Below, one piece after another: positions 1 to 64,000 of a stretch of DNA of 64,000 nucleotides (position 1 is the first letter of the stretch; each line of letters begins with the position of its first letter). Below the pieces are notes generated by a model. That model was not told the DNA's origin, made no database searches, and worked only from the letters and a program-made list of their open reading frames with translations. Source of the DNA: Candidatus Zixiibacteriota bacterium (lineage in GTDB: Bacteria > Zixibacteria > MSB-5A5 > GN15 > JACZUZ01); contig JAJRPJ010000011.1 in the NCBI GenBank assembly GCA_024280835.1, forward strand, positions 1-64,000, in the 5' to 3' direction. The translations under genes and the position numbers were made by a program.

Positions 1-126
1 CTGCCCGGCATCGCTCGTTTAGTAGGAGAGCCAAGCTACGGATTTCTCGCTCTTCTGCCTCTTCTTGCGGCTGTTGTATGGCGTGTCAGGAGAAAGAAAG
101 CGGAACAAGAGAAGCCTTTGGCATGA
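1..126 (+). CDS. C-terminal end of a membrane-anchored protein (partial)
   Basis: Frame 1 is open from the window edge to a TGA at 124-126 and gives 41 residues. It holds one hydrophobic stretch (FLALLPLLAAVVW) followed by a basic, charged tail (RVRRKKAEQEK). This is the usual C-terminal stop-transfer anchor of a secreted protein, with a short cytoplasmic tail. Nothing can be said about the extracellular part, which lies before the window. The call rests on the open frame and the membrane-anchor composition only. Confidence 0.55.
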   Translation: MPGIARLVGEPSYGFLALLPLLAAVVWRVRRKKAEQEKPLA

Positions 127-198
127 CTTTAGTAATTAGCTATTGCTCTTGAGTGGGAGGGGGCCGTTTGTCGCTCCCCACCACCGAAGGAGAGTGTG

Positions 199-300
199 AT
201 GGGATGCAATCACATGACAGGTTGTGCTTTCAAATGGGCTCTCGATGAATGGTTTCAGGAAACAATAGACAGGAGACACAACTATGCACGCATTGCTTAG
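199..300 (+). CDS. possible 33-residue leader ORF
   Basis: An ATG at 199 follows a clear Shine-Dalgarno sequence (GAAGGAG at 186-192) and opens 33 codons ending in TAG at 298-300. The peptide begins MGCNHMTGCAFKWALDEW and has two cysteines and two tryptophans but no membrane segment. It overlaps the start of the next ORF (284) by 17 bp in another frame, an arrangement typical of translational coupling. It could be a leader peptide, a small protein or chance. The ribosome-binding site is better than that of many real genes here, but nothing is recognised in the peptide. Confidence 0.3.
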   Translation: MGCNHMTGCAFKWALDEWFQETIDRRHNYARIA

Positions 301-541
301 CTACAAGGTATCCGTTTGGACTCATTTTATCAGCGGTTCGGTCATTCTGTCAGTAGTTCTTATTGCATTTGACTCGCCTGTAGTGGCTTGGTTGATTGGC
401 GGTTCTTACATGGGTTTTTCATCTCAGTTGGCGTTTGTTGAACCAGCAAACCGATCAGTTCGGCGCTTTGTTGGCGCTAGTCTTTCGGGTGGTATCACGG
501 CCGCACTTGTTGCCGCAATGTTCGAGTTTGGTTACTTGTGA
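284..541 (+). CDS. small membrane protein, unknown function
   Basis: This 85-residue protein starts at an ATG preceded by CAGGAGA. It has hydrophobic segments at about residues 15-40 (ISGSVILSVVLIAF, then VVAWLIGG) and 62-80 (FVGASLSGGITAALVAAM), so it is probably an integral membrane protein with two or three helices. A conserved-looking polar loop (FVEPANRSVRRFVG) lies between them. The family is not recognised. The downstream neighbour is a hairpin-repeat region, so it is probably not co-transcribed with the ABC genes at 806. Confidence 0.6.
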   Translation: MHALLSYKVSVWTHFISGSVILSVVLIAFDSPVVAWLIGGSYMGFSSQLAFVEPANRSVRRFVGASLSGGITAALVAAMFEFGYL

Positions 542-563
542 TAAGGACATCATGTAAAGTATC

Positions 564-611
564 GTAGGTCGGGTTCCGGAATCGCATTTATGCGATGGAG
601 AAACCCGACAT
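564..611 (+). repeat. hairpin element, family A copy 1
   Basis: The element has fixed outer arms, GTAGGTCGGGTTCC on the left and GAAACCCGACAT on the right, which pair as GTCGGGTT/AACCCGAC. Inside is a second hairpin, ATCGCA-TTTA-TGCGAT. The same arms recur at 697-742, 39699-39745, 39935-39990 and 40019-40066, mostly with different inner sequences. Confidence 0.85.
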
Positions 612-696
612 GTGACTACTCTGATTAAATGTATAGCTTCACAGATGTTTTGTCGGCGAATAGTTTTAGTCTATCAATCATATGGCTCTTGCGGAG

Positions 697-742
697 ATGT
701 CGGGTTTCTCTAGCGCTGAAGCGCTTTCGGAACCCGACCTAC
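697..742 (-). repeat. hairpin element, family A copy 2 (inverted)
   Basis: This is the reverse-complement copy of the element at 564-611. It has the same arms (ATGTCGGGTTTC and GGAACCCGACCTAC on the + strand) but a different core, built from AGCGCT repeated either side of a short loop. Together with copy 1 it makes an inverted pair 85 bp apart, in the gap before the ABC transporter genes. Confidence 0.85.
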
Positions 743-805
743 TTTACTGTTCCTGCTTCTTAGTTCACAGAATCGAATACACATCATAAGGAAGAAAACA
801 ATTCT

Positions 806-1576
806 ATGGTCAGTGTTGAATCTATTAGTCGTTCTTTTGGCTCTACCCTTGCGGTTGACTCTTTGAGTTTCAAAGTCAAAGCGGGCGAAGTGTTTGCGTT
901 GCTTGGGCCGAATGGCGCTGGGAAGACGACAACAATCAAGATGATACTTGGGATGCTTAAGTCTGACAGTGGTTCAATTACATTTCAGGGTCAGCCAGTG
1001 ACAGTTGACGACAATCAGTACAAGTCGCGGATTGGTTATGTGCCCGAGAATGGGGCTTTGTATGAGAATCTGACTGCGCGAGAGTTTTTGCATCTTGTGG
1101 GTGATTTACAGCATTGCGATCCTGAGACGATAGAACGCAAGAGCGAAGAGTTGCTTGAAGTTTTTGATCTGCTGGATGTGGCGGACAAGATGATGCGCGA
1201 GTTTTCGCGCGGTATGAAACAGAAGACATTGATTCTTTCGGCTTTGATACATGATCCTGATTTGATTATTCTCGACGAACCGTTTTCGGGTTTGGACACT
1301 AACGCGTCGGCGGTTTTCAAAGAAACGATTCGTCTCGCCGCTTCGACTGGTAAAGCTATAATTTTTTGTTCGCATGTTTTGGAAGTTGTCGAACGTTTAG
1401 TTGACAGGGCTTTGATAATCAAAGACGGCAAGGCGCTGGCTTTGGGGACTCCGCAGGAGATTATGGACGCGGCCGATATGCAAACACTAGATACAGCATT
1501 CAATTCCTTGACTGGGGCGAAGCAGGCCTCAAGCACAGCGCAGGAAGTTGTTAGTATCATCCGTGGGGAATCATGA
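806..1576 (+). CDS. ABC transporter ATP-binding protein
   Basis: This 256-residue nucleotide-binding subunit would power an ABC-2 type exporter in the inner membrane by ATP hydrolysis. Visible motifs are a Walker A (GPNGAGKTTT, about residues 34-43), a Q-loop region (IGYVPENGALYENLT), a degenerate signature (FSRGMKQK instead of LSGGMKQR), a Walker B (LIILDEP) with D-loop (SGLD), and an H-loop (FCSHVLE). The start at 806 has AAGGAAG about 10 nt upstream. It overlaps the permease gene by 4 bp (ATGA), so the two are translationally coupled. The substrate is unknown. The family covers drug, sodium and polysaccharide exporters. Confidence 0.92.
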   Translation: MVSVESISRSFGSTLAVDSLSFKVKAGEVFALLGPNGAGKTTTIKMILGMLKSDSGSITFQGQPVTVDDNQYKSRIGYVPENGALYENLTAREFLHLVGDLQHCDPETIERKSEELLEVFDLLDVADKMMREFSRGMKQKTLILSALIHDPDLIILDEPFSGLDTNASAVFKETIRLAASTGKAIIFCSHVLEVVERLVDRALIIKDGKALALGTPQEIMDAADMQTLDTAFNSLTGAKQASSTAQEVVSIIRGES

Positions 1577-3201
1577 GCGCCGTTGATGTGTCACAGAAAC
1601 TAGACCGTCGGCAATTGCGGGCGTTGTTGGGTGTTTTTCGTAAGAACGAATGGCGTGGGGGAATGAACCCACTGACACAAAAGCGCGGTGGGGCATTTTC
1701 GGGATTGTTGGGCGTCATCGGTTTGAATGTCTTCCTTTCGCTGGCGGTCACGGCTTTTATCATCAAGGCGCCTACTATGCAAAGTGGCATAATTTTGGGT
1801 GGGTTGTTTGTCTCGGTAATTGTGGCGTTTCAAGTTTTGCTGGAGTATGGCAAGACGATCATTGCGGCGGAGGATTATTCTATAATTGCGCCGTTGCCAG
1901 TCAGTTCTAAGACATTCTATATTGCTAAACAAATACATTTTCTGATGCACGTGACGGTTGTCACATTGTCATTGAGCTTGGCCCCAATAATAGGTGTGAT
2001 TGTTATCGGCGGGAGTGTCGCGCTTGGGATTGAGACGCTGATTGTGTTTTGGCTGAGTGGGGTTTTTGCAAGCCCAATGGTGTCGATTGTTTACACGCTG
2101 ATGTTGAGTACTAAACATCCTCAGAAACTTGAACGAATTCTTGGTTATGCTCAAGTGATGCTTTCGATGGTTTTCACCCTGATGTATTTTTGGTTTTCAC
2201 GTTTGATTCCGATTTTGGAGAATCTTGATATTGATGCAGTTCCGTATTTCAAATTGGCGCCGTCATATTGGTTCGCGGCTTTGTTCCGCTTGGCGCTTGA
2301 GGGCTGGCAGACTGATATGGCTTTGATTGGAATCTTGGGGATTGTTGTCTTTGCGGCGATGTATTACCTGACTGCGAATAATCTTAGTTTGACCTACGCG
2401 CAGTCATTGCTTCGGACAGGCTTGTCATCTGGTTCGATTAGAAGTACACGAAACTTTCCGTTAGCGAAGCGTCTATGGCGCCAGTACTTTGCTCCTGAGA
2501 CACGCGCGGTGTTGATGTTGATGAGAGCGCAGTTTCGCGGTGATGTCCAGTTTCGTATGCAAACTTTGGTTATGATTCCGTTTATCGTATTGTTCTTTCT
2601 TTATTTGGCATTCTCTGGCGACGGTATCTCTGATCCGTTTTTGCCGAGCGCCGAAAAAACGGCTGGGCCTTCAAATACTTTTATTGTGCTGATGATGTTG
2701 CCGATGACAATAACGATGGCGGTCTTTTATAGCGCCGCTTACAAGGCCGCTTGGATTTTTTATTCTTCGCCTATCAATCGCCTCCATGTTCTGACAGGCT
2801 CACGGACTGCCACGGCGCTTGTCTTTTTGTGTCCGTTGTTTGTTGGGCTGTCAATTCTCTTTACATACTTTTTCGGAAACCCATTTCATGCGCTTCTACA
2901 TGCGCTGTTTATTGTAATGATTATTCGCATACCTGTGGCGGTGATTGTTTTGCTCAATCCCTGCGTTCCGTTCTCACTGCCAATGGCTTCGGCTAACAAA
3001 CTTTCTTTGAAGCGAATGTTAGGTATGTTTGTCCCGATGTTTTTTTTGATTCCGGTTGTGGTCGTTGAGTATTTGGGATATGGTGGCTATTTGGGCTATG
3101 CCCTCATCCTTGGCGCCACTTTGGTTTTCATCTGGGCTCTCGGTGTCACAACTGATCCGTATCTTGAGAGACGTTTTAAAACTTGGGAGTTTTTGTCGTA
3201 G
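1573..3201 (+). CDS. ABC-2 type transporter permease
   Basis: This 542-residue polytopic membrane protein has about ten to twelve hydrophobic segments, for example VFLSLAVTAFIIKAP, TLVMIPFIVLFFLYLAF and FVPMFFLIPVVVVEYLGY. It lies 4 bp inside the end of the ATP-binding gene and is clearly its membrane partner. It is longer than the usual ABC-2 permease of about 250-400 residues and seems to hold two halves of membrane segments separated by a soluble region around residues 290-330. The N-terminus is cytoplasmic and basic. The substrate cannot be read from the sequence. No third subunit is encoded next to it. Confidence 0.85.
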   Translation: MSAVDVSQKLDRRQLRALLGVFRKNEWRGGMNPLTQKRGGAFSGLLGVIGLNVFLSLAVTAFIIKAPTMQSGIILGGLFVSVIVAFQVLLEYGKTIIAAEDYSIIAPLPVSSKTFYIAKQIHFLMHVTVVTLSLSLAPIIGVIVIGGSVALGIETLIVFWLSGVFASPMVSIVYTLMLSTKHPQKLERILGYAQVMLSMVFTLMYFWFSRLIPILENLDIDAVPYFKLAPSYWFAALFRLALEGWQTDMALIGILGIVVFAAMYYLTANNLSLTYAQSLLRTGLSSGSIRSTRNFPLAKRLWRQYFAPETRAVLMLMRAQFRGDVQFRMQTLVMIPFIVLFFLYLAFSGDGISDPFLPSAEKTAGPSNTFIVLMMLPMTITMAVFYSAAYKAAWIFYSSPINRLHVLTGSRTATALVFLCPLFVGLSILFTYFFGNPFHALLHALFIVMIIRIPVAVIVLLNPCVPFSLPMASANKLSLKRMLGMFVPMFFLIPVVVVEYLGYGGYLGYALILGATLVFIWALGVTTDPYLERRFKTWEFLS

Positions 3202-3332
3202 TTTTTGTATACCACAGTCGCAGACTCCAAATCCCTCTTGACTAGTGTGACAATTATTGTATCTTTGGGTTGGCCAGGTAACCTAACTTACTTCACCCAA
3301 GCGGCCATAACGAAAACCTTCGGAGATTGACA

Positions 3333-3476
3333 ATGAAGCTGTTTTCAATACTACTAGCGTTTTTTCTTTTCGCGACCACTACATCGAGAGCTACAACTAT
3401 CAACGTCCCCAACGACGTTGCGGGCTGGGATTGCGATAGAGGGGTATTACGATGTTCAAACCACTTTCTGTATTAG
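3333..3476 (+). pseudogene. relic of a secreted beta-helix protein (signal peptide plus first motif)
   Basis: An ORF of 47 codons begins with a perfect signal peptide (MKLFSILLAFFLFATTTSRA) and then TTINVPNDV. That is the usual start of right-handed beta-helix proteins in this group, which continue along the lines of TIQAGIDAAVDGD. Here the DNA after GTT (GCGGGCTGGGATTGCGATAG) still resembles that continuation but is out of frame, and the ORF stops inside the next gene (3452). This looks like the eroded 5' end of a lost gene. Alternatively it could be a fortuitous small secreted peptide. Confidence 0.5.
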
Positions 3477-5713
3477 CTTTCGTGTTCTTATGTGTATTTT
3501 CCATCGTCGCATTAGTGCCTGAGACTACCCAATCGGCAGTTGCCCTCTCACCCCCAATAACTTTCCCTACAAATGTGAAGCCTCATGCTATTAGCATTGA
3601 TACTTACGGAAATGACTCAACACTCTGGGCAATCGTGGGAGATCTCGGATCAGACCAAATCAGCGTTTTCAAAGATGTCGGGAACCTAAGTTTCCAACTA
3701 GTGGCGTCATATAGTAGCGGTTTAGACCCCTACGCGATTAGGTCTGGAGATTTTAATAATGATGGGGATCTTGACTTCGTCGTAGCATACTCAACATCCA
3801 ACACTGTTGTGATTCATCTTAACAACGGCAATGCCAGCTTCGACAATACTAGAACATTTGTCGGTAACGGCAAGCCTATATCTGTTGAAGTCGCAGACCT
3901 AGACAATGATGGTTCACTTGACTTCCTCGTTTGTTCTGAATTACGACCAGATGTAAAACTCTTCTTCGGTGATGGCTTCGGTGGTGTATCTTTGGAAACT
4001 ACTATAAATGTGGGAACATCGCTTTCCAGCGCTCTTCCAAGAGACTATGACGGGGATGGTAAGATCGACATTGCCGTTACAGATTATGGAGCAGGGACAA
4101 TCAACTTCCTCTACAACGACTCAAACCGCAGTTTTTCACTGACAAACTCAGTCAGTATCGGTGCAACAGTTTCAACAATCGCATCTGGTGACATTAATTC
4201 TGACGGAATACTGGACATCGCTTGCAACCTATATAGACCTGGAAAGACATTAACACTACTTTCTACAAACTCTGGCCCAACTGATAGCATTGGGCAGCAA
4301 TTCAGTATGGGATTCGAAGCAACCGACATTGAGCTTGTCGATCTCAACCTCGACGGGAAACTAGAACTTATTGCGGCACAAGGAGGTAGCTCAAGCGGCG
4401 GCAGTCTAACAATCTTCGAACAAGATTCTACAAACTCCTTTCTGCTATCAACAATCTCTAGCTACGACAGAACCAATTTCCATGTAAGAGACCTGAATGG
4501 CGATGGGTTGCCCGACATCTACGGTACTGGCTTCTTTACAAATACATTCTACATCTTACTAAACCAAAGCGCTGCTGTCCTAGTACAAGACCTAGTAGTT
4601 CAATCCAACGACATCCAGCACGTTGTTAGTCAATCGCCTACTTTCGAGTTTTCGATAACCTCAATACCAAATGTTCCTCTAGACACATTCGAAATCACCG
4701 TTGGCGCTGACACTGACTGGACCTTCGCGGAGATGTGGAACCCTGCGCCTTTTGTTTCGGCTGATACGTTTGTTACTTATGCAGGAGCGCCTCTGGTTGA
4801 TGGTTCCGCTTACTATTTGCGCTTGCGTGTGCATAACTCTTTGGTTTGGTCAGATTGGTTTGAAACTTCTTTTCGGATGAACTCTTTGCCCTCTGCGCCG
4901 AGTCTTGTTAGCCCTGATGATGCAGCAGTTGTTGGTTCTTTGAGTCCAACACTGTATGCGCAAAACTCAAGTGACGCAGAAGCCGACACTATCACCTACG
5001 TCTTCGAACTCTATGAAGACTTCAATCTGAATACTCTTATCGAAGCTGACTCAACTGTCATTGAGCAAGCCGACTCGACTGGTTGGGCGCCATTGGCGCC
5101 TCTGGCTGAGAACTCTGCGGCGTATTGGCGAGTTAAGGCCTTTGATGGATTTGAATATTCGGATTGGTCAGAGACGCGATTGTTTTGGGTCAACGCGACC
5201 AATTCGGCGCCAGCGGCGTTTACCCTTGATGCCCCATCGGATTCCACACGGGTTTACGATATGCTTCCAACTTTTCGTTGGCAGAGTTCGGGAGACAATG
5301 ACCCAGGTGATTCTGCTCTCTATCGACTCAGTGTGGCTATTGATTCTGGATTCGCCTTTGTCGCCACAGTCGACAGTCTTAGCGATACATTCTTCATCTG
5401 GGTCGACTCACTTGATTTCGCCGATGAATATTGGTGGAAAGTCGAGGCTTTTGACGCTAACGGAGCTATCACGTCACCCTCTGTGAACTTCTTCCCTACT
5501 TGGGTTCTCGGAGACGCCAATAGCGATGGTGGCGCCAATATCGCGGATGTTACTTTCTTGATAAACAGAATCTTCGGCGGCGGCATTGGCCCCAACCCAC
5601 CCAAAGCAGGTGACATCAATGGTGACTGTACAGTGAATATCGCTGATGTCACGTTCATGATAGCCAGAATTTTCACTGGCGGCGAAGCTCCAAAGATCGG
5701 GTGCGCACCCTAG
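3452..5713 (+). CDS. secreted VCBS/FG-GAP repeat protein with dockerin-like C-terminus
   Basis: This is a 753-residue exported protein. A signal peptide at residues 1-30 is followed by at least six FG-GAP/VCBS calcium-binding blades (DFNNDGDLDFVV, DLDNDGSLDFLV, DYDGDGKIDIAV, DINSDGILDIAC, DLNLDGKLELIA, DLNGDGLPDIYG), consistent with one beta-propeller. Residues of about 390-670 look like fibronectin-III or Ig-like modules (two start near APSLVSPDD and PAAFTLDAP). The last 65 residues hold two dockerin-type loops (GDANSDGGANIADVTFLI and GDINGDCTVNIADVTFMI). It lacks the NPFNP sorting domain of its neighbours. Cell-surface binding or assembly is likely; no enzyme domain is seen. Confidence 0.85.
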   Translation: MFKPLSVLAFVFLCVFSIVALVPETTQSAVALSPPITFPTNVKPHAISIDTYGNDSTLWAIVGDLGSDQISVFKDVGNLSFQLVASYSSGLDPYAIRSGDFNNDGDLDFVVAYSTSNTVVIHLNNGNASFDNTRTFVGNGKPISVEVADLDNDGSLDFLVCSELRPDVKLFFGDGFGGVSLETTINVGTSLSSALPRDYDGDGKIDIAVTDYGAGTINFLYNDSNRSFSLTNSVSIGATVSTIASGDINSDGILDIACNLYRPGKTLTLLSTNSGPTDSIGQQFSMGFEATDIELVDLNLDGKLELIAAQGGSSSGGSLTIFEQDSTNSFLLSTISSYDRTNFHVRDLNGDGLPDIYGTGFFTNTFYILLNQSAAVLVQDLVVQSNDIQHVVSQSPTFEFSITSIPNVPLDTFEITVGADTDWTFAEMWNPAPFVSADTFVTYAGAPLVDGSAYYLRLRVHNSLVWSDWFETSFRMNSLPSAPSLVSPDDAAVVGSLSPTLYAQNSSDAEADTITYVFELYEDFNLNTLIEADSTVIEQADSTGWAPLAPLAENSAAYWRVKAFDGFEYSDWSETRLFWVNATNSAPAAFTLDAPSDSTRVYDMLPTFRWQSSGDNDPGDSALYRLSVAIDSGFAFVATVDSLSDTFFIWVDSLDFADEYWWKVEAFDANGAITSPSVNFFPTWVLGDANSDGGANIADVTFLINRIFGGGIGPNPPKAGDINGDCTVNIADVTFMIARIFTGGEAPKIGCAP

Positions 5714-5727
5714 AAACTCTAATCACG

Positions 5728-5912
5728 CAGACTTTACAACTCACTCTCTCCCGAGTATATTCAGCGGCTGGCTTGGTGTAGTTGAGCTTGGCTATGGAGT
5801 TGACTTATATGCGAACATCGCTGTAAGTCGCTGAAAGACATAATGTTTCTACAGAAAATAATCTCATTATTCAACATATTGAAACCATACTAAACCAGAG
5901 TATTTATTGCAT
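5728..5912. repeat. 185-bp direct repeat, left copy
   Basis: This segment matches 6690-6874 along its whole length at a constant offset of 962 bp. By eye there are no indels and about eleven mismatches. It lies between the stop of the VCBS protein and the stop of the convergent lipoprotein gene at 5916. The right copy is the upstream region of the GlmL-like gene, so this copy is probably a displaced duplicate of that promoter region. Confidence 0.95.
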
Positions 5913-5915
5913 TCC

Positions 5916-6563
5916 TTATTTCGCTGTTGTATCGACGATTGTGTAATCAAGCAACGTCCATGAATCCCAAACCGCCGTGTCAATAGTACCGCCACCATCA
6001 GCGCCCCAATTGATTGCTGTCCGCTTGATGATACCAACATTTGGCGCTATTGCTGTAAAATTCCTTCCGCCGCCGCCCTCAAATCCGAGTCTCACGTTCC
6101 GTGAAATAAATGCGACGCCTTCGAAGACTCCAGCTGTTAGTGATGCTGTTACAATACTATCTACTGTGCTTGTGTCTCCACTGTTGTTTAACTGGCTCCT
6201 CCAACCTACATTCGAAATAAATGGGAGAATGAATTGTTCACCATTACCACTGATACATGTTACTATTGTATCATTTGCTTTACGTACCAACCCCCCATCC
6301 ATAAATTGCCTAGGAGAAAGGAATCTCCAGAGATTCGCTACTCCTCTCTCACAAGTAAAAAGAGTGTCAGTTACAATCACTGTCAGGGTATCAGTGACCA
6401 TCGTCAGTGAATCAATCCGCTCATAAACCCACCAACTACCAACCGTATTGGGAAATGGATCTGGCTTTGGATTTGGTCTACGTGAATCATTTGCGCCACA
6501 ACCGACAAAGATGGCGCCTAGCGATAACGCTGAAAACATGATGACAGAAAATATATACTTCAT
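5916..6563 (-). CDS. lipoprotein, unknown function, between direct repeats
   Basis: This 215-residue protein has a strong Shine-Dalgarno (GGAGGGG) and a lipoprotein signal peptide with lipobox FVGC at about residues 19-22, so it is probably membrane-anchored. The mature part starts with a Pro-rich linker, then FPNTVGSWWVYE and beta-rich sequence with many Thr/Asp repeats (TDTLTVIVTDTL). It resembles the small beta-sandwich lipoproteins common in FCB genomes, but no family can be named. It is transcribed against its neighbours and sits exactly between two 185-bp repeats, which suggests it arrived as an insertion. It has no obvious operon partner. Confidence 0.75.
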   Translation of the reverse strand: MKYIFSVIMFSALSLGAIFVGCGANDSRRPNPKPDPFPNTVGSWWVYERIDSLTMVTDTLTVIVTDTLFTCERGVANLWRFLSPRQFMDGGLVRKANDTIVTCISGNGEQFILPFISNVGWRSQLNNSGDTSTVDSIVTASLTAGVFEGVAFISRNVRLGFEGGGGRNFTAIAPNVGIIKRTAINWGADGGGTIDTAVWDSWTLLDYTIVDTTAK

Positions 6564-6689
6564 TGTTCCCCTCCGAAGTTTATCTCTACGGCTGAAAGAT
6601 AAACGTATTGTCTTTGATTGTCAATCGTCATTTCGTACGAATCAATTGAGGCTCGGTCAGCCAACAACCCCTGTAAGCTCGAACTTCCT

Positions 6690-6874
6690 CAGACTTTACA
6701 ACTCACTCTCTCCCGAGTATATTCAGCGGCTGGCTTGGCTTAGTTGAGCTTGGCTATGGAGTTGGCTTATATGCGGGAATCGCCGTAAGTCACTGAAAGA
6801 CATAATGTTTCTATTGAAAATAATCTCATTATTCAACATATTGAAACCATATTAAACCAGAGTATTTATTGCAT
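6690..6874. repeat. 185-bp direct repeat, right copy
   Basis: This is the second copy of the repeat at 5728-5912. It ends three bases before the preferred ATG (6878) of the GlmL-like gene and so carries that gene's whole upstream region. The repeat ends are sharp: beyond GCAT the two copies diverge immediately. Confidence 0.95.
6841..6868 (+). promoter_or_regulatory. candidate promoter for the GlmL-like gene (possibly leaderless)
   Basis: TTGAAA (6841-6846) and TATTTA (6863-6868) are separated by 16 bp. A transcript starting 7-9 bp after the -10 box would begin at or next to the ATG at 6878. No Shine-Dalgarno sequence precedes that ATG, which fits a leaderless message. The -10 match is only partial, so this is a suggestion. 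Confidence 0.28.
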
Positions 6875-6877
6875 CCT

Positions 6878-8764
6878 ATGGCAAAATTGAATCCAGAACA
6901 GATTAAGTACATTCTCGCCACAGATTGTGGCTCGACGACCACTAAGGCGATTCTAATCGAATTCAAGGACGGCGAGTATCGTCTGACAACTCGTGGCGAA
7001 GCCCCAACAACAGTTGAGGCTCCGATTGAGGACGTTACGCGTGGCGTACTAAACGCCGTCACTGAGCTTGCCGAGCTTTCGGGTCGCAAACTTATTGACG
7101 AAAACGACAGAATCATCACGCCCGCCAATGGCAATGATGGAGTCGATATTTATATTTCGACCTCATCGGCTGGTGGTGGTTTGCAGATGATGGTCGCAGG
7201 TGTTGTCCGCTCGATGACCGCCGAATCAGCCGAGCGCGCGGCGCTGGGCGCAGGCGCGATTGTCATGGACGTTATCGCATCCAACGACAAACGTCTCCCC
7301 CACGAGCAAATCGAACGTATTCGTCACCTCCGCCCAGATATGATTCTGCTAGCAGGTGGAATTGATGGCGGTTCGATTACGCATGTAGTTGAACTCGGCG
7401 AGTTGATTGCTGCCGCTGACCCTCGCCCACGTTTGGGTTCGAGCTATAAATTGCCAGTGATTTATGCAGGTAATGCTTCAGCGCAAGATGCTATCAAAGA
7501 CACTCTGGGCGACAAAGTCGATTTGAAAATCACACCAAACTTGCGTCCAGTGCTTGAACGTGAGAATCTAATCCCTGCGCGTGAAGAAATTCATAATCTC
7601 TTCCTTGAGCATGTGATGGCGCAGGCTCCTGGTTATAGCAAATTGATGGACTGGGCTGACGCCCCAATTATGCCAACCCCTGGAGCTGTCGGCAATATTA
7701 TCAAAACTATCGCGGACATTCACAATATCGAAGCAGTCGGTGTGGATATCGGTGGCGCAACGACTGATATTTTCTCGGTGTTCCGCCCTGACGGCGACGA
7801 AGGAGTATTCAATCGCACAGTCTCGGCGAATTTGGGAATGAGTTATTCGATTTCTAATGTCTTCAAAGAAGCGGGCATGAAAAACGTTATGCGTTGGGTT
7901 CCGTTCAATATGGACGAGCGTGATTTGCGTAACCGTATCAAAAACAAAATGATTCGCCCGACCACTATTCCACAGTCGATGGAAGAGTTGGTTTTTGAAC
8001 AAGCTCTTGCTCGTGAGGCGCTACGTTTGGCGTTCAAACAACATAAGAGTTTTGCGACACAGCTAAAAGGCGTTCAACAACAGCGGACAATCGCTGATGC
8101 CTTCTCGCAAGAGGGTTCAGGCAAGTCGCTGGTGAACATGATGTCACTGAATATGCTAATCGGCTCAGGTGGTGTGCTCTCACACGCTCCAAGAAGAAAC
8201 CAATGCGCGGCGATGATGATTGACTCTTTCCAACCCGAAGGTATCACTCAGTTAGCGGTGGATTCGATTTTCATGATGCCTCAACTTGGTGTGCTCTCAG
8301 AAGTGCATCCAACAGCGGCGACTGAAGTTTTTGAAAAGGATTGCTTGATTCACTTGGGCACATGTGTCGCTCCAGTTGGTGAACTTAAGAAAGCGGGCGG
8401 TGATGTGATGCAGTATAGCATTACAATGCCAGACGGCAGTACTGAAGCTGGGACTTTGAAACATGGTGACATGAAATTGTTTGATGTCGGAATTGGTAGT
8501 GACTCATTGGGCATCAAAGTCAAAGCTACATTGGAGCCAGCTCGCACATTGGATATTGGCGCTGGTAAAGGTGTCAAAATGGAGACAACGCTAACTGGTG
8601 GTGTGGTTGGTATTGTGCTCGATGGACGTGGCCGACCGTTCACTATTAGCGAGGATGAAGAGAAGCGTGTTGCTGATTTACAGCGCTGGAACGAAGCGCT
8701 AGATGTTTATCCAAAGGGCGCGCTCATTCATTCATACGCTCAACCAGAAAACGTGGTGGCTTAA
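6878..8764 (+). CDS. GlmL/MutL-like ASKHA ATPase
   Basis: This 628-residue protein has the actin/Hsp70/sugar-kinase fold. The N-terminal phosphate-1 loop is DCGSTTTKAIL, the second is GVDIGGATTDIFSV near residue 290, and an adenosine-type glycine-rich turn is LLAGGIDGGS. These match the family annotated as glutamate mutase accessory protein GlmL (MutL). Classical GlmL proteins are about 460 residues, so this one has an extra domain of about 150 residues at the C-terminus. No glutamate mutase or other B12-dependent mutase gene is in the window, so that role is doubtful here. The ATG at 6878 is preferred over an in-frame TTG at 6869. It probably forms one unit with the next two genes. Confidence 0.82.
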   Translation: MAKLNPEQIKYILATDCGSTTTKAILIEFKDGEYRLTTRGEAPTTVEAPIEDVTRGVLNAVTELAELSGRKLIDENDRIITPANGNDGVDIYISTSSAGGGLQMMVAGVVRSMTAESAERAALGAGAIVMDVIASNDKRLPHEQIERIRHLRPDMILLAGGIDGGSITHVVELGELIAAADPRPRLGSSYKLPVIYAGNASAQDAIKDTLGDKVDLKITPNLRPVLERENLIPAREEIHNLFLEHVMAQAPGYSKLMDWADAPIMPTPGAVGNIIKTIADIHNIEAVGVDIGGATTDIFSVFRPDGDEGVFNRTVSANLGMSYSISNVFKEAGMKNVMRWVPFNMDERDLRNRIKNKMIRPTTIPQSMEELVFEQALAREALRLAFKQHKSFATQLKGVQQQRTIADAFSQEGSGKSLVNMMSLNMLIGSGGVLSHAPRRNQCAAMMIDSFQPEGITQLAVDSIFMMPQLGVLSEVHPTAATEVFEKDCLIHLGTCVAPVGELKKAGGDVMQYSITMPDGSTEAGTLKHGDMKLFDVGIGSDSLGIKVKATLEPARTLDIGAGKGVKMETTLTGGVVGIVLDGRGRPFTISEDEEKRVADLQRWNEALDVYPKGALIHSYAQPENVVA

Positions 8765-8785
8765 TAGCAAGCACAGGTGATTACA

Positions 8786-9616
8786 ATGAATAAGAACAAA
8801 TTACAGAGATGGGTCATGAGCTTCGTGGCTTTAACGTTAGTGACACTAACACTAGCTAGCTCTTCAGTAAACGCCAAGAATTACATCAACTGGGGCAATG
8901 AGTATTATTTCAACGTCCCTGATGACTGGCGACAGATTGAACGTTTCAATGTTGAAGAGTTCTTGCGCCTCCATGGTAAAAACCCGATTGACGTTCCACA
9001 TGACGCGTTTTTCTGCCCCATAGACGCCGAGCCTTTTTGGTCACGCGCCTATTTGTTTGTCACTTCGGAAAAATCCGAAAACAGTTTTGACATGGCCGAA
9101 GACATGCTCAAAGGCATGGAGACAGAGTTCGCCAAGATGGTCAAAGCACAAGACTCTCTGGGTCCGATAACTCGACTTACTTCCCGTAAGCCGAAACTCG
9201 ACCGTCAGGCGCAAACAATTACACAAGTCTCATCCCTGAATGTACAGGGTGTTGATCAGATTTTACATTTGGTAATGCAGTTCCACAAATCGGGCATCAC
9301 TACATTCTACTTCTACTCACGCGCCGATCTTTATGACGGATATGTGGCAACATTTGACAGAATCATCAGTAGTTTCTCTGATGAGAATTTGAGTGAGGCT
9401 CAGGATGAGGGCGAAGTTAAGATTGTAGATGTATCCTCGCAGGATAGCGCCTCATTGGCTGGAGCGACTTCTAGCGGCTCAACTAGTGACACAACAGATG
9501 GCGGATCTTGGTTTGCGGATTTCTACAGAAAGAATAAATCATTTGCCGGCTTTGCATTTTTCATACTGGCCTTTGTGATTTTCATCAGACTCCGAGCCAA
9601 ACGAGGCGGTGGCTGA
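8786..9616 (+). CDS. exported protein with C-terminal membrane anchor, unknown function
   Basis: This 276-residue protein begins with a signal peptide (MNKNKLQRWVMSFVALTLVTL...SVNA). An ectodomain opens with NWGNEYYFNVPDDW, a pattern resembling PsbP/DUF-type or protease-associated periplasmic modules. A Ser/Thr/Gly-rich linker follows at about 220-245, then one transmembrane helix (FAGFAFFILAFVIFIRL) and a basic tail. The ATG at 8786 is chosen because AGGTGA lies 5 nt upstream; an in-frame GTG exists at 8777. It lies 21 bp after the GlmL-like gene, so co-transcription is likely. The topology puts the main domain outside the cytoplasmic membrane. No family is recognised. Confidence 0.7.
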   Translation: MNKNKLQRWVMSFVALTLVTLTLASSSVNAKNYINWGNEYYFNVPDDWRQIERFNVEEFLRLHGKNPIDVPHDAFFCPIDAEPFWSRAYLFVTSEKSENSFDMAEDMLKGMETEFAKMVKAQDSLGPITRLTSRKPKLDRQAQTITQVSSLNVQGVDQILHLVMQFHKSGITTFYFYSRADLYDGYVATFDRIISSFSDENLSEAQDEGEVKIVDVSSQDSASLAGATSSGSTSDTTDGGSWFADFYRKNKSFAGFAFFILAFVIFIRLRAKRGGG

Positions 9617-9729
9617 GGAAGTTAAACCTAACTGCGCCGTGTGCGCAGACGAGAACAGATTGTACGAGCATTCATTTTCACAAAAAGAAAACACTTTCAG
9701 TTTAGTAATAGAAGTTATAGAGGATAAAT

Positions 9730-10857
9730 ATGGCCTTAGCATACGCGCCGGGATTAACAGTCACTGATCGGCAATTAGTCAAAACAAAACGAATTCTTCC
9801 GCTGAAAGGCGATGTGCTGGTAAAAGTCGGCGACAGAGTCAAACCTGATGATGTCGTTGCACGAACAATGCTCCCTGGGCCAGTTGAACCAATGAACATT
9901 GCAAACAGACTCGGCTTGCCACCAGAAGATGTTGAAGCGGCTATGCTCAAGAAAGCTGGTGACACAGTTAAGAAGGGCGAAGTTGTCGCGAGTGTCAAAA
10001 ACTTCTTCTTCTTTACGAGTGATTGTGAATCAAAAATTGACGGCACTCTTGAGTCGATCTCTGCTGTCACTGGTCAGGCGCTGTTCCGTGGCGCTCCACG
10101 TCCTGTCGAGGTCAAGGCCTATATCGACGGCGAAGTGATTGAAGTTCTTCCAGAGGAAGGTGTCGTAATCGCCACATGGGGTGGACATTTGCAGGGCATC
10201 TTTGGCATCGGCGGTGAGACATCAGGCCTACTCAAACGCGCGGTCGCATCACGCAAAGATGATTTGAAGCCAGAAGACATCACTGACGATATGAAAGGTC
10301 ATGTAATTATCGGTGGCGCTCGTGTGACAGCCGATGCGATTCAACAGGCCATCAAAGTTGGTGTCGCCGCGATTATTACTGGCGGTCTCGACGATCAGGA
10401 TTTACGTAATTTACTTGGTTATGATTTGGGCGTGGCTATCACTGGTAAAGAAACCATTGGTGTGACTTTGGTTGTCACTGAAGGTTTTGGATCAATCAGC
10501 ATGGCTGAGCGCTCTTTTGATTTGCTTTGCTCCAAAGAAGGCCAACTGGCCTGTGTCAATGGCGCGACACAAATTCGCGCAGGTGTTATCCGTCCTGAGG
10601 TGATTATCCCAACCGAAGGCGATGTGCACGCCGACGACGAACGCGCTGGCTACGAACAAGGCGGCATGGACATCGGCTCACCCTTGCGAGTTATCCGTCA
10701 CCCATACTTTGGCCGAATCGGCAAAGTAGTCTCACTACCATCACCTCTAACAGTCCTAGAGTCCGGCTCACACGCCCGCGTAGTAGAAATCCAATTCGAC
10801 GACGACAACAACAAAGCTGTCGTGCCTCGGGCTAATGTCGAGTTGATTGAATCTTAG
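9730..10857 (+). CDS. conserved-looking beta-barrel/sandwich protein, unknown function
   Basis: This 375-residue soluble protein has no signal peptide. The N-terminal 100 residues resemble a barrel-sandwich (biotinyl/RnfC-like) fold: KGDVLVKVGDRVKPDDVVA is repeated later as KKAGDTVKKGEVVAS. A central glycine-rich motif, WGGHLQGIFGIGGETSG, looks strongly conserved. The next part (VIIGGARVTADAIQQAIKVGVAAIITGGL) has the flavour of a Rossmann-like sheet. The C-terminus (HPYFGRIGKVVSLP...ARVVEIQF) is KOW-like. The gene follows the GlmL-like ATPase and the anchored protein on the same strand. It may be a partner or substrate of the ATPase, but that is inference. Confidence 0.75.
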   Translation: MALAYAPGLTVTDRQLVKTKRILPLKGDVLVKVGDRVKPDDVVARTMLPGPVEPMNIANRLGLPPEDVEAAMLKKAGDTVKKGEVVASVKNFFFFTSDCESKIDGTLESISAVTGQALFRGAPRPVEVKAYIDGEVIEVLPEEGVVIATWGGHLQGIFGIGGETSGLLKRAVASRKDDLKPEDITDDMKGHVIIGGARVTADAIQQAIKVGVAAIITGGLDDQDLRNLLGYDLGVAITGKETIGVTLVVTEGFGSISMAERSFDLLCSKEGQLACVNGATQIRAGVIRPEVIIPTEGDVHADDERAGYEQGGMDIGSPLRVIRHPYFGRIGKVVSLPSPLTVLESGSHARVVEIQFDDDNNKAVVPRANVELIES

Positions 10858-10877
10858 GAGGAGATGCGTGATTTCTA

Positions 10878-11078
10878 TTGAAGAAACCTAATTACAATTG
10901 CTGTGATAATGAAATTATACTTGGTATTGTTGTTGGTGTTTTCTCGCCTTCGAAACTCCTCGATATATCTAACGATGATTCGCAATGTCAACATATTCGA
11001 TCAATCGCACGAAAGGAATTCGACCGAAACATTACTAAATTCAACAAAGAAGCCAGCAATGACTATCTAAAGCCGTAA
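10878..11078 (+). CDS. doubtful small ORF after the barrel-protein gene
   Basis: A 66-codon ORF begins at TTG. A strong AGGAGGAG lies at 10856-10863, but it is 14 nt from this TTG and fits better with a GTG at 10868 that yields only seven codons. The peptide (for example EIILGIVVGVFSPSKLL) has no recognised features. It may be a gene damaged by a frameshift near its start, or noise. Confidence 0.2.
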   Translation: MKKPNYNCCDNEIILGIVVGVFSPSKLLDISNDDSQCQHIRSIARKEFDRNITKFNKEASNDYLKP

Positions 11079-11401
11079 ATCAATATCCCTTGCAATTTTG
11101 ACTTGCGCGATTTTCTGGGGGAGGGCAGTTACGTAGGTCAAAACCCTTGCGGTTTCGACTCCCCCGTTTGTACTACTCCGCATCCTAACAAGATTTTCAT
11201 CAATCACGTCCTCCCCCAACATCCGCGATGGTTTTATCGGCCGCTGGGGTGGTTTATGCGTATCATAAATGCTATCTGGCGACGAGCGTTTATCGCCAGT
11301 TTCGTCCAATTGGCGGACTACCCCTTTTGGGCTAACGCCGATTGTGACATTCGACAGATAAACCATTGTTTACAACCAACTTATGAGGTAAAAGCCTAAC
11401 T
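11079..11401. other. gene-free stretch before tolQ
   Basis: About 320 bp without a convincing gene. It contains a truncated copy of the family B repeat (11133-11160). Short ORFs occur on both strands, but they run through the repeat and have no ribosome-binding sites. A gaggt ribosome-binding sequence for tolQ lies at 11385-11389. Confidence 0.6.
11133..11160 (+). repeat. family B repeat, short copy
   Basis: The sequence GTAGGTCAAAACCCTTGC followed by GGTTTCGACT matches the left end of the long composite repeats at 41946 and 46504. Inner arms AAACC/GGTTT pair around CTTGC. Only this end is well conserved here; the following 50 bp are only vaguely similar. Confidence 0.6.
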
Positions 11402-12184
11402 GTGTTCTCTATAATCTTATCTAGTTTGTCGACTATTTCGACCTCGGCTCTCACAACTCTCAATTCAGCCCCGCTGGCGATAACCCCGATATTCGCGGCC
11501 TTAGACGGCGGGATTTTTGAGATAATCGCTAATTCGAGCTTCTTTGGAATCCTGATTATGGTCATCTTGTTGCTGTTTTCGGTGGCCTCATGGGCGGTGA
11601 TTGTCAGCCGCTATAAGCTCTACAAATCAGAAGCCAGCGGCTCTGAGGCTCTCTTGGGCCAATTCCGCCGCGCCAAGCGCATGGCTGACACGGTCGGACT
11701 AGCCAAACAATTCCAAAACACTGCTATCGGCAACCAATTATCGGCTGGTATCCAAGAACTAGTCGCAATTCGTGGACGCCAATCCGAAGAAAACCCAAAT
11801 GCAAGCGTCATCCTCGACCGAGAGATTGACTTACTCGAAAGAAAACTAGACCAAGTTGCTGGCGATGAAATGCAGCGGCTTGAATCAGGCGTGATTTTGC
11901 TGGCGACAACCGCCAACGCCTCGCCGTTCTTGGGATTGCTTGGTACAGTTGTCGGAATTATGGTTTCATTCAGAGAAATCGGCCAAACAGGTTCAGCCTC
12001 GCTGGCAATTGTCGCACCTGGTATTGCTGAGGCCCTGTTGGCCACAGCTTTTGGCTTGGCGGCGGCGATTCCTGCGGCGGTGGCCTATAACTGGGCCAAT
12101 CATCGCCTACGTCTCTTTGCCGAACAGGCCGCAAATTTTAACTCCGAGTTCATCGGTCGTATCAGATCGGAGTTCACCGAATGA
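11402..12184 (+). CDS. tolQ: TolQ/ExbB-type proton channel protein
   Basis: This 260-residue inner-membrane protein of the Tol-Pal energy module uses proton flow with TolR to drive TolA. Its three transmembrane segments sit at about 45-70 (FFGILIMVILLLFSVASWAVIV), 155-180 (GVILLATTANASPFLGLLGTVVGIM) and 190-222 (IVAPGIAEALLATAFGLAAAIPAAVAY). The motif SPFLGLLGTVVGI is the family hallmark. The start is a GTG with gaggt 12 nt upstream; no better ATG exists in frame. It overlaps tolR by 4 bp. The N-terminus is about 30 residues longer than in E. coli. Position in a tolQRAB-pal-cpoB cluster makes TolQ more likely than ExbB. Confidence 0.93.
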   Translation: MFSIILSSLSTISTSALTTLNSAPLAITPIFAALDGGIFEIIANSSFFGILIMVILLLFSVASWAVIVSRYKLYKSEASGSEALLGQFRRAKRMADTVGLAKQFQNTAIGNQLSAGIQELVAIRGRQSEENPNASVILDREIDLLERKLDQVAGDEMQRLESGVILLATTANASPFLGLLGTVVGIMVSFREIGQTGSASLAIVAPGIAEALLATAFGLAAAIPAAVAYNWANHRLRLFAEQAANFNSEFIGRIRSEFTE

Positions 12185-12675
12185 GCATGAATCTAGGTTC
12201 AGGAGGCTCATCATCGCGCGGTTCTGGACGCTCGGGCGCATTTGCACGCAGACGTAGTTACGGCGCAATGGCTGATATCAATGTCACCAACCTTGTAGAC
12301 GTAATGCTGGTTTTGCTGATTATCTTCATGATTTCAGCGCCATTACTGCAATCGGGTATTGAAGTAAAACTACCCAAAACCGCTTCGACAGCAATCAACC
12401 CCAATGAAGAAGGCGTGATAGTTAGCATTGACAGTAAAGGCGGAATCTTTATTGGTGATACATGGGCGCGACTTGAGAATTTCGAAGACCAACTCAAAGG
12501 TGAATTGAAAAAAATCTCTTCGGAGTCAGTGTTTTTGCGCGCGGATTCATTGGTCTCGTATGGTGTGGTAGTTGATGTTATCGCCCGACTCAAGGCCTCA
12601 GGGATTGCCAATCTGGGACTGATTACCGAGCCGCTTGATAGAAAGACTAGGCGCTCAAAGGCCAATAAGCGCTAG
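12181..12675 (+). CDS. tolR: TolR/ExbD-type protein
   Basis: This 164-residue bitopic inner-membrane partner of TolQ starts with a Gly/Ser-rich cytoplasmic segment. The conserved INVTNLVDVMLVLLIIFM helix at about 34-52 contains the aspartate that takes part in proton conduction (Asp in LVDVML). A periplasmic domain ending near residue 155 follows. It is coupled to tolQ by an ATGA overlap and lies 25 bp before the TonB/TolA-like gene. Confidence 0.93.
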   Translation: MSMNLGSGGSSSRGSGRSGAFARRRSYGAMADINVTNLVDVMLVLLIIFMISAPLLQSGIEVKLPKTASTAINPNEEGVIVSIDSKGGIFIGDTWARLENFEDQLKGELKKISSESVFLRADSLVSYGVVVDVIARLKASGIANLGLITEPLDRKTRRSKANKR

Positions 12676-12700
12676 CGGTAGATTGTTCTGTAGGTAATAT

Positions 12701-13405
12701 ATGATAGTGGGACTTCAAACAAAGAGCATGGTGTTTTCGGCGGTCTTGCATGTGACCGTCTTCTCTGTTTTTCTGGTGGGCAATCCTTTCAGCAGCGATG
12801 AACCGCCGAAGTTTGATGTGCTCACAGTTTCTCTGGCGGTTATGCCTGAACAACCAAAACCTGCCCCCAAAGAAGAGCCGAAGCCGCCCAAACCAAAACC
12901 CAAGAAAAAAGTTCCAAAGAAGAAAAAAACGCCGATTAAGAACCCTAAGCCAATAGAAAAAAAGACGCCAGTTCCAGTTGAAAACCCTGAAGCGACTGTT
13001 CCCGAAGAGACACAGCCATCGCCAGAGGAAGAAAGCGCGTCACAGGATTCAGACACCACTACAACGGAGTTTAGTGAACAGATTTCTAATGCAGAGTTTA
13101 CGGGCGCATTCGATAATCCGAATTTCGATTATCCTGACTGGAATTACCGTGGCTTTGCTAAGATTGTCCGCAACTGGACAAATCACGCCTCGCCACGTGA
13201 AGCAGTTTCTGCAACAATCTATTTCCATGTACTCAAGTCTGGCAGAATCTATGGCGCAACTATCAAAAAATCTTCTGGCTATGCTGTCTATGACCAAGGA
13301 TGTTTGCGGGCAGTACAGCGCGCTGGAGTTTTGCCGCCCTTGCCGCCGGAGTTTCAGTATGAGGAGCTTGGTGTTTCATTGGTCTTTCCTTGGAAGCCAA
13401 ATTGA
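12701..13405 (+). CDS. tolA: TolA/TonB-type energy transducer
   Basis: This 234-residue protein has one N-terminal transmembrane anchor (about 8-27, MVFSAVLHVTVFSVFLVG). A Pro/Lys-rich linker follows at about 45-95 (KPAPKEEPKPPKPKPKKK), then an acidic Ser/Thr stretch, and a C-terminal domain of about 90 residues with the TonB/TolA pattern (ATIYFHVLKSGRIYGATIKKSSGYAVYDQGCLRAVQ). It spans the periplasm and transmits force from TolQR to Pal/TolB or an outer-membrane partner. The linker is short for a TolA, nearer TonB length. The cluster context favours TolA. Confidence 0.85.
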   Translation: MIVGLQTKSMVFSAVLHVTVFSVFLVGNPFSSDEPPKFDVLTVSLAVMPEQPKPAPKEEPKPPKPKPKKKVPKKKKTPIKNPKPIEKKTPVPVENPEATVPEETQPSPEEESASQDSDTTTTEFSEQISNAEFTGAFDNPNFDYPDWNYRGFAKIVRNWTNHASPREAVSATIYFHVLKSGRIYGATIKKSSGYAVYDQGCLRAVQRAGVLPPLPPEFQYEELGVSLVFPWKPN

Positions 13406-13506
13406 TTTTTGACTCAGTTTCTTATTTTAGTATTTTTTGAATTAGCATGTTTTCTTTGTGACACCACTTTGATGATACAAAATATTCGATACGGAGAATT
13501 ATATCT

Positions 13507-14898
13507 GTGACACTCTCGACACTCAATAACTGCCTAAGACGCATAGCGCTTACACTAACCCTTGCAACTGGCGCTTGGCTGGTTGGCGCTTCATTCGGCG
13601 CGCAAAAAGCCAGCGCGCAGGGATTCTATTCGAACGTACAAGATATTGACGTTATCATTGACACATCGCAAGGTTTCACACCCACACCAATTGCAGTTGA
13701 AGACCCAACTAACCGCTCTGGCGCGGCGTTGTATCCCTCGGACTTGCAGGATTTGTTGGACATCTCTGAGGTTATCCGTCATGACCTCGATTTCACACCG
13801 CTTTGCTCTTTGATTTATATCGATTCACTGTATATGACGCACATGGGTCTCACTGAAATGGACGCCAAGGCTTGGCAACGTCTGGGAGCCAACTACTATG
13901 TCACACTATCAGCCAAACTGACACCTGAAACAGTTTCAGTGCGTTATCGAGCGTTCTATGCGCCCACTGACAGCGAACGCGCAAGTGGTGAATTTGAAGT
14001 CGACCGAAAGTTCTATCGCGCTTTGGCGCATAGAATCTCCGATGACATCGTTGAGAAACTGTTCACCGAAAAAGGTATCTTCCAAACTCGTATTTGCTAT
14101 ATCGTCAAGAAAGGTTCGGCTAAGAATCTGTTTGTGGCCGACTATGATGGCGCCTCGCCAACGCAAGTGCTTTCTAACGGCTCAATCAATCTCTCGCCAG
14201 CATTTACACCAGACGGCAAAGAGTTGCTCTTTACCTCCTTTGTGGATGGCAATCCAAAGATATACTCATTCGGGCTGAAGACTGGCAAAACCAAATTGAT
14301 AGCCGGTTTTCCAGGCTTGAATTCGGCGCCAACAGTCTCCCCCGATGGCGATAGAATCGCTTGTGTTCTGACCAAAGACGGGAATGCGGAGATTTATTTG
14401 CTCGACAGGCGTGGCAGGATTATTCGCCGCCTGACTCGTACCAGAGCCATCGAAAGCGCCCCATCATTTTCGAAAGATGGCCAAGAAATTGTCTTTTCCT
14501 CAGATCGCTCTGGTTCGCCGCAGATTTATATCATGGACACCGAAGGTCTCAATGTTAGAAGAGTGACTTTTCAGGGCCGCTACAATGACAGCCCTGTTTG
14601 GTCGCCCAAAGGCGATGTCATCCTCTTTGTCAGCCGCACCAAGAGCGGCAGATTCGACATTTGTACTATCTCCCCAACTGGGCAGAATTTTCGAATTCTT
14701 ACCAACACGGGCGCCAATGAAAACCCACATTTTAGCCCTGACGGAAATAGCATTGTTTTCTCATCAACACGGCTAGGAGTTAAAGAGATTTTCACAATGG
14801 ACAGATTCGGTCGTAAACAGTCGCGGTTGACCCGCACAGCGGGCCGCGGCGACGCCAAAGGAGCTTCAAATCCAACTTGGGGACCATATCGAGAGTAG
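13507..14898 (+). CDS. tolB: Tol-Pal system beta-propeller protein TolB
   Basis: This 463-residue periplasmic protein starts at GTG with CGGAGAA 9 nt upstream. It has a signal peptide at about 1-37 (ATGAWLVGASFGAQKASAQG), an N-terminal alpha/beta domain to about residue 190, and then a six-bladed propeller with repeated S-P-D-G motifs (FTPDGKELLFTS, SPDGDRIACV, SKDGQEIVFSSDRSG, SPKGDVILFVS, SPDGNSIVFSSTR). TolB shuttles between Pal and TolA during outer-membrane constriction. A 101-bp gap separates it from tolA, so it may have an extra promoter. Confidence 0.93.
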   Translation: MTLSTLNNCLRRIALTLTLATGAWLVGASFGAQKASAQGFYSNVQDIDVIIDTSQGFTPTPIAVEDPTNRSGAALYPSDLQDLLDISEVIRHDLDFTPLCSLIYIDSLYMTHMGLTEMDAKAWQRLGANYYVTLSAKLTPETVSVRYRAFYAPTDSERASGEFEVDRKFYRALAHRISDDIVEKLFTEKGIFQTRICYIVKKGSAKNLFVADYDGASPTQVLSNGSINLSPAFTPDGKELLFTSFVDGNPKIYSFGLKTGKTKLIAGFPGLNSAPTVSPDGDRIACVLTKDGNAEIYLLDRRGRIIRRLTRTRAIESAPSFSKDGQEIVFSSDRSGSPQIYIMDTEGLNVRRVTFQGRYNDSPVWSPKGDVILFVSRTKSGRFDICTISPTGQNFRILTNTGANENPHFSPDGNSIVFSSTRLGVKEIFTMDRFGRKQSRLTRTAGRGDAKGASNPTWGPYRE

Positions 14899-15155
14899 TA
14901 CCAAAAACCAAGACTCGCAAGAAATAGAGCCTCAGAAATGAGTTATTCATAGGCCAAGAAAGTGGCTGTATTGGTCGCTTTAGTAGCTGTTTATGTTGAC
15001 CGATTTGAGCCGAAGCGCTACTATTGCGCTTGATGGGCCGCGACATGGGCAGATTTCTATCTAAAATGAATCTCGATTGATTTTTGTAGATTTTGATAGC
15101 CGCGACCAAACAGACTAAGCTAAGTAATTACAGACGTAGATTAAGGGAGATTATT

Positions 15156-15677
15156 ATGAAAAGATTTATTGTTGTGAGCGTTCTATTTGGAGCAATTGCA
15201 CTAATGAGTACAGCTTGTGGCCCACCAAAAGGTGATGATGGTGATGGTCGTACAGTTATCGGAGACACAACTCCGCCACCACCACCTCCGCCACCAGTGG
15301 ATACGGTTCCAGAAGAACCAGAGGTTCGCACAATTTCAGAGTCAGAGTTCTCAACTGTCTATTTTGATTTTGATAAAGCGAGTATCAAGCCTGATTTCTC
15401 AACGACACTAGAGAACAATGCCGATTTGATGAAAGAAAGCATGGATATGCTTATCCAAATCGAAGGTCATTGTGATGAGCGTGGCACAGTTGAATACAAC
15501 TTGGCTCTCTCCGAGCGTCGCGCGTTGGCAACCAAAAACTATCTTGTGAATTTGGGTATAGCCGCCGAGCGGATTGAAATTATCCCTTACGGTAAAGAAC
15601 GCCCAGCGGTGCTGGGACATAACGAAGCCGCTTGGTCTAAGAACCGTCGCGCTGAGTTCCGTATCCTTTCACAGTAG
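15156..15677 (+). CDS. pal: peptidoglycan-associated lipoprotein Pal
   Basis: This 173-residue outer-membrane lipoprotein has a signal peptide with lipobox STAC at about residues 15-18. A Pro-run linker (TTPPPPPPPPVDT) follows, then an OmpA-type peptidoglycan-binding domain (YFDFDKASI, EGHCDERGTVEYNLALSERRA, ERIEIIPYGKERP). The ATG at 15156 is preceded by AAGGGAGA and puts a proper signal peptide first; the longer reading from 15093 adds a basic segment that breaks this. Pal anchors the outer membrane to peptidoglycan and binds TolB. A 257-bp gap after tolB holds no gene. Confidence 0.94.
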   Translation: MKRFIVVSVLFGAIALMSTACGPPKGDDGDGRTVIGDTTPPPPPPPPVDTVPEEPEVRTISESEFSTVYFDFDKASIKPDFSTTLENNADLMKESMDMLIQIEGHCDERGTVEYNLALSERRALATKNYLVNLGIAAERIEIIPYGKERPAVLGHNEAAWSKNRRAEFRILSQ

Positions 15678-15787
15678 TTTTACATAAGCTATGTGTTTCT
15701 TGTATCGGCAAATATGATTACAAATACCGATTGTTGAGGAACCTAGTTTGTATAACTGATTATGAAACATTCAAGATGCAATAATAC

Positions 15788-15818
15788 AAAAGCCGTTCCG
15801 CCTAGCGGGGCGGCTTTT
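15788..15818 (+). terminator. rho-independent terminator after pal
   Basis: A 13-bp stem (AAAAGCCGTTCCG with CGGGGCGGCTTTT, two G-T pairs) closes a CCTAG loop. A short T run ends the stem. It lies between pal and cpoB and should reduce read-through, so cpoB may have its own promoter within the 80 bp before 15900. Confidence 0.85.
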
Positions 15819-15899
15819 GTCATTGACACACAATCTCTAAAAAGACATTCTTCAAAAACAATCTCCAAAACTCTAACTCCGAAAGCACAGGCATAGCAT

Positions 15900-16679
15900 A
15901 TGCAAACAAAGAAAGTTTGGACTCTGGCAACTCTAGCTTTGGCATGTCTGTCATTGAGCGCCTGCGCCACAAAGGAGCAAGTCGTCAAAGTTGAAGAGCG
16001 CGTTTACCGTCTTGAAACAGGCCGCGCGCAAACGCAAGCGTCGATGAATCGCCTTGATTCTCTGGCGCGTATAGCCACCAAAGGCAAGACAGGTGACTAT
16101 GCTCGTCTAACCAATCAAATTCAATCTATGTCCGAGCGGATCGAACAACTCACCAATTCGCTTACAGATTTGCAAGATAGACTGACCTTCATACAAAGTC
16201 GTTCAGGCGGCTCTGGATCTGTCAGTAACTCTGGCGGAGCGGTTAAACAAACTGACAATAACGCCAATACAGCAGGCGTTGATTGCACACAAATGTATGA
16301 CGATTCTTTCATTTTGGTGCGTCAAGGCGAATACGAAAGCGCTCGCGCAGGATTCTTGGACTATCTGGAATATTGCAAAAACTCCGACCTCGCTGATAAC
16401 GCCCAGTATTGGATAGCTGAGTCATATTATTCAGCCCAGAAATATTCGCAGGCTGTCAAAGAGTTTACCACGCTGACCACAAAGTACAAAGACTCAGAAA
16501 AACGCCCGACAGCGCTCTATAAGCTCGGTAGATGTAGCGAAGAGTTAAACAAAGCAACTGATGCAATGAAATATTACAGCTCTATCATCAAGAATTATCC
16601 CTCGTCCAACGAGGCGCTCTTAGCCAAAGACAAACTTAGCGAGCTCAAAGGCGACGCCAAAAATCGTGGTGGAAATTAG
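15900..16679 (+). CDS. cpoB: Tol-Pal cluster TPR lipoprotein CpoB (YbgF)
   Basis: This 259-residue exported protein has an N-terminal signal with lipobox LSAC (about residues 18-21). A coiled coil spans about 25-95 (VVKVEERVYRLE...IQSMSERIEQLTNSLTDLQDRL). A Gly/Ser/Asn linker follows, then three TPR-like repeats from about 130 (DSFILVRQGEYESARAGFLDYLEYC, QYWIAESYYSAQKYSQAVKEF, ALYKLGRCSEELNKATDAMKYY). This is the CpoB/YbgF plan, which couples peptidoglycan synthesis to Tol-driven constriction. E. coli CpoB is not lipidated, so the lipobox is a lineage feature. Confidence 0.9.
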   Translation: MQTKKVWTLATLALACLSLSACATKEQVVKVEERVYRLETGRAQTQASMNRLDSLARIATKGKTGDYARLTNQIQSMSERIEQLTNSLTDLQDRLTFIQSRSGGSGSVSNSGGAVKQTDNNANTAGVDCTQMYDDSFILVRQGEYESARAGFLDYLEYCKNSDLADNAQYWIAESYYSAQKYSQAVKEFTTLTTKYKDSEKRPTALYKLGRCSEELNKATDAMKYYSSIIKNYPSSNEALLAKDKLSELKGDAKNRGGN

Positions 16680-16688
16680 ATCACTGCA

Positions 16689-17231
16689 ATGTCTGTATTA
16701 GTAACCGAAATCAAAGTGCATATTGCTGGCTTCCCTGTGACACCTGGGATTAGCGGCGCTTTCTATCAGGCTGAAGAGGAAGCTCTTTCAGCGCCAATTA
16801 TTCATGAGAACCCGCGTCCGCGTTTTCACTCTGCCCTAGACTCCGAAGGAGTTTCTTTGCAATGCGACAATCAGGGGCGTTTGATTTTTGTGCAGGTTCG
16901 TAAACCACGGCGGCTTTGGATTGGCGCCAAAGGAGTCTCGGCGGCTCCATCTCCTGCGGCGGATATTCGCTTTCTTGATTTTCGTTGCCAAATCCCCGAA
17001 CCCGAATATCTTTGCGACCAGCAAAAAGACAGCCTGTTGGTAAAATTCGGCGATGTCAGCGCCTCCGATAGTTTTCGGATTGGCGACAATGTTCTAGCGC
17101 TAGTCTATCAACGCCGAATCCTGCGCGGTATTTATATCGATTGCCTCCAGCCCGACAGAGCTGGCAAAGCACTAGCCAAATGGCGCCGACTGGTGGCTGG
17201 TGGTAGTTCTTTGAAAACCAATAGTAATTAG
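16689..17231 (+). CDS. hypothetical protein following cpoB
   Basis: This 180-residue soluble protein starts 9 bp after cpoB, so it is almost certainly co-transcribed. It has no signal peptide, no transmembrane segment and no recognised motif. The composition is mixed alpha/beta with a Pro-rich middle (AAPSPAADIRF). The close spacing suggests a cytoplasmic helper of the Tol cluster or a loosely related gene; the sequence does not decide. Confidence 0.7.
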   Translation: MSVLVTEIKVHIAGFPVTPGISGAFYQAEEEALSAPIIHENPRPRFHSALDSEGVSLQCDNQGRLIFVQVRKPRRLWIGAKGVSAAPSPAADIRFLDFRCQIPEPEYLCDQQKDSLLVKFGDVSASDSFRIGDNVLALVYQRRILRGIYIDCLQPDRAGKALAKWRRLVAGGSSLKTNSN

Positions 17232-17262
17232 AGTTCTGCAGTCACCGGAATTACGTGTTTGA

Positions 17263-19338
<2,076 letters not shown>

Positions 19339-19362
19339 GTGATTCAATTTGTGTTGCAGGAC

Positions 19363-19432
19363 TTACTTCAAACTATCTTACTTCAAACCTAGATTACTTC
19401 AAATACTTTACTTCAAACTGTATTACTTCAAA
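19363..19432 (-). repeat. tandem 15-bp repeat multiplying a stop codon
   Basis: TTACTTCAAA occurs five times, starting at 19363, 19378, 19394, 19408 and 19423 (spacing 15, 16, 14, 15). Read on the minus strand each copy is TTTGAAGTAA. The copy at 19423 supplies the last codons and TAA of the PorV-like gene, and the other four lie immediately downstream. See findings. Confidence 0.92.
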
Positions 19433-20367
19433 AAATATGATATTGCGAATTGGTGTGACTGACCGAGGTCATTGCTGTAGGGAACGAATGCATAATCAAT
19501 GCGGAAGTCTTTTTGTTTGAATCCTAAGCCTGCGGTGACGTTCTTGGAATCATAACCACTTTGAGCTCCTGCTCGAATAAACAGTTTATCGATACCACTG
19601 TATTCAACTCCCAATTGCGCATGAAAAATGCTATTGATAATCACACCATCAGCAGAAACTAGAACATTGCTTTTCTTGTATGAACCACCAGCGCGAAGAG
19701 TCACTGGCAAGCTGACACTTTGGCTATCTAATTGTAAATCCTGACCAAAGTTGGAAAGTGAGATTCCAAAAGCCAATTCTTTCGATTGCTGATAGAGGAA
19801 ACCAAAGTCGGCATTGACGACAGTTGAACTATAGAGATCAATTCGCTCATTGAGATAGCCAACAGCCAGTCCAGCGCTAAGTTTCTCTGTCAACGGATAC
19901 GCTAGACCAAATTTCAGTGAGACATCGCGAGAATCAAAAATGTACAAAGGGTTTGCGCTAGCCGAAGGGCCACGTCCTTCGATGTCGCTCACCTGAGCAA
20001 TGCGGGCTCCCAAGCTGAATCGGACATCGCCTTCACGTAAAGTGAAGAAAGCAGTTTCAAAACTGATATTTTCCCAATAAGCTGTATGCCCAAAATAGGC
20101 GCTAAACCCTGGCGCATCCTCGCCGCCAACAGCGCCTGCGGGATTGTAATACTGCGAGAGTGGATCACCTGAAATCGATACAAACGCCTCGCCCATAGCG
20201 CTAGAGCGCGCTCCGCTCTCGACTGTCAGAAGTTTACCGCCGATATCGGCTCTGGAAATTGTAGGCGCCGCCAATGACAATATTGCCAAAGCGCCAAAGG
20301 CCGTCAAAAAAGAGCGGAAGAGTCTACTTGATGTCAGTGACTGAGGATTCATAGGCTGAGTCTTCAT
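19423..20367 (-). CDS. PorV/PorQ-family outer-membrane barrel (second of pair)
   Basis: This is a 314-residue protein with a signal peptide (LTAFGALAILSLAAPTISRA) and a beta-barrel-like mature part with alternating hydrophobic strands. The family signature ESGARSSAMGEAFVSISGDPLSQYYNPAG lies at the mature N-terminus. In Bacteroidetes such proteins (PorV, PorQ) act in type IX secretion as shuttles or in surface attachment. The ATG at 20367 is chosen over an in-frame TTG at 20397. It is the last gene of a three-gene minus-strand operon with a sorted propeller protein and another PorV-like barrel. Confidence 0.82.
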   Translation of the reverse strand: MKTQPMNPQSLTSSRLFRSFLTAFGALAILSLAAPTISRADIGGKLLTVESGARSSAMGEAFVSISGDPLSQYYNPAGAVGGEDAPGFSAYFGHTAYWENISFETAFFTLREGDVRFSLGARIAQVSDIEGRGPSASANPLYIFDSRDVSLKFGLAYPLTEKLSAGLAVGYLNERIDLYSSTVVNADFGFLYQQSKELAFGISLSNFGQDLQLDSQSVSLPVTLRAGGSYKKSNVLVSADGVIINSIFHAQLGVEYSGIDKLFIRAGAQSGYDSKNVTAGLGFKQKDFRIDYAFVPYSNDLGQSHQFAISYFLK

Positions 20368-20402
20368 AGTTATTATCTGATACACTTGGAGTGACAAATC
20401 GA

Positions 20403-21440
20403 CTAGAATGACAAATCAATAGAAAAAATATGCTCGGTTCCTTCACCGACACGACTATCTTGGAAGGCATAATCAATCATCAAAGGTGTCTCGCCAATAT
20501 TAAAGCTAAATCCGAGCCCTGCGGCAATCTCGCCGTTATTGAGACCACTGCGAAGTCTTAGCTGCTCAGAAAGCTCATACTCGGCGCCGAACCTGATTCG
20601 TGGACCGAGTGTTTCATGGATTTCAAAATCTGTGGCCAAAAGTAAGTCTCCCTCAAGAACGCGCCCAGAGATACCCAAAACTCCTTTGCGCGGCACTTCG
20701 GCTTCAATTGATCTGCCAAGTCCACTGCCATCACCATAGAACTCTGTTGTATTGATGATGAAAGATGACCCAGCGGCTTTGATGGCCAAACCAATTTGAA
20801 TATCGGTGATAGGGCCTTGGCCAATAGTTTCCCTGTCGTAGAGGAAATGGTCAACATAGAGAATTGCGCCAACATTGAAGAGCACCGAGTTGGTTGTAAT
20901 ATTATCCAATTTCCATTGGTAATAGCTAACCATAGCTCCAACTGCCACACGCTGTGAAAAACGCTTGGCGAATGTCAGGCCGAACTGGTGTTCATCCTGT
21001 CCGATGTCCCCACCAGTCAGTAGGCCGCCACTGGAACGACTATCCACATTACCATAGTCGGCATAAAGCCATGAAAGCCCTAAAGCGGCGTCCTCAGGCA
21101 ATGGAAATGACAAAGCGGCATAGGTTAATTTACGATCAATATTCATTGAACGATAGGATGTGGTGAATTGTCTGTGAGTCAAATTGGCCACACCAGCGGG
21201 ATTATGTAATGGCCCAAAGCCACTCTCTCCTAGCGAGACAAAAGCTTGCCCCATCGCCGCAGTACGTGCGCTGATTGGCACTTCCAGCCAAGATCCAATA
21301 AACCCAGCTTCACCGACACCACCAGCGCTAACACTTTGTGACAGCCCAACACTCGCAATCAGGGCTAGCATAACTCGACGGCCGAGATATTTAGTTTTTT
21401 TTCTCAATTCCATAGTCTTCAGCAACATCTTAGTCTTCAT
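20403..21440 (-). CDS. PorV/PorQ-family outer-membrane barrel (first of pair)
   Basis: This 345-residue protein has a signal peptide at about 20-40 (VMLALIASVGLSQSVSAGG). It then has the signature SARTAAMGQAFVSLGESGFGPLHNPAG and a barrel-like remainder ending in a terminal strand (EHIFSIDLSF). Its start codon follows the stop of the upstream gene with no gap, so translation is coupled. It is only distantly similar to the next gene, so the pair is an old duplication. The role in a type IX-like secretion or surface system is inferred from family and context. Confidence 0.82.
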   Translation of the reverse strand: MKTKMLLKTMELRKKTKYLGRRVMLALIASVGLSQSVSAGGVGEAGFIGSWLEVPISARTAAMGQAFVSLGESGFGPLHNPAGVANLTHRQFTTSYRSMNIDRKLTYAALSFPLPEDAALGLSWLYADYGNVDSRSSGGLLTGGDIGQDEHQFGLTFAKRFSQRVAVGAMVSYYQWKLDNITTNSVLFNVGAILYVDHFLYDRETIGQGPITDIQIGLAIKAAGSSFIINTTEFYGDGSGLGRSIEAEVPRKGVLGISGRVLEGDLLLATDFEIHETLGPRIRFGAEYELSEQLRLRSGLNNGEIAAGLGFSFNIGETPLMIDYAFQDSRVGEGTEHIFSIDLSF

Positions 21441-24191
21441 TTAAGGGATTACCGCCACTTTGCCCCAAGAATTATCGCCATTGGAGAACTCAACTTTGAA
21501 ATAGTAGATTCCTGGAGCAACTGATTCGCCGTTGCCATTCGTCCCGTCCCATTTGTCAGTTGCAACAAGATCATGGGCAATTTCACCTGGGAAACGGCTA
21601 ACATCTGTTGAGACACGCCGCACAAGATTCATGGCGAAATCATAGACAGAAATCGAAGCGCTGTTGGCGCCGTCAGGAACACGATAATGGAACTTCACAA
21701 TACCATCACGCGATGGGTTAAATGGCGACGGATAGGCATAGGCCTCTGTCGTAACTGAGTCATTGACTTTAAAGACATCAAAGAACACATCCGAAAGTAA
21801 ACGTCTGGCAAATCCATCATCGGTGGCTACCCAAAGCTCGTCACCCAATACTGCAACACCATTGACTGTCGCTCCCATCCGAATTGGCTCATTGACATCA
21901 GTTGAATTAATATCAAGTCGCGTAAACGGAGAACCAGGAGCTACACTACTGAATAGACCAGAATCGCTCGCGGCAAAGATCGTATCTCCGTTAAAAGCAA
22001 AGTTCCAAACCCGAATTCCAGCAAGTTCTGAGGGAAAAGGCAACGAAACCCAATCATTGAGCGTGTCTGTCATATCGGTCATATCGAGATATGAGACATC
22101 TATGCCACCTACAAAATCTGTGATATCTCCTCTACGCGTCGAGGCCCAGATAACAGGAGCTTTACCAACGCGATATTGAACGCTCATCGCAGGTACGAAA
22201 TTACCCCCTAAGCCAGAATTAGCGGTGTTATGAAGCGCCAAAGTATCAGGCGCAAAGTCCACAGTGTTAGAAAGCGTTATATGCCACTGCCGATTGCTAA
22301 TTTTTTGAGCTGTAGTGACCGCGAAGAACCGCTCGGTTCCCAGATGAGTGGTATCACCAACAGCCAGAATAGACCTCACGCCGTTTAGAGCAATCGAAAA
22401 CTGGGGAGTGCGTGATGAATCTCGAATCGAAAGAAAGGGTATCGGCTTTATTAACATTGTGTCGTTGGTCTGGATTTCAAACATACCCCCGAGCCCAACA
22501 AAATACGCTCGACTACTACGATGTATCATTTGGTCAATACGTGCCGTGCGGAAGAACAGTAAGTCAACAACTGGTGGATTGGTATAGGGCAGAACACGAT
22601 AAGTCGAGTATTCGCCGTTGACACTGAGAGGCGAATTGGCTGTCCAGAGCACAGTTGAATCAACTATTGTCGTGTCGTTCGGGCGGAGGAATCTTTGGAT
22701 CATTATCCTACGAACCGAGGCTCCACTGCCTGTCCGGCCGACCGTGTCAATTTGCAATTCATCAAACATCGGAAGATGCGCCACTGAATCCACTACAGCG
22801 CCAGTCAAATCCGTCCGATTAACATAGAGTTTAATCAAGCCGGCATCGGTTCCACACCAAAGGTCACCAACTGAATCAGCGCGTACGGCATTGACAGTCG
22901 CCCAAGCAGGAGTGGTAAACCCTGGGAATGTATCTGTTATGACATGTGTCCAAGAGAAGCCAGTATCGGAACTAACAAACAGTCCAGCGGTAGCGCCTGC
23001 CATATAGAGGTATCTGGAATCAAAGTCCTCAAAATCCAAAACTTTGGCGCCAACTTTGGTGTAAACAGAATCAACAACACCATCACTAACAGTCATAAAG
23101 AAATCAAGCGAATCGGTTGTGGTAACAAATCCAACTCCATTGCCATCAAGCGTATCAAGACAACCAACAAACAGCAAACCACCAAAGTAATGTAATTGAT
23201 TGATCACATTAGTCGGCAAACCGATTCCATCAGAGGCAAAAACAGATTTCCACTGTGAATAGCCAAGCGGAGTAGCGCGAGTTAGCCCCTGATCACCACC
23301 AATAAAAATGAAGCCACTGTCATTTGGAGCGCCTGGATTGACAGGCGGCGCATAGGCAAAATCAAGAATACGGCTAGATGATGGCTTAATCCTAGCTCCA
23401 ACAAAATCAAACCGCGAAACACCACCAGCATGCCCCGCCCAGACTATAGCTGTATCGAAATGAGCGGTATCAACCACCGCTGAAAAATAGAGGCTTGTCA
23501 CAGGCGGCGCTCCAACTGGGTTGGCCGCAAAGTTAGCGTCGGCAGCTGTAATATTAAACCGCTTCCAACTCTTGCCTCTATCATTCGAACCGATCAGCCC
23601 ACCAACCCAACTGGCGGTGAATAACATCGAATCGGAGCCAGCAATATCGAATGTGACTCTTAGAGGTCCAACAGTTCCAGAATCCAGCAAACCAGTGGTA
23701 TCCAGTGGACCCTCCCAAAGGTCGCCGAGACTATCAGCGGTATATTGGAGACCGACTCCTGAATTGATTGTATCGTTGGCGAAAATCTCGGGCCGAACAG
23801 TGGCCAACCAGAGAGTATCATTGATTGTGGTCATGGCAGTGATGTTATTGGCCAACAAACCAGTCCCATCATTGTGGGTAAACCAAGTCTTGCCACTATC
23901 TGGGGAAAAAGAAACGCCACGAGGTGTACCGATCCAGATACTGCCACCGAACGAAACAATATCAATGCCGCTGTTACTCTTTTGGCCCAAAACTGGATCA
24001 GCGAGTAAGGCTGAAATTCGCGCGGTCCATTCTGCCTGGGTCAATGGCTCCTGAGCTGAAATACTCGAAGACACGATTCCAAGGCAAAAGAGGACAACTA
24101 TTAGTCCACTGAGAGTATTTGCAGCCAATGACCGCACCCTAGATACAGTGAAAGATTTAGACTTTTGTTCAGATAAAGGATTGGATTTCAA
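21441..24191 (-). CDS. secreted beta-propeller protein with C-terminal sorting/FlgD-like domain
   Basis: This 916-residue protein has a signal peptide at about 30-46 (LIVVLFCLGIVSSSISAQ). A long series of BNR/two-component-regulator-propeller motifs follows (FGGSIWIGTPRGVSFSPDSG, DTLWLATV, DLWCGTDAGLIKL, DELWVATDDGFARR), probably one or two propellers. The last 90 residues are a FlgD-Ig/sorting domain variant (YPSPFNPSRDG, then APGIYYFKVEF). It ends in VAVIP instead of the usual KMVLLK. It is the first gene of the operon with two PorV-like barrels, which suggests they help export or display it. Confidence 0.85.
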   Translation of the reverse strand: MKSNPLSEQKSKSFTVSRVRSLAANTLSGLIVVLFCLGIVSSSISAQEPLTQAEWTARISALLADPVLGQKSNSGIDIVSFGGSIWIGTPRGVSFSPDSGKTWFTHNDGTGLLANNITAMTTINDTLWLATVRPEIFANDTINSGVGLQYTADSLGDLWEGPLDTTGLLDSGTVGPLRVTFDIAGSDSMLFTASWVGGLIGSNDRGKSWKRFNITAADANFAANPVGAPPVTSLYFSAVVDTAHFDTAIVWAGHAGGVSRFDFVGARIKPSSSRILDFAYAPPVNPGAPNDSGFIFIGGDQGLTRATPLGYSQWKSVFASDGIGLPTNVINQLHYFGGLLFVGCLDTLDGNGVGFVTTTDSLDFFMTVSDGVVDSVYTKVGAKVLDFEDFDSRYLYMAGATAGLFVSSDTGFSWTHVITDTFPGFTTPAWATVNAVRADSVGDLWCGTDAGLIKLYVNRTDLTGAVVDSVAHLPMFDELQIDTVGRTGSGASVRRIMIQRFLRPNDTTIVDSTVLWTANSPLSVNGEYSTYRVLPYTNPPVVDLLFFRTARIDQMIHRSSRAYFVGLGGMFEIQTNDTMLIKPIPFLSIRDSSRTPQFSIALNGVRSILAVGDTTHLGTERFFAVTTAQKISNRQWHITLSNTVDFAPDTLALHNTANSGLGGNFVPAMSVQYRVGKAPVIWASTRRGDITDFVGGIDVSYLDMTDMTDTLNDWVSLPFPSELAGIRVWNFAFNGDTIFAASDSGLFSSVAPGSPFTRLDINSTDVNEPIRMGATVNGVAVLGDELWVATDDGFARRLLSDVFFDVFKVNDSVTTEAYAYPSPFNPSRDGIVKFHYRVPDGANSASISVYDFAMNLVRRVSTDVSRFPGEIAHDLVATDKWDGTNGNGESVAPGIYYFKVEFSNGDNSWGKVAVIP

Positions 24192-24542
24192 GTTAGATTC
24201 TCAATTCGGATTCAAATATCGTTGCAATATCAGTCCACTAGTACCAGATTGAACCTCTCTGCGCAGTATTACAACCATCAAAATTATGGCAATAAACCAA
24301 CTGCGCCATCAGACGTTCGCCGAAGATAAGGGTTCTGTTGAGGATTGTCCACTCTTTGATTTCTCTCTAACGAAGTCATATATCGCAATAACCACTACAA
24401 CAATCGCTAAGCCCAGCTGATTCTCTCAGAAGGCTGATTTTCTCAATAGAAAGATAACACCACCGAATCGACCATCTCTAATACATTCAGGACACCTTCA
24501 AAGTTCCCGCTTTGGAACTCCAAACACTGGTCTGACAATTTC

Positions 24543-24564
24543 AGCTAATCTCTTGAGATTAGCT
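24543..24564. promoter_or_regulatory. 22-bp perfect palindrome
   Basis: AGCTAATCTC and GAGATTAGCT flank a TT centre, making a perfect inverted repeat in the divergent region before 24777. It has a T run of only four after it. It could be a weak terminator for an unseen transcript or a binding site for a dimeric regulator. Confidence 0.45.
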
Positions 24565-24661
24565 TTTGGATAATACTTTTTAGATAATATTCTTTTGATA
24601 ATGCTGACAATTCAATATCAATTTCCTATTTTGATTGCCACAGAGCTTTTCTTGGAGTTAG

Positions 24662-24709
24662 CTCTGTTTCTGGACAACTCTGTTTGAGAGAAGCCCTGTT
24701 TGGGATTAT
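24662..24709. repeat. 16-bp tandem repeat, three imperfect units
   Basis: The units at 24662, 24678 and 24694 share C(T/C)CTGTTT at their starts and diverge in the second half. They lie 70-110 bp upstream of the PKD protein gene. They are the same kind of short tandem array seen at other gene boundaries in the window. Confidence 0.6.
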
Positions 24710-24776
24710 CTTGACCAAGACGCAGATGTACGGGACTCAGTTTACTTAATACTCTAGTTACTTATGTTGGAGGCAC

Positions 24777-26246
24777 ATGCCAAAACAATACTCTAATTCC
24801 ACTGACTCACAACCAACCGAAAGCAAGCTATCAAAACGGGTAGCCGCGTTTTTCGCTACTACAGTTATTGCCTCAACGGCATTGGCGTTGACAACTGGTC
24901 TCACTGGTTGCGACAACCTAGTAACCGAACAAGTTACATTTATTGTCGCTGGACACCCAACCGCCGAATTCGGCGTTGATGTTGATTCTGGTTGTGCGCC
25001 GATGACAGTCTTGTTCTCTGATGAATCCAATGGACCACGTAACCAATGGCTTTGGAAATTTGGCGATGGCGATTCATCCACCGACACCACGCCCACACAT
25101 ACATACACAACACCTGGCACATACACTGTCTCACTAAAGATAACCGACACTGACACAATCCCTTCAGCAACTGACAGTGAAACAAAGAAACGCTTTATCG
25201 TGGTCGGAACTTCAATCGGCGGATTCACCATGGACACTGCAGCTGGCTGCGTCGGACAAGACATTACTTTCACTCCGAGTTTCGCTGGTGTCACTTCCTT
25301 CGCTTGGAATTTCGGCGATGGTGGAACCTCCACAGACACTTTCCCAACACATACATTTGGCATTGTCGGAGACTTTCCAATCACACTGATTGTCAATGGC
25401 GCCTGTGGAGTCGATACAGCCTTTGACACTGTCCGCATCGGAAACTGCCCATCATTCACTTTCGCCGCCGACACAAATGGAATTTGTATTGGTGACTCAA
25501 TAGTCTTCACCGAGTCAAATCTAGATTCTCTACCACATTCCAAATTCACTTGGGATTTTGGTGACGGCACAACTTTATCTGACACAGTCAATTCCGCCGA
25601 GCATATCTATGCCGATACAGGGCTTTTCACCGTGACACTGACAGTTGAAAACTCAGATAGCTTATCAACTACAGATTCTCTAGTCGACTACATTCGAGTC
25701 AATGACGTTCTGACACCGGACTTTGTTGCGATTAGTCCAACGTTTGCTTGTGAGACTCCTGCATCTCAATTCGTCGTGGGTTTCAATGACAAATCAACTG
25801 GGGGAATTACCAACCGAATTTGGAACTTCGGTGATGGCACATTTGACTCAACAAATAACCCGACACCTTTTCATGCCTACACAACTGTCGGTCAGTACAA
25901 TGTCACATTGCAGGTTTTCGCTCCCTGTGGGGCTAACTCCTCAGAGACAGCGGTAAAACCTAGCTTTGTCACATTCGCTGGCCCCTTGACTATTGGAGCA
26001 TCAATTTCAAAAGCTAGCGAAGACACCATCGCTGGAACCATAACGTATAATTTCCAAGATATATCCCTCGGAGTACCCTCAGAGTGGCGCTGGGACTTTG
26101 GCGATGGACAATTCTCCAATGCCCGTGAAGTCACTCACGTCTATCCCGACACAGCGGCTGTATATATCGTCACTTTCACAATCGCAAACGCTTGTTCGAC
26201 AACTCAATTGATACTAACAGATTCAACAACAGTTGTTATCCCATAA
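24777..26246 (+). CDS. PKD-domain lipoprotein
   Basis: This 489-residue protein starts at ATG with GGAGG 4 nt upstream. A hydrophobic export signal ends in lipobox LTGC (Cys45), so it is a lipoprotein with an unusually long, polar N-region of 20 residues. The mature part has five PKD beta-sandwich domains, each with the W-x-F-G-D-G motif (WLWKFGDGDSS, FAWNFGDGGTS, FTWDFGDGTTL, RIWNFGDGTFD, WRWDFGDGQFS). Several domains hold a Cys pair (for example SGCAPM, AGCVGQ). PKD arrays serve as spacers or binding modules on the cell surface. No catalytic domain is present. Confidence 0.88.
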   Translation: MPKQYSNSTDSQPTESKLSKRVAAFFATTVIASTALALTTGLTGCDNLVTEQVTFIVAGHPTAEFGVDVDSGCAPMTVLFSDESNGPRNQWLWKFGDGDSSTDTTPTHTYTTPGTYTVSLKITDTDTIPSATDSETKKRFIVVGTSIGGFTMDTAAGCVGQDITFTPSFAGVTSFAWNFGDGGTSTDTFPTHTFGIVGDFPITLIVNGACGVDTAFDTVRIGNCPSFTFAADTNGICIGDSIVFTESNLDSLPHSKFTWDFGDGTTLSDTVNSAEHIYADTGLFTVTLTVENSDSLSTTDSLVDYIRVNDVLTPDFVAISPTFACETPASQFVVGFNDKSTGGITNRIWNFGDGTFDSTNNPTPFHAYTTVGQYNVTLQVFAPCGANSSETAVKPSFVTFAGPLTIGASISKASEDTIAGTITYNFQDISLGVPSEWRWDFGDGQFSNAREVTHVYPDTAAVYIVTFTIANACSTTQLILTDSTTVVIP

Positions 26247-26289
26247 AATAATTGGCGTCTGCGTCGTATGCAGATATAGATATAATAGA

Positions 26290-26322
26290 AAAGCCCCGTC
26301 AACTCAGATTGACGGGGCTTCT
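26290..26322. terminator. bidirectional terminator between PKD gene and etfA
   Basis: A 12-bp perfect stem (AAGCCCCGTCAA with TTGACGGGGCTT) has loop CTCAGA. It is followed by CTTT on the + strand and by TTTTCTA on the minus strand. It lies between two convergent genes and can serve both. Confidence 0.9.
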
Positions 26323-26374
26323 TTAATTAACTCAATAACTTTTCCAGAAGAACTTTGAAACAATTCGACTCGGC

Positions 26375-27334
26375 TCAACCGCCTTGCGCGAAACGCTCAG
26401 ACAAAGCTGGCAAAATCTCGAAAGCGTCACCGACAATACCATAGCTGGCAATATTGAAAATCGGCGCGTCTTTGTCTTTGTTAATCGCAACAATACATTT
26501 CGAGGATTGCATACCTACCAAATGCTGAATGGCGCCTGAGATTCCAACTGCGATATAGAGCTTCGGAGTCACTGTGCGGCCAGTTTGTCCGACTTGATGT
26601 TTATACTCTATCCAACCAGCGTCCACCACAGCTCGTGAGGCGCCAACTGCCGCGCCAAGAGAATCAGCGAGCTTTTGTATCAGCGGAATATTCTCAGCGC
26701 CCTGCAAACCACGTCCAAACGAAACAACCGCATCTGCTTCTTCGAGCTTAACAGTCTGACCAGACTCTTTGACCGCCTCAACGACTTTTGTCCGCGATTC
26801 AAAACATGAATCCGAAACTGTCTCAGCGCTAACTTCACCAGCGCCCTCTGGCGCAGGACTGAAAGCTTTCAAACGCAATGAAACAAAGAACGGCTTACCT
26901 GAATCACTGGTAGTCACCTCAGCGACTGCTTTTCCGCCATAACAAGGACGAGTCACAACAACTTTGTCACCATCAAGACGTAACCCAGTGGCATTGGAGG
27001 CCATCGCTCCGCCAGTCTTGGCCGCTAATGCCGACAAAAGAGCGCGAGTATTGATTGTCGCCACACCAATCACAATATCGGGTGAGCATTTTTCGATAAT
27101 CTCGCCCACAACTTTGCGGAAAGTTTCTTGATTGAATAAATCCAAAGAATCATGCGCAACGGTCATGACTTTGCCGCCACCATTTGCGGCTAGTTTTTCA
27201 GCCATTTGGGCTGGATCTTTAGCCAAGAGAACTGTGCTAAGAGAACCACCCAAAGATTGCGCGGCGCCAAGAGCTTCGAAACTGGATTGCGCAAGAGCGC
27301 CTTCTTTTTGTTCTGCTATTACAAGAATGTTCAT
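26375..27334 (-). CDS. etfA: electron transfer flavoprotein alpha subunit
   Basis: This 319-residue alpha subunit of the ETF heterodimer binds FAD and passes electrons between dehydrogenases and the quinone pool. The C-terminal FAD domain is well kept (GRGLQGAEN, GASRAVVDAGW, KHQVGQTGRTVTPKLYIA, GISGAIQHLVGM, NKDKDAPIF). The N-terminal adenine nucleotide domain (INTRALLSALAAKTGGAMAS) is also normal. No etfB gene lies beside it: downstream is a convergent gene and upstream is a gap, then larC. The start at 27334 is preceded by a four-unit 13-bp repeat. The beta subunit must be elsewhere. Confidence 0.93.
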   Translation of the reverse strand: MNILVIAEQKEGALAQSSFEALGAAQSLGGSLSTVLLAKDPAQMAEKLAANGGGKVMTVAHDSLDLFNQETFRKVVGEIIEKCSPDIVIGVATINTRALLSALAAKTGGAMASNATGLRLDGDKVVVTRPCYGGKAVAEVTTSDSGKPFFVSLRLKAFSPAPEGAGEVSAETVSDSCFESRTKVVEAVKESGQTVKLEEADAVVSFGRGLQGAENIPLIQKLADSLGAAVGASRAVVDAGWIEYKHQVGQTGRTVTPKLYIAVGISGAIQHLVGMQSSKCIVAINKDKDAPIFNIASYGIVGDAFEILPALSERFAQGG

Positions 27335-27349
27335 CAGTGAACCTGCTAT

Positions 27350-27401
27350 ACTGTTAATGTTTGCTGTTAATATCAGCTATTAATGTTTTCTGTTAACGTA
27401 A
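27350..27401 (-). repeat. 13-bp tandem repeat, four units, before etfA
   Basis: Four imperfect 13-bp units beginning CTGTTAAT or CTATTAAT start at 27350, 27363, 27376 and 27389. They lie directly upstream of the etfA start (27334) on its 5' side, where promoter or leader signals would be. Confidence 0.75.
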
Positions 27402-27564
27402 ATGTTTCTCACTATCAAGTAATTGAGTAGAAAGTCATCGGATATGTCAAGACAACTATCTCTCCAGCGCCACTATACTGCGATTTTGTCGCTTTGGCAA
27501 TCTCTGCGAAATATCACTGAAAACTCAGCAAAATCACTTCGATATCTATACAAATCTTTCGTAG

Positions 27565-28791
27565 CTATTTTGGGGCTTGCGCTTCGTCTAGGGCCGCTCG
27601 ATTGGCCGCCTCGACTATTTCTCTGAGTGGTACATCGGCGATCCGAGAAACCTCAACACAGGAGTCATATTCAGGCTGAAAACGCACACCCGCAGCCGTA
27701 GTGATTTTCTTGACTTTCACACCGCCAAATTTGGTGTTGACTTCGATAATCTCGCGAGGGGCTTTCAGGCGTTTGACCTGATGAAAACGCACCCCACTGG
27801 ATGTCGTTTCATTGAGTACGAGATTTGCAATAGAGTCGACTTTGCCTGAATCACATAAAACCGTCAGATTCCAGCCAGGCCGAGTTTTTTTCATTGTCAG
27901 CGGCGTGATAAACGCTTCCAAAGCTCCAATGCCATAGAGCCTATCCAGAACATGCCCAAATAACTGTGGGTTCATATCATCGATCGTGGTCTCTATTTGC
28001 GTGATTGAATCTGGTTCTAACATGCTTTCACTTGCACGCCCAATATTCGCCTGAAAAATACTCGCTCGCAAAATATTGGTTCTATCTGTGAAATTCGCAG
28101 TTCCAGCCCCATAGCCAATGGCCTGTAATTCGCCAGAAGCTTCAGAGTTTCCTGAATCAGCCTTGCTATGATTGAGCTTGTAGTGATTGGTAAGTGTTTT
28201 CAACAGCGCTACACCTGTCGGGGTTGCGCGTTCACCCTCCAACGGAGTTGTATCGACCGCCATACCGCGCAAGATTTCAAACGTGGCTGGAGCGGGGTTC
28301 GGCACAACACCATGATCAATCTTAACAGTTCCTGCTCCAACAGCAATCGGCGAACAATGAATTTCATCCAATTCCAAATAGACAATTGCCGCACAAACGC
28401 CGACAACATCGGCAACTGTATCTAGAGAGCCAAGTTCATGGAAATGAACTTTCTCCAAATCCACCGAATGGATTTTTGACTCTGCTAAAGCCACCTCTTT
28501 CATCGCCGCCAGCGAAAGCGAGGCGACTTTTTCAGAGACAGGAGCTTGTTGCAACAAATCTCGAACATCACGCCAATGCTTTAGTTTGCGCTCAGATTCA
28601 ATAATCGGAGTGACTTTAGTCGCTGCGATACCAGACTTGCTGACCTTCTCTGCGATCAAAACCAAACCATCAAGATTAAGTTTAGCGATTTCATTATTGA
28701 GAACCTCTAGCGGACACCCCAAATCAACTAGCGCCCCCAACAACATATCTCCGGAAACTCCTGAGTGACATTCTAAATAGAGTGTTTTCAT
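27565..28791 (-). CDS. larC: nickel-pincer cofactor insertion protein LarC
   Basis: This 408-residue LarC (DUF111/TIGR00299 family) installs nickel into the pyridinium-dithio cofactor of lactate racemase-type enzymes. It begins with the typical YLECHSGVSGDMLLGALVDLG and has HFHELGSLDTVADVVG and TTPLEGERATPTGVALL. In Lactobacillus larC is split by a programmed frameshift; here it is one uninterrupted frame. Its ATG overlaps the larB stop by 4 bp. larE and larA are not in the window. Confidence 0.93.
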   Translation of the reverse strand: MKTLYLECHSGVSGDMLLGALVDLGCPLEVLNNEIAKLNLDGLVLIAEKVSKSGIAATKVTPIIESERKLKHWRDVRDLLQQAPVSEKVASLSLAAMKEVALAESKIHSVDLEKVHFHELGSLDTVADVVGVCAAIVYLELDEIHCSPIAVGAGTVKIDHGVVPNPAPATFEILRGMAVDTTPLEGERATPTGVALLKTLTNHYKLNHSKADSGNSEASGELQAIGYGAGTANFTDRTNILRASIFQANIGRASESMLEPDSITQIETTIDDMNPQLFGHVLDRLYGIGALEAFITPLTMKKTRPGWNLTVLCDSGKVDSIANLVLNETTSSGVRFHQVKRLKAPREIIEVNTKFGGVKVKKITTAAGVRFQPEYDSCVEVSRIADVPLREIVEAANRAALDEAQAPK

Positions 28792-29651
28792 TTTGTCTTC
28801 ACCACCACTGTTTCTTCCTCTGGAATATTGTCTCTTTGATTACTACTCGCTTTTAGATCGCTCTCTTTGGGGCCGCTGGCTCTTTCTTTGGCAATCAGAC
28901 GAGCAATTTTTGCCGCCGCCGATCCAGCCCCAAAACCATTATCAATATTGACAACTGTCACTCCCGAGGCGCATGAGTTCAACATGCCCAACAATGCAGC
29001 TATCCCTGAAAACGAGGCCCCATAGCCAACTGAAGTCGGAGTGGCAATCACTGGCTTGTCTGTCAAACCGCCAATTACCGAAGCCAAAGCGCCTTCCATG
29101 CCTGCAACAACAACAATGCAATCTGCGCGCTCAAGGGCAGGCCGCGCAGTTTGCAAACGATGCAAACCAGCAACGCCAACGTCATGAACTCGCTCTACTT
29201 CAGCGCCCATGACCCAAGCTGTCAGGGCCGCCTCTTCAGCTACAGACTGGTCTGAAGTTCCCGCGCTAATTATCGCTACGGTTCCCAGATTGTTTCTGAG
29301 AGGAGTCAGAGCGTCACGCACAAAATTGATTCCAACACGAGCAGACTCATAATAAACAAAGCCCTCAAAGCTTTGTGCAATAACTTGCGCAGGTTCCGAA
29401 TCTAGACGAGTCACCAAAATATCGGAATTTGAACTTTGGAGACCTCCGATAATCTCAAGCAATTGTGTGCTGGACTTTCCAGCCCCATAAATCACTTCGG
29501 GTTGCCCTGTTCGCAATTCTCGATGGGAATCGATATTGGCCTCAACAAGTTGATCGAACGGCAGCCATTTCAACTTCGCAATCGCAGTTTCGACATCAAT
29601 TGCCCCTTGCTGGACCTCATTTAGAATTATTTTCAAATCTTCTTGATTCAT
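28788..29651 (-). CDS. larB: LarB, pyridinium-3,5-biscarboxylate mononucleotide synthase
   Basis: This 287-residue enzyme carries out the first step of nickel-pincer cofactor synthesis: carboxylation and hydrolysis of nicotinic acid adenine dinucleotide. The C-terminal half has the PurE-like fold (VAIISAGTSDQSVAEEA, GVAGLHRL, VVVAGMEGALASVIGGL, VGYGASFSGIAALLGMLNSCA). The ATG at 29651 is preferred to an in-frame TTG at 29666. It is coupled to larC by overlap. The last 20 residues are a charged tail not needed by the fold. Confidence 0.92.
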   Translation of the reverse strand: MNQEDLKIILNEVQQGAIDVETAIAKLKWLPFDQLVEANIDSHRELRTGQPEVIYGAGKSSTQLLEIIGGLQSSNSDILVTRLDSEPAQVIAQSFEGFVYYESARVGINFVRDALTPLRNNLGTVAIISAGTSDQSVAEEAALTAWVMGAEVERVHDVGVAGLHRLQTARPALERADCIVVVAGMEGALASVIGGLTDKPVIATPTSVGYGASFSGIAALLGMLNSCASGVTVVNIDNGFGAGSAAAKIARLIAKERASGPKESDLKASSNQRDNIPEEETVVVKTK

Positions 29652-30050
29652 AAACTCTCGATACAAGCCCTATGCTTCGCCTGCTCTCTTTGTCCGTAAG
29701 GCGTTGCCTAGTAACGAATTGACGGCCACAAACCAAAACCTAAATTACAGAATCTCAAGATTATGACCTTTTGGAGTCGATTACTAATTGGGACATATAC
29801 AGCTTCCAACCTGAAACACCTGTATTTCTCACTCCAGTCAGCGCCGCCTAATTAAGAATCTCCAATTGGCGCCGACAATATATACAATATAGGGAGACTA
29901 CCTACATGCGGCAATATTGCCGCTTGAGGACCATTTCCTTACGTGCCGATAGGGTTAAAATCTATTTGACCCTTGGTGTAATAGGCAGTGTTAAAGACAG
30001 TTTCGTAGAAAACTGTGTCAGTGAAGTATCAATGACAAAGGGTGTTGTCC
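29652..30050. other. divergent intergenic region between larB and the FHA gene
   Basis: About 400 bp without a gene. It must contain the promoters of larBC (minus) and of the FHA gene (plus). The only clear structure is a 16-bp perfect palindrome at 29908-29923. Confidence 0.6.
29908..29923. promoter_or_regulatory. 16-bp palindrome GCGGCAATATTGCCGC
   Basis: A perfect palindrome about 130 bp upstream of the FHA-domain gene and about 260 bp from larB. No T run follows, so it is not a terminator. It may be an operator for a dimeric regulator of either gene. Confidence 0.4.
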
Positions 30051-30746
30051 ATGGCTGAGATAGTTGTGAAATACGATGACAAAGTCATCGAAAAAGTAGT
30101 TATCTACAAGCGTCGTGTTTCGATTGGTCGAACGGCCGAGAACGACATCATTCTCGAAAACCGTGGTGTTTCTCGTAAACATGCGATAATCGAGTTCAAT
30201 GAGAGTGGCGCTGTGATTATCGATAACGAATCACTAAATGGCACATTCCTCAATGACCGCAGAGTCACCGAAGAAATGATCCGCGATCAGGACATGATAA
30301 CAATCGGCAAGTACCATTTGTTGTTCCACAATAGCGCTGAAGAGACGCATGACGAAGAGTCTGATTATGATGGGACAATGATTCTCAACACCAAAAAACA
30401 AAAACAACGTCTCAAACGCAACGACCAAGACAAGGACATCGTCCGTCGGGCTGGTTCTTCTGTTTTAGTCGGTGAGGACAATTCTGATTTCAAAGAATAT
30501 GCACTTGAGCGTGAAGTGACCACTGTTGGCAAAGCCAAGTTCGTGCATATCAAAGTCAAGGGCTTCTTCCTCTCTGGCATTCAAGCCAAGATAGTCAAAG
30601 AAGGCGCCGTCTTCAGTATCATCAACATTGGACGTAAGGGAAAGACTATGGTAAATGGCGAGCCAGTTCAGAGCTCATTGTTGCGAAATGGCGATTTAAT
30701 CTCTGTCGGAAGATCAACTTTCCGCTTTGTCGAAGCGTCGAGGTAG
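30051..30746 (+). CDS. FHA-domain protein (two FHA modules)
   Basis: This is a 231-residue cytoplasmic protein. The first FHA domain (about 1-95) has all phosphothreonine-binding motifs: IGRTAENDI, RGVSRKHA, NGTFLND. After a short charged linker (KKQKQRLKRNDQDKD), residues of about 140-228 look like a second FHA domain in a divergent form (TTVGKAKFVHI, GFFLSGIQAKIV, GKTMVNGEPV, SVGRSTFRFV). The ATG at 30051 has AAAGGGTG 6 nt upstream. It is 5 bp before a phosphoesterase and shortly before a Ser/Thr kinase, so it likely reads phosphorylation by that kinase. Confidence 0.88.
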   Translation: MAEIVVKYDDKVIEKVVIYKRRVSIGRTAENDIILENRGVSRKHAIIEFNESGAVIIDNESLNGTFLNDRRVTEEMIRDQDMITIGKYHLLFHNSAEETHDEESDYDGTMILNTKKQKQRLKRNDQDKDIVRRAGSSVLVGEDNSDFKEYALEREVTTVGKAKFVHIKVKGFFLSGIQAKIVKEGAVFSIINIGRKGKTMVNGEPVQSSLLRNGDLISVGRSTFRFVEASR

Positions 30747-30751
30747 GTCCG

Positions 30752-31480
30752 ATGATTATCGCTTTTATCAGTGATGTGCACGCCAACTTGGAAGCGCTGC
30801 AAGTTACGCTTGCAGACATCGAAAAACAGCACGTCGATAGAATCCATTTTCTCGGAGATGCAGTCGGATACGGCCCAGAGCCGAATCCTTGCGTCGAACT
30901 AATTGCCGCTAATTGCGATATTAAATTACTCGGCAATCACGACTTTGCTGCATTGGGATTAGAAACTCCAGATTCTTTCAATGAAATCGCTCGAGTATCA
31001 ATGGAGTGGACACTCAAAGAACTTTCTGCGCGGTCAACAACTGCAATGGCTGACTTTGAACTTGAAGCAATTGATGGAGATTTCTACATGACCCATGCTT
31101 CACCGCGCACACCTGACTTGTGGGAATACATTTTGGACATAGATTCGGCGTGTAGCCAATTCGAGCATTTTGAACAACAAGTAGCCTTTGTCGGACATTC
31201 CCACTTACCAGCATTCTTTTGCAAACGCGCCGATGACACTATCTCACAGCGCTACATTACAGAGTCTGAACTAGATCCTGACAGCCGATACATTATCAAT
31301 GTAGGCTCGGTCGGTCAACCACGAGATCACGATCCACGCGCTTGCTACGTGACTGTCGACACCAAGAACAATATCATTCGTTATCATCGTGTCGAATACG
31401 ACATTTCGAAAGCAATCGCGAGTATTGATTCGCACGGTCTGCCACAAATTCTTGGAGAGCGATTACTCGTAGGAAGATAA
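30752..31480 (+). CDS. calcineurin-like metallophosphoesterase
   Basis: This is a 242-residue soluble enzyme with every metal-binding motif of the family: DVHAN (residues 8-12), GDAVGYGPEPN, GNHDF, THAS and GHSH. The GDxVGYGPxPN form is that of small phosphodiesterases/phosphoprotein phosphatases such as MJ0912. The start has GAGGTAGG upstream and lies 5 bp after the FHA gene. In this setting it may reverse the action of the kinase at 31594. Substrate is inferred only. Confidence 0.88.
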   Translation: MIIAFISDVHANLEALQVTLADIEKQHVDRIHFLGDAVGYGPEPNPCVELIAANCDIKLLGNHDFAALGLETPDSFNEIARVSMEWTLKELSARSTTAMADFELEAIDGDFYMTHASPRTPDLWEYILDIDSACSQFEHFEQQVAFVGHSHLPAFFCKRADDTISQRYITESELDPDSRYIINVGSVGQPRDHDPRACYVTVDTKNNIIRYHRVEYDISKAIASIDSHGLPQILGERLLVGR

Positions 31481-31593
31481 ACAAATTCGATTGCAAGCGC
31501 CGCCTATTATAAACATAGATTTTGACAGTTAGCTTCATAGACGAAGCAGGTAAACAATTAAGTTGTAACAGCCAAATTGGAACGCAGAATATC

Positions 31594-34311
31594 ATGGAAC
31601 CGATATATCTTGGAAAACGTGGACGCTTCATTTTCTACCTTGCCCTAACGGCGCTGGTTGTTGGAGTCAAGTTCATTTCACCTGAACCACTCGAGAAACT
31701 CGAATGGAAATTCCAGGATATTCTCTATGAATTCAAAAGCGATTCACCAACTTCAAAAGATATATCAATTGTCAATATAGATAATCTCTCAGTTAGAGAA
31801 CTCGGCGCTTGGCCTTGGAAAGAAGAAGTTGTCGCTGATTTGATCGCCGCCATAGGCAGCGCTGACCCCAAAACGGTCTTGCTGGACTTCCCAATGCCTG
31901 AACATTACAAAGAGTCGAAGACAGACTCAGGCGGAGTCGCCGACCAACTGTTTTGGATGAAAAATGTTATCGCATCATATGACATCGTTCCCTCTGATGA
32001 TATAGAAGACACTATCACCAATCCAAAGTATCTCTTCCGCAATGCCATGATTACCAACAGTGACTTGGGACAACTCGGTCACGATCAGGCTCTCTCAGTG
32101 CGCACCGTCTTACTACCTGACTCAGCGGTTGCTGATTTTGCAGCTCGAATGGGTTTCACTTATTCATCCATCGACATCGACAATATCCTGCGTTCTGAAC
32201 CATTAGTAATGAACTATCAAGGCTATTATTACCCCTCGACATCTCTAGCGGCCGCCTCTCACTTTCTCAAAGTCTTACCAGAACAAATTGTGGTTCACGG
32301 CGGTTCAGCGATTGAACTTGGCGAGCGAATGATACCAACTAACTCATCTGGGGAAATGCATTTGAATTTCCCAATTGGAGTTAGTTTCAAGACCCTTTCT
32401 GCAAGTGATATACTAAATCAACGCGTCAATTTTGATAACCTATCTGGTAAACTAGTAATTGTCACAATTAGCGCTGGCTCTCAAACAGAGTATTACAAGA
32501 CTCCCGTAGCTGACGAAACACCTCGCTACTTGTTAACGGCAATTGCTACCGAAAATATCTTGCAGCAAAACTATCTCATGCGAGCCGATAGCCATATGGG
32601 ATTGTACATCCTAGCCCTAGCTTTGATTGGCTTGATGAGCGCCTATTCGCTACAGAAGATCTCTTCAATCTATCGCGTCATAGTAGTTGCAGTGGGGCTA
32701 ATCGCCTTGGCGAATATCAATTTCTTCCTCTTCAACTCGTTTAATCTGCTAGCCAATTCAATCTATGTGGCCCTCTTGTTAGTTCTCTTCCTTGTCGCTA
32801 GTCCTCTGATGGGCATTGACTATAGTTTCTTGCCGTTCTTACGGCCCAAACTTGAGACCGACGAAGATGAAGAAGACTCCCAGCGGAAACAAGAAACTCG
32901 CTCTGCCGTTGCCAACGCTATCAAAACTATGCCACGCAAAGTCGGTCGTATGGCTATCGCATCACCTGCCGCCCAGAGCTCTCTTAATCAAACTGTCAGT
33001 CTAGACAAAACTATGATGTCGGTTGGTGTACAGGATGCTTCTCATACTATTGCAATCACATCCGCTGGAGAAGCAACCCAACACATCTCGCCAGATGAAC
33101 TCAACAAGACTATGGTCCCAGAAACCAACGCTGATAAAACCGCATTCTTGGAGCCAAAAGACAGCACAGCAGCAGCTCCTGCCGCCGCAGAAAACCATCC
33201 ACCTAAACCAGTGGAAGCGACATCAAATGAGACCGCCATGTTTGGTGATCTGACCAATGCTATTATTGATCAGCCGATTGGTGAAAAGAACGAGGTCTCC
33301 AGCAATGAACCTGACAAAGACTCAAGTGACCCGCCAAGTGATCTAGGAGCAATCTCACTAGACGAAGAACCGATTTCTAAAGCCCCAGTCACTCCCGCAG
33401 AGGAACCAATGCCTCCAGTTCAACCTAAGCCAAAAGTCATTCCGGCCAAACAACTAGTTGAAATGGGACAGGGCGACAAAACATCTAAACTTGGTCGTTA
33501 TCAAATCGAAGGCATTTTGGGCAAAGGCGCAATGGGCTTGGTCTACGGTGGAATTGACCCTGCTATTGACCGTAAAGTTGCCCTAAAGACTATTCGTCTC
33601 GACTTCTTGAGTGACCCTGAAGAAATGGAAGAGATGAAGAAACGTCTATTCCTTGAAGCTCAGGCCGCTGGTAAATTGAACCATCCGAATATTGTCACTA
33701 TCTACGATGTGGGTAGTGAAGGGGCCATGCAGTACATTGCGATGGAGCAGATTGAAGGTCAAACTCTTGAGGATATGATCAAGCGCGAAGTTAACTTTAA
33801 CTTCAAAATCGTTGCACGCATGATTCATCAGATCTGCTTGGCGTTACAATACGCGCATGACGCTGGTATTGTTCATCGTGACATCAAGCCAGCCAACCTC
33901 ATGGTACTACCTGACTATTCAATCAAGGTGATGGACTTTGGAATTGCGCGTGTCGAGTCATCAAGTATGACCAAGACAGGTGTGGCGATGGGAACACCGA
34001 ATTATATTTCGCCAGAACAATTACAGGGGCAGAAAATTGATGGTCGTTCCGACCTCTTTAGCTTGGGTATTGTTTTCTATGAAATGTTGGTTGGTGAACG
34101 TCCATTCAAGGGCGACAATCTGACAAGTTTAATTTACAGTATTGTCAACACCGAGCCAGAAGAGCCATCTAAGAAGAATCCTCGTATTCCACCACTCTTT
34201 GACCACATTGTTGGAAAGCTGCTCAAGAAGAATCCTGCCGAGCGCTACCAACGCGCCAGTGACATCAGCGCGGCGCTATCAGATTTCGTGCAGTCATTCG
34301 CTACACGCTAG
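31594..34311 (+). CDS. CHASE2-domain serine/threonine protein kinase
   Basis: This 905-residue membrane kinase has an N-terminal transmembrane helix (about 12-28) and an extracytoplasmic CHASE2-like sensor of about 30-330 (EWKFQDILYEFK, DISIVNIDNLSVRELGAWPW). Three transmembrane helices follow at about 335-405, then a long Ser/Thr/Pro-rich linker of 215 residues. The Hanks-type kinase domain is C-terminal, from about 632: glycine loop LGKGAMGLVYGG, Lys665 in VALK, HRDIKPAN with Asp763, DFGIAR with Asp781. All catalytic residues are present. The ATG at 31594 is preferred to a TTG at 31522. Linker threonines are possible FHA ligands. Confidence 0.9.
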   Translation: MEPIYLGKRGRFIFYLALTALVVGVKFISPEPLEKLEWKFQDILYEFKSDSPTSKDISIVNIDNLSVRELGAWPWKEEVVADLIAAIGSADPKTVLLDFPMPEHYKESKTDSGGVADQLFWMKNVIASYDIVPSDDIEDTITNPKYLFRNAMITNSDLGQLGHDQALSVRTVLLPDSAVADFAARMGFTYSSIDIDNILRSEPLVMNYQGYYYPSTSLAAASHFLKVLPEQIVVHGGSAIELGERMIPTNSSGEMHLNFPIGVSFKTLSASDILNQRVNFDNLSGKLVIVTISAGSQTEYYKTPVADETPRYLLTAIATENILQQNYLMRADSHMGLYILALALIGLMSAYSLQKISSIYRVIVVAVGLIALANINFFLFNSFNLLANSIYVALLLVLFLVASPLMGIDYSFLPFLRPKLETDEDEEDSQRKQETRSAVANAIKTMPRKVGRMAIASPAAQSSLNQTVSLDKTMMSVGVQDASHTIAITSAGEATQHISPDELNKTMVPETNADKTAFLEPKDSTAAAPAAAENHPPKPVEATSNETAMFGDLTNAIIDQPIGEKNEVSSNEPDKDSSDPPSDLGAISLDEEPISKAPVTPAEEPMPPVQPKPKVIPAKQLVEMGQGDKTSKLGRYQIEGILGKGAMGLVYGGIDPAIDRKVALKTIRLDFLSDPEEMEEMKKRLFLEAQAAGKLNHPNIVTIYDVGSEGAMQYIAMEQIEGQTLEDMIKREVNFNFKIVARMIHQICLALQYAHDAGIVHRDIKPANLMVLPDYSIKVMDFGIARVESSSMTKTGVAMGTPNYISPEQLQGQKIDGRSDLFSLGIVFYEMLVGERPFKGDNLTSLIYSIVNTEPEEPSKKNPRIPPLFDHIVGKLLKKNPAERYQRASDISAALSDFVQSFATR

Positions 34312-34344
34312 AATTTGAATAGACTCAATTCGAGATTGAACAAT

Positions 34345-34376
34345 AATCCATCTATCAATCGATAGGTGGATTTTTT
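34345..34376 (+). terminator. terminator of the kinase gene, inside the convergent gene's 3' end
   Basis: A 12-bp stem (AATCCATCTATC with GATAGGTGGATT, one G-T pair) with loop AATC is followed by TTTT-G-TTTTTT. The right arm also encodes the last codons (NPPID, stop) of the minus-strand gene ending at 34355. Confidence 0.9.
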
Positions 34377-34813
34377 GTTTTTTCGTCAATCACACTCTCG
34401 GCAAGGGAAAGAGCTACTCCTGAGAGCATGGCTTCGACACCGAGTTGGGTGAAGTCACCAGTGATAAGATCGCGGTTGAGAGCCGCGTAAAGAGAACAAA
34501 AGCCAGAACTCTCGACAACCATGCCAGAAAGTTGACCATCGTTTTCAGTGACAAATGTCACCTCGCCTAATTCCTTGGAGACAACATAGGCCGAACAATT
34601 GTGCACTTGCAAATGAGCCCCGTGCGCATAAGCAACAACCAAAGCGCCGCGTTTCTTCCCGAGCTTTGTCTTAGGATAAATAACTAACGAAAGCGACTCG
34701 TCGCTACCTTCTTCTCCGACACGAATACGGAAACTTTCAGCGTCCTGAGTAACTTTCTTAGTTCCGAGCGCCGAGGCAATCTCGGCAATTTGGTCTTTAC
34801 TAAACTCTATCAT
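34355..34813 (-). CDS. hypothetical protein, last gene of the pur/psd/tat operon
   Basis: This 152-residue protein has no signal peptide or membrane segment. It is a mixed alpha/beta sequence with a clear N-terminal helix (FSKDQIAEIASALG) and strand-rich middle (ESLSLVIYPKTKLGKKRGALVVAYAHG). The ATG at 34813 is 18 bp after the tatA stop, so co-transcription is likely; an upstream TTG at 34846 is less likely. No family is recognised. The frame ends inside a terminator stem serving the convergent kinase gene. Confidence 0.72.
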   Translation of the reverse strand: MIEFSKDQIAEIASALGTKKVTQDAESFRIRVGEEGSDESLSLVIYPKTKLGKKRGALVVAYAHGAHLQVHNCSAYVVSKELGEVTFVTENDGQLSGMVVESSGFCSLYAALNRDLITGDFTQLGVEAMLSGVALSLAESVIDEKTKNPPID

Positions 34814-34830
34814 TCTCAATCTATCAGGCT

Positions 34831-35148
34831 TTAGACTTCGTTCCAATCAGACTTGGGAGGTTCGTTTGAATCAGATTTGGGAGGGTCGTTTGTTCCAATG
34901 TTCTGCTTCTCTTGTGACTGCTTTGTCTGCGAGGAAGAATCTGGAATTTCTGGCTCATCCATTGCTTTCTTAAGCTGATCGGAAGTTTCGCTGACAGCGC
35001 CACGAAACTCACGTATGCCTTTACCAAGACCACGCGCCAATTCTGGCAAACGCTTGGCGCCGAACAACAATAGAACCACCAAAGCTATCAGTAACATCTC
35101 AGGCAGACCAGGCATCCCAAGCGCCAACACCGGATTTTCAAACATCAT
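34831..35148 (-). CDS. tatA: Sec-independent translocase subunit TatA/TatB
   Basis: This 105-residue protein of the twin-arginine export system has a short N-terminal transmembrane helix (PEMLLIALVVLLLFGAKRLPEL), with the FGAKRLPEL hinge and an amphipathic helix (ARGLGKGIREFRGAVSE) that marks TatA/TatB. A polar tail ends in two 8-residue repeats (NDPPKSDS, NEPPKSDW). The start MMFENP at 35148 follows a duplicated GTGAAGAG ribosome-binding region. No tatC is nearby. TatA and TatB cannot be separated from sequence alone. Confidence 0.9.
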   Translation of the reverse strand: MMFENPVLALGMPGLPEMLLIALVVLLLFGAKRLPELARGLGKGIREFRGAVSETSDQLKKAMDEPEIPDSSSQTKQSQEKQNIGTNDPPKSDSNEPPKSDWNEV

Positions 35149-35178
35149 ACTCTTCACTAAAACACTTTTCACTAAAAT
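35149..35178 (-). repeat. 15-bp tandem duplication of the tatA ribosome-binding region
   Basis: The units ACTCTTCACTAAAAC (35149-35163) and ACTTTTCACTAAAAT (35164-35178) differ at three positions. On the coding strand each carries GTGAA(G/A)AG(T), and the first one touches the tatA ATG. Confidence 0.85.
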
Positions 35179-35328
35179 TTGCGTAAACATTATGCCGCCT
35201 CCATCCATCTTATGGCCATCTTATGGTGAATGGCTTGTAAGCGTTAGCTTTCCTAATTAAGCTCTTCTTCCAACTAAGCTTTTCATTCTCAAAAAAGTAT
35301 CTTTCAAAAGACATCGTCAAAAAACACC

Positions 35329-35595
35329 CTACAAGTACCACCACTTAAAATAAACTATCACCAAAACCATTGTTAACACAGAAACCAAATTTATTTTGAC
35401 CTGCAATCCAAATGAAACCGTAATCACCCACAGGTCAAGTGTAGTCGTGTCAAAGCCAAGTTCATAGGCGCGAGAAAAAAGAATTTTCGCTGGTCCATCT
35501 GGCACAAATTGCCCAATAATATCACCAACGAGACCGCCAACAATTGCCGCAAGAATCAGTGAAAATATGATAAATGTCTTATCGCGCGATTTCAC
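35329..35595 (-). CDS. DUF4321 small membrane protein
   Basis: This 88-residue protein has two membrane helices (TFIIFSLILAAIVGGLVGDIIG and LVSVLTMVLVIVYFKWW) around the conserved centre (YELGFDTTTLDLWVITVSFGLQVKINL). That central pattern is the DUF4321 signature as I know it. The function of the family is unknown. It lies between purQ and tatA in a minus-strand series of small-gap genes. Confidence 0.75.
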   Translation of the reverse strand: MKSRDKTFIIFSLILAAIVGGLVGDIIGQFVPDGPAKILFSRAYELGFDTTTLDLWVITVSFGLQVKINLVSVLTMVLVIVYFKWWYL

Positions 35596-35663
35596 GCTCG
35601 GTCTTCCTATATCTTTTCAGCATTAAGCAGTAAATCATCTAATCCAAGTCACCATTTGTGTTC

Positions 35664-36395
35664 TTAGGCAGCTGTTACATTGGAACCAGAAGTCTTTGAG
35701 CCACGTTTGCTGATCGCTTCACGCAACGATTCAAAAAGTATCAGTCCATCGCCAGAACCAAGAATCGAATCAGCCACACGCTCTGGATGGGGCATCATTC
35801 CCAAAACGTTTTGGCCAACATTAACTATCCCCGCTATTGAGTTACGAGAACCATTGGGATTGGTTGCCTCACTAACAACACCTTCTCTATCGCAATAACG
35901 AAAGACAACTCGATTAGCGCTTTCGATTTCATCCAATTGATCATCGGCTACGTAAAAATTGCCCTCGCCATGAGCGATTGGAACTTTGATAACTTGATGA
36001 TGAGTGTAGTGTGTCGTAAACGGAGTCTTGTTATTCTCGACACGCAGGTAGGTCCATTGACCAAGAAACCTCAGCGAGCGATTCCGAATCAAAGCACCTG
36101 GCAAAAGACCTGATTCCGTTAGAACCTGAAATCCATTACAGATCCCAAGAACAAAACCACCATCCGCCACAAACTTTGTCACCGTAGTCATAATTGGAGA
36201 GAAACGTGCAATCGCCCCTCCGCGCAAGTAGTCGCCATAGCTAAACCCACCTGGCAGAACAACACAATCAAAACCAGAGAGGTCTGTTTCTTGATGCCAA
36301 ACGTATTCCACTTCCTCCTGCAAACAGTATTTAACTGCCGAATAAGAGTCATGGTCCGAATTGGAACCTGGGAATGTTATCACCGCTACACGCAT
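35664..36395 (-). CDS. purQ: phosphoribosylformylglycinamidine synthase subunit PurQ
   Basis: This 243-residue glutaminase subunit supplies ammonia to PurL in step 4 of purine synthesis. The class I amidotransferase triad is visible: Cys in GICNGFQ, and His and Glu in MPHPERV. PGGFSYGDYLRGGAIA and FPGSNSDHD are PurQ-specific. It is slightly longer than usual (about 225) owing to a C-terminal tail (KRGSKTSGSNVTAA). purS lies 43 bp upstream; purL is not in the window. Confidence 0.95.
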   Translation of the reverse strand: MRVAVITFPGSNSDHDSYSAVKYCLQEEVEYVWHQETDLSGFDCVVLPGGFSYGDYLRGGAIARFSPIMTTVTKFVADGGFVLGICNGFQVLTESGLLPGALIRNRSLRFLGQWTYLRVENNKTPFTTHYTHHQVIKVPIAHGEGNFYVADDQLDEIESANRVVFRYCDREGVVSEATNPNGSRNSIAGIVNVGQNVLGMMPHPERVADSILGSGDGLILFESLREAISKRGSKTSGSNVTAA

Positions 36396-36438
36396 TTAAG
36401 TTTCCTTGAGGAAATCAGGATTAGGCCTGTTCTGTTTA

Positions 36439-36765
36439 TTACTTCTTGTCGGGCCACTGAATTTCGAACTTTTCGATAACTGGATTAGCTAAGGCTTTTT
36501 CGCTCAACTCTTGCAATTGTTTTTCAGATTCGGCGCTATTATCAGCAAATTCTATTTCATAAAATTTACCCGCACGAACCGAAAGCGCTCTGTCGAAGCC
36601 CATCACCGCCAATGACTTTTGAATCGCAACACCTTCAGGATCAAGCACCCCGTCTTTGAAACGTACATGGACAATCGCTTTGGTGGTCGCTTTGGTGGTC
36701 GCTTTGACGGCCTGTTTGGCTGCCGTTTCTGTTGTGCTTGTGGTCTTAGTCATAATCTTGCTCAT
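36439..36765 (-). CDS. purS: phosphoribosylformylglycinamidine synthase subunit PurS
   Basis: This 108-residue small subunit bridges PurL and PurQ. The core from about residue 30 (VHVRFKDGVLDPEGVAIQKSL, GKFYEIEF) is a normal PurS of about 80 residues. A 28-residue Thr/Lys/Ala-rich N-terminal extension (MTKTTSTTETAAKQAVKA) contains an in-frame 12-bp duplication (KATTKATTKA). An alternative start just before the core is not obvious. The tail may be disordered. Confidence 0.9.
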   Translation of the reverse strand: MSKIMTKTTSTTETAAKQAVKATTKATTKAIVHVRFKDGVLDPEGVAIQKSLAVMGFDRALSVRAGKFYEIEFADNSAESEKQLQELSEKALANPVIEKFEIQWPDKK

Positions 36766-36832
36766 CGTTGATGTTAATATAGCGCCTTGCTATGGTTCAC
36801 CTATGTAAAATAAACTCTCGTTCTATGATTCA

Positions 36833-37594
36833 TCAATCGCCGTTCTTCGTGCGAGCGACCAACCCCATGGCCTTATCATAAAGCCGCTCGCCTTCGCGAT
36901 ACAGCCCATGTATTATATAGAGTCCCATCAATGGGAACAAGACTAGCTTGTAATTCACAAACGCCCCAATGACCGCCAAAACCAAAACACCGATTTTGGG
37001 CAAATCTGCGCGCGTCGGTTTATCTGGGAAAATATCATATTCGACCTGCGAAACCATCAGAGCCGAGAAAAGAATTACCATTCCAGTGATGTACTCAGTG
37101 TATTGCAATGACCCCCAAACCTCAAAACTAAATATCACATAAGCCACCAGCCCCAACGCCGCTGCTGGCACAGGCAAACCGAGGAAGTTTTTCTTCTCAT
37201 CAGACTGGGCCAACAAATTGTACCGAGCCAAACGATAGCTCGCAGACATGATAAACACTATGCTGATTATCCAACTCCAACTTCCCATGCCCTTCAAGTT
37301 GATAACCTGCACCATAAAAGCTGGCGCGATGCCAAACGAGATGAAGTCGGCCAATGAATCCAATTCTGTGCCAAAATCCGAATGCGCGCCAGCGAGGCGG
37401 GCGACTTTGCCATCAAGAATATCCAAAAATGCCGCCAGTAGAATAAAACGACAGCCAACTAACAAATCACCATCTGAAAACGAAATGATAGCAATAAACC
37501 CACAGACCAAATTGCCCATAGTAAACATACCAGGGAAAAAGCCACGATAATCTCGACGTCGAGAGCCGTTCTGTTCATTCGCTATTTGATTCAT
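36833..37594 (-). CDS. pssA: CDP-diacylglycerol-serine O-phosphatidyltransferase
   Basis: This 253-residue integral membrane enzyme makes phosphatidylserine from CDP-diacylglycerol and serine. The CDP-alcohol phosphotransferase motif is complete (DGKVARLAGAHSDFGTELDSLAD, with DG, AR, G, D and D in the right spacing). Seven or so membrane segments surround it. It lies 27 bp after psd on the same strand, so the two steps to phosphatidylethanolamine are encoded together. Confidence 0.94.
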   Translation of the reverse strand: MNQIANEQNGSRRRDYRGFFPGMFTMGNLVCGFIAIISFSDGDLLVGCRFILLAAFLDILDGKVARLAGAHSDFGTELDSLADFISFGIAPAFMVQVINLKGMGSWSWIISIVFIMSASYRLARYNLLAQSDEKKNFLGLPVPAAALGLVAYVIFSFEVWGSLQYTEYITGMVILFSALMVSQVEYDIFPDKPTRADLPKIGVLVLAVIGAFVNYKLVLFPLMGLYIIHGLYREGERLYDKAMGLVARTKNGD

Positions 37595-37621
37595 GGTCGC
37601 TACGCTATCGAATTATCACTC

Positions 37622-38317
37622 TTAGCTTGTTTCTATATTCACTTCAGATAGTGTGGGTTTATCTGAATTGGACACAGGCGCCAGTCGCGCCAACACAGTC
37701 AGACCGCCAACAATTTTGTCTTTAGGCTTAACACAAATCTCTGCGCTCTCAGGCAGAAAGACTTCCACTCGTGAACTAAACTTGATCATGCCAAACTTTT
37801 CACCGCGCTTAATCGTTTGCCCGACTTGCAAGCGATTAACAATTCGACGCGCCAATAATCCTGCAATTTGTTTGAAAACTACTAGCCCATGAGTCGAGTC
37901 AATTCCTATTTCGGAACGTTCATTTTCTTCAGAAGCCTTATCTACAAAAGCGGCATGGAACTTCCCTGGGCAATATTTTGAAAACAAAACCTTGCCCGCA
38001 ACTGGTGTCCAATTGACATGCACATTAAATACCGACAAGAATATCGCAATTTTCCAAACAGGAGTGTCGAAGCCAGGATAAGATTCAAGTTTCTCAATAT
38101 AAAGCGCAGTACCATCAGCTGGTGAAATAACAGCGTTCTCCTCAACACTGGCGACACGCTCGGGAGATCGAAAAAAATACATGAAGAAAAACGCCAGCAG
38201 GAAGAACAAAATCGCAGGAATCAACGGCCAAGAATCATCAAGCACAAAACGCCCCGCCACACATATCAACGCAGTCGCGAATGCGCCAAATACAAATGGG
38301 AATCCATCTCTTTCCAT
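37622..38317 (-). CDS. psd: phosphatidylserine decarboxylase with atypical Ser-Ser cleavage site
   Basis: This 231-residue short-form (type II) decarboxylase converts phosphatidylserine to phosphatidylethanolamine at the inner membrane. Conserved segments are FFRSPERV, SPADGT, FLSVFNVHVNWTPVAGKV, GLVVFKQIAGLLARRIV and KFGMIKF-SSRVEVFLP. The usual self-cleavage site is Gly-Ser (FGSRV); here the glycine is Ser181, with Ser182 the expected pyruvoyl precursor. The ATG at 38317 is preferred (GGAGAG upstream) over a TTG at 38332. It is 20 bp after purB. Confidence 0.92.
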   Translation of the reverse strand: MERDGFPFVFGAFATALICVAGRFVLDDSWPLIPAILFFLLAFFFMYFFRSPERVASVEENAVISPADGTALYIEKLESYPGFDTPVWKIAIFLSVFNVHVNWTPVAGKVLFSKYCPGKFHAAFVDKASEENERSEIGIDSTHGLVVFKQIAGLLARRIVNRLQVGQTIKRGEKFGMIKFSSRVEVFLPESAEICVKPKDKIVGGLTVLARLAPVSNSDKPTLSEVNIETS

Positions 38318-38336
38318 TAGTTCACTCTCCAAAGCC

Positions 38337-39632
38337 CTAAGACTTCAGAACTCTCTCGACAATTTGCTTGGCGTTCTTCAAATAATAATCAAGCGTAAAC
38401 AACTCTTCAATCTCAGCGGAGTTGAGATGCGCAGTCACATCTGGGTCCTCGCTAATCAAATCCCTGAACGAGCCATTGTTATCATGCGCATTCATCGCAT
38501 TACGCTGGACTATCACATAGGCGTCCTCTCGACTTCCAAGTTTCGAAGTCAATTTGAGCAACAATCTCTGCGAGAAAACAATTCCACCACGAAAATAAAT
38601 ATTACTAAGCATTTGCTTTTTGTTAATCACTAAGCCAGCAAGTAAGTCATTGAACTTAGCCAGTCCATAGTCAGCTAGGATAGTCACATCAGGAATAATA
38701 ATCCGCTCAACAGAACTATGCGCAATGTCACGTTCATGCCACAGCGCTACATTCTCCAAAGCGCTAACAGCATAGCCGCGCATCAATCGTGAAATACCAG
38801 TCAAACGCTCGGCCGTAATCGGATTCTTCTTATGCGGCATCGCCGATGAACCCTTTTGGCCTTTAGCAAAACCCTCTTGCATCTCCCCGATTTCCGAACG
38901 TTGTAAATTGCGGATTTCAGTAGCGAACTTTTCAATTGAACTAAAGAGTATCGCAATCGAAGTGATAAACGATGCGTGTCTGTCACGTTGAATCACCTGC
39001 GTAGAAACCTCAGCTGCTTTGAGACCAAGTTTCTTACAAACATACTTCTCTACTTTCGGATCCAGGTTAGCAAAATTACCAACCGCCCCAGAAATCGCTC
39101 CCACTGCAATCTCTTCAGTGGCGGCATTGAAACGAACTCTTCCGCGTTTCAACTCTGTATACCAAACGCCAAGTTTTAATCCAACAGTCGTCGGCTCAGC
39201 CAGAACACCATGTGTCCGGCCAATTGCTGGTGTCAGCGCATGTTTCTTGACCAACTTGCGCAGTTTAATCAAAGCCTCGCCAATGCCTTTGTCGATGATT
39301 TTCGCCGCGCGAGTTATACGCAGCGCCAAGGCCGTATCGAGCACATCCGACGAAGTCATGCCATAATGGATATACTGCGAATCAGGACCGACTTTTTCGG
39401 CCACAGAAGTCAAAAACGCAATCACATCATGATTAGTCACCGCTTCGATTTCTTCTATTCGCGCAACATCAAAGCCAGCTTTGCGCTTAATATTTTTCAG
39501 CGCCTTGGCGGGGACAATTCCGTCCTTGGCCATCGCCTCACAAGCGGCAATTTCAACCTCCAACCAGGCCTGATACATGGCCTCTTGCGACCATAAAGCT
39601 CCCATTTCGGGGCGGGTATAACGTTCTATCAC
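38337..39632 (-). CDS. purB: adenylosuccinate lyase
   Basis: This 431-residue enzyme acts in two steps of purine synthesis, cleaving SAICAR and adenylosuccinate to release fumarate. The superfamily signature SSAMPHKKNPITAE is present, with GMTSSDVLDTALAL and IGRTHGVLAEPTTVG. Length is normal. It starts at ATG 39632 and is the first gene of a minus-strand run (purB, psd, pssA, purS, purQ, DUF4321, tatA, unknown). The 456 bp before it hold dispersed repeats. Confidence 0.95.
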   Translation of the reverse strand: MIERYTRPEMGALWSQEAMYQAWLEVEIAACEAMAKDGIVPAKALKNIKRKAGFDVARIEEIEAVTNHDVIAFLTSVAEKVGPDSQYIHYGMTSSDVLDTALALRITRAAKIIDKGIGEALIKLRKLVKKHALTPAIGRTHGVLAEPTTVGLKLGVWYTELKRGRVRFNAATEEIAVGAISGAVGNFANLDPKVEKYVCKKLGLKAAEVSTQVIQRDRHASFITSIAILFSSIEKFATEIRNLQRSEIGEMQEGFAKGQKGSSAMPHKKNPITAERLTGISRLMRGYAVSALENVALWHERDIAHSSVERIIIPDVTILADYGLAKFNDLLAGLVINKKQMLSNIYFRGGIVFSQRLLLKLTSKLGSREDAYVIVQRNAMNAHDNNGSFRDLISEDPDVTAHLNSAEIEELFTLDYYLKNAKQIVERVLKS

Positions 39633-39698
39633 TGCGTAATTTCTCTTCTATCTATCTTCATTTTGATTTACTGCTACATTTACTTCTTGATTTACAAA

Positions 39699-39745
39699 GT
39701 AGGTCGGGTTCCAGCGTGAGCTTCAGCGAACAAGAAACCCGACAT
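39699..39745 (+). repeat. hairpin element, family A copy 3
   Basis: It has the same outer arms as at 564-611 (GTAGGTCGGGTTCC and GAAACCCGACAT) with core AGCGTGAGCTTCAGCGAACAA. It lies upstream of purB in a repeat-rich spacer. Confidence 0.85.
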
Positions 39746-39796
39746 CTCCACCATATGCACGATGATATTCTAAAATATGAACGATGACGCTTCCAA

Positions 39797-39868
39797 CGTC
39801 TTGCCCGCGCAGGCGGGCATCCAGTTTTTCGATGTTGTAAATGGATTTCCGCCTACGCGGAAATGACG
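39797..39868. repeat. palindromic repeat, family D copy 1
   Basis: CGTCTTGCCCGCGCAGGCGG and GCATCCAG form the left part, then an 18-bp loop, then ATGGATTTCCGCCTACGCGG and AAATGACG. The arms are inverted copies of each other, so the element folds into a long hairpin. A second copy lies at 48996-49065. Elements of this type are dispersed in many bacterial genomes. Confidence 0.88.
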
Positions 39869-39934
39869 TAGCTCGTAGTACATATACATCCAATCCCCTG
39901 TCCTATACTATATTACTCCAATCCCAAAATACAA

Positions 39935-39990
39935 GATCGGTTTCCAGCGTAGGTTCCAGCGTGAGCTTCAGCGAACAAGAAACCCGACAT
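39935..39990 (+). repeat. hairpin element, family A copy 4 (damaged left arm)
   Basis: The right two-thirds are identical to copy 3. The left arm is degraded and TTCCAGCGTAGG/TTCCAGCGTGAG is duplicated, so the outer stem is weaker. Confidence 0.8.
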
Positions 39991-40018
39991 CTCCCCTATA
40001 ACCCTCATCAATTGCCAA

Positions 40019-40066
40019 ATGTCGGGTTTCTACATTCCTCAAGAGGAATTCCGGAACCCGACCTAC
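40019..40066 (-). repeat. hairpin element, family A copy 5 (inverted)
   Basis: The outer arms are ATGTCGGGTTTC and GGAACCCGACCTAC on the + strand. The core ATTCCTC-AA-GAGGAAT is a perfect palindrome and differs from other copies. It ends 23 bp from the truA stop codon, so it may act in the 3' untranslated region of truA. Confidence 0.85.
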
Positions 40067-40088
40067 GACTAAATGATTCTGCCCTACG

Positions 40089-40850
40089 TTAATCCTCGGG
40101 ATACCGAACCTCGGCCAAATATAGCCCCTGTGGCGGGACAACCAGATGGTCAGTGGTCCATTTTCCCGCTTTGAGTATATCTCGAATATCGTCTATAGTC
40201 AACGGAGAGCGATGTCTAGCTGGCGGCAACGCATAACGGACACAAAATCCAACAATTGCGCGTACCATGCTGTGTAAGAAGCGGTTGGCGATGATGGTAA
40301 ATGCGAATCCATCGCCATTTACAGCCCAATCGGACTGGCTAATAGTGCAAAAAGAACTGTCCGGAACCGAGGCGGGAATACACAAGGCCGCGCAATCCCT
40401 TTCGCCGAGAAACACTTCTGCGACCTCGTTCAGCTTTTCCAGAGTCAAAGCCGAAAACCGTGGAGCCTCCCAACGACGAAGATTATGCAAAGCGCTCGGA
40501 TTTTCGCTCAAACGGTAAATATATTTTCGTGAAGTCGCGTCAAAACGTGAATGGAATGATTCGCTGACAATGCAGGAACTCTTAATCAGAATATCATCCT
40601 GCAAATGCTGTTGAAGCGCAGGAGCGAATTTGTCTTCAGGGATAGTAGATTCGCAGTGAAAGTTCGCGGTCTGCCCTAGCGCATGCACACCCGAGTCGGT
40701 CCGCCCTGCGCCATAAAGCGTGGTTTTGGTTTTGAGAACAGTCGCCAGCGCCCGCTCGATTTCCTCTTGCACAGTCCGCTGATCCGCCTGCCTCTGCCAC
40801 CCACAATAAGCGCTACCGTCATATTCAATAATGATCTTAATATTAGCCAT
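40089..40850 (-). CDS. truA: tRNA pseudouridine(38-40) synthase TruA
   Basis: This 253-residue enzyme isomerises uridines in the anticodon stem-loop of tRNAs. The catalytic aspartate lies in GAGRTDSGVHALGQ; other matches are YDGSAYCGWQRQ, FHSRFDATSRKYIYR and FLHSMVRAIVG. Length and motif order are normal. It starts at ATG 40850 and is flanked by repeat-rich DNA; no operon partner is clear. Confidence 0.95.
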   Translation of the reverse strand: MANIKIIIEYDGSAYCGWQRQADQRTVQEEIERALATVLKTKTTLYGAGRTDSGVHALGQTANFHCESTIPEDKFAPALQQHLQDDILIKSSCIVSESFHSRFDATSRKYIYRLSENPSALHNLRRWEAPRFSALTLEKLNEVAEVFLGERDCAALCIPASVPDSSFCTISQSDWAVNGDGFAFTIIANRFLHSMVRAIVGFCVRYALPPARHRSPLTIDDIRDILKAGKWTTDHLVVPPQGLYLAEVRYPED

Positions 40851-40905
40851 AGGCTATGACTATAACGCAAAATGTCGAATCCGCAAGGACTTCGGCCTAC
40901 GAAAC

Positions 40906-41229
40906 CTACTTCTTGGCTTTCCTGTAAATTCTAATTAGCCAATAGACCAAGTAGTAATAGAAAACCATATTCAGTAAGCCAATTATTGCGAAATTCCCAT
41001 CAGCATGAATACCTTGTGGCGAGAATAACATATTCCAAAAAACGGCCATGATACCTACAGGGAACTGAAGAAGAGCGAGTGCCATGTATAAGCCCTCTGG
41101 TATCACCATGATCTCATACACTGTAAGGAGCCACACTAATGTGAGAATCCAAAACAATGCGACACCCTTGAGAGTAGCGCCATGAAGGGATTTCTTACTC
41201 TTCAACTCTGTCATGTTTTTATTTTCCAT
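40906..41229 (-). CDS. small membrane protein, unknown function
   Basis: This 107-residue protein has a basic N-terminus and three hydrophobic segments at about 22-42 (GVALFWILTLVWLLTVYEI), 47-68 (GLYMALALLQFPVGIMAVFW) and 80-98 (AIIGLLNMVFYYYLVYWLI), then a basic tail. It has no recognised family. An ATG start is available at 41229, but the ribosome-binding site is weak. Confidence 0.6.
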   Translation of the reverse strand: MENKNMTELKSKKSLHGATLKGVALFWILTLVWLLTVYEIMVIPEGLYMALALLQFPVGIMAVFWNMLFSPQGIHADGNFAIIGLLNMVFYYYLVYWLIRIYRKAKK

Positions 41230-41281
41230 TTGTTGCCAGTACCGTAGATACCGTCTTGTCGGTCAAGCGTAATTTGGCTGG

Positions 41282-41411
41282 GTCGCCCACAGCTTGCTGT
41301 GGGAACATATCGCTTCGGCACAATGTATGCAATTCAGGCATATCATTTTTTGTCATCAGCTAATAAATTCTCTATATCTTCGCAATTAACCCAAAGCACA
41401 CTGTGGGCGAC
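41282..41411. repeat. inverted repeat pair built on GTCGCCCACAG
   Basis: GTCGCCCACAG-CTTG-CTGTGGG forms a hairpin at 41282-41303, and CTGTGGGCGAC at 41401-41411 is an inverted copy of its left arm. The 97 bp between hold no gene. It may be a small nonautonomous element. Confidence 0.6.
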
Positions 41412-41492
41412 TAGACCGTCGCCTATATCTGAAATCGTGTCGCTTTCGAAGAATGTAATCTCCAAAAGAGGCCTCAACGAGGAGACCAGTTT

Positions 41493-41921
41493 CTATTCTG
41501 TGAGCTCTTTTCGTCCAATAATCCAAGAGCGCAACCACAGAGTTACGCGACTGTAATCGTTAAGCTTTATGAGTGTTTTTTCATATTCTCTTTCGAAGAA
41601 GTTAGACACCTCACTAAGGTCGGCAAAGTTTTCTATTTCGGGGAAATTGCTCTTGCTTCCTGCAACAATTTTGAGTGCATAGTATAACGGAATCCACACG
41701 TAAGGCCACTTGCTGTTTGCGATATGGATTTCGATACAGCCCTTCTCCCTGAACACTCTAAATCTAAGTGTTCCCATCAAGAATTCGACACTAGCATTCC
41801 CGAAATGCAGATCACTATAGTTGCTGCTGATGATTTGAAGGCTATACTTCTTTTGAAGAGCCTTACTAGAAGCTTCAAATTCGTCCAAGAATGGATTATT
41901 TGTGATTGTTTTGTTAATCAT
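41493..41921 (-). CDS. hypothetical protein
   Basis: This 142-residue soluble protein is of mixed composition with aromatic-rich segments (HIANSKWPYVWIPLYYALKI, VTLWLRSWIIG). The ATG at 41921 follows GAAGAAG; a TTG at 41930 is an alternative. No family, signal or membrane segment is recognised. It is bordered by repeats on both sides, so it may belong to an accessory island. Codon use looks ordinary. Confidence 0.5.
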   Translation of the reverse strand: MINKTITNNPFLDEFEASSKALQKKYSLQIISSNYSDLHFGNASVEFLMGTLRFRVFREKGCIEIHIANSKWPYVWIPLYYALKIVAGSKSNFPEIENFADLSEVSNFFEREYEKTLIKLNDYSRVTLWLRSWIIGRKELTE

Positions 41922-41945
41922 CTTCTTCAATTTCGGTCCAGCCCC

Positions 41946-42435
41946 GTAGGTCGAAACCCTTGCGGTTTCGACTCTTTCGATTTAGCTACTTCTATGCACA
42001 TCAACATAGACACTCCGCGCACTATCGAAGCTCATGGCGAACTATTGTCATAGTTGAATATGAATAAGAACAGTCGAAACCACAAGGGCTTTCGACATTT
42101 CACTAACGCAGAATCACTACCAAATCACACCAAAACCCCATTCCATCCCTAAGTGATGGCAAACGCATGGCGCACACATCAGGAAAGGAATGTTCTACAA
42201 AATCGCAACAACATTCCTCTACCCGCATACTCTATATGCAAAACGAACCCATTTTGAAAAGTGGAAGATTAGAGGAGTCGGATAGCTCCACAGCCTGTCA
42301 TGCTGAGCGTGGCGAAGTATCTTGTTGGATACCAGTAGGATGAATCGAGAGAAAATTCTTCACTTTGTCCAGAATGACAGAATACCAGAATGACAGAATA
42401 GTAGAACAGCAATCGATGGAAAATTTGACGAAAAG
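41946..42435 (+). repeat. composite noncoding repeat, copy 1 (about 490 bp)
   Basis: It starts with GTAGGTCGAAACCC and aligns with 46504-47010 over nearly its full length, with many substitutions. Shared landmarks are ATGCACATCAACATAGACAC, CGCAGAATCACTA, ATACTCTATAT, GTATCTTGTTGGATACCAG and TTCACTTTGTCCAGAATGAC. There is no conserved reading frame. It contains a 16-bp tandem duplication at 42370-42401. Confidence 0.88.
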
Positions 42436-42455
42436 GTTTTTTGGGGCGGCTTTTA

Positions 42456-42485
42456 TTGGTCAATTTGTGTGAAAGCTAGTATAAT
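42456..42485 (+). promoter_or_regulatory. candidate sigma-70 promoter for the His/Asp-rich protein gene
   Basis: TATAAT (42480-42485) is a perfect -10 box with TTGGTC 18 bp upstream (42456-42461). It lies just beyond the end of the composite repeat and 98 bp before the start codon at 42583. A second weaker pair (TTGTCA/TACAAT) lies a little downstream. Confidence 0.5.
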
Positions 42486-42582
42486 GGGACGGTAGTTTGT
42501 CAACTTTATTGTATGGGTACAATTGTGGCAAAAGAACATATTAACCAAACTAATTTAATACTGGGAAGAAACGGAGAACACA

Positions 42583-43227
42583 ATGAAGACATCAAAACTA
42601 ATCGGATCTACGGTAGTGGCCTTTGCGGTCGTTTTGGCAATGAGCGCAGGAAGCGTCTTGGCGCAAGGCCATGAGCACAAAGAAGGCGCAAAAGGTCATG
42701 CCGAAAAGAGCATGGCTGGCTCAATGGGACACTCGCACGACCGCGCGTCTATCCACGATGGAAGTGTTACGATGACAGATAAACATCACTTTGAAGTCGT
42801 ATTCCATGAGAAGGAACTTCGCGTTTATGTTTATACCATAAAACAGGATCCCATCACAAATCTCAAAGGTCTCTCTGCAAGCGCTTTCCTTAAATCAAAA
42901 GGTGGCGACACACTGACACTGAAACTTTCCTATGTAGCTCCTGATAGCGCAATGAAATCGACTCAGGGCTATCTTTCAGCCAAACATGATTTCTCCGCTG
43001 TAAAAAACGGTACAATGAAGGCCTCATTTTCCATAGACGGTCTTGATAACCCAAAAGAAACTTCAGTGACGTTCCGTGAGTCGGTAAAAGTTCACGATGA
43101 AGAAGGTATGCATGGCGACCATATGAAAAAGGGACATGACGATGATCATGATGGTGGACATGACGATGACAACGACAAAGACCATGATGGTGGACACGAC
43201 GATGACCACGACCACGGTAGTCACTAA
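42583..43227 (+). CDS. secreted His/Asp-rich, probably metal-binding protein
   Basis: This 214-residue exported protein starts at ATG with CGGAGAA upstream. A signal peptide (1-28, ending SVLAQG) is followed by a His-rich segment (GHEHKEGAKGHAEKS, MGHSHDRASIHDG). A compact beta-rich domain spans about 55-170, and the C-terminal 40 residues are almost only His, Asp and Gly (GHDDDHDGGHDDDNDKDHDG). The composition suggests binding of copper, zinc or nickel ions in the periplasm. The tail is built from repeated GGHDDD units. A tri-haem cytochrome gene follows, so a link to metal or redox stress is possible. Confidence 0.75.
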   Translation: MKTSKLIGSTVVAFAVVLAMSAGSVLAQGHEHKEGAKGHAEKSMAGSMGHSHDRASIHDGSVTMTDKHHFEVVFHEKELRVYVYTIKQDPITNLKGLSASAFLKSKGGDTLTLKLSYVAPDSAMKSTQGYLSAKHDFSAVKNGTMKASFSIDGLDNPKETSVTFRESVKVHDEEGMHGDHMKKGHDDDHDGGHDDDNDKDHDGGHDDDHDHGSH

Positions 43228-43369
43228 AAACAAACCACAAGTTACCACAAGTAGCTGAAACCTTGGTTGCCGAATGGTTCTCTTTTCGTCTTCCGTTGTG
43301 GACAATCATTGCGGACAATCGCCTGTATGTGTGGTGTCCTTAAGTTAAATTGTAAATCTGATATCTCAC

Positions 43370-43403
43370 GGCTTCAAAGAGGTCCAATGACCTCTTTGAA
43401 GCC
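43370..43403. terminator. perfect 15-bp hairpin between two genes (terminator or mRNA element)
   Basis: GGCTTCAAAGAGGTC and its exact complement flank a CAAT loop. No T run follows on the + strand (CCCAATAAC), so it is an imperfect terminator at best. It may stabilise the 3' end of the upstream message or reduce read-through into the cytochrome gene. Confidence 0.55.
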
Positions 43404-43409
43404 CCCAAT

Positions 43410-43435
43410 AACAAGAATAGCAAACAAGAATAGCA
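43410..43435 (+). repeat. perfect 13-bp tandem duplication before the cytochrome gene
   Basis: AACAAGAATAGCA occurs twice without a mismatch (43410-43422, 43423-43435), ending 8 bp before the chosen ATG at 43444. It occupies the ribosome-binding region. Confidence 0.9.
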
Positions 43436-43443
43436 ACGGGAAT

Positions 43444-44559
43444 ATGTCTCTGAATAAGAAGATGACAAAGGATAGGAAAATACTCCACATAGCGTTACTG
43501 CTGGGGTTCGGAGGAATACCTGTGGCAATTGTTGTTGGGATTGTCATTTTCTTCCATCAGCCGACGACCTACCATTGCCCGATGTACATTGCCGACGCTC
43601 AGATGTCCCAGCTTACGCAGGCTGAATCTTCGACAAAGGCAACCAGTAAGGGCTCATCCCAAAATGATTCTCCTTCAACAGAGAACCTCTCTGTTCTCTC
43701 TCCAGCCGCCGTTCAACTCGGCGCAGGTATTTTTGAAGAGAGTTGCGCTTCATGTCACGGCCAGACGGGTCAGGGTGACGTCGCAGTTGACACAAAGTTA
43801 CCCGTTCCACCAAAAGATTTGAACTCATGGGCAGTCCAGTGGCGGAAAGATACAGACCTTCTTCAGGCCATTTCAGATCATGACTATGTCACCCCCTTGT
43901 TCAGCGCCAAATTCTCCGACGAGGAGCGCTGGGGATTGGTGCACTATATCCGTAAGACATTCTCGCCTTCTGGCTCTCCTCCATGGAATTCGATGAAATT
44001 CCAATCGGTTGAAAAGTTAGGTCGAACTATTTTCGAAACTCTTGATTGTAACCGATGTCATAGAGATGACCGTCCTCGTGAACTCGCTGGCTTTCCGCCA
44101 ACTCTTGACCATGTCGGGAGTAAACTCAAGAGAGACTGGATAGTTGAATACCTGCTCAACCCGTACCCTATCCGTTGGGCAACCATGGGGATTCGGCCAC
44201 TTTTGCGGATGCCGTCTTTCAAATTCGAGCGTTCGACAGCAGAGGCAGTGGCCGACTATCTCTCGATGCAGGTTGACACTGTGCGCTTCCCTGAAACAGC
44301 TCTCAAAGGACAGGGCAATGCGGATGAGGGACAAAGTTTGTTCAAAAGCTACCAGTGCCTCGGTTGCCACAGCTTACGGGGTGAGGGAAACAAAATCGGC
44401 CCAGACCTAACCAAAGCTGGTGACAGATTGAAACCCGCCTATATTTTCCAATGGGTGAAAGACCCACAGGGGCTTATTCCTGGAACGGGAATGAAAGACT
44501 TTGAACTCTGGGACGATGAAGCCAGTTCTCTAGTTCGCTATGTTGAAACGTTGAAATAA
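43444..44559 (+). CDS. membrane-anchored tri-haem c-type cytochrome
   Basis: This 371-residue protein has an N-terminal membrane anchor at about 12-34 (LHIALLLGFGGIPVAIVVGIVIFF). The periplasmic part has three CxxCH haem sites: CASCH (101-105), CNRCH (202-206) and CLGCH (305-309), each in a cytochrome-c-like module with a likely axial Met (for example GMKDF near the end). It probably carries electrons in the periplasm. The ATG at 43444 is preferred; the frame is open back to 43267 but passes through a hairpin and a tandem repeat. The neighbour upstream is a putative metal-binding protein. Confidence 0.85.
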   Translation: MSLNKKMTKDRKILHIALLLGFGGIPVAIVVGIVIFFHQPTTYHCPMYIADAQMSQLTQAESSTKATSKGSSQNDSPSTENLSVLSPAAVQLGAGIFEESCASCHGQTGQGDVAVDTKLPVPPKDLNSWAVQWRKDTDLLQAISDHDYVTPLFSAKFSDEERWGLVHYIRKTFSPSGSPPWNSMKFQSVEKLGRTIFETLDCNRCHRDDRPRELAGFPPTLDHVGSKLKRDWIVEYLLNPYPIRWATMGIRPLLRMPSFKFERSTAEAVADYLSMQVDTVRFPETALKGQGNADEGQSLFKSYQCLGCHSLRGEGNKIGPDLTKAGDRLKPAYIFQWVKDPQGLIPGTGMKDFELWDDEASSLVRYVETLK

Positions 44560-44714
44560 CTTGATGAACTTTAGCGCCAAACGAAATAGAATAACCATAA
44601 ATTCAACTATTCGCCTACTTGCCGTGCTAATTCAAGCGCTAGTCCAAAAGGCGCCTGACCCAACAGAATACAGCTATTCTCTCTAAGAGGCTTGGCCATC
44701 CGGCTGGCTTGAAT

Positions 44715-46277
44715 CTATTTAAGCATCACCATTTTCTTTGTTTTGGTGTAGTTCCCTGACTTCAGTTGATACAAATATATCCCTGAAGCAACTTTTTCTG
44801 ATGTGTCACTTCGACCGTCCCACACCAATCTATAAGACCCAGCTGAAACCACTTCATTAACCAGTGTCCGAACTTTTTGACCGGCAATATTATAGATTTC
44901 TATTGAAACTTGTGATTTTTGAGGCACAGAATATTCCAGAACAGTTTCAGGGTTAAAGGGGTTTGGATAATTTTGGCGTAGCATAAAGTCGGTAGGCAAC
45001 ACACTTGAGATTTCTTGACCGACATCAGTTGCCAATTGGCAATTGAAGATATGGACAGCGCCTCTGTAGTTGGGACCTGGATCACCAGGGGCTCTTACCC
45101 AGAGAGCTCCAATGGCAAATTCGGGATCACCATCACCATCGATGTCACCCAGACCACAGACTCCGACACCAAACAAGTCGAGCGCCGATGAACTTGAGTA
45201 TGTTTCTTGCATGAGAGAACCATCTATACCAGAGTAGATATAGACATTCCCCTTGTTCTTGTTGAAGGCTCCGGCAGAACCCCAATCATATCTGTAGGCG
45301 CCAACCGCAAAATCATCATAACCATCGTTGTTGATGTCACCTATGCCATCCATAGCCGCGCCGAATTCGTTCTTGTAGTGCTTGCCCGTTACTGTGTACA
45401 ACAATGTGTTTGATGTGGGAGAATAGGCCCACACCGTGACAGCGCTGGAACTATTCAAAGAATGCCCGGCTATGAGAATGTCGTCAAATCCGTCATTGTC
45501 CAAGTCACCAGCTCCAACTACATTGTAACCGAATTGGTATCCAGCTACTGGGCCAACTCTGCGATATAGCCGAGAGCCGGTTTTGCCAGAGTAGACATCG
45601 ACGCGCCCTTTGTCTGTTCCGTTGTTGTCATATTTGGGCTCGCCTATTACGATATCGTTTACTCCATCACCGTCAATATCACCAGCGACAGTTGCAGAGT
45701 GCCCAAACCAGCCAGCGCTACTTCCGACCCAAGAATGTAGTGTATCGCCATTGGCGCCTGAGATGATATCAACTCGACCATCTGTGGACGACCAATTTCG
45801 GTCTGCGACTATTATGTCGAATTTGCCGTCGTTGTTTAGGTCACCGGCGCTGGTTCCTGTCCGGGCGACGGCGCTGTAATCGGCAAGAGTGTCACCCGTT
45901 AGTCCAGAGAATATCACGCCATTGACTAGAATATCAGCGTAAGCATCCGCATCAAATAGACCGAAACCGCCAGCGCCCTGAATGAAATTGAAATCATCGA
46001 AATATGTTCGGATGATATTTCCAGTCAGACCTGAATAGACGATTGCTACAGAATTGACGCCAAGCGCTCCATCTGCGGCCACTAACATATCTGGGTAGGA
46101 GTCATTGTTCACGTCGCCAGCTTCATAGATATTTCTACCGAAATCGACTTGCCCAGAAGATAGCAGGCCAGAGCCATATATTGTGAGACCCTGACTACAC
46201 TCTTGTGCGTAAGATTTTCCAATTATCAGAACTGAAAGTGTTACTGCCAAAAAGTTATATATTAGCGAACGTTTCAT
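44715..46277 (-). CDS. secreted FG-GAP (integrin-like) protein with C-terminal sorting domain
   Basis: This 520-residue protein starts at ATG 46277 with CAGGAAGG 7 nt upstream. A signal peptide (MKRSLIYNFLAVTLSVLIIGKSYA) is followed by about seven FG-GAP blades (GDVNNDSYPDMLVA, GDLNNDGKFDIIVA, GDIDGDGVNDIVIG, GDLDNDGFDDILIA, GDINNDGYDDFAVG, GDIDGDGDPEFAIG), which make a beta-propeller. The last 85 residues are the type IX-like sorting domain (QNYPNPFNPETVLEYSVP, then VASGIYLYQLKSG, ending KKMVMLK). It is a surface or secreted adhesin-like protein with no enzyme domain. Confidence 0.9.
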   Translation of the reverse strand: MKRSLIYNFLAVTLSVLIIGKSYAQECSQGLTIYGSGLLSSGQVDFGRNIYEAGDVNNDSYPDMLVAADGALGVNSVAIVYSGLTGNIIRTYFDDFNFIQGAGGFGLFDADAYADILVNGVIFSGLTGDTLADYSAVARTGTSAGDLNNDGKFDIIVADRNWSSTDGRVDIISGANGDTLHSWVGSSAGWFGHSATVAGDIDGDGVNDIVIGEPKYDNNGTDKGRVDVYSGKTGSRLYRRVGPVAGYQFGYNVVGAGDLDNDGFDDILIAGHSLNSSSAVTVWAYSPTSNTLLYTVTGKHYKNEFGAAMDGIGDINNDGYDDFAVGAYRYDWGSAGAFNKNKGNVYIYSGIDGSLMQETYSSSSALDLFGVGVCGLGDIDGDGDPEFAIGALWVRAPGDPGPNYRGAVHIFNCQLATDVGQEISSVLPTDFMLRQNYPNPFNPETVLEYSVPQKSQVSIEIYNIAGQKVRTLVNEVVSAGSYRLVWDGRSDTSEKVASGIYLYQLKSGNYTKTKKMVMLK

Positions 46278-46503
46278 TAGAAAACCTTCCTGCTGAGACC
46301 CCACCACTGGAAACTCAATTGTTGTTAGGGTGAAAGGCGCCAATTCGTCGAGAAGTCACCCATTTCACTGTTTGAGATAATTTACCCTGTTAATCAATTA
46401 CTCGCCTACTATATAAGTGATTTTGCAATAATGTCAATTGCTAATCACGCATTGGGGCAGACAAAGTCTGCACTCGTATTCCTGCGGTGTGTTTCAAAGT
46501 TGC

Positions 46504-47010
46504 GTAGGGCGAAATCTCTTGCGGTTTCGACTCTTTCGAGTCGTCCTACTAACATGCACATCAACATAGACACTTCGCCCACAATCGTGGACTCATGGCC
46601 AATAATTGTCATAGTTGAGTATGAATCGAAACGGTCGCCACCGTAAGGAGTTTCGATATTCCACCAACGCAGAATCACTATCAAATCACACCAGAATTCT
46701 ACTCCACCCCTAAGTGATGACAAACTCAACGCGCACACTTCAGGAAAGGACTGTTCTACAAAACCGCAACAACAATCCTATGCTCGCATACTCTATATAC
46801 AAATCGAACCCATTTTCGGGTGTTGGTGTTGACTATAGTCGGCGAGATTGCAGCGTCGCTTCGCTCCTCGCAATGACTCTTGGACGTGTCGTGCTGAGCG
46901 TAGCGAAGTATCTTGTTGGATACCAGCAGAATGAATCGAAAGAAGATTCTTCACTTTGTCCAGAATGACAGAATAGTAGTACAGCAATTGATGGAAAATT
47001 TAACGAAAAG
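46504..47010 (+). repeat. composite noncoding repeat, copy 2 (about 507 bp)
   Basis: It aligns with 41946-42435. The main difference is in the middle, where this copy carries about 60 bp including GCAGCGTCGCTTCGCTCCTC, and copy 1 has an unrelated 30-bp piece. A partial third repetition of the TATATGCAAAACGAACCCAT segment lies just downstream at 47039-47058. No conserved reading frame is seen. Confidence 0.88.
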
Positions 47011-47242
47011 ACTACAGCGCTTGTACCTGCGCAAACTGTATATGCAAAACGAACCCATTTGAGGGCTATCTGCCACTCTAGGAAGAGGTTGGCGTTGCGA
47101 GTTTCTAGCCGAACTAATATTGGCCAATTCGTTGGTCGAGTTTGGCAATATGGACTATTTAGGTTAAGTTAATGCGGTCGGGATATTGGCTATATGTCAA
47201 ATCCCGAAATTGAGACTAAACCACCAACTTGAGGCAGGGGCA

Positions 47243-47272
47243 ACTTAGTATGAAGCTACTTAGTATGAAGAA
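47243..47272 (+). repeat. 15-bp tandem duplication of a start codon
   Basis: ACTTAGTATGAAGCT is followed directly by ACTTAGTATGAAGAA. Each unit contains an ATG AAG in the same frame, so the outer-membrane protein gene has two consecutive start codons 15 bp apart (47250 and 47265). Confidence 0.88.
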
Positions 47273-47939
47273 AATAGTATTGATGACAGGTGCATTGTTA
47301 TTGCTCAGCACAGTCCTTACAAACAACGCGCACGCGCGCAAACTAACCTTTTTCGTGGCGCCTGAGCTTGACCTCGCAGTAGCTCCGGATGAAGTTGTGG
47401 ATTATTACAGTAAGGGAATCGGTGGAGCCCTTGGATTTGATTATGCGTTATCTACGAAACTGTCATTAGTGTGGACAGCTAATTACAAGACATTTTCTCC
47501 AGATGAGAAATTGCTTACCGATTTGATTACTGCTCCTGATGAATATCCTGGCGCTACAAATATTAGCGTAGAAGATGGGACAATCTATACCGCTGTTATT
47601 TCTGTTGTTGCCAAGGCAAAACTCAAAGGCAAGGGTTCGTCTTTTTGGCCATATGTGAAGGCCGGCGCTGGGGTTTCTGTGGTAGGCGCTGATGAGATTA
47701 TTGTCAACTTTACAGATGCCGGCTCACCTATGCAGGAGTTTGCGGGTGAGCTTGAAGTTACTACGGCCCCCTCTCTTCTTGCGGCATTCGGACTAGAGCT
47801 TAAGCGTGGCGGTAATGGAAGTTTCTTCGTTGAAGTGGGTATTGAGGTTCATTATTTGACGATTCCGGCAGATGGAATAGATCCCGAAAGTACTTTGAAT
47901 CTTACAGCTATTCCAATTCGACTCGGATTTAGTTTCTAG
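47250..47939 (+). CDS. outer-membrane beta-barrel-like protein
   Basis: This 229-residue protein has a signal peptide (MKKIVLMTGALLLLSTVLTNNAHA). A mature part of alternating hydrophobic and polar residues ends in a terminal aromatic strand (AIPIRLGFSF). This is the plan of small eight-stranded barrels such as OmpW/OmpA-like porins, but no family is certain. Two in-frame starts come from a 15-bp duplication. The first (47250) has AGGGG upstream at a good distance; the second gives the cleaner signal peptide. It is a single gene in a repeat-rich region. Confidence 0.78.
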   Translation: MKLLSMKKIVLMTGALLLLSTVLTNNAHARKLTFFVAPELDLAVAPDEVVDYYSKGIGGALGFDYALSTKLSLVWTANYKTFSPDEKLLTDLITAPDEYPGATNISVEDGTIYTAVISVVAKAKLKGKGSSFWPYVKAGAGVSVVGADEIIVNFTDAGSPMQEFAGELEVTTAPSLLAAFGLELKRGGNGSFFVEVGIEVHYLTIPADGIDPESTLNLTAIPIRLGFSF

Positions 47940-47974
47940 GAGCGTGTGACAGGGTGGCTTCAAGAGTTCCGTCA

Positions 47975-47996
47975 AGGTCCTCAGGTCTGAGGACCT
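47975..47996. terminator. hairpin after the barrel gene
   Basis: AGGTCCTCA-GGTC-TGAGGACCT is a perfect 9-bp stem and lies 36 bp after the stop at 47939. A weaker outer pairing GTGGC/GCCAC flanks it. No T run follows, so it may be a dispersed repeat or an mRNA-stabilising stem instead of a true terminator. Confidence 0.45.
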
Positions 47997-48159
47997 GCCA
48001 CAACAAGCCGAATATCGTTGATTCTGAAAAGTAGGCCCAGTCAGACTATGTCGAGACTACAAGAGTTTAGACGTGCCGAACTTGACCAGCCCGCACTATT
48101 TCAATAGCTTCCCACTCAAAGAATTGCTACAAACCAAAGCCAAGGAAAAGAGAATTCAA

Positions 48160-48666
48160 TTGACAATCAAAAACAAATCCAGACACAAGTCGACGTTACG
48201 TATGATGTCCTTAGGAGCGCTACTGGTAATGAGCTATGCCTGTGGTGATAAGAAGAACCCAGTCAACAATTCAGGCCCAGATACGGGTGGGCCTGTTCAG
48301 ACGGTATTCCAAAAGTTTAGTAATCAATATCTTGATTTGGATTCAGGTTTAATCGATAGCGTATCGATAATCCCAGGCGCTTCTGCCGACGTCAGTATTT
48401 TATTCAACGCCGGACGGGCTGTTCATAGTGTACTATTTAATGAATCAGGCAGCGCGATATCCAGACTAGTCGGGGAGGTATTCTCAGAGGTTACAGTTGC
48501 CCAAGCGGATACGGCAACATTCTTGGGGCGTTTGGACGTACCATTTGATAGCACGAACACATTCCTGATAAAGACCAACTTGGGCTCAGTCTATAAACTG
48601 GGAAATGCCTCTGAAACTTCTACTGGCGCCACCTTTGATTACGCCTTGATGTCAGTGGCCCCATAG
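48160..48666 (+). CDS. lipoprotein, unknown function
   Basis: This 168-residue lipoprotein has a basic N-region (TIKNKSRHKSTLR) and a short hydrophobic core ending in lipobox SYAC. The mature part is beta-rich with Asp/Ser/Thr-rich loops. The start is unsure: GTG at 48073 gives a 29-residue polar extension, TTG at 48160 follows AAGGAAAAG and gives a normal signal peptide, and ATG at 48202 leaves no basic region. TTG is used here. No family is recognised and no operon partner is evident. Confidence 0.6.
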   Translation: MTIKNKSRHKSTLRMMSLGALLVMSYACGDKKNPVNNSGPDTGGPVQTVFQKFSNQYLDLDSGLIDSVSIIPGASADVSILFNAGRAVHSVLFNESGSAISRLVGEVFSEVTVAQADTATFLGRLDVPFDSTNTFLIKTNLGSVYKLGNASETSTGATFDYALMSVAP

Positions 48667-48742
48667 CAAGTAGGACGACGCAGTTCCGCAGGTCGAGGGC
48701 TTTTCCCTACATACGACTACGACAGTATTGCCTGTTGGGGAG

Positions 48743-48970
48743 TTACTGATGCAGATCTGAGCGTAGCTTATTCGACTCTTCGGGAGAGAGTTTTTGGACT
48801 TTTACGCCGCGGCGTCTGGTGATGGCTTGATAGGCGCCGCATTTTTCGCAACCGACTGGTTCACGTCTTATCAACGGTAAGATACGCTTACGCAACAAAT
48901 AAGCAGCGGCCAGAGCGATTGCCGCCCAGACCATTATGTCCTGCCAGTTGATTGTCTGTATGTCACTCAT
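48743..48970 (-). CDS. FeoB-associated small membrane protein
   Basis: This 75-residue protein has one transmembrane segment near its N-terminus (DIMVWAAIALAAAYLLRK), a basic stretch (RILPLIRREP) and then a Cys pair in VGCEKCGAY. This is the outline of FeoB-associated Cys-rich membrane proteins (FeoC-like accessory), although only two cysteines are present. It is the last gene after feoB on the minus strand. A 120-bp gap holding the family D palindrome separates them. Confidence 0.68.
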   Translation of the reverse strand: MSDIQTINWQDIMVWAAIALAAAYLLRKRILPLIRREPVGCEKCGAYQAITRRRGVKVQKLSPEESNKLRSDLHQ

Positions 48971-48995
48971 TCTTAAACTCCTAACAACTTACATT

Positions 48996-49065
48996 CGTCT
49001 TGCTCGCGAAGGCGGGCATCCAGTCTCTCATCGCACCATGGATTCCCGCCTTCGCGGGAATGACG
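48996..49065. repeat. palindromic repeat, family D copy 2
   Basis: CGTCTTGCTCGCGAAGGCGG and its inverted partner CGCCTTCGCGGGAATGACG frame a loop, closely matching 39797-39868. It sits in the feoB to FeoB-associated gene spacer, where on the mRNA it would form a long stem that could affect expression of the last gene. Confidence 0.88.
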
Positions 49066-49090
49066 ATTGGTAATATTTCACCAGTACCGT

Positions 49091-51424
49091 TCAAAACCCC
49101 AGCGCACTCACTATGTTATACGCGCCCCAAGCGGCAACGTAGGCCAAAATCGTCATATAACTAAAAACAAACACGGGCCAGAACCACGAATTAGTCTCGC
49201 GATGAATAACCGCCAACGTCGCGCCACATTGCGCGCAGAGCGCAAAGAACACCATAATCGAAATCGCCACCGCAACATTGAAAACAGGCTGGCCAGCCAA
49301 CTCGCCATCATCCCAGGTCGATGACCTGAGTTTCTCTACCAAAGAGCTTGAAGTTTCATCCTGCCCCTCGCCGAGATTGTAAATCGTTCCGAGTGTGGCA
49401 ATGACAACTTCGCGGGCAGGAAACGCTGAGAGCGCCGCGATTGTGATTTTCCAATCCCAACCCAGCGGTTTGAACATTGGTTCCAGAGTCAATCCCAAGC
49501 GACCAATATAACTCTGCCGCAAATTTGCGCCCTGCAATTGATTCCCCAAAAACGCAATTACCGAGTCGCGTACTTTTGTTTCGACGCCATATAGCTCTTG
49601 TGTTTGTGACTCAGTTGTCAGTCCAGTTTCAAATGAGCTAGCGATTTCAGCGAAGCGTGCATCACTATTGGCTTCAACTTGCGCAACTTCAACCTGATAT
49701 GCATCCAACAATTCAGTCGAGCGTGGATAATAACTCAACGCCCAAATAATAACAGTCACAGCAAAAATCACGGTGCCTGCGCGTTTGACAAAAGCTCTGG
49801 CGCTAATCGAAATCCGAATCCAAATGCCTTTAAGAGTGGGAGTTTTGTATGTCGGCAGTTCCATCACAAATGATTCAGACTCACCTTTGAGCACAGTGGC
49901 CTTGAGTGTTAGTGACACTACCACTGCAACAATCAACCCAAGTGCGTAAAGCCCAACAAGTGTCAGGCCCTGCGAATTGAAAACACCAAAGTAGCTATGA
50001 AACGGAATAAACGCGGCAATCAGAACAGTATAAATGGGTAAACGAGCGCTACACGACATCAGTGGCGCCACCAAGATTGTCAGCAAGCGTTGACGGCGAC
50101 TTTCAATGACACGCGTGGCCATGATCCCCGGAATCGCACAAGCGAATGAAGACAAGAGCGGCACAAATGACTTTCCTGATAGCCCACACCACCGAAACAG
50201 CCTATCAACAATAAATGCCGCTCGCGGTAAATAGCCCGAGTCTTCTAGTAAACCCAAGAAGAAGAACAGAATAATAATTTGAGGTAAGAAAATCAGAACC
50301 GAACCCACACCACCGATGACACCATCCACCACCAAAGAACGCAAAGCGCCGTCGGGCAAGGTCGAACCGACCAAACCACCGAACATCGAAGTAGCGCCGT
50401 CAATCAGATTCATCACTGGTTCAGCCCATGTAAAGATCGACTGAAAAACAACCACCATAATTCCCAGCAGAATCAGCGGCCCCCAAATGCGATGCAAAAC
50501 AACACTATCAATTCGATCGGTGCGGCTGGTTTTCTTCTGGCCAGTGCGGACAATTACCTTTTCAGCAATCTCAGACATCGACTTAGCCAGCGGATAGGTC
50601 TCGGCAAATGGTAGACCATGATATTCTCTTGCCAGATTCGCCCGCAGGTTTTCGAGTTTTTCACGCGAGTGATCTTGATAAATCCGCAAGAAGTGATTTT
50701 CAGCGGGGCCTTTGCGGTCGAACAAAGCGCGTATTAGTTCGGGACGCGACAGCGACGCCGAGTCGGTGTCATTACCTGCTACACTGTATTCAGCTAAGAA
50801 CAATTCGATGTCCGTGTTGAATTTGTGAAGAGGTTTGGCTGGTTCTATATCCGAGAAATTGGCAATCGAGGATTTTAGTTCTTCAAGACCAATTCCTTTA
50901 TGCGCTTTGGCGGCAATGACTGGCATGCCGAGAATTTCCGAGAGTTTTTTCTCATCGACTCGTATGTTCCGACTTTCGGCAATATCGACTTGATTGAGTG
51001 TCACTATGGTCGGAATTCCTGCCTCCGCGATTTGCGCTAGGATGTACAAACCTCTATCAAGATTTGAAGCGTCAAGAACCACAATGACCAAATCAAGTGA
51101 GTCCACTGACACTCCTGTTGTGCGATCAGATTTATTGTCGTCACGCCCAATCAGAGTCTGAACTGCTATATATTCATCAGGGGAAATCGCCGAAAGCGAA
51201 TAGCTGCCAGGTACATCAATGATTGAATATTCAACATCAGGTGTTTGCGGCAAAGAAAACGAACCAGTATGCGCGGCAACTGTCACACCAGGATAGTTAG
51301 CGACTTTCTGGCGGAGACCTGTCAGGTAATTGAAAATTGTGGATTTACCCGAGTTGGGATTTCCGCAGAGAGCAATGCGGACAACGCGTGTAGTCGCTTC
51401 TGTTCTTGATGATATATTTGTCAT
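49091..51424 (-). CDS. feoB: ferrous iron transport protein FeoB
   Basis: This 777-residue Fe(II) permease is driven by an N-terminal GTPase. G1 is GNPNSGKST, G3 is DVPGSYSL and G4 is NQVD, all present. The C-terminal half has the two Gate motifs and many membrane segments (GGVGSVLIFLPQIIILFFFLGLLEDSGYL, FVPLLSSFACAIPGIMATRVI). The conserved Cys in SSFACAIPGI is kept. Length is normal. It starts at ATG 51424, 116 bp after the feoA stop, with mutually exclusive hairpins in the gap. It is part of a fur-feoA-feoB run. Confidence 0.96.
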   Translation of the reverse strand: MTNISSRTEATTRVVRIALCGNPNSGKSTIFNYLTGLRQKVANYPGVTVAAHTGSFSLPQTPDVEYSIIDVPGSYSLSAISPDEYIAVQTLIGRDDNKSDRTTGVSVDSLDLVIVVLDASNLDRGLYILAQIAEAGIPTIVTLNQVDIAESRNIRVDEKKLSEILGMPVIAAKAHKGIGLEELKSSIANFSDIEPAKPLHKFNTDIELFLAEYSVAGNDTDSASLSRPELIRALFDRKGPAENHFLRIYQDHSREKLENLRANLAREYHGLPFAETYPLAKSMSEIAEKVIVRTGQKKTSRTDRIDSVVLHRIWGPLILLGIMVVVFQSIFTWAEPVMNLIDGATSMFGGLVGSTLPDGALRSLVVDGVIGGVGSVLIFLPQIIILFFFLGLLEDSGYLPRAAFIVDRLFRWCGLSGKSFVPLLSSFACAIPGIMATRVIESRRQRLLTILVAPLMSCSARLPIYTVLIAAFIPFHSYFGVFNSQGLTLVGLYALGLIVAVVVSLTLKATVLKGESESFVMELPTYKTPTLKGIWIRISISARAFVKRAGTVIFAVTVIIWALSYYPRSTELLDAYQVEVAQVEANSDARFAEIASSFETGLTTESQTQELYGVETKVRDSVIAFLGNQLQGANLRQSYIGRLGLTLEPMFKPLGWDWKITIAALSAFPAREVVIATLGTIYNLGEGQDETSSSLVEKLRSSTWDDGELAGQPVFNVAVAISIMVFFALCAQCGATLAVIHRETNSWFWPVFVFSYMTILAYVAAWGAYNIVSALGF

Positions 51425-51485
51425 GATATTATTGTCATGATTTGGCTTTGTTGACGATCTCTATCAAGCAAATCAGCAAGAGCGA

Positions 51486-51522
51486 AGGTAGGAGCGCTAC
51501 CTCCGAGTTTCAGGAGGTAGCG
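51486..51522 (-). promoter_or_regulatory. alternative hairpins in the feoA-feoB spacer
   Basis: CGCTACCTCC (51495-51504) pairs perfectly with GGAGGTAGCG (51513-51522). CTACCT (51497-51502) could pair instead with AGGTAG (51486-51491). The two folds exclude each other. Such a switch between coupled genes could tune feoB translation or mRNA stability. Confidence 0.45.
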
Positions 51523-51540
51523 GACATATTCTCACAACGA

Positions 51541-51765
51541 TTAAACTTTTTCAACACTGACAAGATCAGCTTCGCTGGAGCGTAAAGAAAGACACGACTC
51601 GCCTACAGCAAATTCAATCGGATCGGAGAATGGCGCACGACGCACCATGGAAATTGCTCGGCCTGGATAAACACCCATCTCAACTAGACGGCGGCCAATG
51701 TTTCCTTCTTCGATGGCGACAACACGAACTGTTTGCCCACATTCAATACAACTTAGCTTGGTCAT
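51541..51765 (-). CDS. feoA: ferrous iron transport protein FeoA
   Basis: This 74-residue SH3-like cytoplasmic partner of FeoB has the family pattern (GNIGRRLVEMGVYPGRAISMVRRAPFSDPIEFAVGESCLSLR). It begins at ATG with AAGGA about 12 nt upstream. It sits between fur and feoB, as expected for an iron-uptake operon. An N-terminal Cys pair (SCIECGQ) is a small oddity. Confidence 0.93.
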   Translation of the reverse strand: MTKLSCIECGQTVRVVAIEEGNIGRRLVEMGVYPGRAISMVRRAPFSDPIEFAVGESCLSLRSSEADLVSVEKV

Positions 51766-51837
51766 TTCTCTATCTATCCTTGTGGCGCTACTTGTTTTTT
51801 CATTTCAGTATACGTCGGTCGGGCGAGCTAGTGACAC

Positions 51838-52353
51838 TCACATCCCTCCGGCGCCGCTTATATCAATGACATTACTCTTCTTTTTTGGTTGACCCTTTTC
51901 GGAGTCACTGCTGTCAGAGTCACTACTATCAGCGCCAGTGGCGCCTTGCTGTTGACGACACTTCAAACAAATACCAACAACTTCAATACGAAACTCTTCT
52001 GGTAGAAGCCCTGCTTCGTCAGCTTTGTCTTGCAAGAGTTGGGTAATTTCGTTGGAGAAAAATTCTTCGGTTGAACCACATTTTTGACAAACCAAGTGAC
52101 CGTGCGGTGTCGAGGTGACTCTGTCATAACGGACAACACCATCACCAAAGTACTTCTTTTCGCCCAGCCCAACTTCGCAAATCAATTTCAATGTCCGCCA
52201 GACTGTTGTATAGGCAATAGCTGGGTCCATGTTGATGACACGTTCGTGAAGCTCCTCAACCGTCATATGCGGCTCGGATTCAAAGAACGCCCGAAAAATG
52301 GTCTCCCTCTGGGAGGTCATTTTCAATCCTTTGGTCTTCAGAAAACTTCGCAT
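51838..52353 (-). CDS. fur: Fur-family metal-responsive repressor
   Basis: This 171-residue dimeric DNA-binding regulator has a winged-helix N-terminal domain (LKMTSQRETIFRAFFESEPHMTVEELHERV, AIAYTTVWRTLKLICEVGL). The metal-binding region has the HGHLVCQKCG motif and a second Cys pair (GICLKC). It is longer than usual by 25-30 residues at the C-terminus, with an Asp/Ser repeat (SSDSDSSDSEKG). It is upstream of and co-oriented with feoA/feoB, so it probably regulates them. Fur, Zur and PerR are hard to separate; the feo context favours iron. Confidence 0.92.
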   Translation of the reverse strand: MRSFLKTKGLKMTSQRETIFRAFFESEPHMTVEELHERVINMDPAIAYTTVWRTLKLICEVGLGEKKYFGDGVVRYDRVTSTPHGHLVCQKCGSTEEFFSNEITQLLQDKADEAGLLPEEFRIEVVGICLKCRQQQGATGADSSDSDSSDSEKGQPKKKSNVIDISGAGGM

Positions 52354-52462
52354 CTAGCCACTGCCTTTGATTTTGCGAATGTTAATCCCGCGGGCTCGTC
52401 CCGCTAGATATCTCGACTTGCAACGCCAAATGCTAATTGCAATTGGATTGCAGCAACACCTA

Positions 52463-52490
52463 ATTCTAACTCTTTTGTCGGAAATGTCAA
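52463..52490 (-). promoter_or_regulatory. sigma-70-type promoter of the fur-feoAB operon
   Basis: On the minus strand TTGACA (52490-52485) and TAGAAT (52468-52463) are separated by 16 bp, close to the consensus. The predicted start lies about 100 nt before the fur ATG at 52353, leaving a leader with a GCGGG-CTCGT-CCCGC hairpin at 52390-52404. Confidence 0.65.
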
Positions 52491-52513
52491 GCAAGAATTC
52501 ATAGAAAAACCGA

Positions 52514-52540
52514 AAAAACATACCGATTTAGTATGTTTTT
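52514..52540. promoter_or_regulatory. inverted repeat upstream of the fur promoter, possible operator
   Basis: AAAAACATAC and GTATGTTTTT flank CGATTTA as a perfect 10-bp inverted repeat, about 25 bp upstream of the -35 box. It resembles a binding site for a dimeric regulator (perhaps Fur itself) but does not match the classic Fur box. A terminator role on the + strand is unlikely because no gene precedes it. Confidence 0.5.
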
Positions 52541-52576
52541 ATAACACACTGCTACACAAGGCTATACACCAATAAA

Positions 52577-52601
52577 AAAGGCGGAGATAACCTCCGCCTT
52601 T
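52577..52601 (-). terminator. rho-independent terminator of the yceI gene
   Basis: A 10-bp stem (AAAGGCGGAG with CTCCGCCTTT) and an ATAAC loop are followed on the minus strand by TTTTTTATT. It lies 60 bp beyond the stop of the YceI-family gene (52662). Confidence 0.9.
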
Positions 52602-52661
52602 GGCAATAATTTTGATATTCACAGCCCCGTTTCAAACGGCGCCTAGAAATGCGGTTTTGAC

Positions 52662-53303
52662 CTATTTACCGCTCTTCATTGAATCTGGTTTTGCATCACT
52701 CTTCGATTCGTCTTCTGCCTTGGCTTTAACTGCCTCGATTTCAAGACTGATTTTTACATCATGTCCCAGAGCCAATCCGCCGCCTTCAAGCAAACTTGAT
52801 CCACCTACGTGGAAGTCACGTCTGTCGATTGTGAGCATAGCTGAGAATCCAGTGCGCGTGTTTCCCCATGGGTCACTGACCATCCCACGAAACTCACATT
52901 CAAAAACGACTTCCTTGGTAACATCCTTGATCGTCAGATCACCAGTGAGCGAGAACTTGCCATCTTTGACTTCCCCAACCTTGGTGGATTTGAAAGACAG
53001 TGTCGGATACTTCTCCGATTCGAAGAAATCCTCGGAGTTCAAATGCTTGTCGCGATCTTCATTGTCTGTGTCAACAGATGCGGTTTTGGCGATTATTTCG
53101 ACTGAACCTTTGCTAATCTCCTCACCCTTGAAGTTTATGGCCCCAGTGAAATCAGTAAAACGGCCCTTGGCTTTGCTGATAACCATATGTGAGACTTCAA
53201 ACGTCAGTGTCGAGTGCGCAACATCAACATCCCACTTTTCGGCATGACTGGCGCTGATCGACAACAGTGAAAGCGCCATCGTTAGTAATAGAACTCTCTT
53301 CAT
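52662..53303 (-). CDS. YceI-family periplasmic protein
   Basis: This 213-residue secreted protein has a signal peptide at 1-21 (LLTMALSLLSISASHA). The YceI beta-barrel lipocalin fold starts at W-D-V-D-V-A-H-S (WDVDVAHSTLTFEVSHM) and includes GRFTDFTGAI, DKHLNSEDFFESEKYPTLSFKS and TIDRRDFHVGG. The family binds isoprenoid lipids; roles in stress and electron transfer have been proposed. A charged Lys/Asp-rich tail (EDESKSDAKPDSMKSGK) is extra. No partner gene is close; it is probably a single transcription unit. Confidence 0.92.
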   Translation of the reverse strand: MKRVLLLTMALSLLSISASHAEKWDVDVAHSTLTFEVSHMVISKAKGRFTDFTGAINFKGEEISKGSVEIIAKTASVDTDNEDRDKHLNSEDFFESEKYPTLSFKSTKVGEVKDGKFSLTGDLTIKDVTKEVVFECEFRGMVSDPWGNTRTGFSAMLTIDRRDFHVGGSSLLEGGGLALGHDVKISLEIEAVKAKAEDESKSDAKPDSMKSGK

Positions 53304-53539
53304 AATTTCCTACTTCCTTCTTTCAAGTTGAATTAGTTATTTCTACTTTGAGAAAAACCGCGACAATATGCGTATTTCGCGCTGGCCGAATATAGAGACA
53401 GACCGTCTATGACGCAAATGCAAAATCGCCCCAATGGCAAGACCTGAGTCTCAGACATTGGAGCGATTTGTTATACTGACTAATCAAGATATCCGCTAGA
53501 AATATATTTCTTAGGATAATTATTTTGGGGACAAATATC

Positions 53540-56473
53540 CTATTTCAACAAAACCATTTTGCGAGTTTGTGTGAGCGCCCCGCGTCTCAAGCGATAGAAA
53601 TAGATACCGCTGGCTACTTGTTCACCTGTATCAGCTGTACCGTTCCAAACAATGCTATACTCGCCTGGTAACTCTTGCGCGTCAACCAACTGGCGCACCT
53701 GCTGACCAAGCACATTGAATATCGTCAACTCTGTTTTGAATCCACGACTTGCGCCGTCTCCAGCGGTAATAGTGTAGTCAATAGTCGTTGACGGATTGAA
53801 CGGATTAGGATAGTTCTGATTAAGAGTAAATGTCTCTGGCAAAAGCGCCCCGAAGTCATCATCACCGACATCTGTTTGTAAATCTCCAAAGAACTGGAAG
53901 ACATTTTCTAGTATTACTCGTCTTTGTGTGCGAGCAGCCGCGGCGCGCTCGTTTTGCTCAATAGCCTCAAACGGAAGTGAGAAAAACGCTAGCTTATATG
54001 AACCCGAGAATGTCAACGCCTGGTACGCATCCGTTGGAGCTCCAAAACCTTGCAAAGCGGGAGCGGCATCACCTGTCGGTGTCATCGCTCTGGCAGAGCT
54101 AATATTCCAATTCGAGGCGCCGCCATTACCAAAGATTCTTGTTTCTGTAATTCCATCAGCAATCGGCGAACCATTAACTCCAGCTTGTCTTGCAGAATAG
54201 AATGTCCCAAAGTCGACCGCATGTAAATATGTTGCCAGAAAAGTTGGATCTGACGATCCCAATTGCTGGACAAGATTCTGACCTGAAAGCATCAAATTAC
54301 CACCACTGTCAAGGTAGTCCCTGATAGCTTGCTTCTGGCCAGATGTTGGCCCGCTGAGAGTGTTATCGCCAAAGAACCAAATAACATTTTTGAAAGGAGT
54401 TAGCGCCGCCCCTGTTATCGGCCCATCAAACGCCACCACATGTGTGCGATACGGAGCGCGACGATTGCGCATGTCACCTGTATAGAACTCCAAATTATCA
54501 CCTGCAGCATCGGCGTTAACGATAATTGTCTCGGCGGCGCCGACTTCAATCTCGTAGGCCAAAGTGATAACATTCAGTCCATTGTCAGAATTGAATTCAA
54601 AGAAAATTGTGTCAATACGCGGCGTGATATTCGTAGCGACAGTGAATGAAAATGGCGAGCCTGCATTAGAAGTAGTCGCACTAAACCCATCGAGTTGTCC
54701 TATGAATACAGAATCAGTTACGAAAGTCAGATCGGAGCTAGTTGTTCGCACTTTGACAAAAGTCGCCGCGCCATTAGCCCAAAGGTTTTCAACTGTAAAT
54801 GAGAAGTCGAAACTCTCGCCCTGCTCAATAATTCCATTTCCATTGCCGAAGTCTTCAAAAGAGCTACTGAGTAATTCCAATCGAGGCCGCGAATATGTGC
54901 GATCAAGATTGGCGGTCATCGTCGGTCCGCTAGCGGAAATATTCCAAACCGCTACTTGAGTCACTTCGCCAGTGAATAGTGTATCACCAGTATTGGTCTT
55001 TGAGTTGTTTGGTGTCAAATCTGTGAACTCATTTGAGGCGCTGGCAGCAGTATATGGATCGGCGCCGTCACCTTGATTGTTGTCGCCAAAAGCCAAATCA
55101 TTTCGTCCATCGGCCTGCTCTAAGGCCACAAGATACCGAAACTGGTTTGAATTGCCCGCGCCAGTTGGAACAGCGGCTTCATCGACATGGTAAATCAGCA
55201 ACCCTGAACCGGGAAGATTGACATCAAAGCCAACTTTTTGACGGTTTTCCACCAGATAATATTCACCGTTTGGCATATTCTGTCCGTTGATGCGATAAAT
55301 CGTTGGCGAGTCCTCAACTTGCGGAAACGAAACATCACGAAGATTTTCGGTTAAGAGTGTCTCGCCTGCAAAGCCCAGAAAGATTTTGCTCCAAGCGTCA
55401 TAATGCGACGGTGTCTTTGAACTACCCAACCAATTTCCAGAAGCCATGACCGACCAACGTCCCAGACCCTCTGAGCGACCCGCATCACCAGCGCTGGGAG
55501 TGAAATCGTAAAGATCTGGCAGGCCAAGGAAGTGACCGTACTCATGGCAGAAAACACCAATTTGTGAAATCGTGCCATTTATATAGCTCTCTTCTGGCTC
55601 CATCGAATACGCCGAAACAGTGACACCATTGACAACAGTTGCAACACGCAAGTTCCATTTGTGCGAATGAATATCATTGAGACCACCGTTGTTGCTATCT
55701 TCAAAGCCAGTTCCCGCATGAATAATGAAGAGTCCATCCATCTTGCCATCGGGGACTTTGGCAGGCCCATAGGAGTCAAACTGCGAAAAGTCATGGTCAA
55801 CACGCGCCGCATTAACTGCATCCATCGCTAAGTCCTGCGCATTGGGAGCGAACCCTTGCAAGCCTTGATCAGCGCCAACATAGTTGGCATAAGTATTCGG
55901 CATTCTATACCACTTTGTAACAACACCCTGCACAAAAAACGTACCATAAGAGTTCTCAACATAATACTCAGTCATTGAACCAGTCGGGTTGCTACCGTCA
56001 GTCGAAAATAGCAGATTCTCGAAATCAGTTGGAGTCGCAGAAACACGGCTAACATATGGCCCAACTGCCGCATCATATGGATTGTCTGAGAAGTCGACGA
56101 GAATAACAAGCACCTTGACAGTGTCTACGTCCGCAGAAGTGGCAGAGCTTCTAAAGAGACCATCTAGTTTCGAACCATTTATCATTCGCATCATCGATGG
56201 TGTCCGCAGGACATCCTTCTCAGGCGCGTTCACCCCACGGCCCTTGGCTTCAATCAAGAACTGCTGGTAATCAGCGAGCTTGCCTTCTTCGCGCAATTTC
56301 TGTTTGACAGTCGGATGCAATGAAACCGCCTGAACAGGAAAATTGAGCATCGAAATCGCAAAAGCCAAACCAATCAATTTCAACAGCTTAATTAGCTTCC
56401 GCCTTGCTGATCTATCTGAAGTCATTCTTTGAAAATTCATAATCTGAATAGTCCTAGCTGAGTTTATACGCAT
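53540..56473 (-). CDS. secreted M6-family metalloprotease with C-terminal sorting domain
   Basis: This 977-residue secreted zinc protease of the immune inhibitor A (M6) family has an N-terminal signal peptide (about 30-50) and a propeptide. The catalytic domain has zinc-binding HEYGH (residues 310-314) within CHEYGHFLGLPDLYD. Beta-sandwich domains follow, and then a sorting domain (NQNYPNPFNPSTTIDYTI, GIYFYRLRRG, ending RKMVLLK). The start at 56473 is ATG; an in-frame ATG 11 codons later also fits. It is paired in tandem with a subtilase at 56699-59689, which suggests that the cell degrades extracellular protein. Confidence 0.93.
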   Translation of the reverse strand: MRINSARTIQIMNFQRMTSDRSARRKLIKLLKLIGLAFAISMLNFPVQAVSLHPTVKQKLREEGKLADYQQFLIEAKGRGVNAPEKDVLRTPSMMRMINGSKLDGLFRSSATSADVDTVKVLVILVDFSDNPYDAAVGPYVSRVSATPTDFENLLFSTDGSNPTGSMTEYYVENSYGTFFVQGVVTKWYRMPNTYANYVGADQGLQGFAPNAQDLAMDAVNAARVDHDFSQFDSYGPAKVPDGKMDGLFIIHAGTGFEDSNNGGLNDIHSHKWNLRVATVVNGVTVSAYSMEPEESYINGTISQIGVFCHEYGHFLGLPDLYDFTPSAGDAGRSEGLGRWSVMASGNWLGSSKTPSHYDAWSKIFLGFAGETLLTENLRDVSFPQVEDSPTIYRINGQNMPNGEYYLVENRQKVGFDVNLPGSGLLIYHVDEAAVPTGAGNSNQFRYLVALEQADGRNDLAFGDNNQGDGADPYTAASASNEFTDLTPNNSKTNTGDTLFTGEVTQVAVWNISASGPTMTANLDRTYSRPRLELLSSSFEDFGNGNGIIEQGESFDFSFTVENLWANGAATFVKVRTTSSDLTFVTDSVFIGQLDGFSATTSNAGSPFSFTVATNITPRIDTIFFEFNSDNGLNVITLAYEIEVGAAETIIVNADAAGDNLEFYTGDMRNRRAPYRTHVVAFDGPITGAALTPFKNVIWFFGDNTLSGPTSGQKQAIRDYLDSGGNLMLSGQNLVQQLGSSDPTFLATYLHAVDFGTFYSARQAGVNGSPIADGITETRIFGNGGASNWNISSARAMTPTGDAAPALQGFGAPTDAYQALTFSGSYKLAFFSLPFEAIEQNERAAAARTQRRVILENVFQFFGDLQTDVGDDDFGALLPETFTLNQNYPNPFNPSTTIDYTITAGDGASRGFKTELTIFNVLGQQVRQLVDAQELPGEYSIVWNGTADTGEQVASGIYFYRLRRGALTQTRKMVLLK

Positions 56474-56698
56474 GCTGAGATTCTCTTTCTCATTGATAAT
56501 AACTGAACGAAGTGGGTTGCAGTTCCCGTGAGGATGATCTTCAATCTCTTATACGAAGCTAACGTCTCGCCGATGAAAGTTTCAACCTGGGTGAACCCCG
56601 ATTCCTCGTTTCTGTTAGTTATCTTGCTCATATTTATCTTCTATTCCACTTCTCTTGTTTTCTTGGTCAACTATCTCAAGTACGTTACTTCAAAAAAA

Positions 56699-59689
56699 TC
56701 ACTTCAAGAATGTCATTTTGCGTGTCAATGTTAGCTCAGCTGTCCTTAGGCGGTAGAAATACACTCCGCTGGCCACTGCTGAACCAGTGTTATCTGTTCC
56801 GTCCCATACTATGCGATTAACACCCACTTCGGTCAAACCGTCAAAGACAGATTTGACCTGCTGGCCGAGTACATTAAAGACAACCACTTCAGCTTTTTCA
56901 ACTCGTGGGGCCGAGAATTCGATAGTTGTGCTCGGATTGAATGGATTCGGATAGTTTTGGGACAATTCGAATGTCTGCGGCAAAGTCGTCGATTCGCCCT
57001 CTAAGTCATCATCGATTCCAGTCGGACGCAGGAATCGGTTGCGCGCCTGAAGAGCATTGTCAGCTAATTCATTGAGGTCTGCGCCGACAACAATCGCCAC
57101 CGCCACATCAACACTATCAAGCGGAGCGATATTGAAAGGTCCAAAATTCACCTGCCCAAAGTAATCATCAGCGCCAGAATTATCCAGTGCGAAAGAATCA
57201 GTCATTAAGAACCCAAATATATCATTCGTATTGAATCCTATTTTACCGCCTGAATTACGGCCACTCATAACTCCCGCAGACCCACTCAAAGCCACAACTC
57301 CAACCGCTACACCATTTTGATATTGGTAGAGCATTTTCAGAGTAGGGTCATAGCCGAGATTATCCGAAGTTGGGTCAAAACCAAGATCAAAATCATTGAA
57401 GAACCCAAAACGCAATTCAGTTAAGGGCTCCAATGTCGGATTCTTAAGTGTAAAGACAATTAACGCATAACCAGCGTCTGCTGTAGAATTGAATGTCTCT
57501 GTTTTCTGTTTAACCATCAAAGGCACGGGAATCAATCCAAAGCGGTCTGTGTATTCAGACTCACTAGTTGAAGCTCCCTCTAAACCAAGTGAAACACTCA
57601 ACGCTTGAGTCGGCGCAAAATCTGAGAAGAACGAAACCGAGTTTGAATCCCGAACCGAGGAAGCAAGTTGAAGAGAGTTACGTCCAACAATTAGTCCTGA
57701 TTCATAGAGCAGATTCTCGCCACCACGAAAGCGCAGTCCAGCGCCTCCCACCTGATAGGACGAGCCAGCGCCAAGACCAAACTGACCAAAATCCGAAACA
57801 GTCAATTGTAACTCTGAGGTCGTATGCGTAAACATAGCGCCAATCGGCGGGACACCGATAACCAAATCGAATGTCACACTTCCAGAACCACCGAATGCAT
57901 TAGAGTAGTCAAGTACAAGTGTCTGTGTCGCTCCATGCGACAGTGAATCAGCTATATGAATTACGAATGGCGATAATAGCGCTCCAGAGCCTGTAGCCGC
58001 GGAAAACACGATTACCGCTGAGTCACTGATGATCGAAACACGACTCTCATCGACCGAACGTAACACTCCACTGAGAGTCTGATAAGCGCCGATTGGAGCT
58101 TGGAGGGTCAATGTCAAATTTGTAGTTTCGTTCGGCGCAGCGATACCGTCGCCATCTGGTTGCGCATCTAGGAAAGCTATCTGCGGCATCTGCGTGGTCG
58201 GCATCAATGCCAAAGCTCGCATCGCATTCGGTAAACCATGTCCATAAGCATTGTCATTGCCGGCTTGACCTAAGTCAGTTGCGCTACCTATAATCGCTTG
58301 TTTAATTTGGGCAACTGTTGCATCAGGGTTGTATTGGCGTAAAAGCGCGACCAGTCCTGCAATAAATGGCGCCGCCATAGAGGTTCCACTACGTAATTTG
58401 TAGCCACCGCCTTTATCAGCTGAATAGATCAAATACCCAGGAGCCACAACTTCGGGTTTGATAGTGACACTGTCACATGTCGACGGCCCACGGCTGGAAA
58501 AATCGCTAACTACTAATGTATTCTGATTGAGTGCGCCAATTGCAAACGAGTTCAGAGGCGATGAAATGCGATTGGCAGGTGAGCGTGTAGTATATGGATT
58601 CGGGCCTTCATTGCCAGCGGCAAATATCGTCACTATTCCCGCTTGCTCAACATTATCAATTGCATTCCAAAAAGTATTGTCACACTGGCCAAGCAAGCCA
58701 ACAGGCAAACCCCAACTATTGAGAATCACATCAGGCATATCAGATGTTGTATTAGGATCACCATCGGGATCAAGCGCCCACTCGAACGCCGCAAGTATAT
58801 CGGACAATGTGCCATTGAGTGAATTACCCTGATCTATGACAGCCGCGTTAATCCAATCAGCGCCTGGGGCAACTCCGAATGAATCACTTGGTGTATGGCC
58901 GACCATGATTCCCATCGTATGGGTGCCATGGCCGATATTATCAAACGGCGCCGTCTCAGTTGAGTTAGGCGCAAAAAATGACGCTTGATCAGTGGAATTA
59001 GTCCCATGATAGTTATTCGCCAAAGCTGGATGTGTACCTTCAACACCTGTGTCGAAACTCGCCACGATGCGACCTTTACCAGTAAGTCCTTGCGCCCAAA
59101 GTTGCGGCACTGCTAGCGCTTGTAAAGCCACACTAGCGCCAGCGCTAAGCGACGGTGAGGCGCTGGACTCTTCAACAGGCGCCATATACTCTAGACGAAC
59201 ATTTTCCACAACGCGCGAAACACCGGCAATACTAGTAATCTGCGTCAAAGACGCCGCTGGAACTTTCAGTAAGACACTACGCGTGACCCAGTGGCGACGA
59301 ACAATTTCGACGCCAGCGATAGATTCAATTTGTAGCAGGGTATTTTCTTCATCAGCGGAATAGAAAGCGCGGAGAGTATTTACCACGAGTTTTCTGCGTA
59401 CAGACATTTTCTGCGGCATGCGACTAATGCTTGATAACGGACCCGCATTCAGTTTCTCCTCAAAGAAAACCAATACCTCAACTAAAGTCTCGGTGTCCTG
59501 AACGCTGCCTTCCGCAGTTAGCGCCTGACGAATCTCAGGACTGCTAATCGATAATTTTTCTGGAATTGGAGCAGCTAAAAGCTCTGAACCGATTGAAATA
59601 ATCGTAAAAACCAAAGCCGCGACTAGCAGAGCGAAAAATAACCCTCTGTGTCCAACTTCTTTTCTAGTATTTTGAGCGTAGTCTTCCAT
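56699..59689 (-). CDS. secreted S8 subtilisin-like protease with C-terminal sorting domain
   Basis: This is a 996-residue secreted serine protease. The catalytic triad is visible: Asp213 in VASFDTGVEG, His254 in GHGTHTMG and Ser437 in SGTSMAAPF. The oxyanion Asn is probably in AAGNEGPN. The N-terminus has a signal peptide (FALLVAALVFTIISIGSELLAA) and an inhibitor_I9-like propeptide of about 140 residues. After the catalytic domain come beta-rich modules, then the sorting domain (SQNYPNPFNPSTTIEFSAP, GVYFYRLRTA, ending RKMTFLK). It precedes the M6 protease on the same strand. Confidence 0.94.
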   Translation of the reverse strand: MEDYAQNTRKEVGHRGLFFALLVAALVFTIISIGSELLAAPIPEKLSISSPEIRQALTAEGSVQDTETLVEVLVFFEEKLNAGPLSSISRMPQKMSVRRKLVVNTLRAFYSADEENTLLQIESIAGVEIVRRHWVTRSVLLKVPAASLTQITSIAGVSRVVENVRLEYMAPVEESSASPSLSAGASVALQALAVPQLWAQGLTGKGRIVASFDTGVEGTHPALANNYHGTNSTDQASFFAPNSTETAPFDNIGHGTHTMGIMVGHTPSDSFGVAPGADWINAAVIDQGNSLNGTLSDILAAFEWALDPDGDPNTTSDMPDVILNSWGLPVGLLGQCDNTFWNAIDNVEQAGIVTIFAAGNEGPNPYTTRSPANRISSPLNSFAIGALNQNTLVVSDFSSRGPSTCDSVTIKPEVVAPGYLIYSADKGGGYKLRSGTSMAAPFIAGLVALLRQYNPDATVAQIKQAIIGSATDLGQAGNDNAYGHGLPNAMRALALMPTTQMPQIAFLDAQPDGDGIAAPNETTNLTLTLQAPIGAYQTLSGVLRSVDESRVSIISDSAVIVFSAATGSGALLSPFVIHIADSLSHGATQTLVLDYSNAFGGSGSVTFDLVIGVPPIGAMFTHTTSELQLTVSDFGQFGLGAGSSYQVGGAGLRFRGGENLLYESGLIVGRNSLQLASSVRDSNSVSFFSDFAPTQALSVSLGLEGASTSESEYTDRFGLIPVPLMVKQKTETFNSTADAGYALIVFTLKNPTLEPLTELRFGFFNDFDLGFDPTSDNLGYDPTLKMLYQYQNGVAVGVVALSGSAGVMSGRNSGGKIGFNTNDIFGFLMTDSFALDNSGADDYFGQVNFGPFNIAPLDSVDVAVAIVVGADLNELADNALQARNRFLRPTGIDDDLEGESTTLPQTFELSQNYPNPFNPSTTIEFSAPRVEKAEVVVFNVLGQQVKSVFDGLTEVGVNRIVWDGTDNTGSAVASGVYFYRLRTAELTLTRKMTFLK

Positions 59690-60028
59690 AGCAAAGACTA
59701 TTTGCGCAAGAATCCTGCCAGAGAACGGGAGATAAGTAATCTAGGACGCATGAAAATGTATCGAACTGTATCTCCAAGCTAGACAACGTATTAGCTATGC
59801 CAGCAACTCTAAAATGAGCCGTCTAACAGCGCCGCATTTTGCTGCATAATTACGCTAAAACTTGCTCAGCGATATTTGAGGTGACCATTTGTGCAAAACA
59901 TTGCCTATAGTTTTGCTAGCGCGTCTCGACGAGGATTCTGTAGCGGTTCTGGCAAAATCGAAGTATGTTGGACGGGCTGGGCAGCTCCACTTGATGGCTC
60001 GCACATAATTCTGAATAATACATCTGCA
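59690..60028. other. divergent intergenic region, protease and glycosyltransferase genes
   Basis: About 340 bp without a convincing gene. The plus-strand frame is open from a GTG at 59891, but the region 59891-60028 encodes no membrane-protein features and lacks a ribosome-binding site. It must contain the promoters of both flanking genes. No repeat is seen. Confidence 0.5.
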
Positions 60029-62350
60029 ATGACAAACACAAAGCCTGCAAAGATTAAAACGATTACTAATCTCATAGCACATGATGAGCGAAAGCGCGTA
60101 GCCGCCCTCCTACTATTTGCGGCTCTTATCCGCCTAATCTATCTCTATCTATATAGTCAGAGCCCAATCTGGAATGATATCATTGTCGATTCCCTGTATC
60201 ACTTGAATTGGGCGGATTCGATAGCCGCAGGCGATTTACTCGGACAGCAAACGTATTTTCGGGCGCCTCTCTATATATATGTTCTCGCTTTCTATCGCGC
60301 TCTAACTCCAGATTCTATCTTGCTACCTCGTTTACTGGGTTCCGCGCTAGGAGTAGTTTCCATTTTTGTGACATATCTGATTGTCAGACGATCTGTCTCA
60401 GGGGGCCAGTCTCAAAATATAGCTCTGATTGCAGGGGCTTTTCAGGCCTTGTATCCAAGCCTGATATTCTTTGAAGCCGAACTGCTAGTAGATTTCCTGT
60501 TTGCCTTCTTACTGCAAATCACAATTTATCGCCTGCTTATTGCCAGCGACAAACAAACAACAGGCGCCTACGCAATAGCTGGGATAGGTCTTGGCCTAGC
60601 CTGCCTGACACGACCAACAGCCTTGGCCCTGATTCCATTCTTTGCCTTCTTCGCCTATTGCCACTATTCGCGCAACAGTGCAAAGACATCCCAGAGAAGT
60701 ATTGGAGGCGCCTTGGCGCTAATCATAGCCACCGCTCTCATCATCGCTCCAGTAACGATCCGCAATTACACTGTTGGAGATGATTTTACGCTAATTGCCA
60801 CTTCAGGTGGAGTAAACTTCTTCATCGGAAATAATTCCGAATCTAATCCAATCAGCGCCTCACTGCCACAGCCATATGGCGCCAATTGGACTCTAGCTGA
60901 TATGCATGGACTAGCCGAGCGACATGAAAATCGTCAACTTACGCCTGCGCAGGTCTCACAAAGTTGGACATCACGTGCCCTCGATTGGATAGTAGACAAC
61001 CCACTACAATTCAGCGTCAATTACATGACAAAACTCTATTTGGCTACGGACAATCGGAACTACTCAAACAATCGCTCCCTGACTAGTGTCTTTGATGCAA
61101 ATCCCATTCTAAAATACTCACCTCTAAATGCTGCAATTTTGTTTTTCTTCGCAATCATTGGAGTCTGGCGTTTGGCGCAACAAATTGACACTCATTGTAA
61201 TTCCACAAGTCGATTTTCAGTTCTCTTGGCGCCACTTTCGGCTGGATTGTACTTATTGATTATCGCTTTATTCTTCATCAGCGAGCGTTTCCGTTTGCCG
61301 TCATTGGTCTTACTCTTTCCAGCAGTCGGAGTTGGAATCCATGCACTCTGGAGTTCTATCGCAGGGCTAATGCGCAAGGACTCCAACTCGTCTGTCCTAA
61401 AACGCCTTTCAAGTCAGATTCCTATATCAGCCCTTGTCACTGCAGTGGTCTTCACTACTATCAGCCTGCTTCCATTCGGTAGACCAGTAGATGACGCAAA
61501 AGGCAGAACCAAATATTTGGAAGCCAACCTGTTGTTAAACTCAGGTGAGTTAGACCAAGCAATTACCGCTTTTGGAGAACTTCTCCGAGTCAACCCAAAC
61601 TATCCGCGCGGGGCTGTGAATCTTGGTGTGGCCTACTTTCGCAAATCCCAACCAGATTCAGCTCGACACTATTTCCTGCTCGAATTGAAAAACTCACCGA
61701 AGAACCCAGAATCTCTAATGAACCTCGCTTCATTGGCGTTGACACAAGGAGATACACTAGGCGCCGACTCTCTCTCAAAACTGGCCTATGAACTGTGCCC
61801 ATATGACTTACCTACTTTGCGCGTCAGAGTCAGAGCGCTAAGCGCCAATAGCAAACAAGATCAAGCAAAACTGGTTTTGGACGTAGCCGAACAAAAATTC
61901 GGCGCTAACCTGCTTTACTGGTCTGAACGAGCGAATTTCTATTTGTCACTGACACCCATCGAGACAAATCACGCATTTGAAGCCCTCAAGAAGGGCGTAG
62001 CCCTCGACCCAGACAAAATCGCACCTGTCGAAAATTCCGACTGGGCGTTTTCGCGTAACAAGAACACAAGACTAGAACGCCTCAAGGCAGCTGCACAAAT
62101 AAATTTCCTGTTGGGGTATCACTATGGACAAATCGGCATCTTTGATAGCGCGATACAGTACACCAGTGATGCGATTCGGCTCGACTCCTCACTATCTGAG
62201 GCGTATGTCAATCTAGTTCTTGGCTACTTATCACAAGGTGAAATTGCGGCGGCAAGAACAGTCTATGGAATAGCCCAAAAGAAGCTTACTGCAGACAGGG
62301 CGGATGACAACCTAATTCGCCTTCAGCAAATAATGAGCAATGTCCAATAA
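60029..62350 (+). CDS. membrane glycosyltransferase (GT39/ArnT-like) fused to TPR domain
   Basis: This 773-residue protein has about ten to eleven transmembrane helices in the first 500 residues. The first loop carries the DSLYHLNWA region with an acidic patch, typical of GT-C enzymes (PMT/ArnT) that use lipid-linked sugars. The last 240 residues hold at least six TPR-like repeats (AITAFGELLRVNPNYPRGAVNLGVAYFR, SLMNLASLALTQGDTLGADSLS, AIQYTSDAIRLDSSLSEAYVNLVLGYLS). The ATG at 60029 is preferred to a GTG at 59891. It may glycosylate secreted proteins; the acceptor is unknown. Confidence 0.85.
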   Translation: MTNTKPAKIKTITNLIAHDERKRVAALLLFAALIRLIYLYLYSQSPIWNDIIVDSLYHLNWADSIAAGDLLGQQTYFRAPLYIYVLAFYRALTPDSILLPRLLGSALGVVSIFVTYLIVRRSVSGGQSQNIALIAGAFQALYPSLIFFEAELLVDFLFAFLLQITIYRLLIASDKQTTGAYAIAGIGLGLACLTRPTALALIPFFAFFAYCHYSRNSAKTSQRSIGGALALIIATALIIAPVTIRNYTVGDDFTLIATSGGVNFFIGNNSESNPISASLPQPYGANWTLADMHGLAERHENRQLTPAQVSQSWTSRALDWIVDNPLQFSVNYMTKLYLATDNRNYSNNRSLTSVFDANPILKYSPLNAAILFFFAIIGVWRLAQQIDTHCNSTSRFSVLLAPLSAGLYLLIIALFFISERFRLPSLVLLFPAVGVGIHALWSSIAGLMRKDSNSSVLKRLSSQIPISALVTAVVFTTISLLPFGRPVDDAKGRTKYLEANLLLNSGELDQAITAFGELLRVNPNYPRGAVNLGVAYFRKSQPDSARHYFLLELKNSPKNPESLMNLASLALTQGDTLGADSLSKLAYELCPYDLPTLRVRVRALSANSKQDQAKLVLDVAEQKFGANLLYWSERANFYLSLTPIETNHAFEALKKGVALDPDKIAPVENSDWAFSRNKNTRLERLKAAAQINFLLGYHYGQIGIFDSAIQYTSDAIRLDSSLSEAYVNLVLGYLSQGEIAAARTVYGIAQKKLTADRADDNLIRLQQIMSNVQ

Positions 62351-62398
62351 ATGGAATCACACTTCCATGCCCTCACTAAAGTCCTAAACTGGATCACA

Positions 62399-62437
62399 AA
62401 AAAAGGGCTGAACCTGCATGAGGTTCAGCCCTTTTTT
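62399..62437. terminator. strong bidirectional terminator
   Basis: AAAAAAGGGCTGAACCT pairs with AGGTTCAGCCCTTTTTT around a GCATG loop. T runs at both ends serve the glycosyltransferase gene (+) and the unknown gene (-). Confidence 0.93.
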
Positions 62438-62514
62438 ATTCTATCGATTCTTATCTATCGCTTCAAGAGAGCTTGTTAGCCTCTTGTTGAATATAGCTTC
62501 GGAACTTTGCTTTC

Positions 62515-64000
62515 CTAATAACTTTGTTCGTCAGCGGCAGCTTGAATACTTTTCATTTCCATGTAGTCGTGTAACTGCTGCTCATACTCTAATTGGTTCT
62601 TGAAGTAACGTTTACCAGCAAAGGCTTCGTTAATCAGATCCTGTCTATTGGCTTCAATCGAGCGTGTCAGTTCAAGATACTGACTGGCATACTTGCCACT
62701 TGGCGGAGCAACTGGCTGTACTGGAGAGCCGAAACTCGGGCCGCCCCATGGACGTGCAAAGAGCCAATCCATCATTGTGTTAAACGCAGGCTGGAATGAA
62801 ACTGGATCAAGCGGAATTGGAGTAAACTGCCAATGCGAAGTGCGGAAGAATCCGCCATCAAGACGAACAGCGACAACAGTTCCTTGCATATCACCAAAAT
62901 CCAAATCCCAGAACGGATACTTCGCCTCACCAAAACGTGATTTATAGAGATACAATGTTTCAGTTCCACGGGAAGTTGTCGGAATTGTAAAACCTACATC
63001 TGGCAACGCCGCGATAGAATCCATATACGGGAACTGCTGAACAACAATGAAATCCCGTGAACAAGTATTTCTATCTGTCCAGAGAAGCATATTACGTAAA
63101 CGACTCGTATCGACTGATAGAGCAGGAAAATCACTTGACGAAACTAATTCCGAAGTCGCGGCTCCAATAAAATCTTCACTACGAACAGCAGGCAGACATC
63201 CAATGTTAGGATCACAAGCAACAACTCGCTGTCCGGCCATACCTACCCATGCTGGCTCAAAACCACCCTGAATACCGAATAACTGAGCATACGTTGGCGA
63301 GAGACCACTACTACTGGTAGAAATACCGTATTGATAAGGTATCAATGAGATGTCAGATAGAGGAGCTTTTGCTTGAAAGGACGATCTACCCAAAGTCCAG
63401 TAGTTGTTTCCTGAGAGGAGTCCTTGCACCAAGAATTGATTGGGATCACCAAGTTCTTGACCGAAACCAAACTCTTTGTTCAAGTTTTCTTTGAGAAAAA
63501 TAACTACTTTGTGCTTTAAAACATCTCGCAATGTAGCAGAGAAAGGTGAACTAAAGGCCGCAACGTTAAGAAAATCTGGAGCTGTGCCCCACGCCTTTTG
63601 ACGACCACAGACCGCAAACTGTGCAGGTGTCAGAACAAGACTATCATCAAAACAGGGCTGGAAACTTCCAGTGTCAAATCCAAAGTTACCATCAGGTCCA
63701 ACAAACCCAGGAATCCATTTGTCAAGATAGCCTGCAAATGCGCCTTTAACGAGATTGTACGACTGTGTAGCTGTAGTAGCTGCGTTTTCGCCACACGGCA
63801 TATAGGCGCCATTATGATTCCTTCTCCGAACCGCGCTGTTAAAAGTCAATATCAGCAAGTCTCTCTCATGTCGAGGATTGATTACTGGCAACAAAGAGAA
63901 GAAAGGTGTCGGATCTGGTACAAAAGCATCGTCACGCGAACGCACCCAAAAGAGGAAAGAGTTCTGACGTGTCGTGTCAGCGCCACTCCCAGCAACAACA
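62515..64000 (-). CDS. unknown protein, N-terminus outside the window (partial)
   Basis: The minus-strand frame is open from the window end (63999) to TAA at 62515, giving 494 residues. A GTG at 63945 is available, but the frame continues upstream (VAGSGADTTRQNSFLFWVRSR), so the true start is probably beyond the edge. Features are several Cys, a Pro/Gly-rich segment (PWGGPSFGSPVQPVAPPSG) and a charged C-terminal helix (KNQLEYEQQLHDYMEMK). The sequence suggests a large extracellular or periplasmic protein, but no family is recognised. Confidence 0.7.
   Translation of the reverse strand, partial: VVAGSGADTTRQNSFLFWVRSRDDAFVPDPTPFFSLLPVINPRHERDLLILTFNSAVRRRNHNGAYMPCGENAATTATQSYNLVKGAFAGYLDKWIPGFVGPDGNFGFDTGSFQPCFDDSLVLTPAQFAVCGRQKAWGTAPDFLNVAAFSSPFSATLRDVLKHKVVIFLKENLNKEFGFGQELGDPNQFLVQGLLSGNNYWTLGRSSFQAKAPLSDISLIPYQYGISTSSSGLSPTYAQLFGIQGGFEPAWVGMAGQRVVACDPNIGCLPAVRSEDFIGAATSELVSSSDFPALSVDTSRLRNMLLWTDRNTCSRDFIVVQQFPYMDSIAALPDVGFTIPTTSRGTETLYLYKSRFGEAKYPFWDLDFGDMQGTVVAVRLDGGFFRTSHWQFTPIPLDPVSFQPAFNTMMDWLFARPWGGPSFGSPVQPVAPPSGKYASQYLELTRSIEANRQDLINEAFAGKRYFKNQLEYEQQLHDYMEMKSIQAAADEQSY

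Follow-up and report, generated by a model that had tools for sequence, protein, structure and literature searches.

The locus studied here lies in a window of 64,000 nucleotides, positions 1 to 64,000 of contig JAJRPJ010000011.1 from a Candidatus Zixiibacteriota bacterium. We label this genome G000, and its closest mutL relatives place it in the same phylum; the only congener compared was G001, and each species was represented by one genome. A lipoprotein gene lies between two copies of a 185-bp direct repeat, R, with a dockerin gene to the left and a MutL-family gene (mutL) to the right. The features, in window positions, are the following.

3452-5713, plus strand: FG-GAP/dockerin gene
5728-5912, plus strand: R_L, the left copy of the putative mutL promoter and leader, from repeat alignment
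5733-5761, plus strand: predicted promoter-like site in R_L, TTTACA-N17-TATATT (10/12 matches), reading toward mutL across the lipoprotein gene and antisense to it
5913-6689, no strand assigned: module X, 777 bp delimited by the repeat edges, consisting of the lipoprotein gene and 126 bp upstream of it
5916-6563, minus strand: lipoprotein gene (215 aa) with a signal peptide and a candidate lipobox, FVGC
6596-6624, minus strand: predicted promoter-like site of the lipoprotein gene, TTGACA-N17-TATCTT (10/12 matches), inside X
6690-6874, plus strand: R_R, the right copy, putative mutL promoter and leader, from repeat alignment and from end-to-end alignment with the single mutL leader of G001
6695-6723, plus strand: candidate mutL promoter in R_R, TTTACA-N17-TATATT
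6878-8764, plus strand: mutL, a MutL-family (PF13941) gene by Pfam, whose putative promoter is duplicated

The two copies of R, spaced 962 bp apart, match at 174 of 185 bases (94% identity) with exactly 11 mismatches and no indels, and identity drops to background at either end of each. The first-pass annotation had described sharp-ended 185-bp repeats with about eleven differences that bracket a lipoprotein gene, and this description holds. R_L occupies almost the entire gap between two convergent genes: it starts 15 bp after the stop of the dockerin gene, and the lipoprotein gene's stop is 3 bp from its other end. R_R ends 3 bp ahead of the mutL ATG (6878). Across the whole genome (3.31 Mb) there are two copies of R and none elsewhere, the second being recovered by BLAST at an E value of about 1e-77. 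With only two copies, R is not a dispersed repeat, REP, or MITE, and it does not recur at many unrelated loci, the outcome that the annotation had named as weighing against its own reading. Genes for Y1_Tnp transposases (RAYT, the REP-associated type) number seven in G000 and eight in G001, with no tie to R. R had no match in Rfam at E values up to 5, and thus no likeness to a structured RNA or riboswitch leader was found; the edges between R and X lack the inverted repeats expected of a transposon or insertion sequence.

Judged from its predicted elements, R resembles the promoter of mutL together with the leader. The -35 box TTTACA begins 5 bp inside R in both copies, and in the G001 leader both hexamers and the 17-bp spacing are conserved while the spacer sequence varies. 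We also considered whether the head of R (RLYNSLSPEYIQRLAWLS) is what remains of the 3' end of a lost coding gene. A reading frame in this head, RLYxSLSPxYIQRLAWxS, can be followed in G001 too. We rejected this candidate: it had no relative in 2.5 Mb of related loci and no Pfam match. The promoter reading is preferred because the conserved hexamers account for the conservation at least as well, and the two readings are not strictly exclusive. The product of mutL matches the Pfam MutL family (PF13941) at E = 3.6e-133. Its earlier description as "GlmL-like," with the right repeat copy upstream of it, is fair as to position and resemblance, but the protein misses the curated GlmL cutoffs (249.6 versus 475 bits; 184.9 versus 204.05 bits). 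As a separate observation, window 6878-10857 holds mutL and the genes for two further proteins, one of 279 aa and one of 375 aa that is weakly similar to RnfC_N/biotinyl-lipoyl. All three keep their order in genome G003 and form a small conserved cluster.

According to the ORF list and Pfam, X encodes the lipoprotein ORF only, with no transposase and no recombinase, as had been noted in the first pass. Because the predicted promoter of the lipoprotein gene lies within X, the module would be independent of R. The lipoprotein family is present in 42 of the 81 genomes of the order and resembles known families weakly; 7 of 19 members are DUF3108-like, and there is weak similarity to two solved structures (4fvs and 3fzx) of putative lipoproteins or exported proteins. 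A phage origin was rejected, as there was neither a PHROG match nor a viral contig.

In the congener, mutL (contig JAJRPM010000006.1; 92% amino acid identity) has one R-like leader, with a REP-like insert in it, and a lipoprotein gene is lacking at that site. This is the kind of sister genome, with one copy and no lipoprotein gene, that the first-pass annotation had proposed to look for, though its upstream neighbor differs: the contig, which begins 191 bp upstream, has a short flank unrelated to the dockerin gene. The two genomes agree on the mutL side but not on the other. The upstream edge of R and the end of homology to G001 lie within 4 bp of each other. The best lipoprotein homolog in G001 (43% amino acid identity) is found elsewhere, flanked on contig C16 by dut and a MORN-repeat-like gene. 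The G000 equivalents of those neighbors are on two contigs (the mqn genes apart from dut), both without the lipoprotein gene, and we accordingly rejected the idea that the G000 gene formerly stood at its G001 site. The distance between R_L and R_R is 0.062 per site, versus 0.92 at 4-fold sites of mutL between the species. It follows that the event came long after the two species separated, or that the copies came from close strains. The G001 leader is too diverged to polarize the 11 differences informatively. From these comparisons, the second R copy is derived in the G000 lineage. The site upstream of mutL has been rearranged in the lineage of either G000 or G001, leaving G001 as an imperfect empty site. 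Overall, the R-X-R structure is real, locus specific, derived, and probably recent.

The dockerin gene (window 3452-5713) has an ortholog in G001 (L187:3576-6575, G001:C7) that sits away from mutL. The C-terminal halves have 78% of amino acids in common; the N-terminal halves are unrelated, with FG-GAP repeats in G000 and a beta-helix-like region in G001. This pattern suggests that the dockerin gene may have undergone domain swapping.

To assess recurrence, we built a lipoprotein profile from 19 relatives and searched the order with it, which yielded 46 testable family ORFs. An ORF was counted as bracketed if direct repeats of at least 55 bp lay within 700 bp on each side. By this definition, 4 of the 46 lipoprotein-family ORFs were bracketed, compared with 4 of 947 other ORFs from the same and related loci. 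The enrichment persists without the present case (Fisher P = 0.0027), with the qualification that the cases in G001 and G012 were known before the test was formalized. Loci added afterwards contributed one more case, in G027, which is weak evidence taken alone. Bracketing thus appears to recur around this lipoprotein family more often than expected. In G001, the homolog is bracketed by 90-bp direct repeats of a REP-like family (89% identical, spacing 910). These repeats lie at L067:8473-8562 and 9383-9472 (G001:C16), and 8 bases past the family core are also common to them.

The other two cases resemble the mutL locus more closely. In G012 (L247/L061), the duplicated segment (170 bp, 86%) covers the promoter of a DUF4159 gene and about 45 codons from its start. 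Between the copies are a small ORF and the lipoprotein gene, divergent from the DUF4159 host gene, and the second copy begins 66 bp beyond the lipoprotein stop. The upstream repeat edge lies within 1 bp of the point where homology to the congeners G024 and G071 is lost. The flank of the distal copy, and not that of the proximal copy, resembles the G024 flank, a likeness that consists of a shared dispersed repeat. At the corresponding place in G024, between the DUF4159 gene and secF, there is a Y1_Tnp transposase gene (L307:3434-3931, G024:C10). In G027 (L269), the repeat (206 bp, 76%) consists of the 5' end of a class-V aminotransferase (cysteine-desulfurase-like) gene, and a divergent gene with a dockerin and the lipoprotein domain lies between the copies. 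G012 and G027 share the present architecture, with repeats formed from the 5' end of a divergent neighbor gene. The edge of the repeat away from the upstream side differs by case, from -3 to well inside the host gene.

Duplication at mutL has a second example. In another genome (L123, JAKAKI010000029.1), a decayed second mutL 5' end is found about 1.5 kb upstream of intact mutL, with the copies at 6377-6701 and 7876-8276 and a bacterial-globin gene between them. We read it as an independent duplication at mutL. Among 973 gene starts, a nearby nonparalogous duplicate reaching the start-codon region was seen for mutL only, at 2 of 69 mutL starts, one of which is the present case.

Other repeats bracket genes in this order as well. 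Within the window, direct repeats about 76% identical over 525 bp (41945-42435 and 46503-47010; spacing, 4.56 kb) are intergenic DNA with REP-like units and bracket CHRD-like, cytochrome c, and FG-GAP genes. Elsewhere in G000, two copies (94% identity) of a 162-bp element with inverted ends (GTAGGTCGAAACCCTTGCGGTTTCGAC...) lie 802 bp apart around another small lipoprotein gene (L201:10508-10669 and 11310-11469; G000:C13:214508-215469). About 2 kb from mutL on its upstream side in G003, the gene for a short-chain dehydrogenase is surrounded by 357-bp direct repeats (88%; L068:6344-6694 and 7947-8296; G003:C75), and the contig ends within the right copy.

The R-X-R structure most likely records the gain of a gene with no transposase involved. 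As its specific mechanism we propose one-sided (insertion-duplication) integration, a reading to which we give about an even chance of being correct. A donor fragment of ~0.96 kb, carrying the lipoprotein gene and the adjoining, slightly diverged mutL promoter and leader of a close relative, would have joined the chromosome on one side by homologous recombination within the mutL promoter. Its other end would have been closed without homology, either by prior circularization (a single crossover) or by illegitimate joining. The product would read dockerin gene, R, lipoprotein gene, R, mutL. The upstream edge of R, just upstream of the -35 box, would then mark where the likeness between donor and recipient neighborhoods ends, and the other edge, 3 bp before the mutL ATG, would be an arbitrary fragment joint. 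Such an insertion could be tolerated because a complete promoter remains on mutL's own side. We infer the donor fragment, its route, the ancestral gene order, and any transcription from R_L from this arrangement. As insertion-duplication predicts, two R copies flank the insert, and a single R is found in insert-free G001. The coincidence of the upstream edge with the end of homology, together with the variable other edge, is what is expected of a fragment recombining in a promoter. The small distance between the R copies, the matching architecture in G012 and G027, the enrichment of bracketing in the lipoprotein family, and the absence of a lipoprotein remnant past the distal copy in G000 or G012 also favor this reading. 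Two observations count against one-sided integration: the joint between R_L and the lipoprotein gene has no clear microhomology, and upstream of mutL, G001 has a neighbor other than the dockerin or lipoprotein gene. The first-pass proposal of an insertion with duplication of the promoter region thus survives insofar as the duplication came with the lipoprotein gene and is derived in this lineage, but its extension to phase-like or ongoing deletion is unsupported.

Known systems provide partial parallels. In E. coli conjugation experiments, a duplication product was found in 56 of 60 selected clones and explained by single crossovers of recircularized fragments; 14 sequenced clones had duplications of 109 to 950 bp (Amarir-Bouhram and colleagues, PMC3240628). 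That single-crossover integration, like the G000 locus, places an insert between direct repeats of one homologous segment (185 bp here) with no need for a transposase. It differs in that a marker plasmid was under selection there, whereas here there is a natural gene between copies that have diverged by 6%. Homology-facilitated illegitimate recombination (HFIR) in naturally competent bacteria also resembles our proposal, with one homologous and one illegitimate end and about 1 kb of new DNA. However, classical HFIR products carry a deletion and usually 3 to 10 bp of microhomology (PMC3240628), and G000 has a duplication and no clear microhomology. An att-flanked integrated element likewise places acquired DNA between direct repeats, but here there is no integrase, the lipoprotein gene is alone, and the repeat is an imperfect 185-bp putative promoter.

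The main rival, ranked next after one-sided integration, is a tandem duplication followed by loss, which we consider the less likely of the two. The lipoprotein gene would already have been upstream of mutL, and the unit 5913-6874 would have been duplicated, after which the left lipoprotein copy and the outer flank were deleted and R_L stayed. Partial duplications are ordinary, such duplication followed by loss leaves a gene enclosed by direct repeats of a 5' gene end as in G000, and the lipoprotein family commonly forms tandem arrays in the order (e.g., G038, G046, G079, and G080). Two events are needed, though, and the second lipoprotein copy has left no remnant past the distal repeat copy in either G000 or G012. 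Nor would this scenario lead one to expect the repeat edge just where homology to sister species ends. A very long target-site duplication would produce R-X-R in a single event: nicks staggered by about 185 bp are filled in and the module is captured, with no homologous donor. The resemblance of the distal-copy flank in G012 to G024, through the shared dispersed repeat, would also fit. We nonetheless think it quite improbable. X is without a transposase, the absence of Ku from all 81 genomes of the order makes Ku-type end joining unlikely, and we found no bacterial precedent for duplications of such a length. Moreover, fresh fill-in yields identical copies, so the entire 6% divergence must be later change.

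The remaining alternatives carry still less weight. R_L might have been kept as an extra mutL promoter that runs antisense through the lipoprotein gene and couples the two inversely, in an excludon-like manner. Its promoter-like site is intact and points through the lipoprotein gene to mutL, so that antisense control of that gene by R_L would be possible, and the distal copies of the host 5' end in G012 and G027 run in the same direction. That the arrangement is functional is nevertheless very doubtful: the distal copies have decayed in G027 and L123, and R_L has no fewer polarized changes than R_R, insofar as these can be placed. A chimeric assembly, joining the haplotype dockerin-R-mutL of one strain to lipoprotein-R-mutL of another, is more doubtful still. 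Every relative found is a metagenome assembly, and the difference between the R copies is typical of strains, but the joint between R_L and the lipoprotein gene offers an assembler no usable overlap, the contig is 388 kb long in a bin with 0.37% contamination, and similar structures occur in independent assemblies. Least credible, to the point of being nearly dismissed, is reversible, phase-like excision by recombination between R_L and R_R. Here the early suggestion that such recombination would delete the gene cleanly is sound as geometry (185-bp direct repeats 962 bp apart), and geometry is its sole basis. The copies have already diverged by 6%, there is no recombinase, and a lost gene has no way back. 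We do not regard the locus as a demonstrated switch or mobile element.

More broadly, the cases might reflect a recurrent process in Zixibacteria in which small lipoprotein genes are placed divergently upstream of other genes and the host 5' end is duplicated beyond the insert. Each event would create an antisense promoter and an excision repeat, and the process would amount to a transposase-free cassette route with built-in control. We consider this generalization unlikely. The part worth following is the recurrent bracketing around one lipoprotein family, and the preservation of both joints is unusual. If our reading is true, the locus would be a natural, transposase-free gene gain caught early, with both joints still readable, in a phylum known almost solely from metagenomes. 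Bracketing of one lipoprotein family in several genera may offer a handle on the movement of accessory surface proteins in the absence of mobile elements, and it also raises the question of whether duplicated promoters matter.
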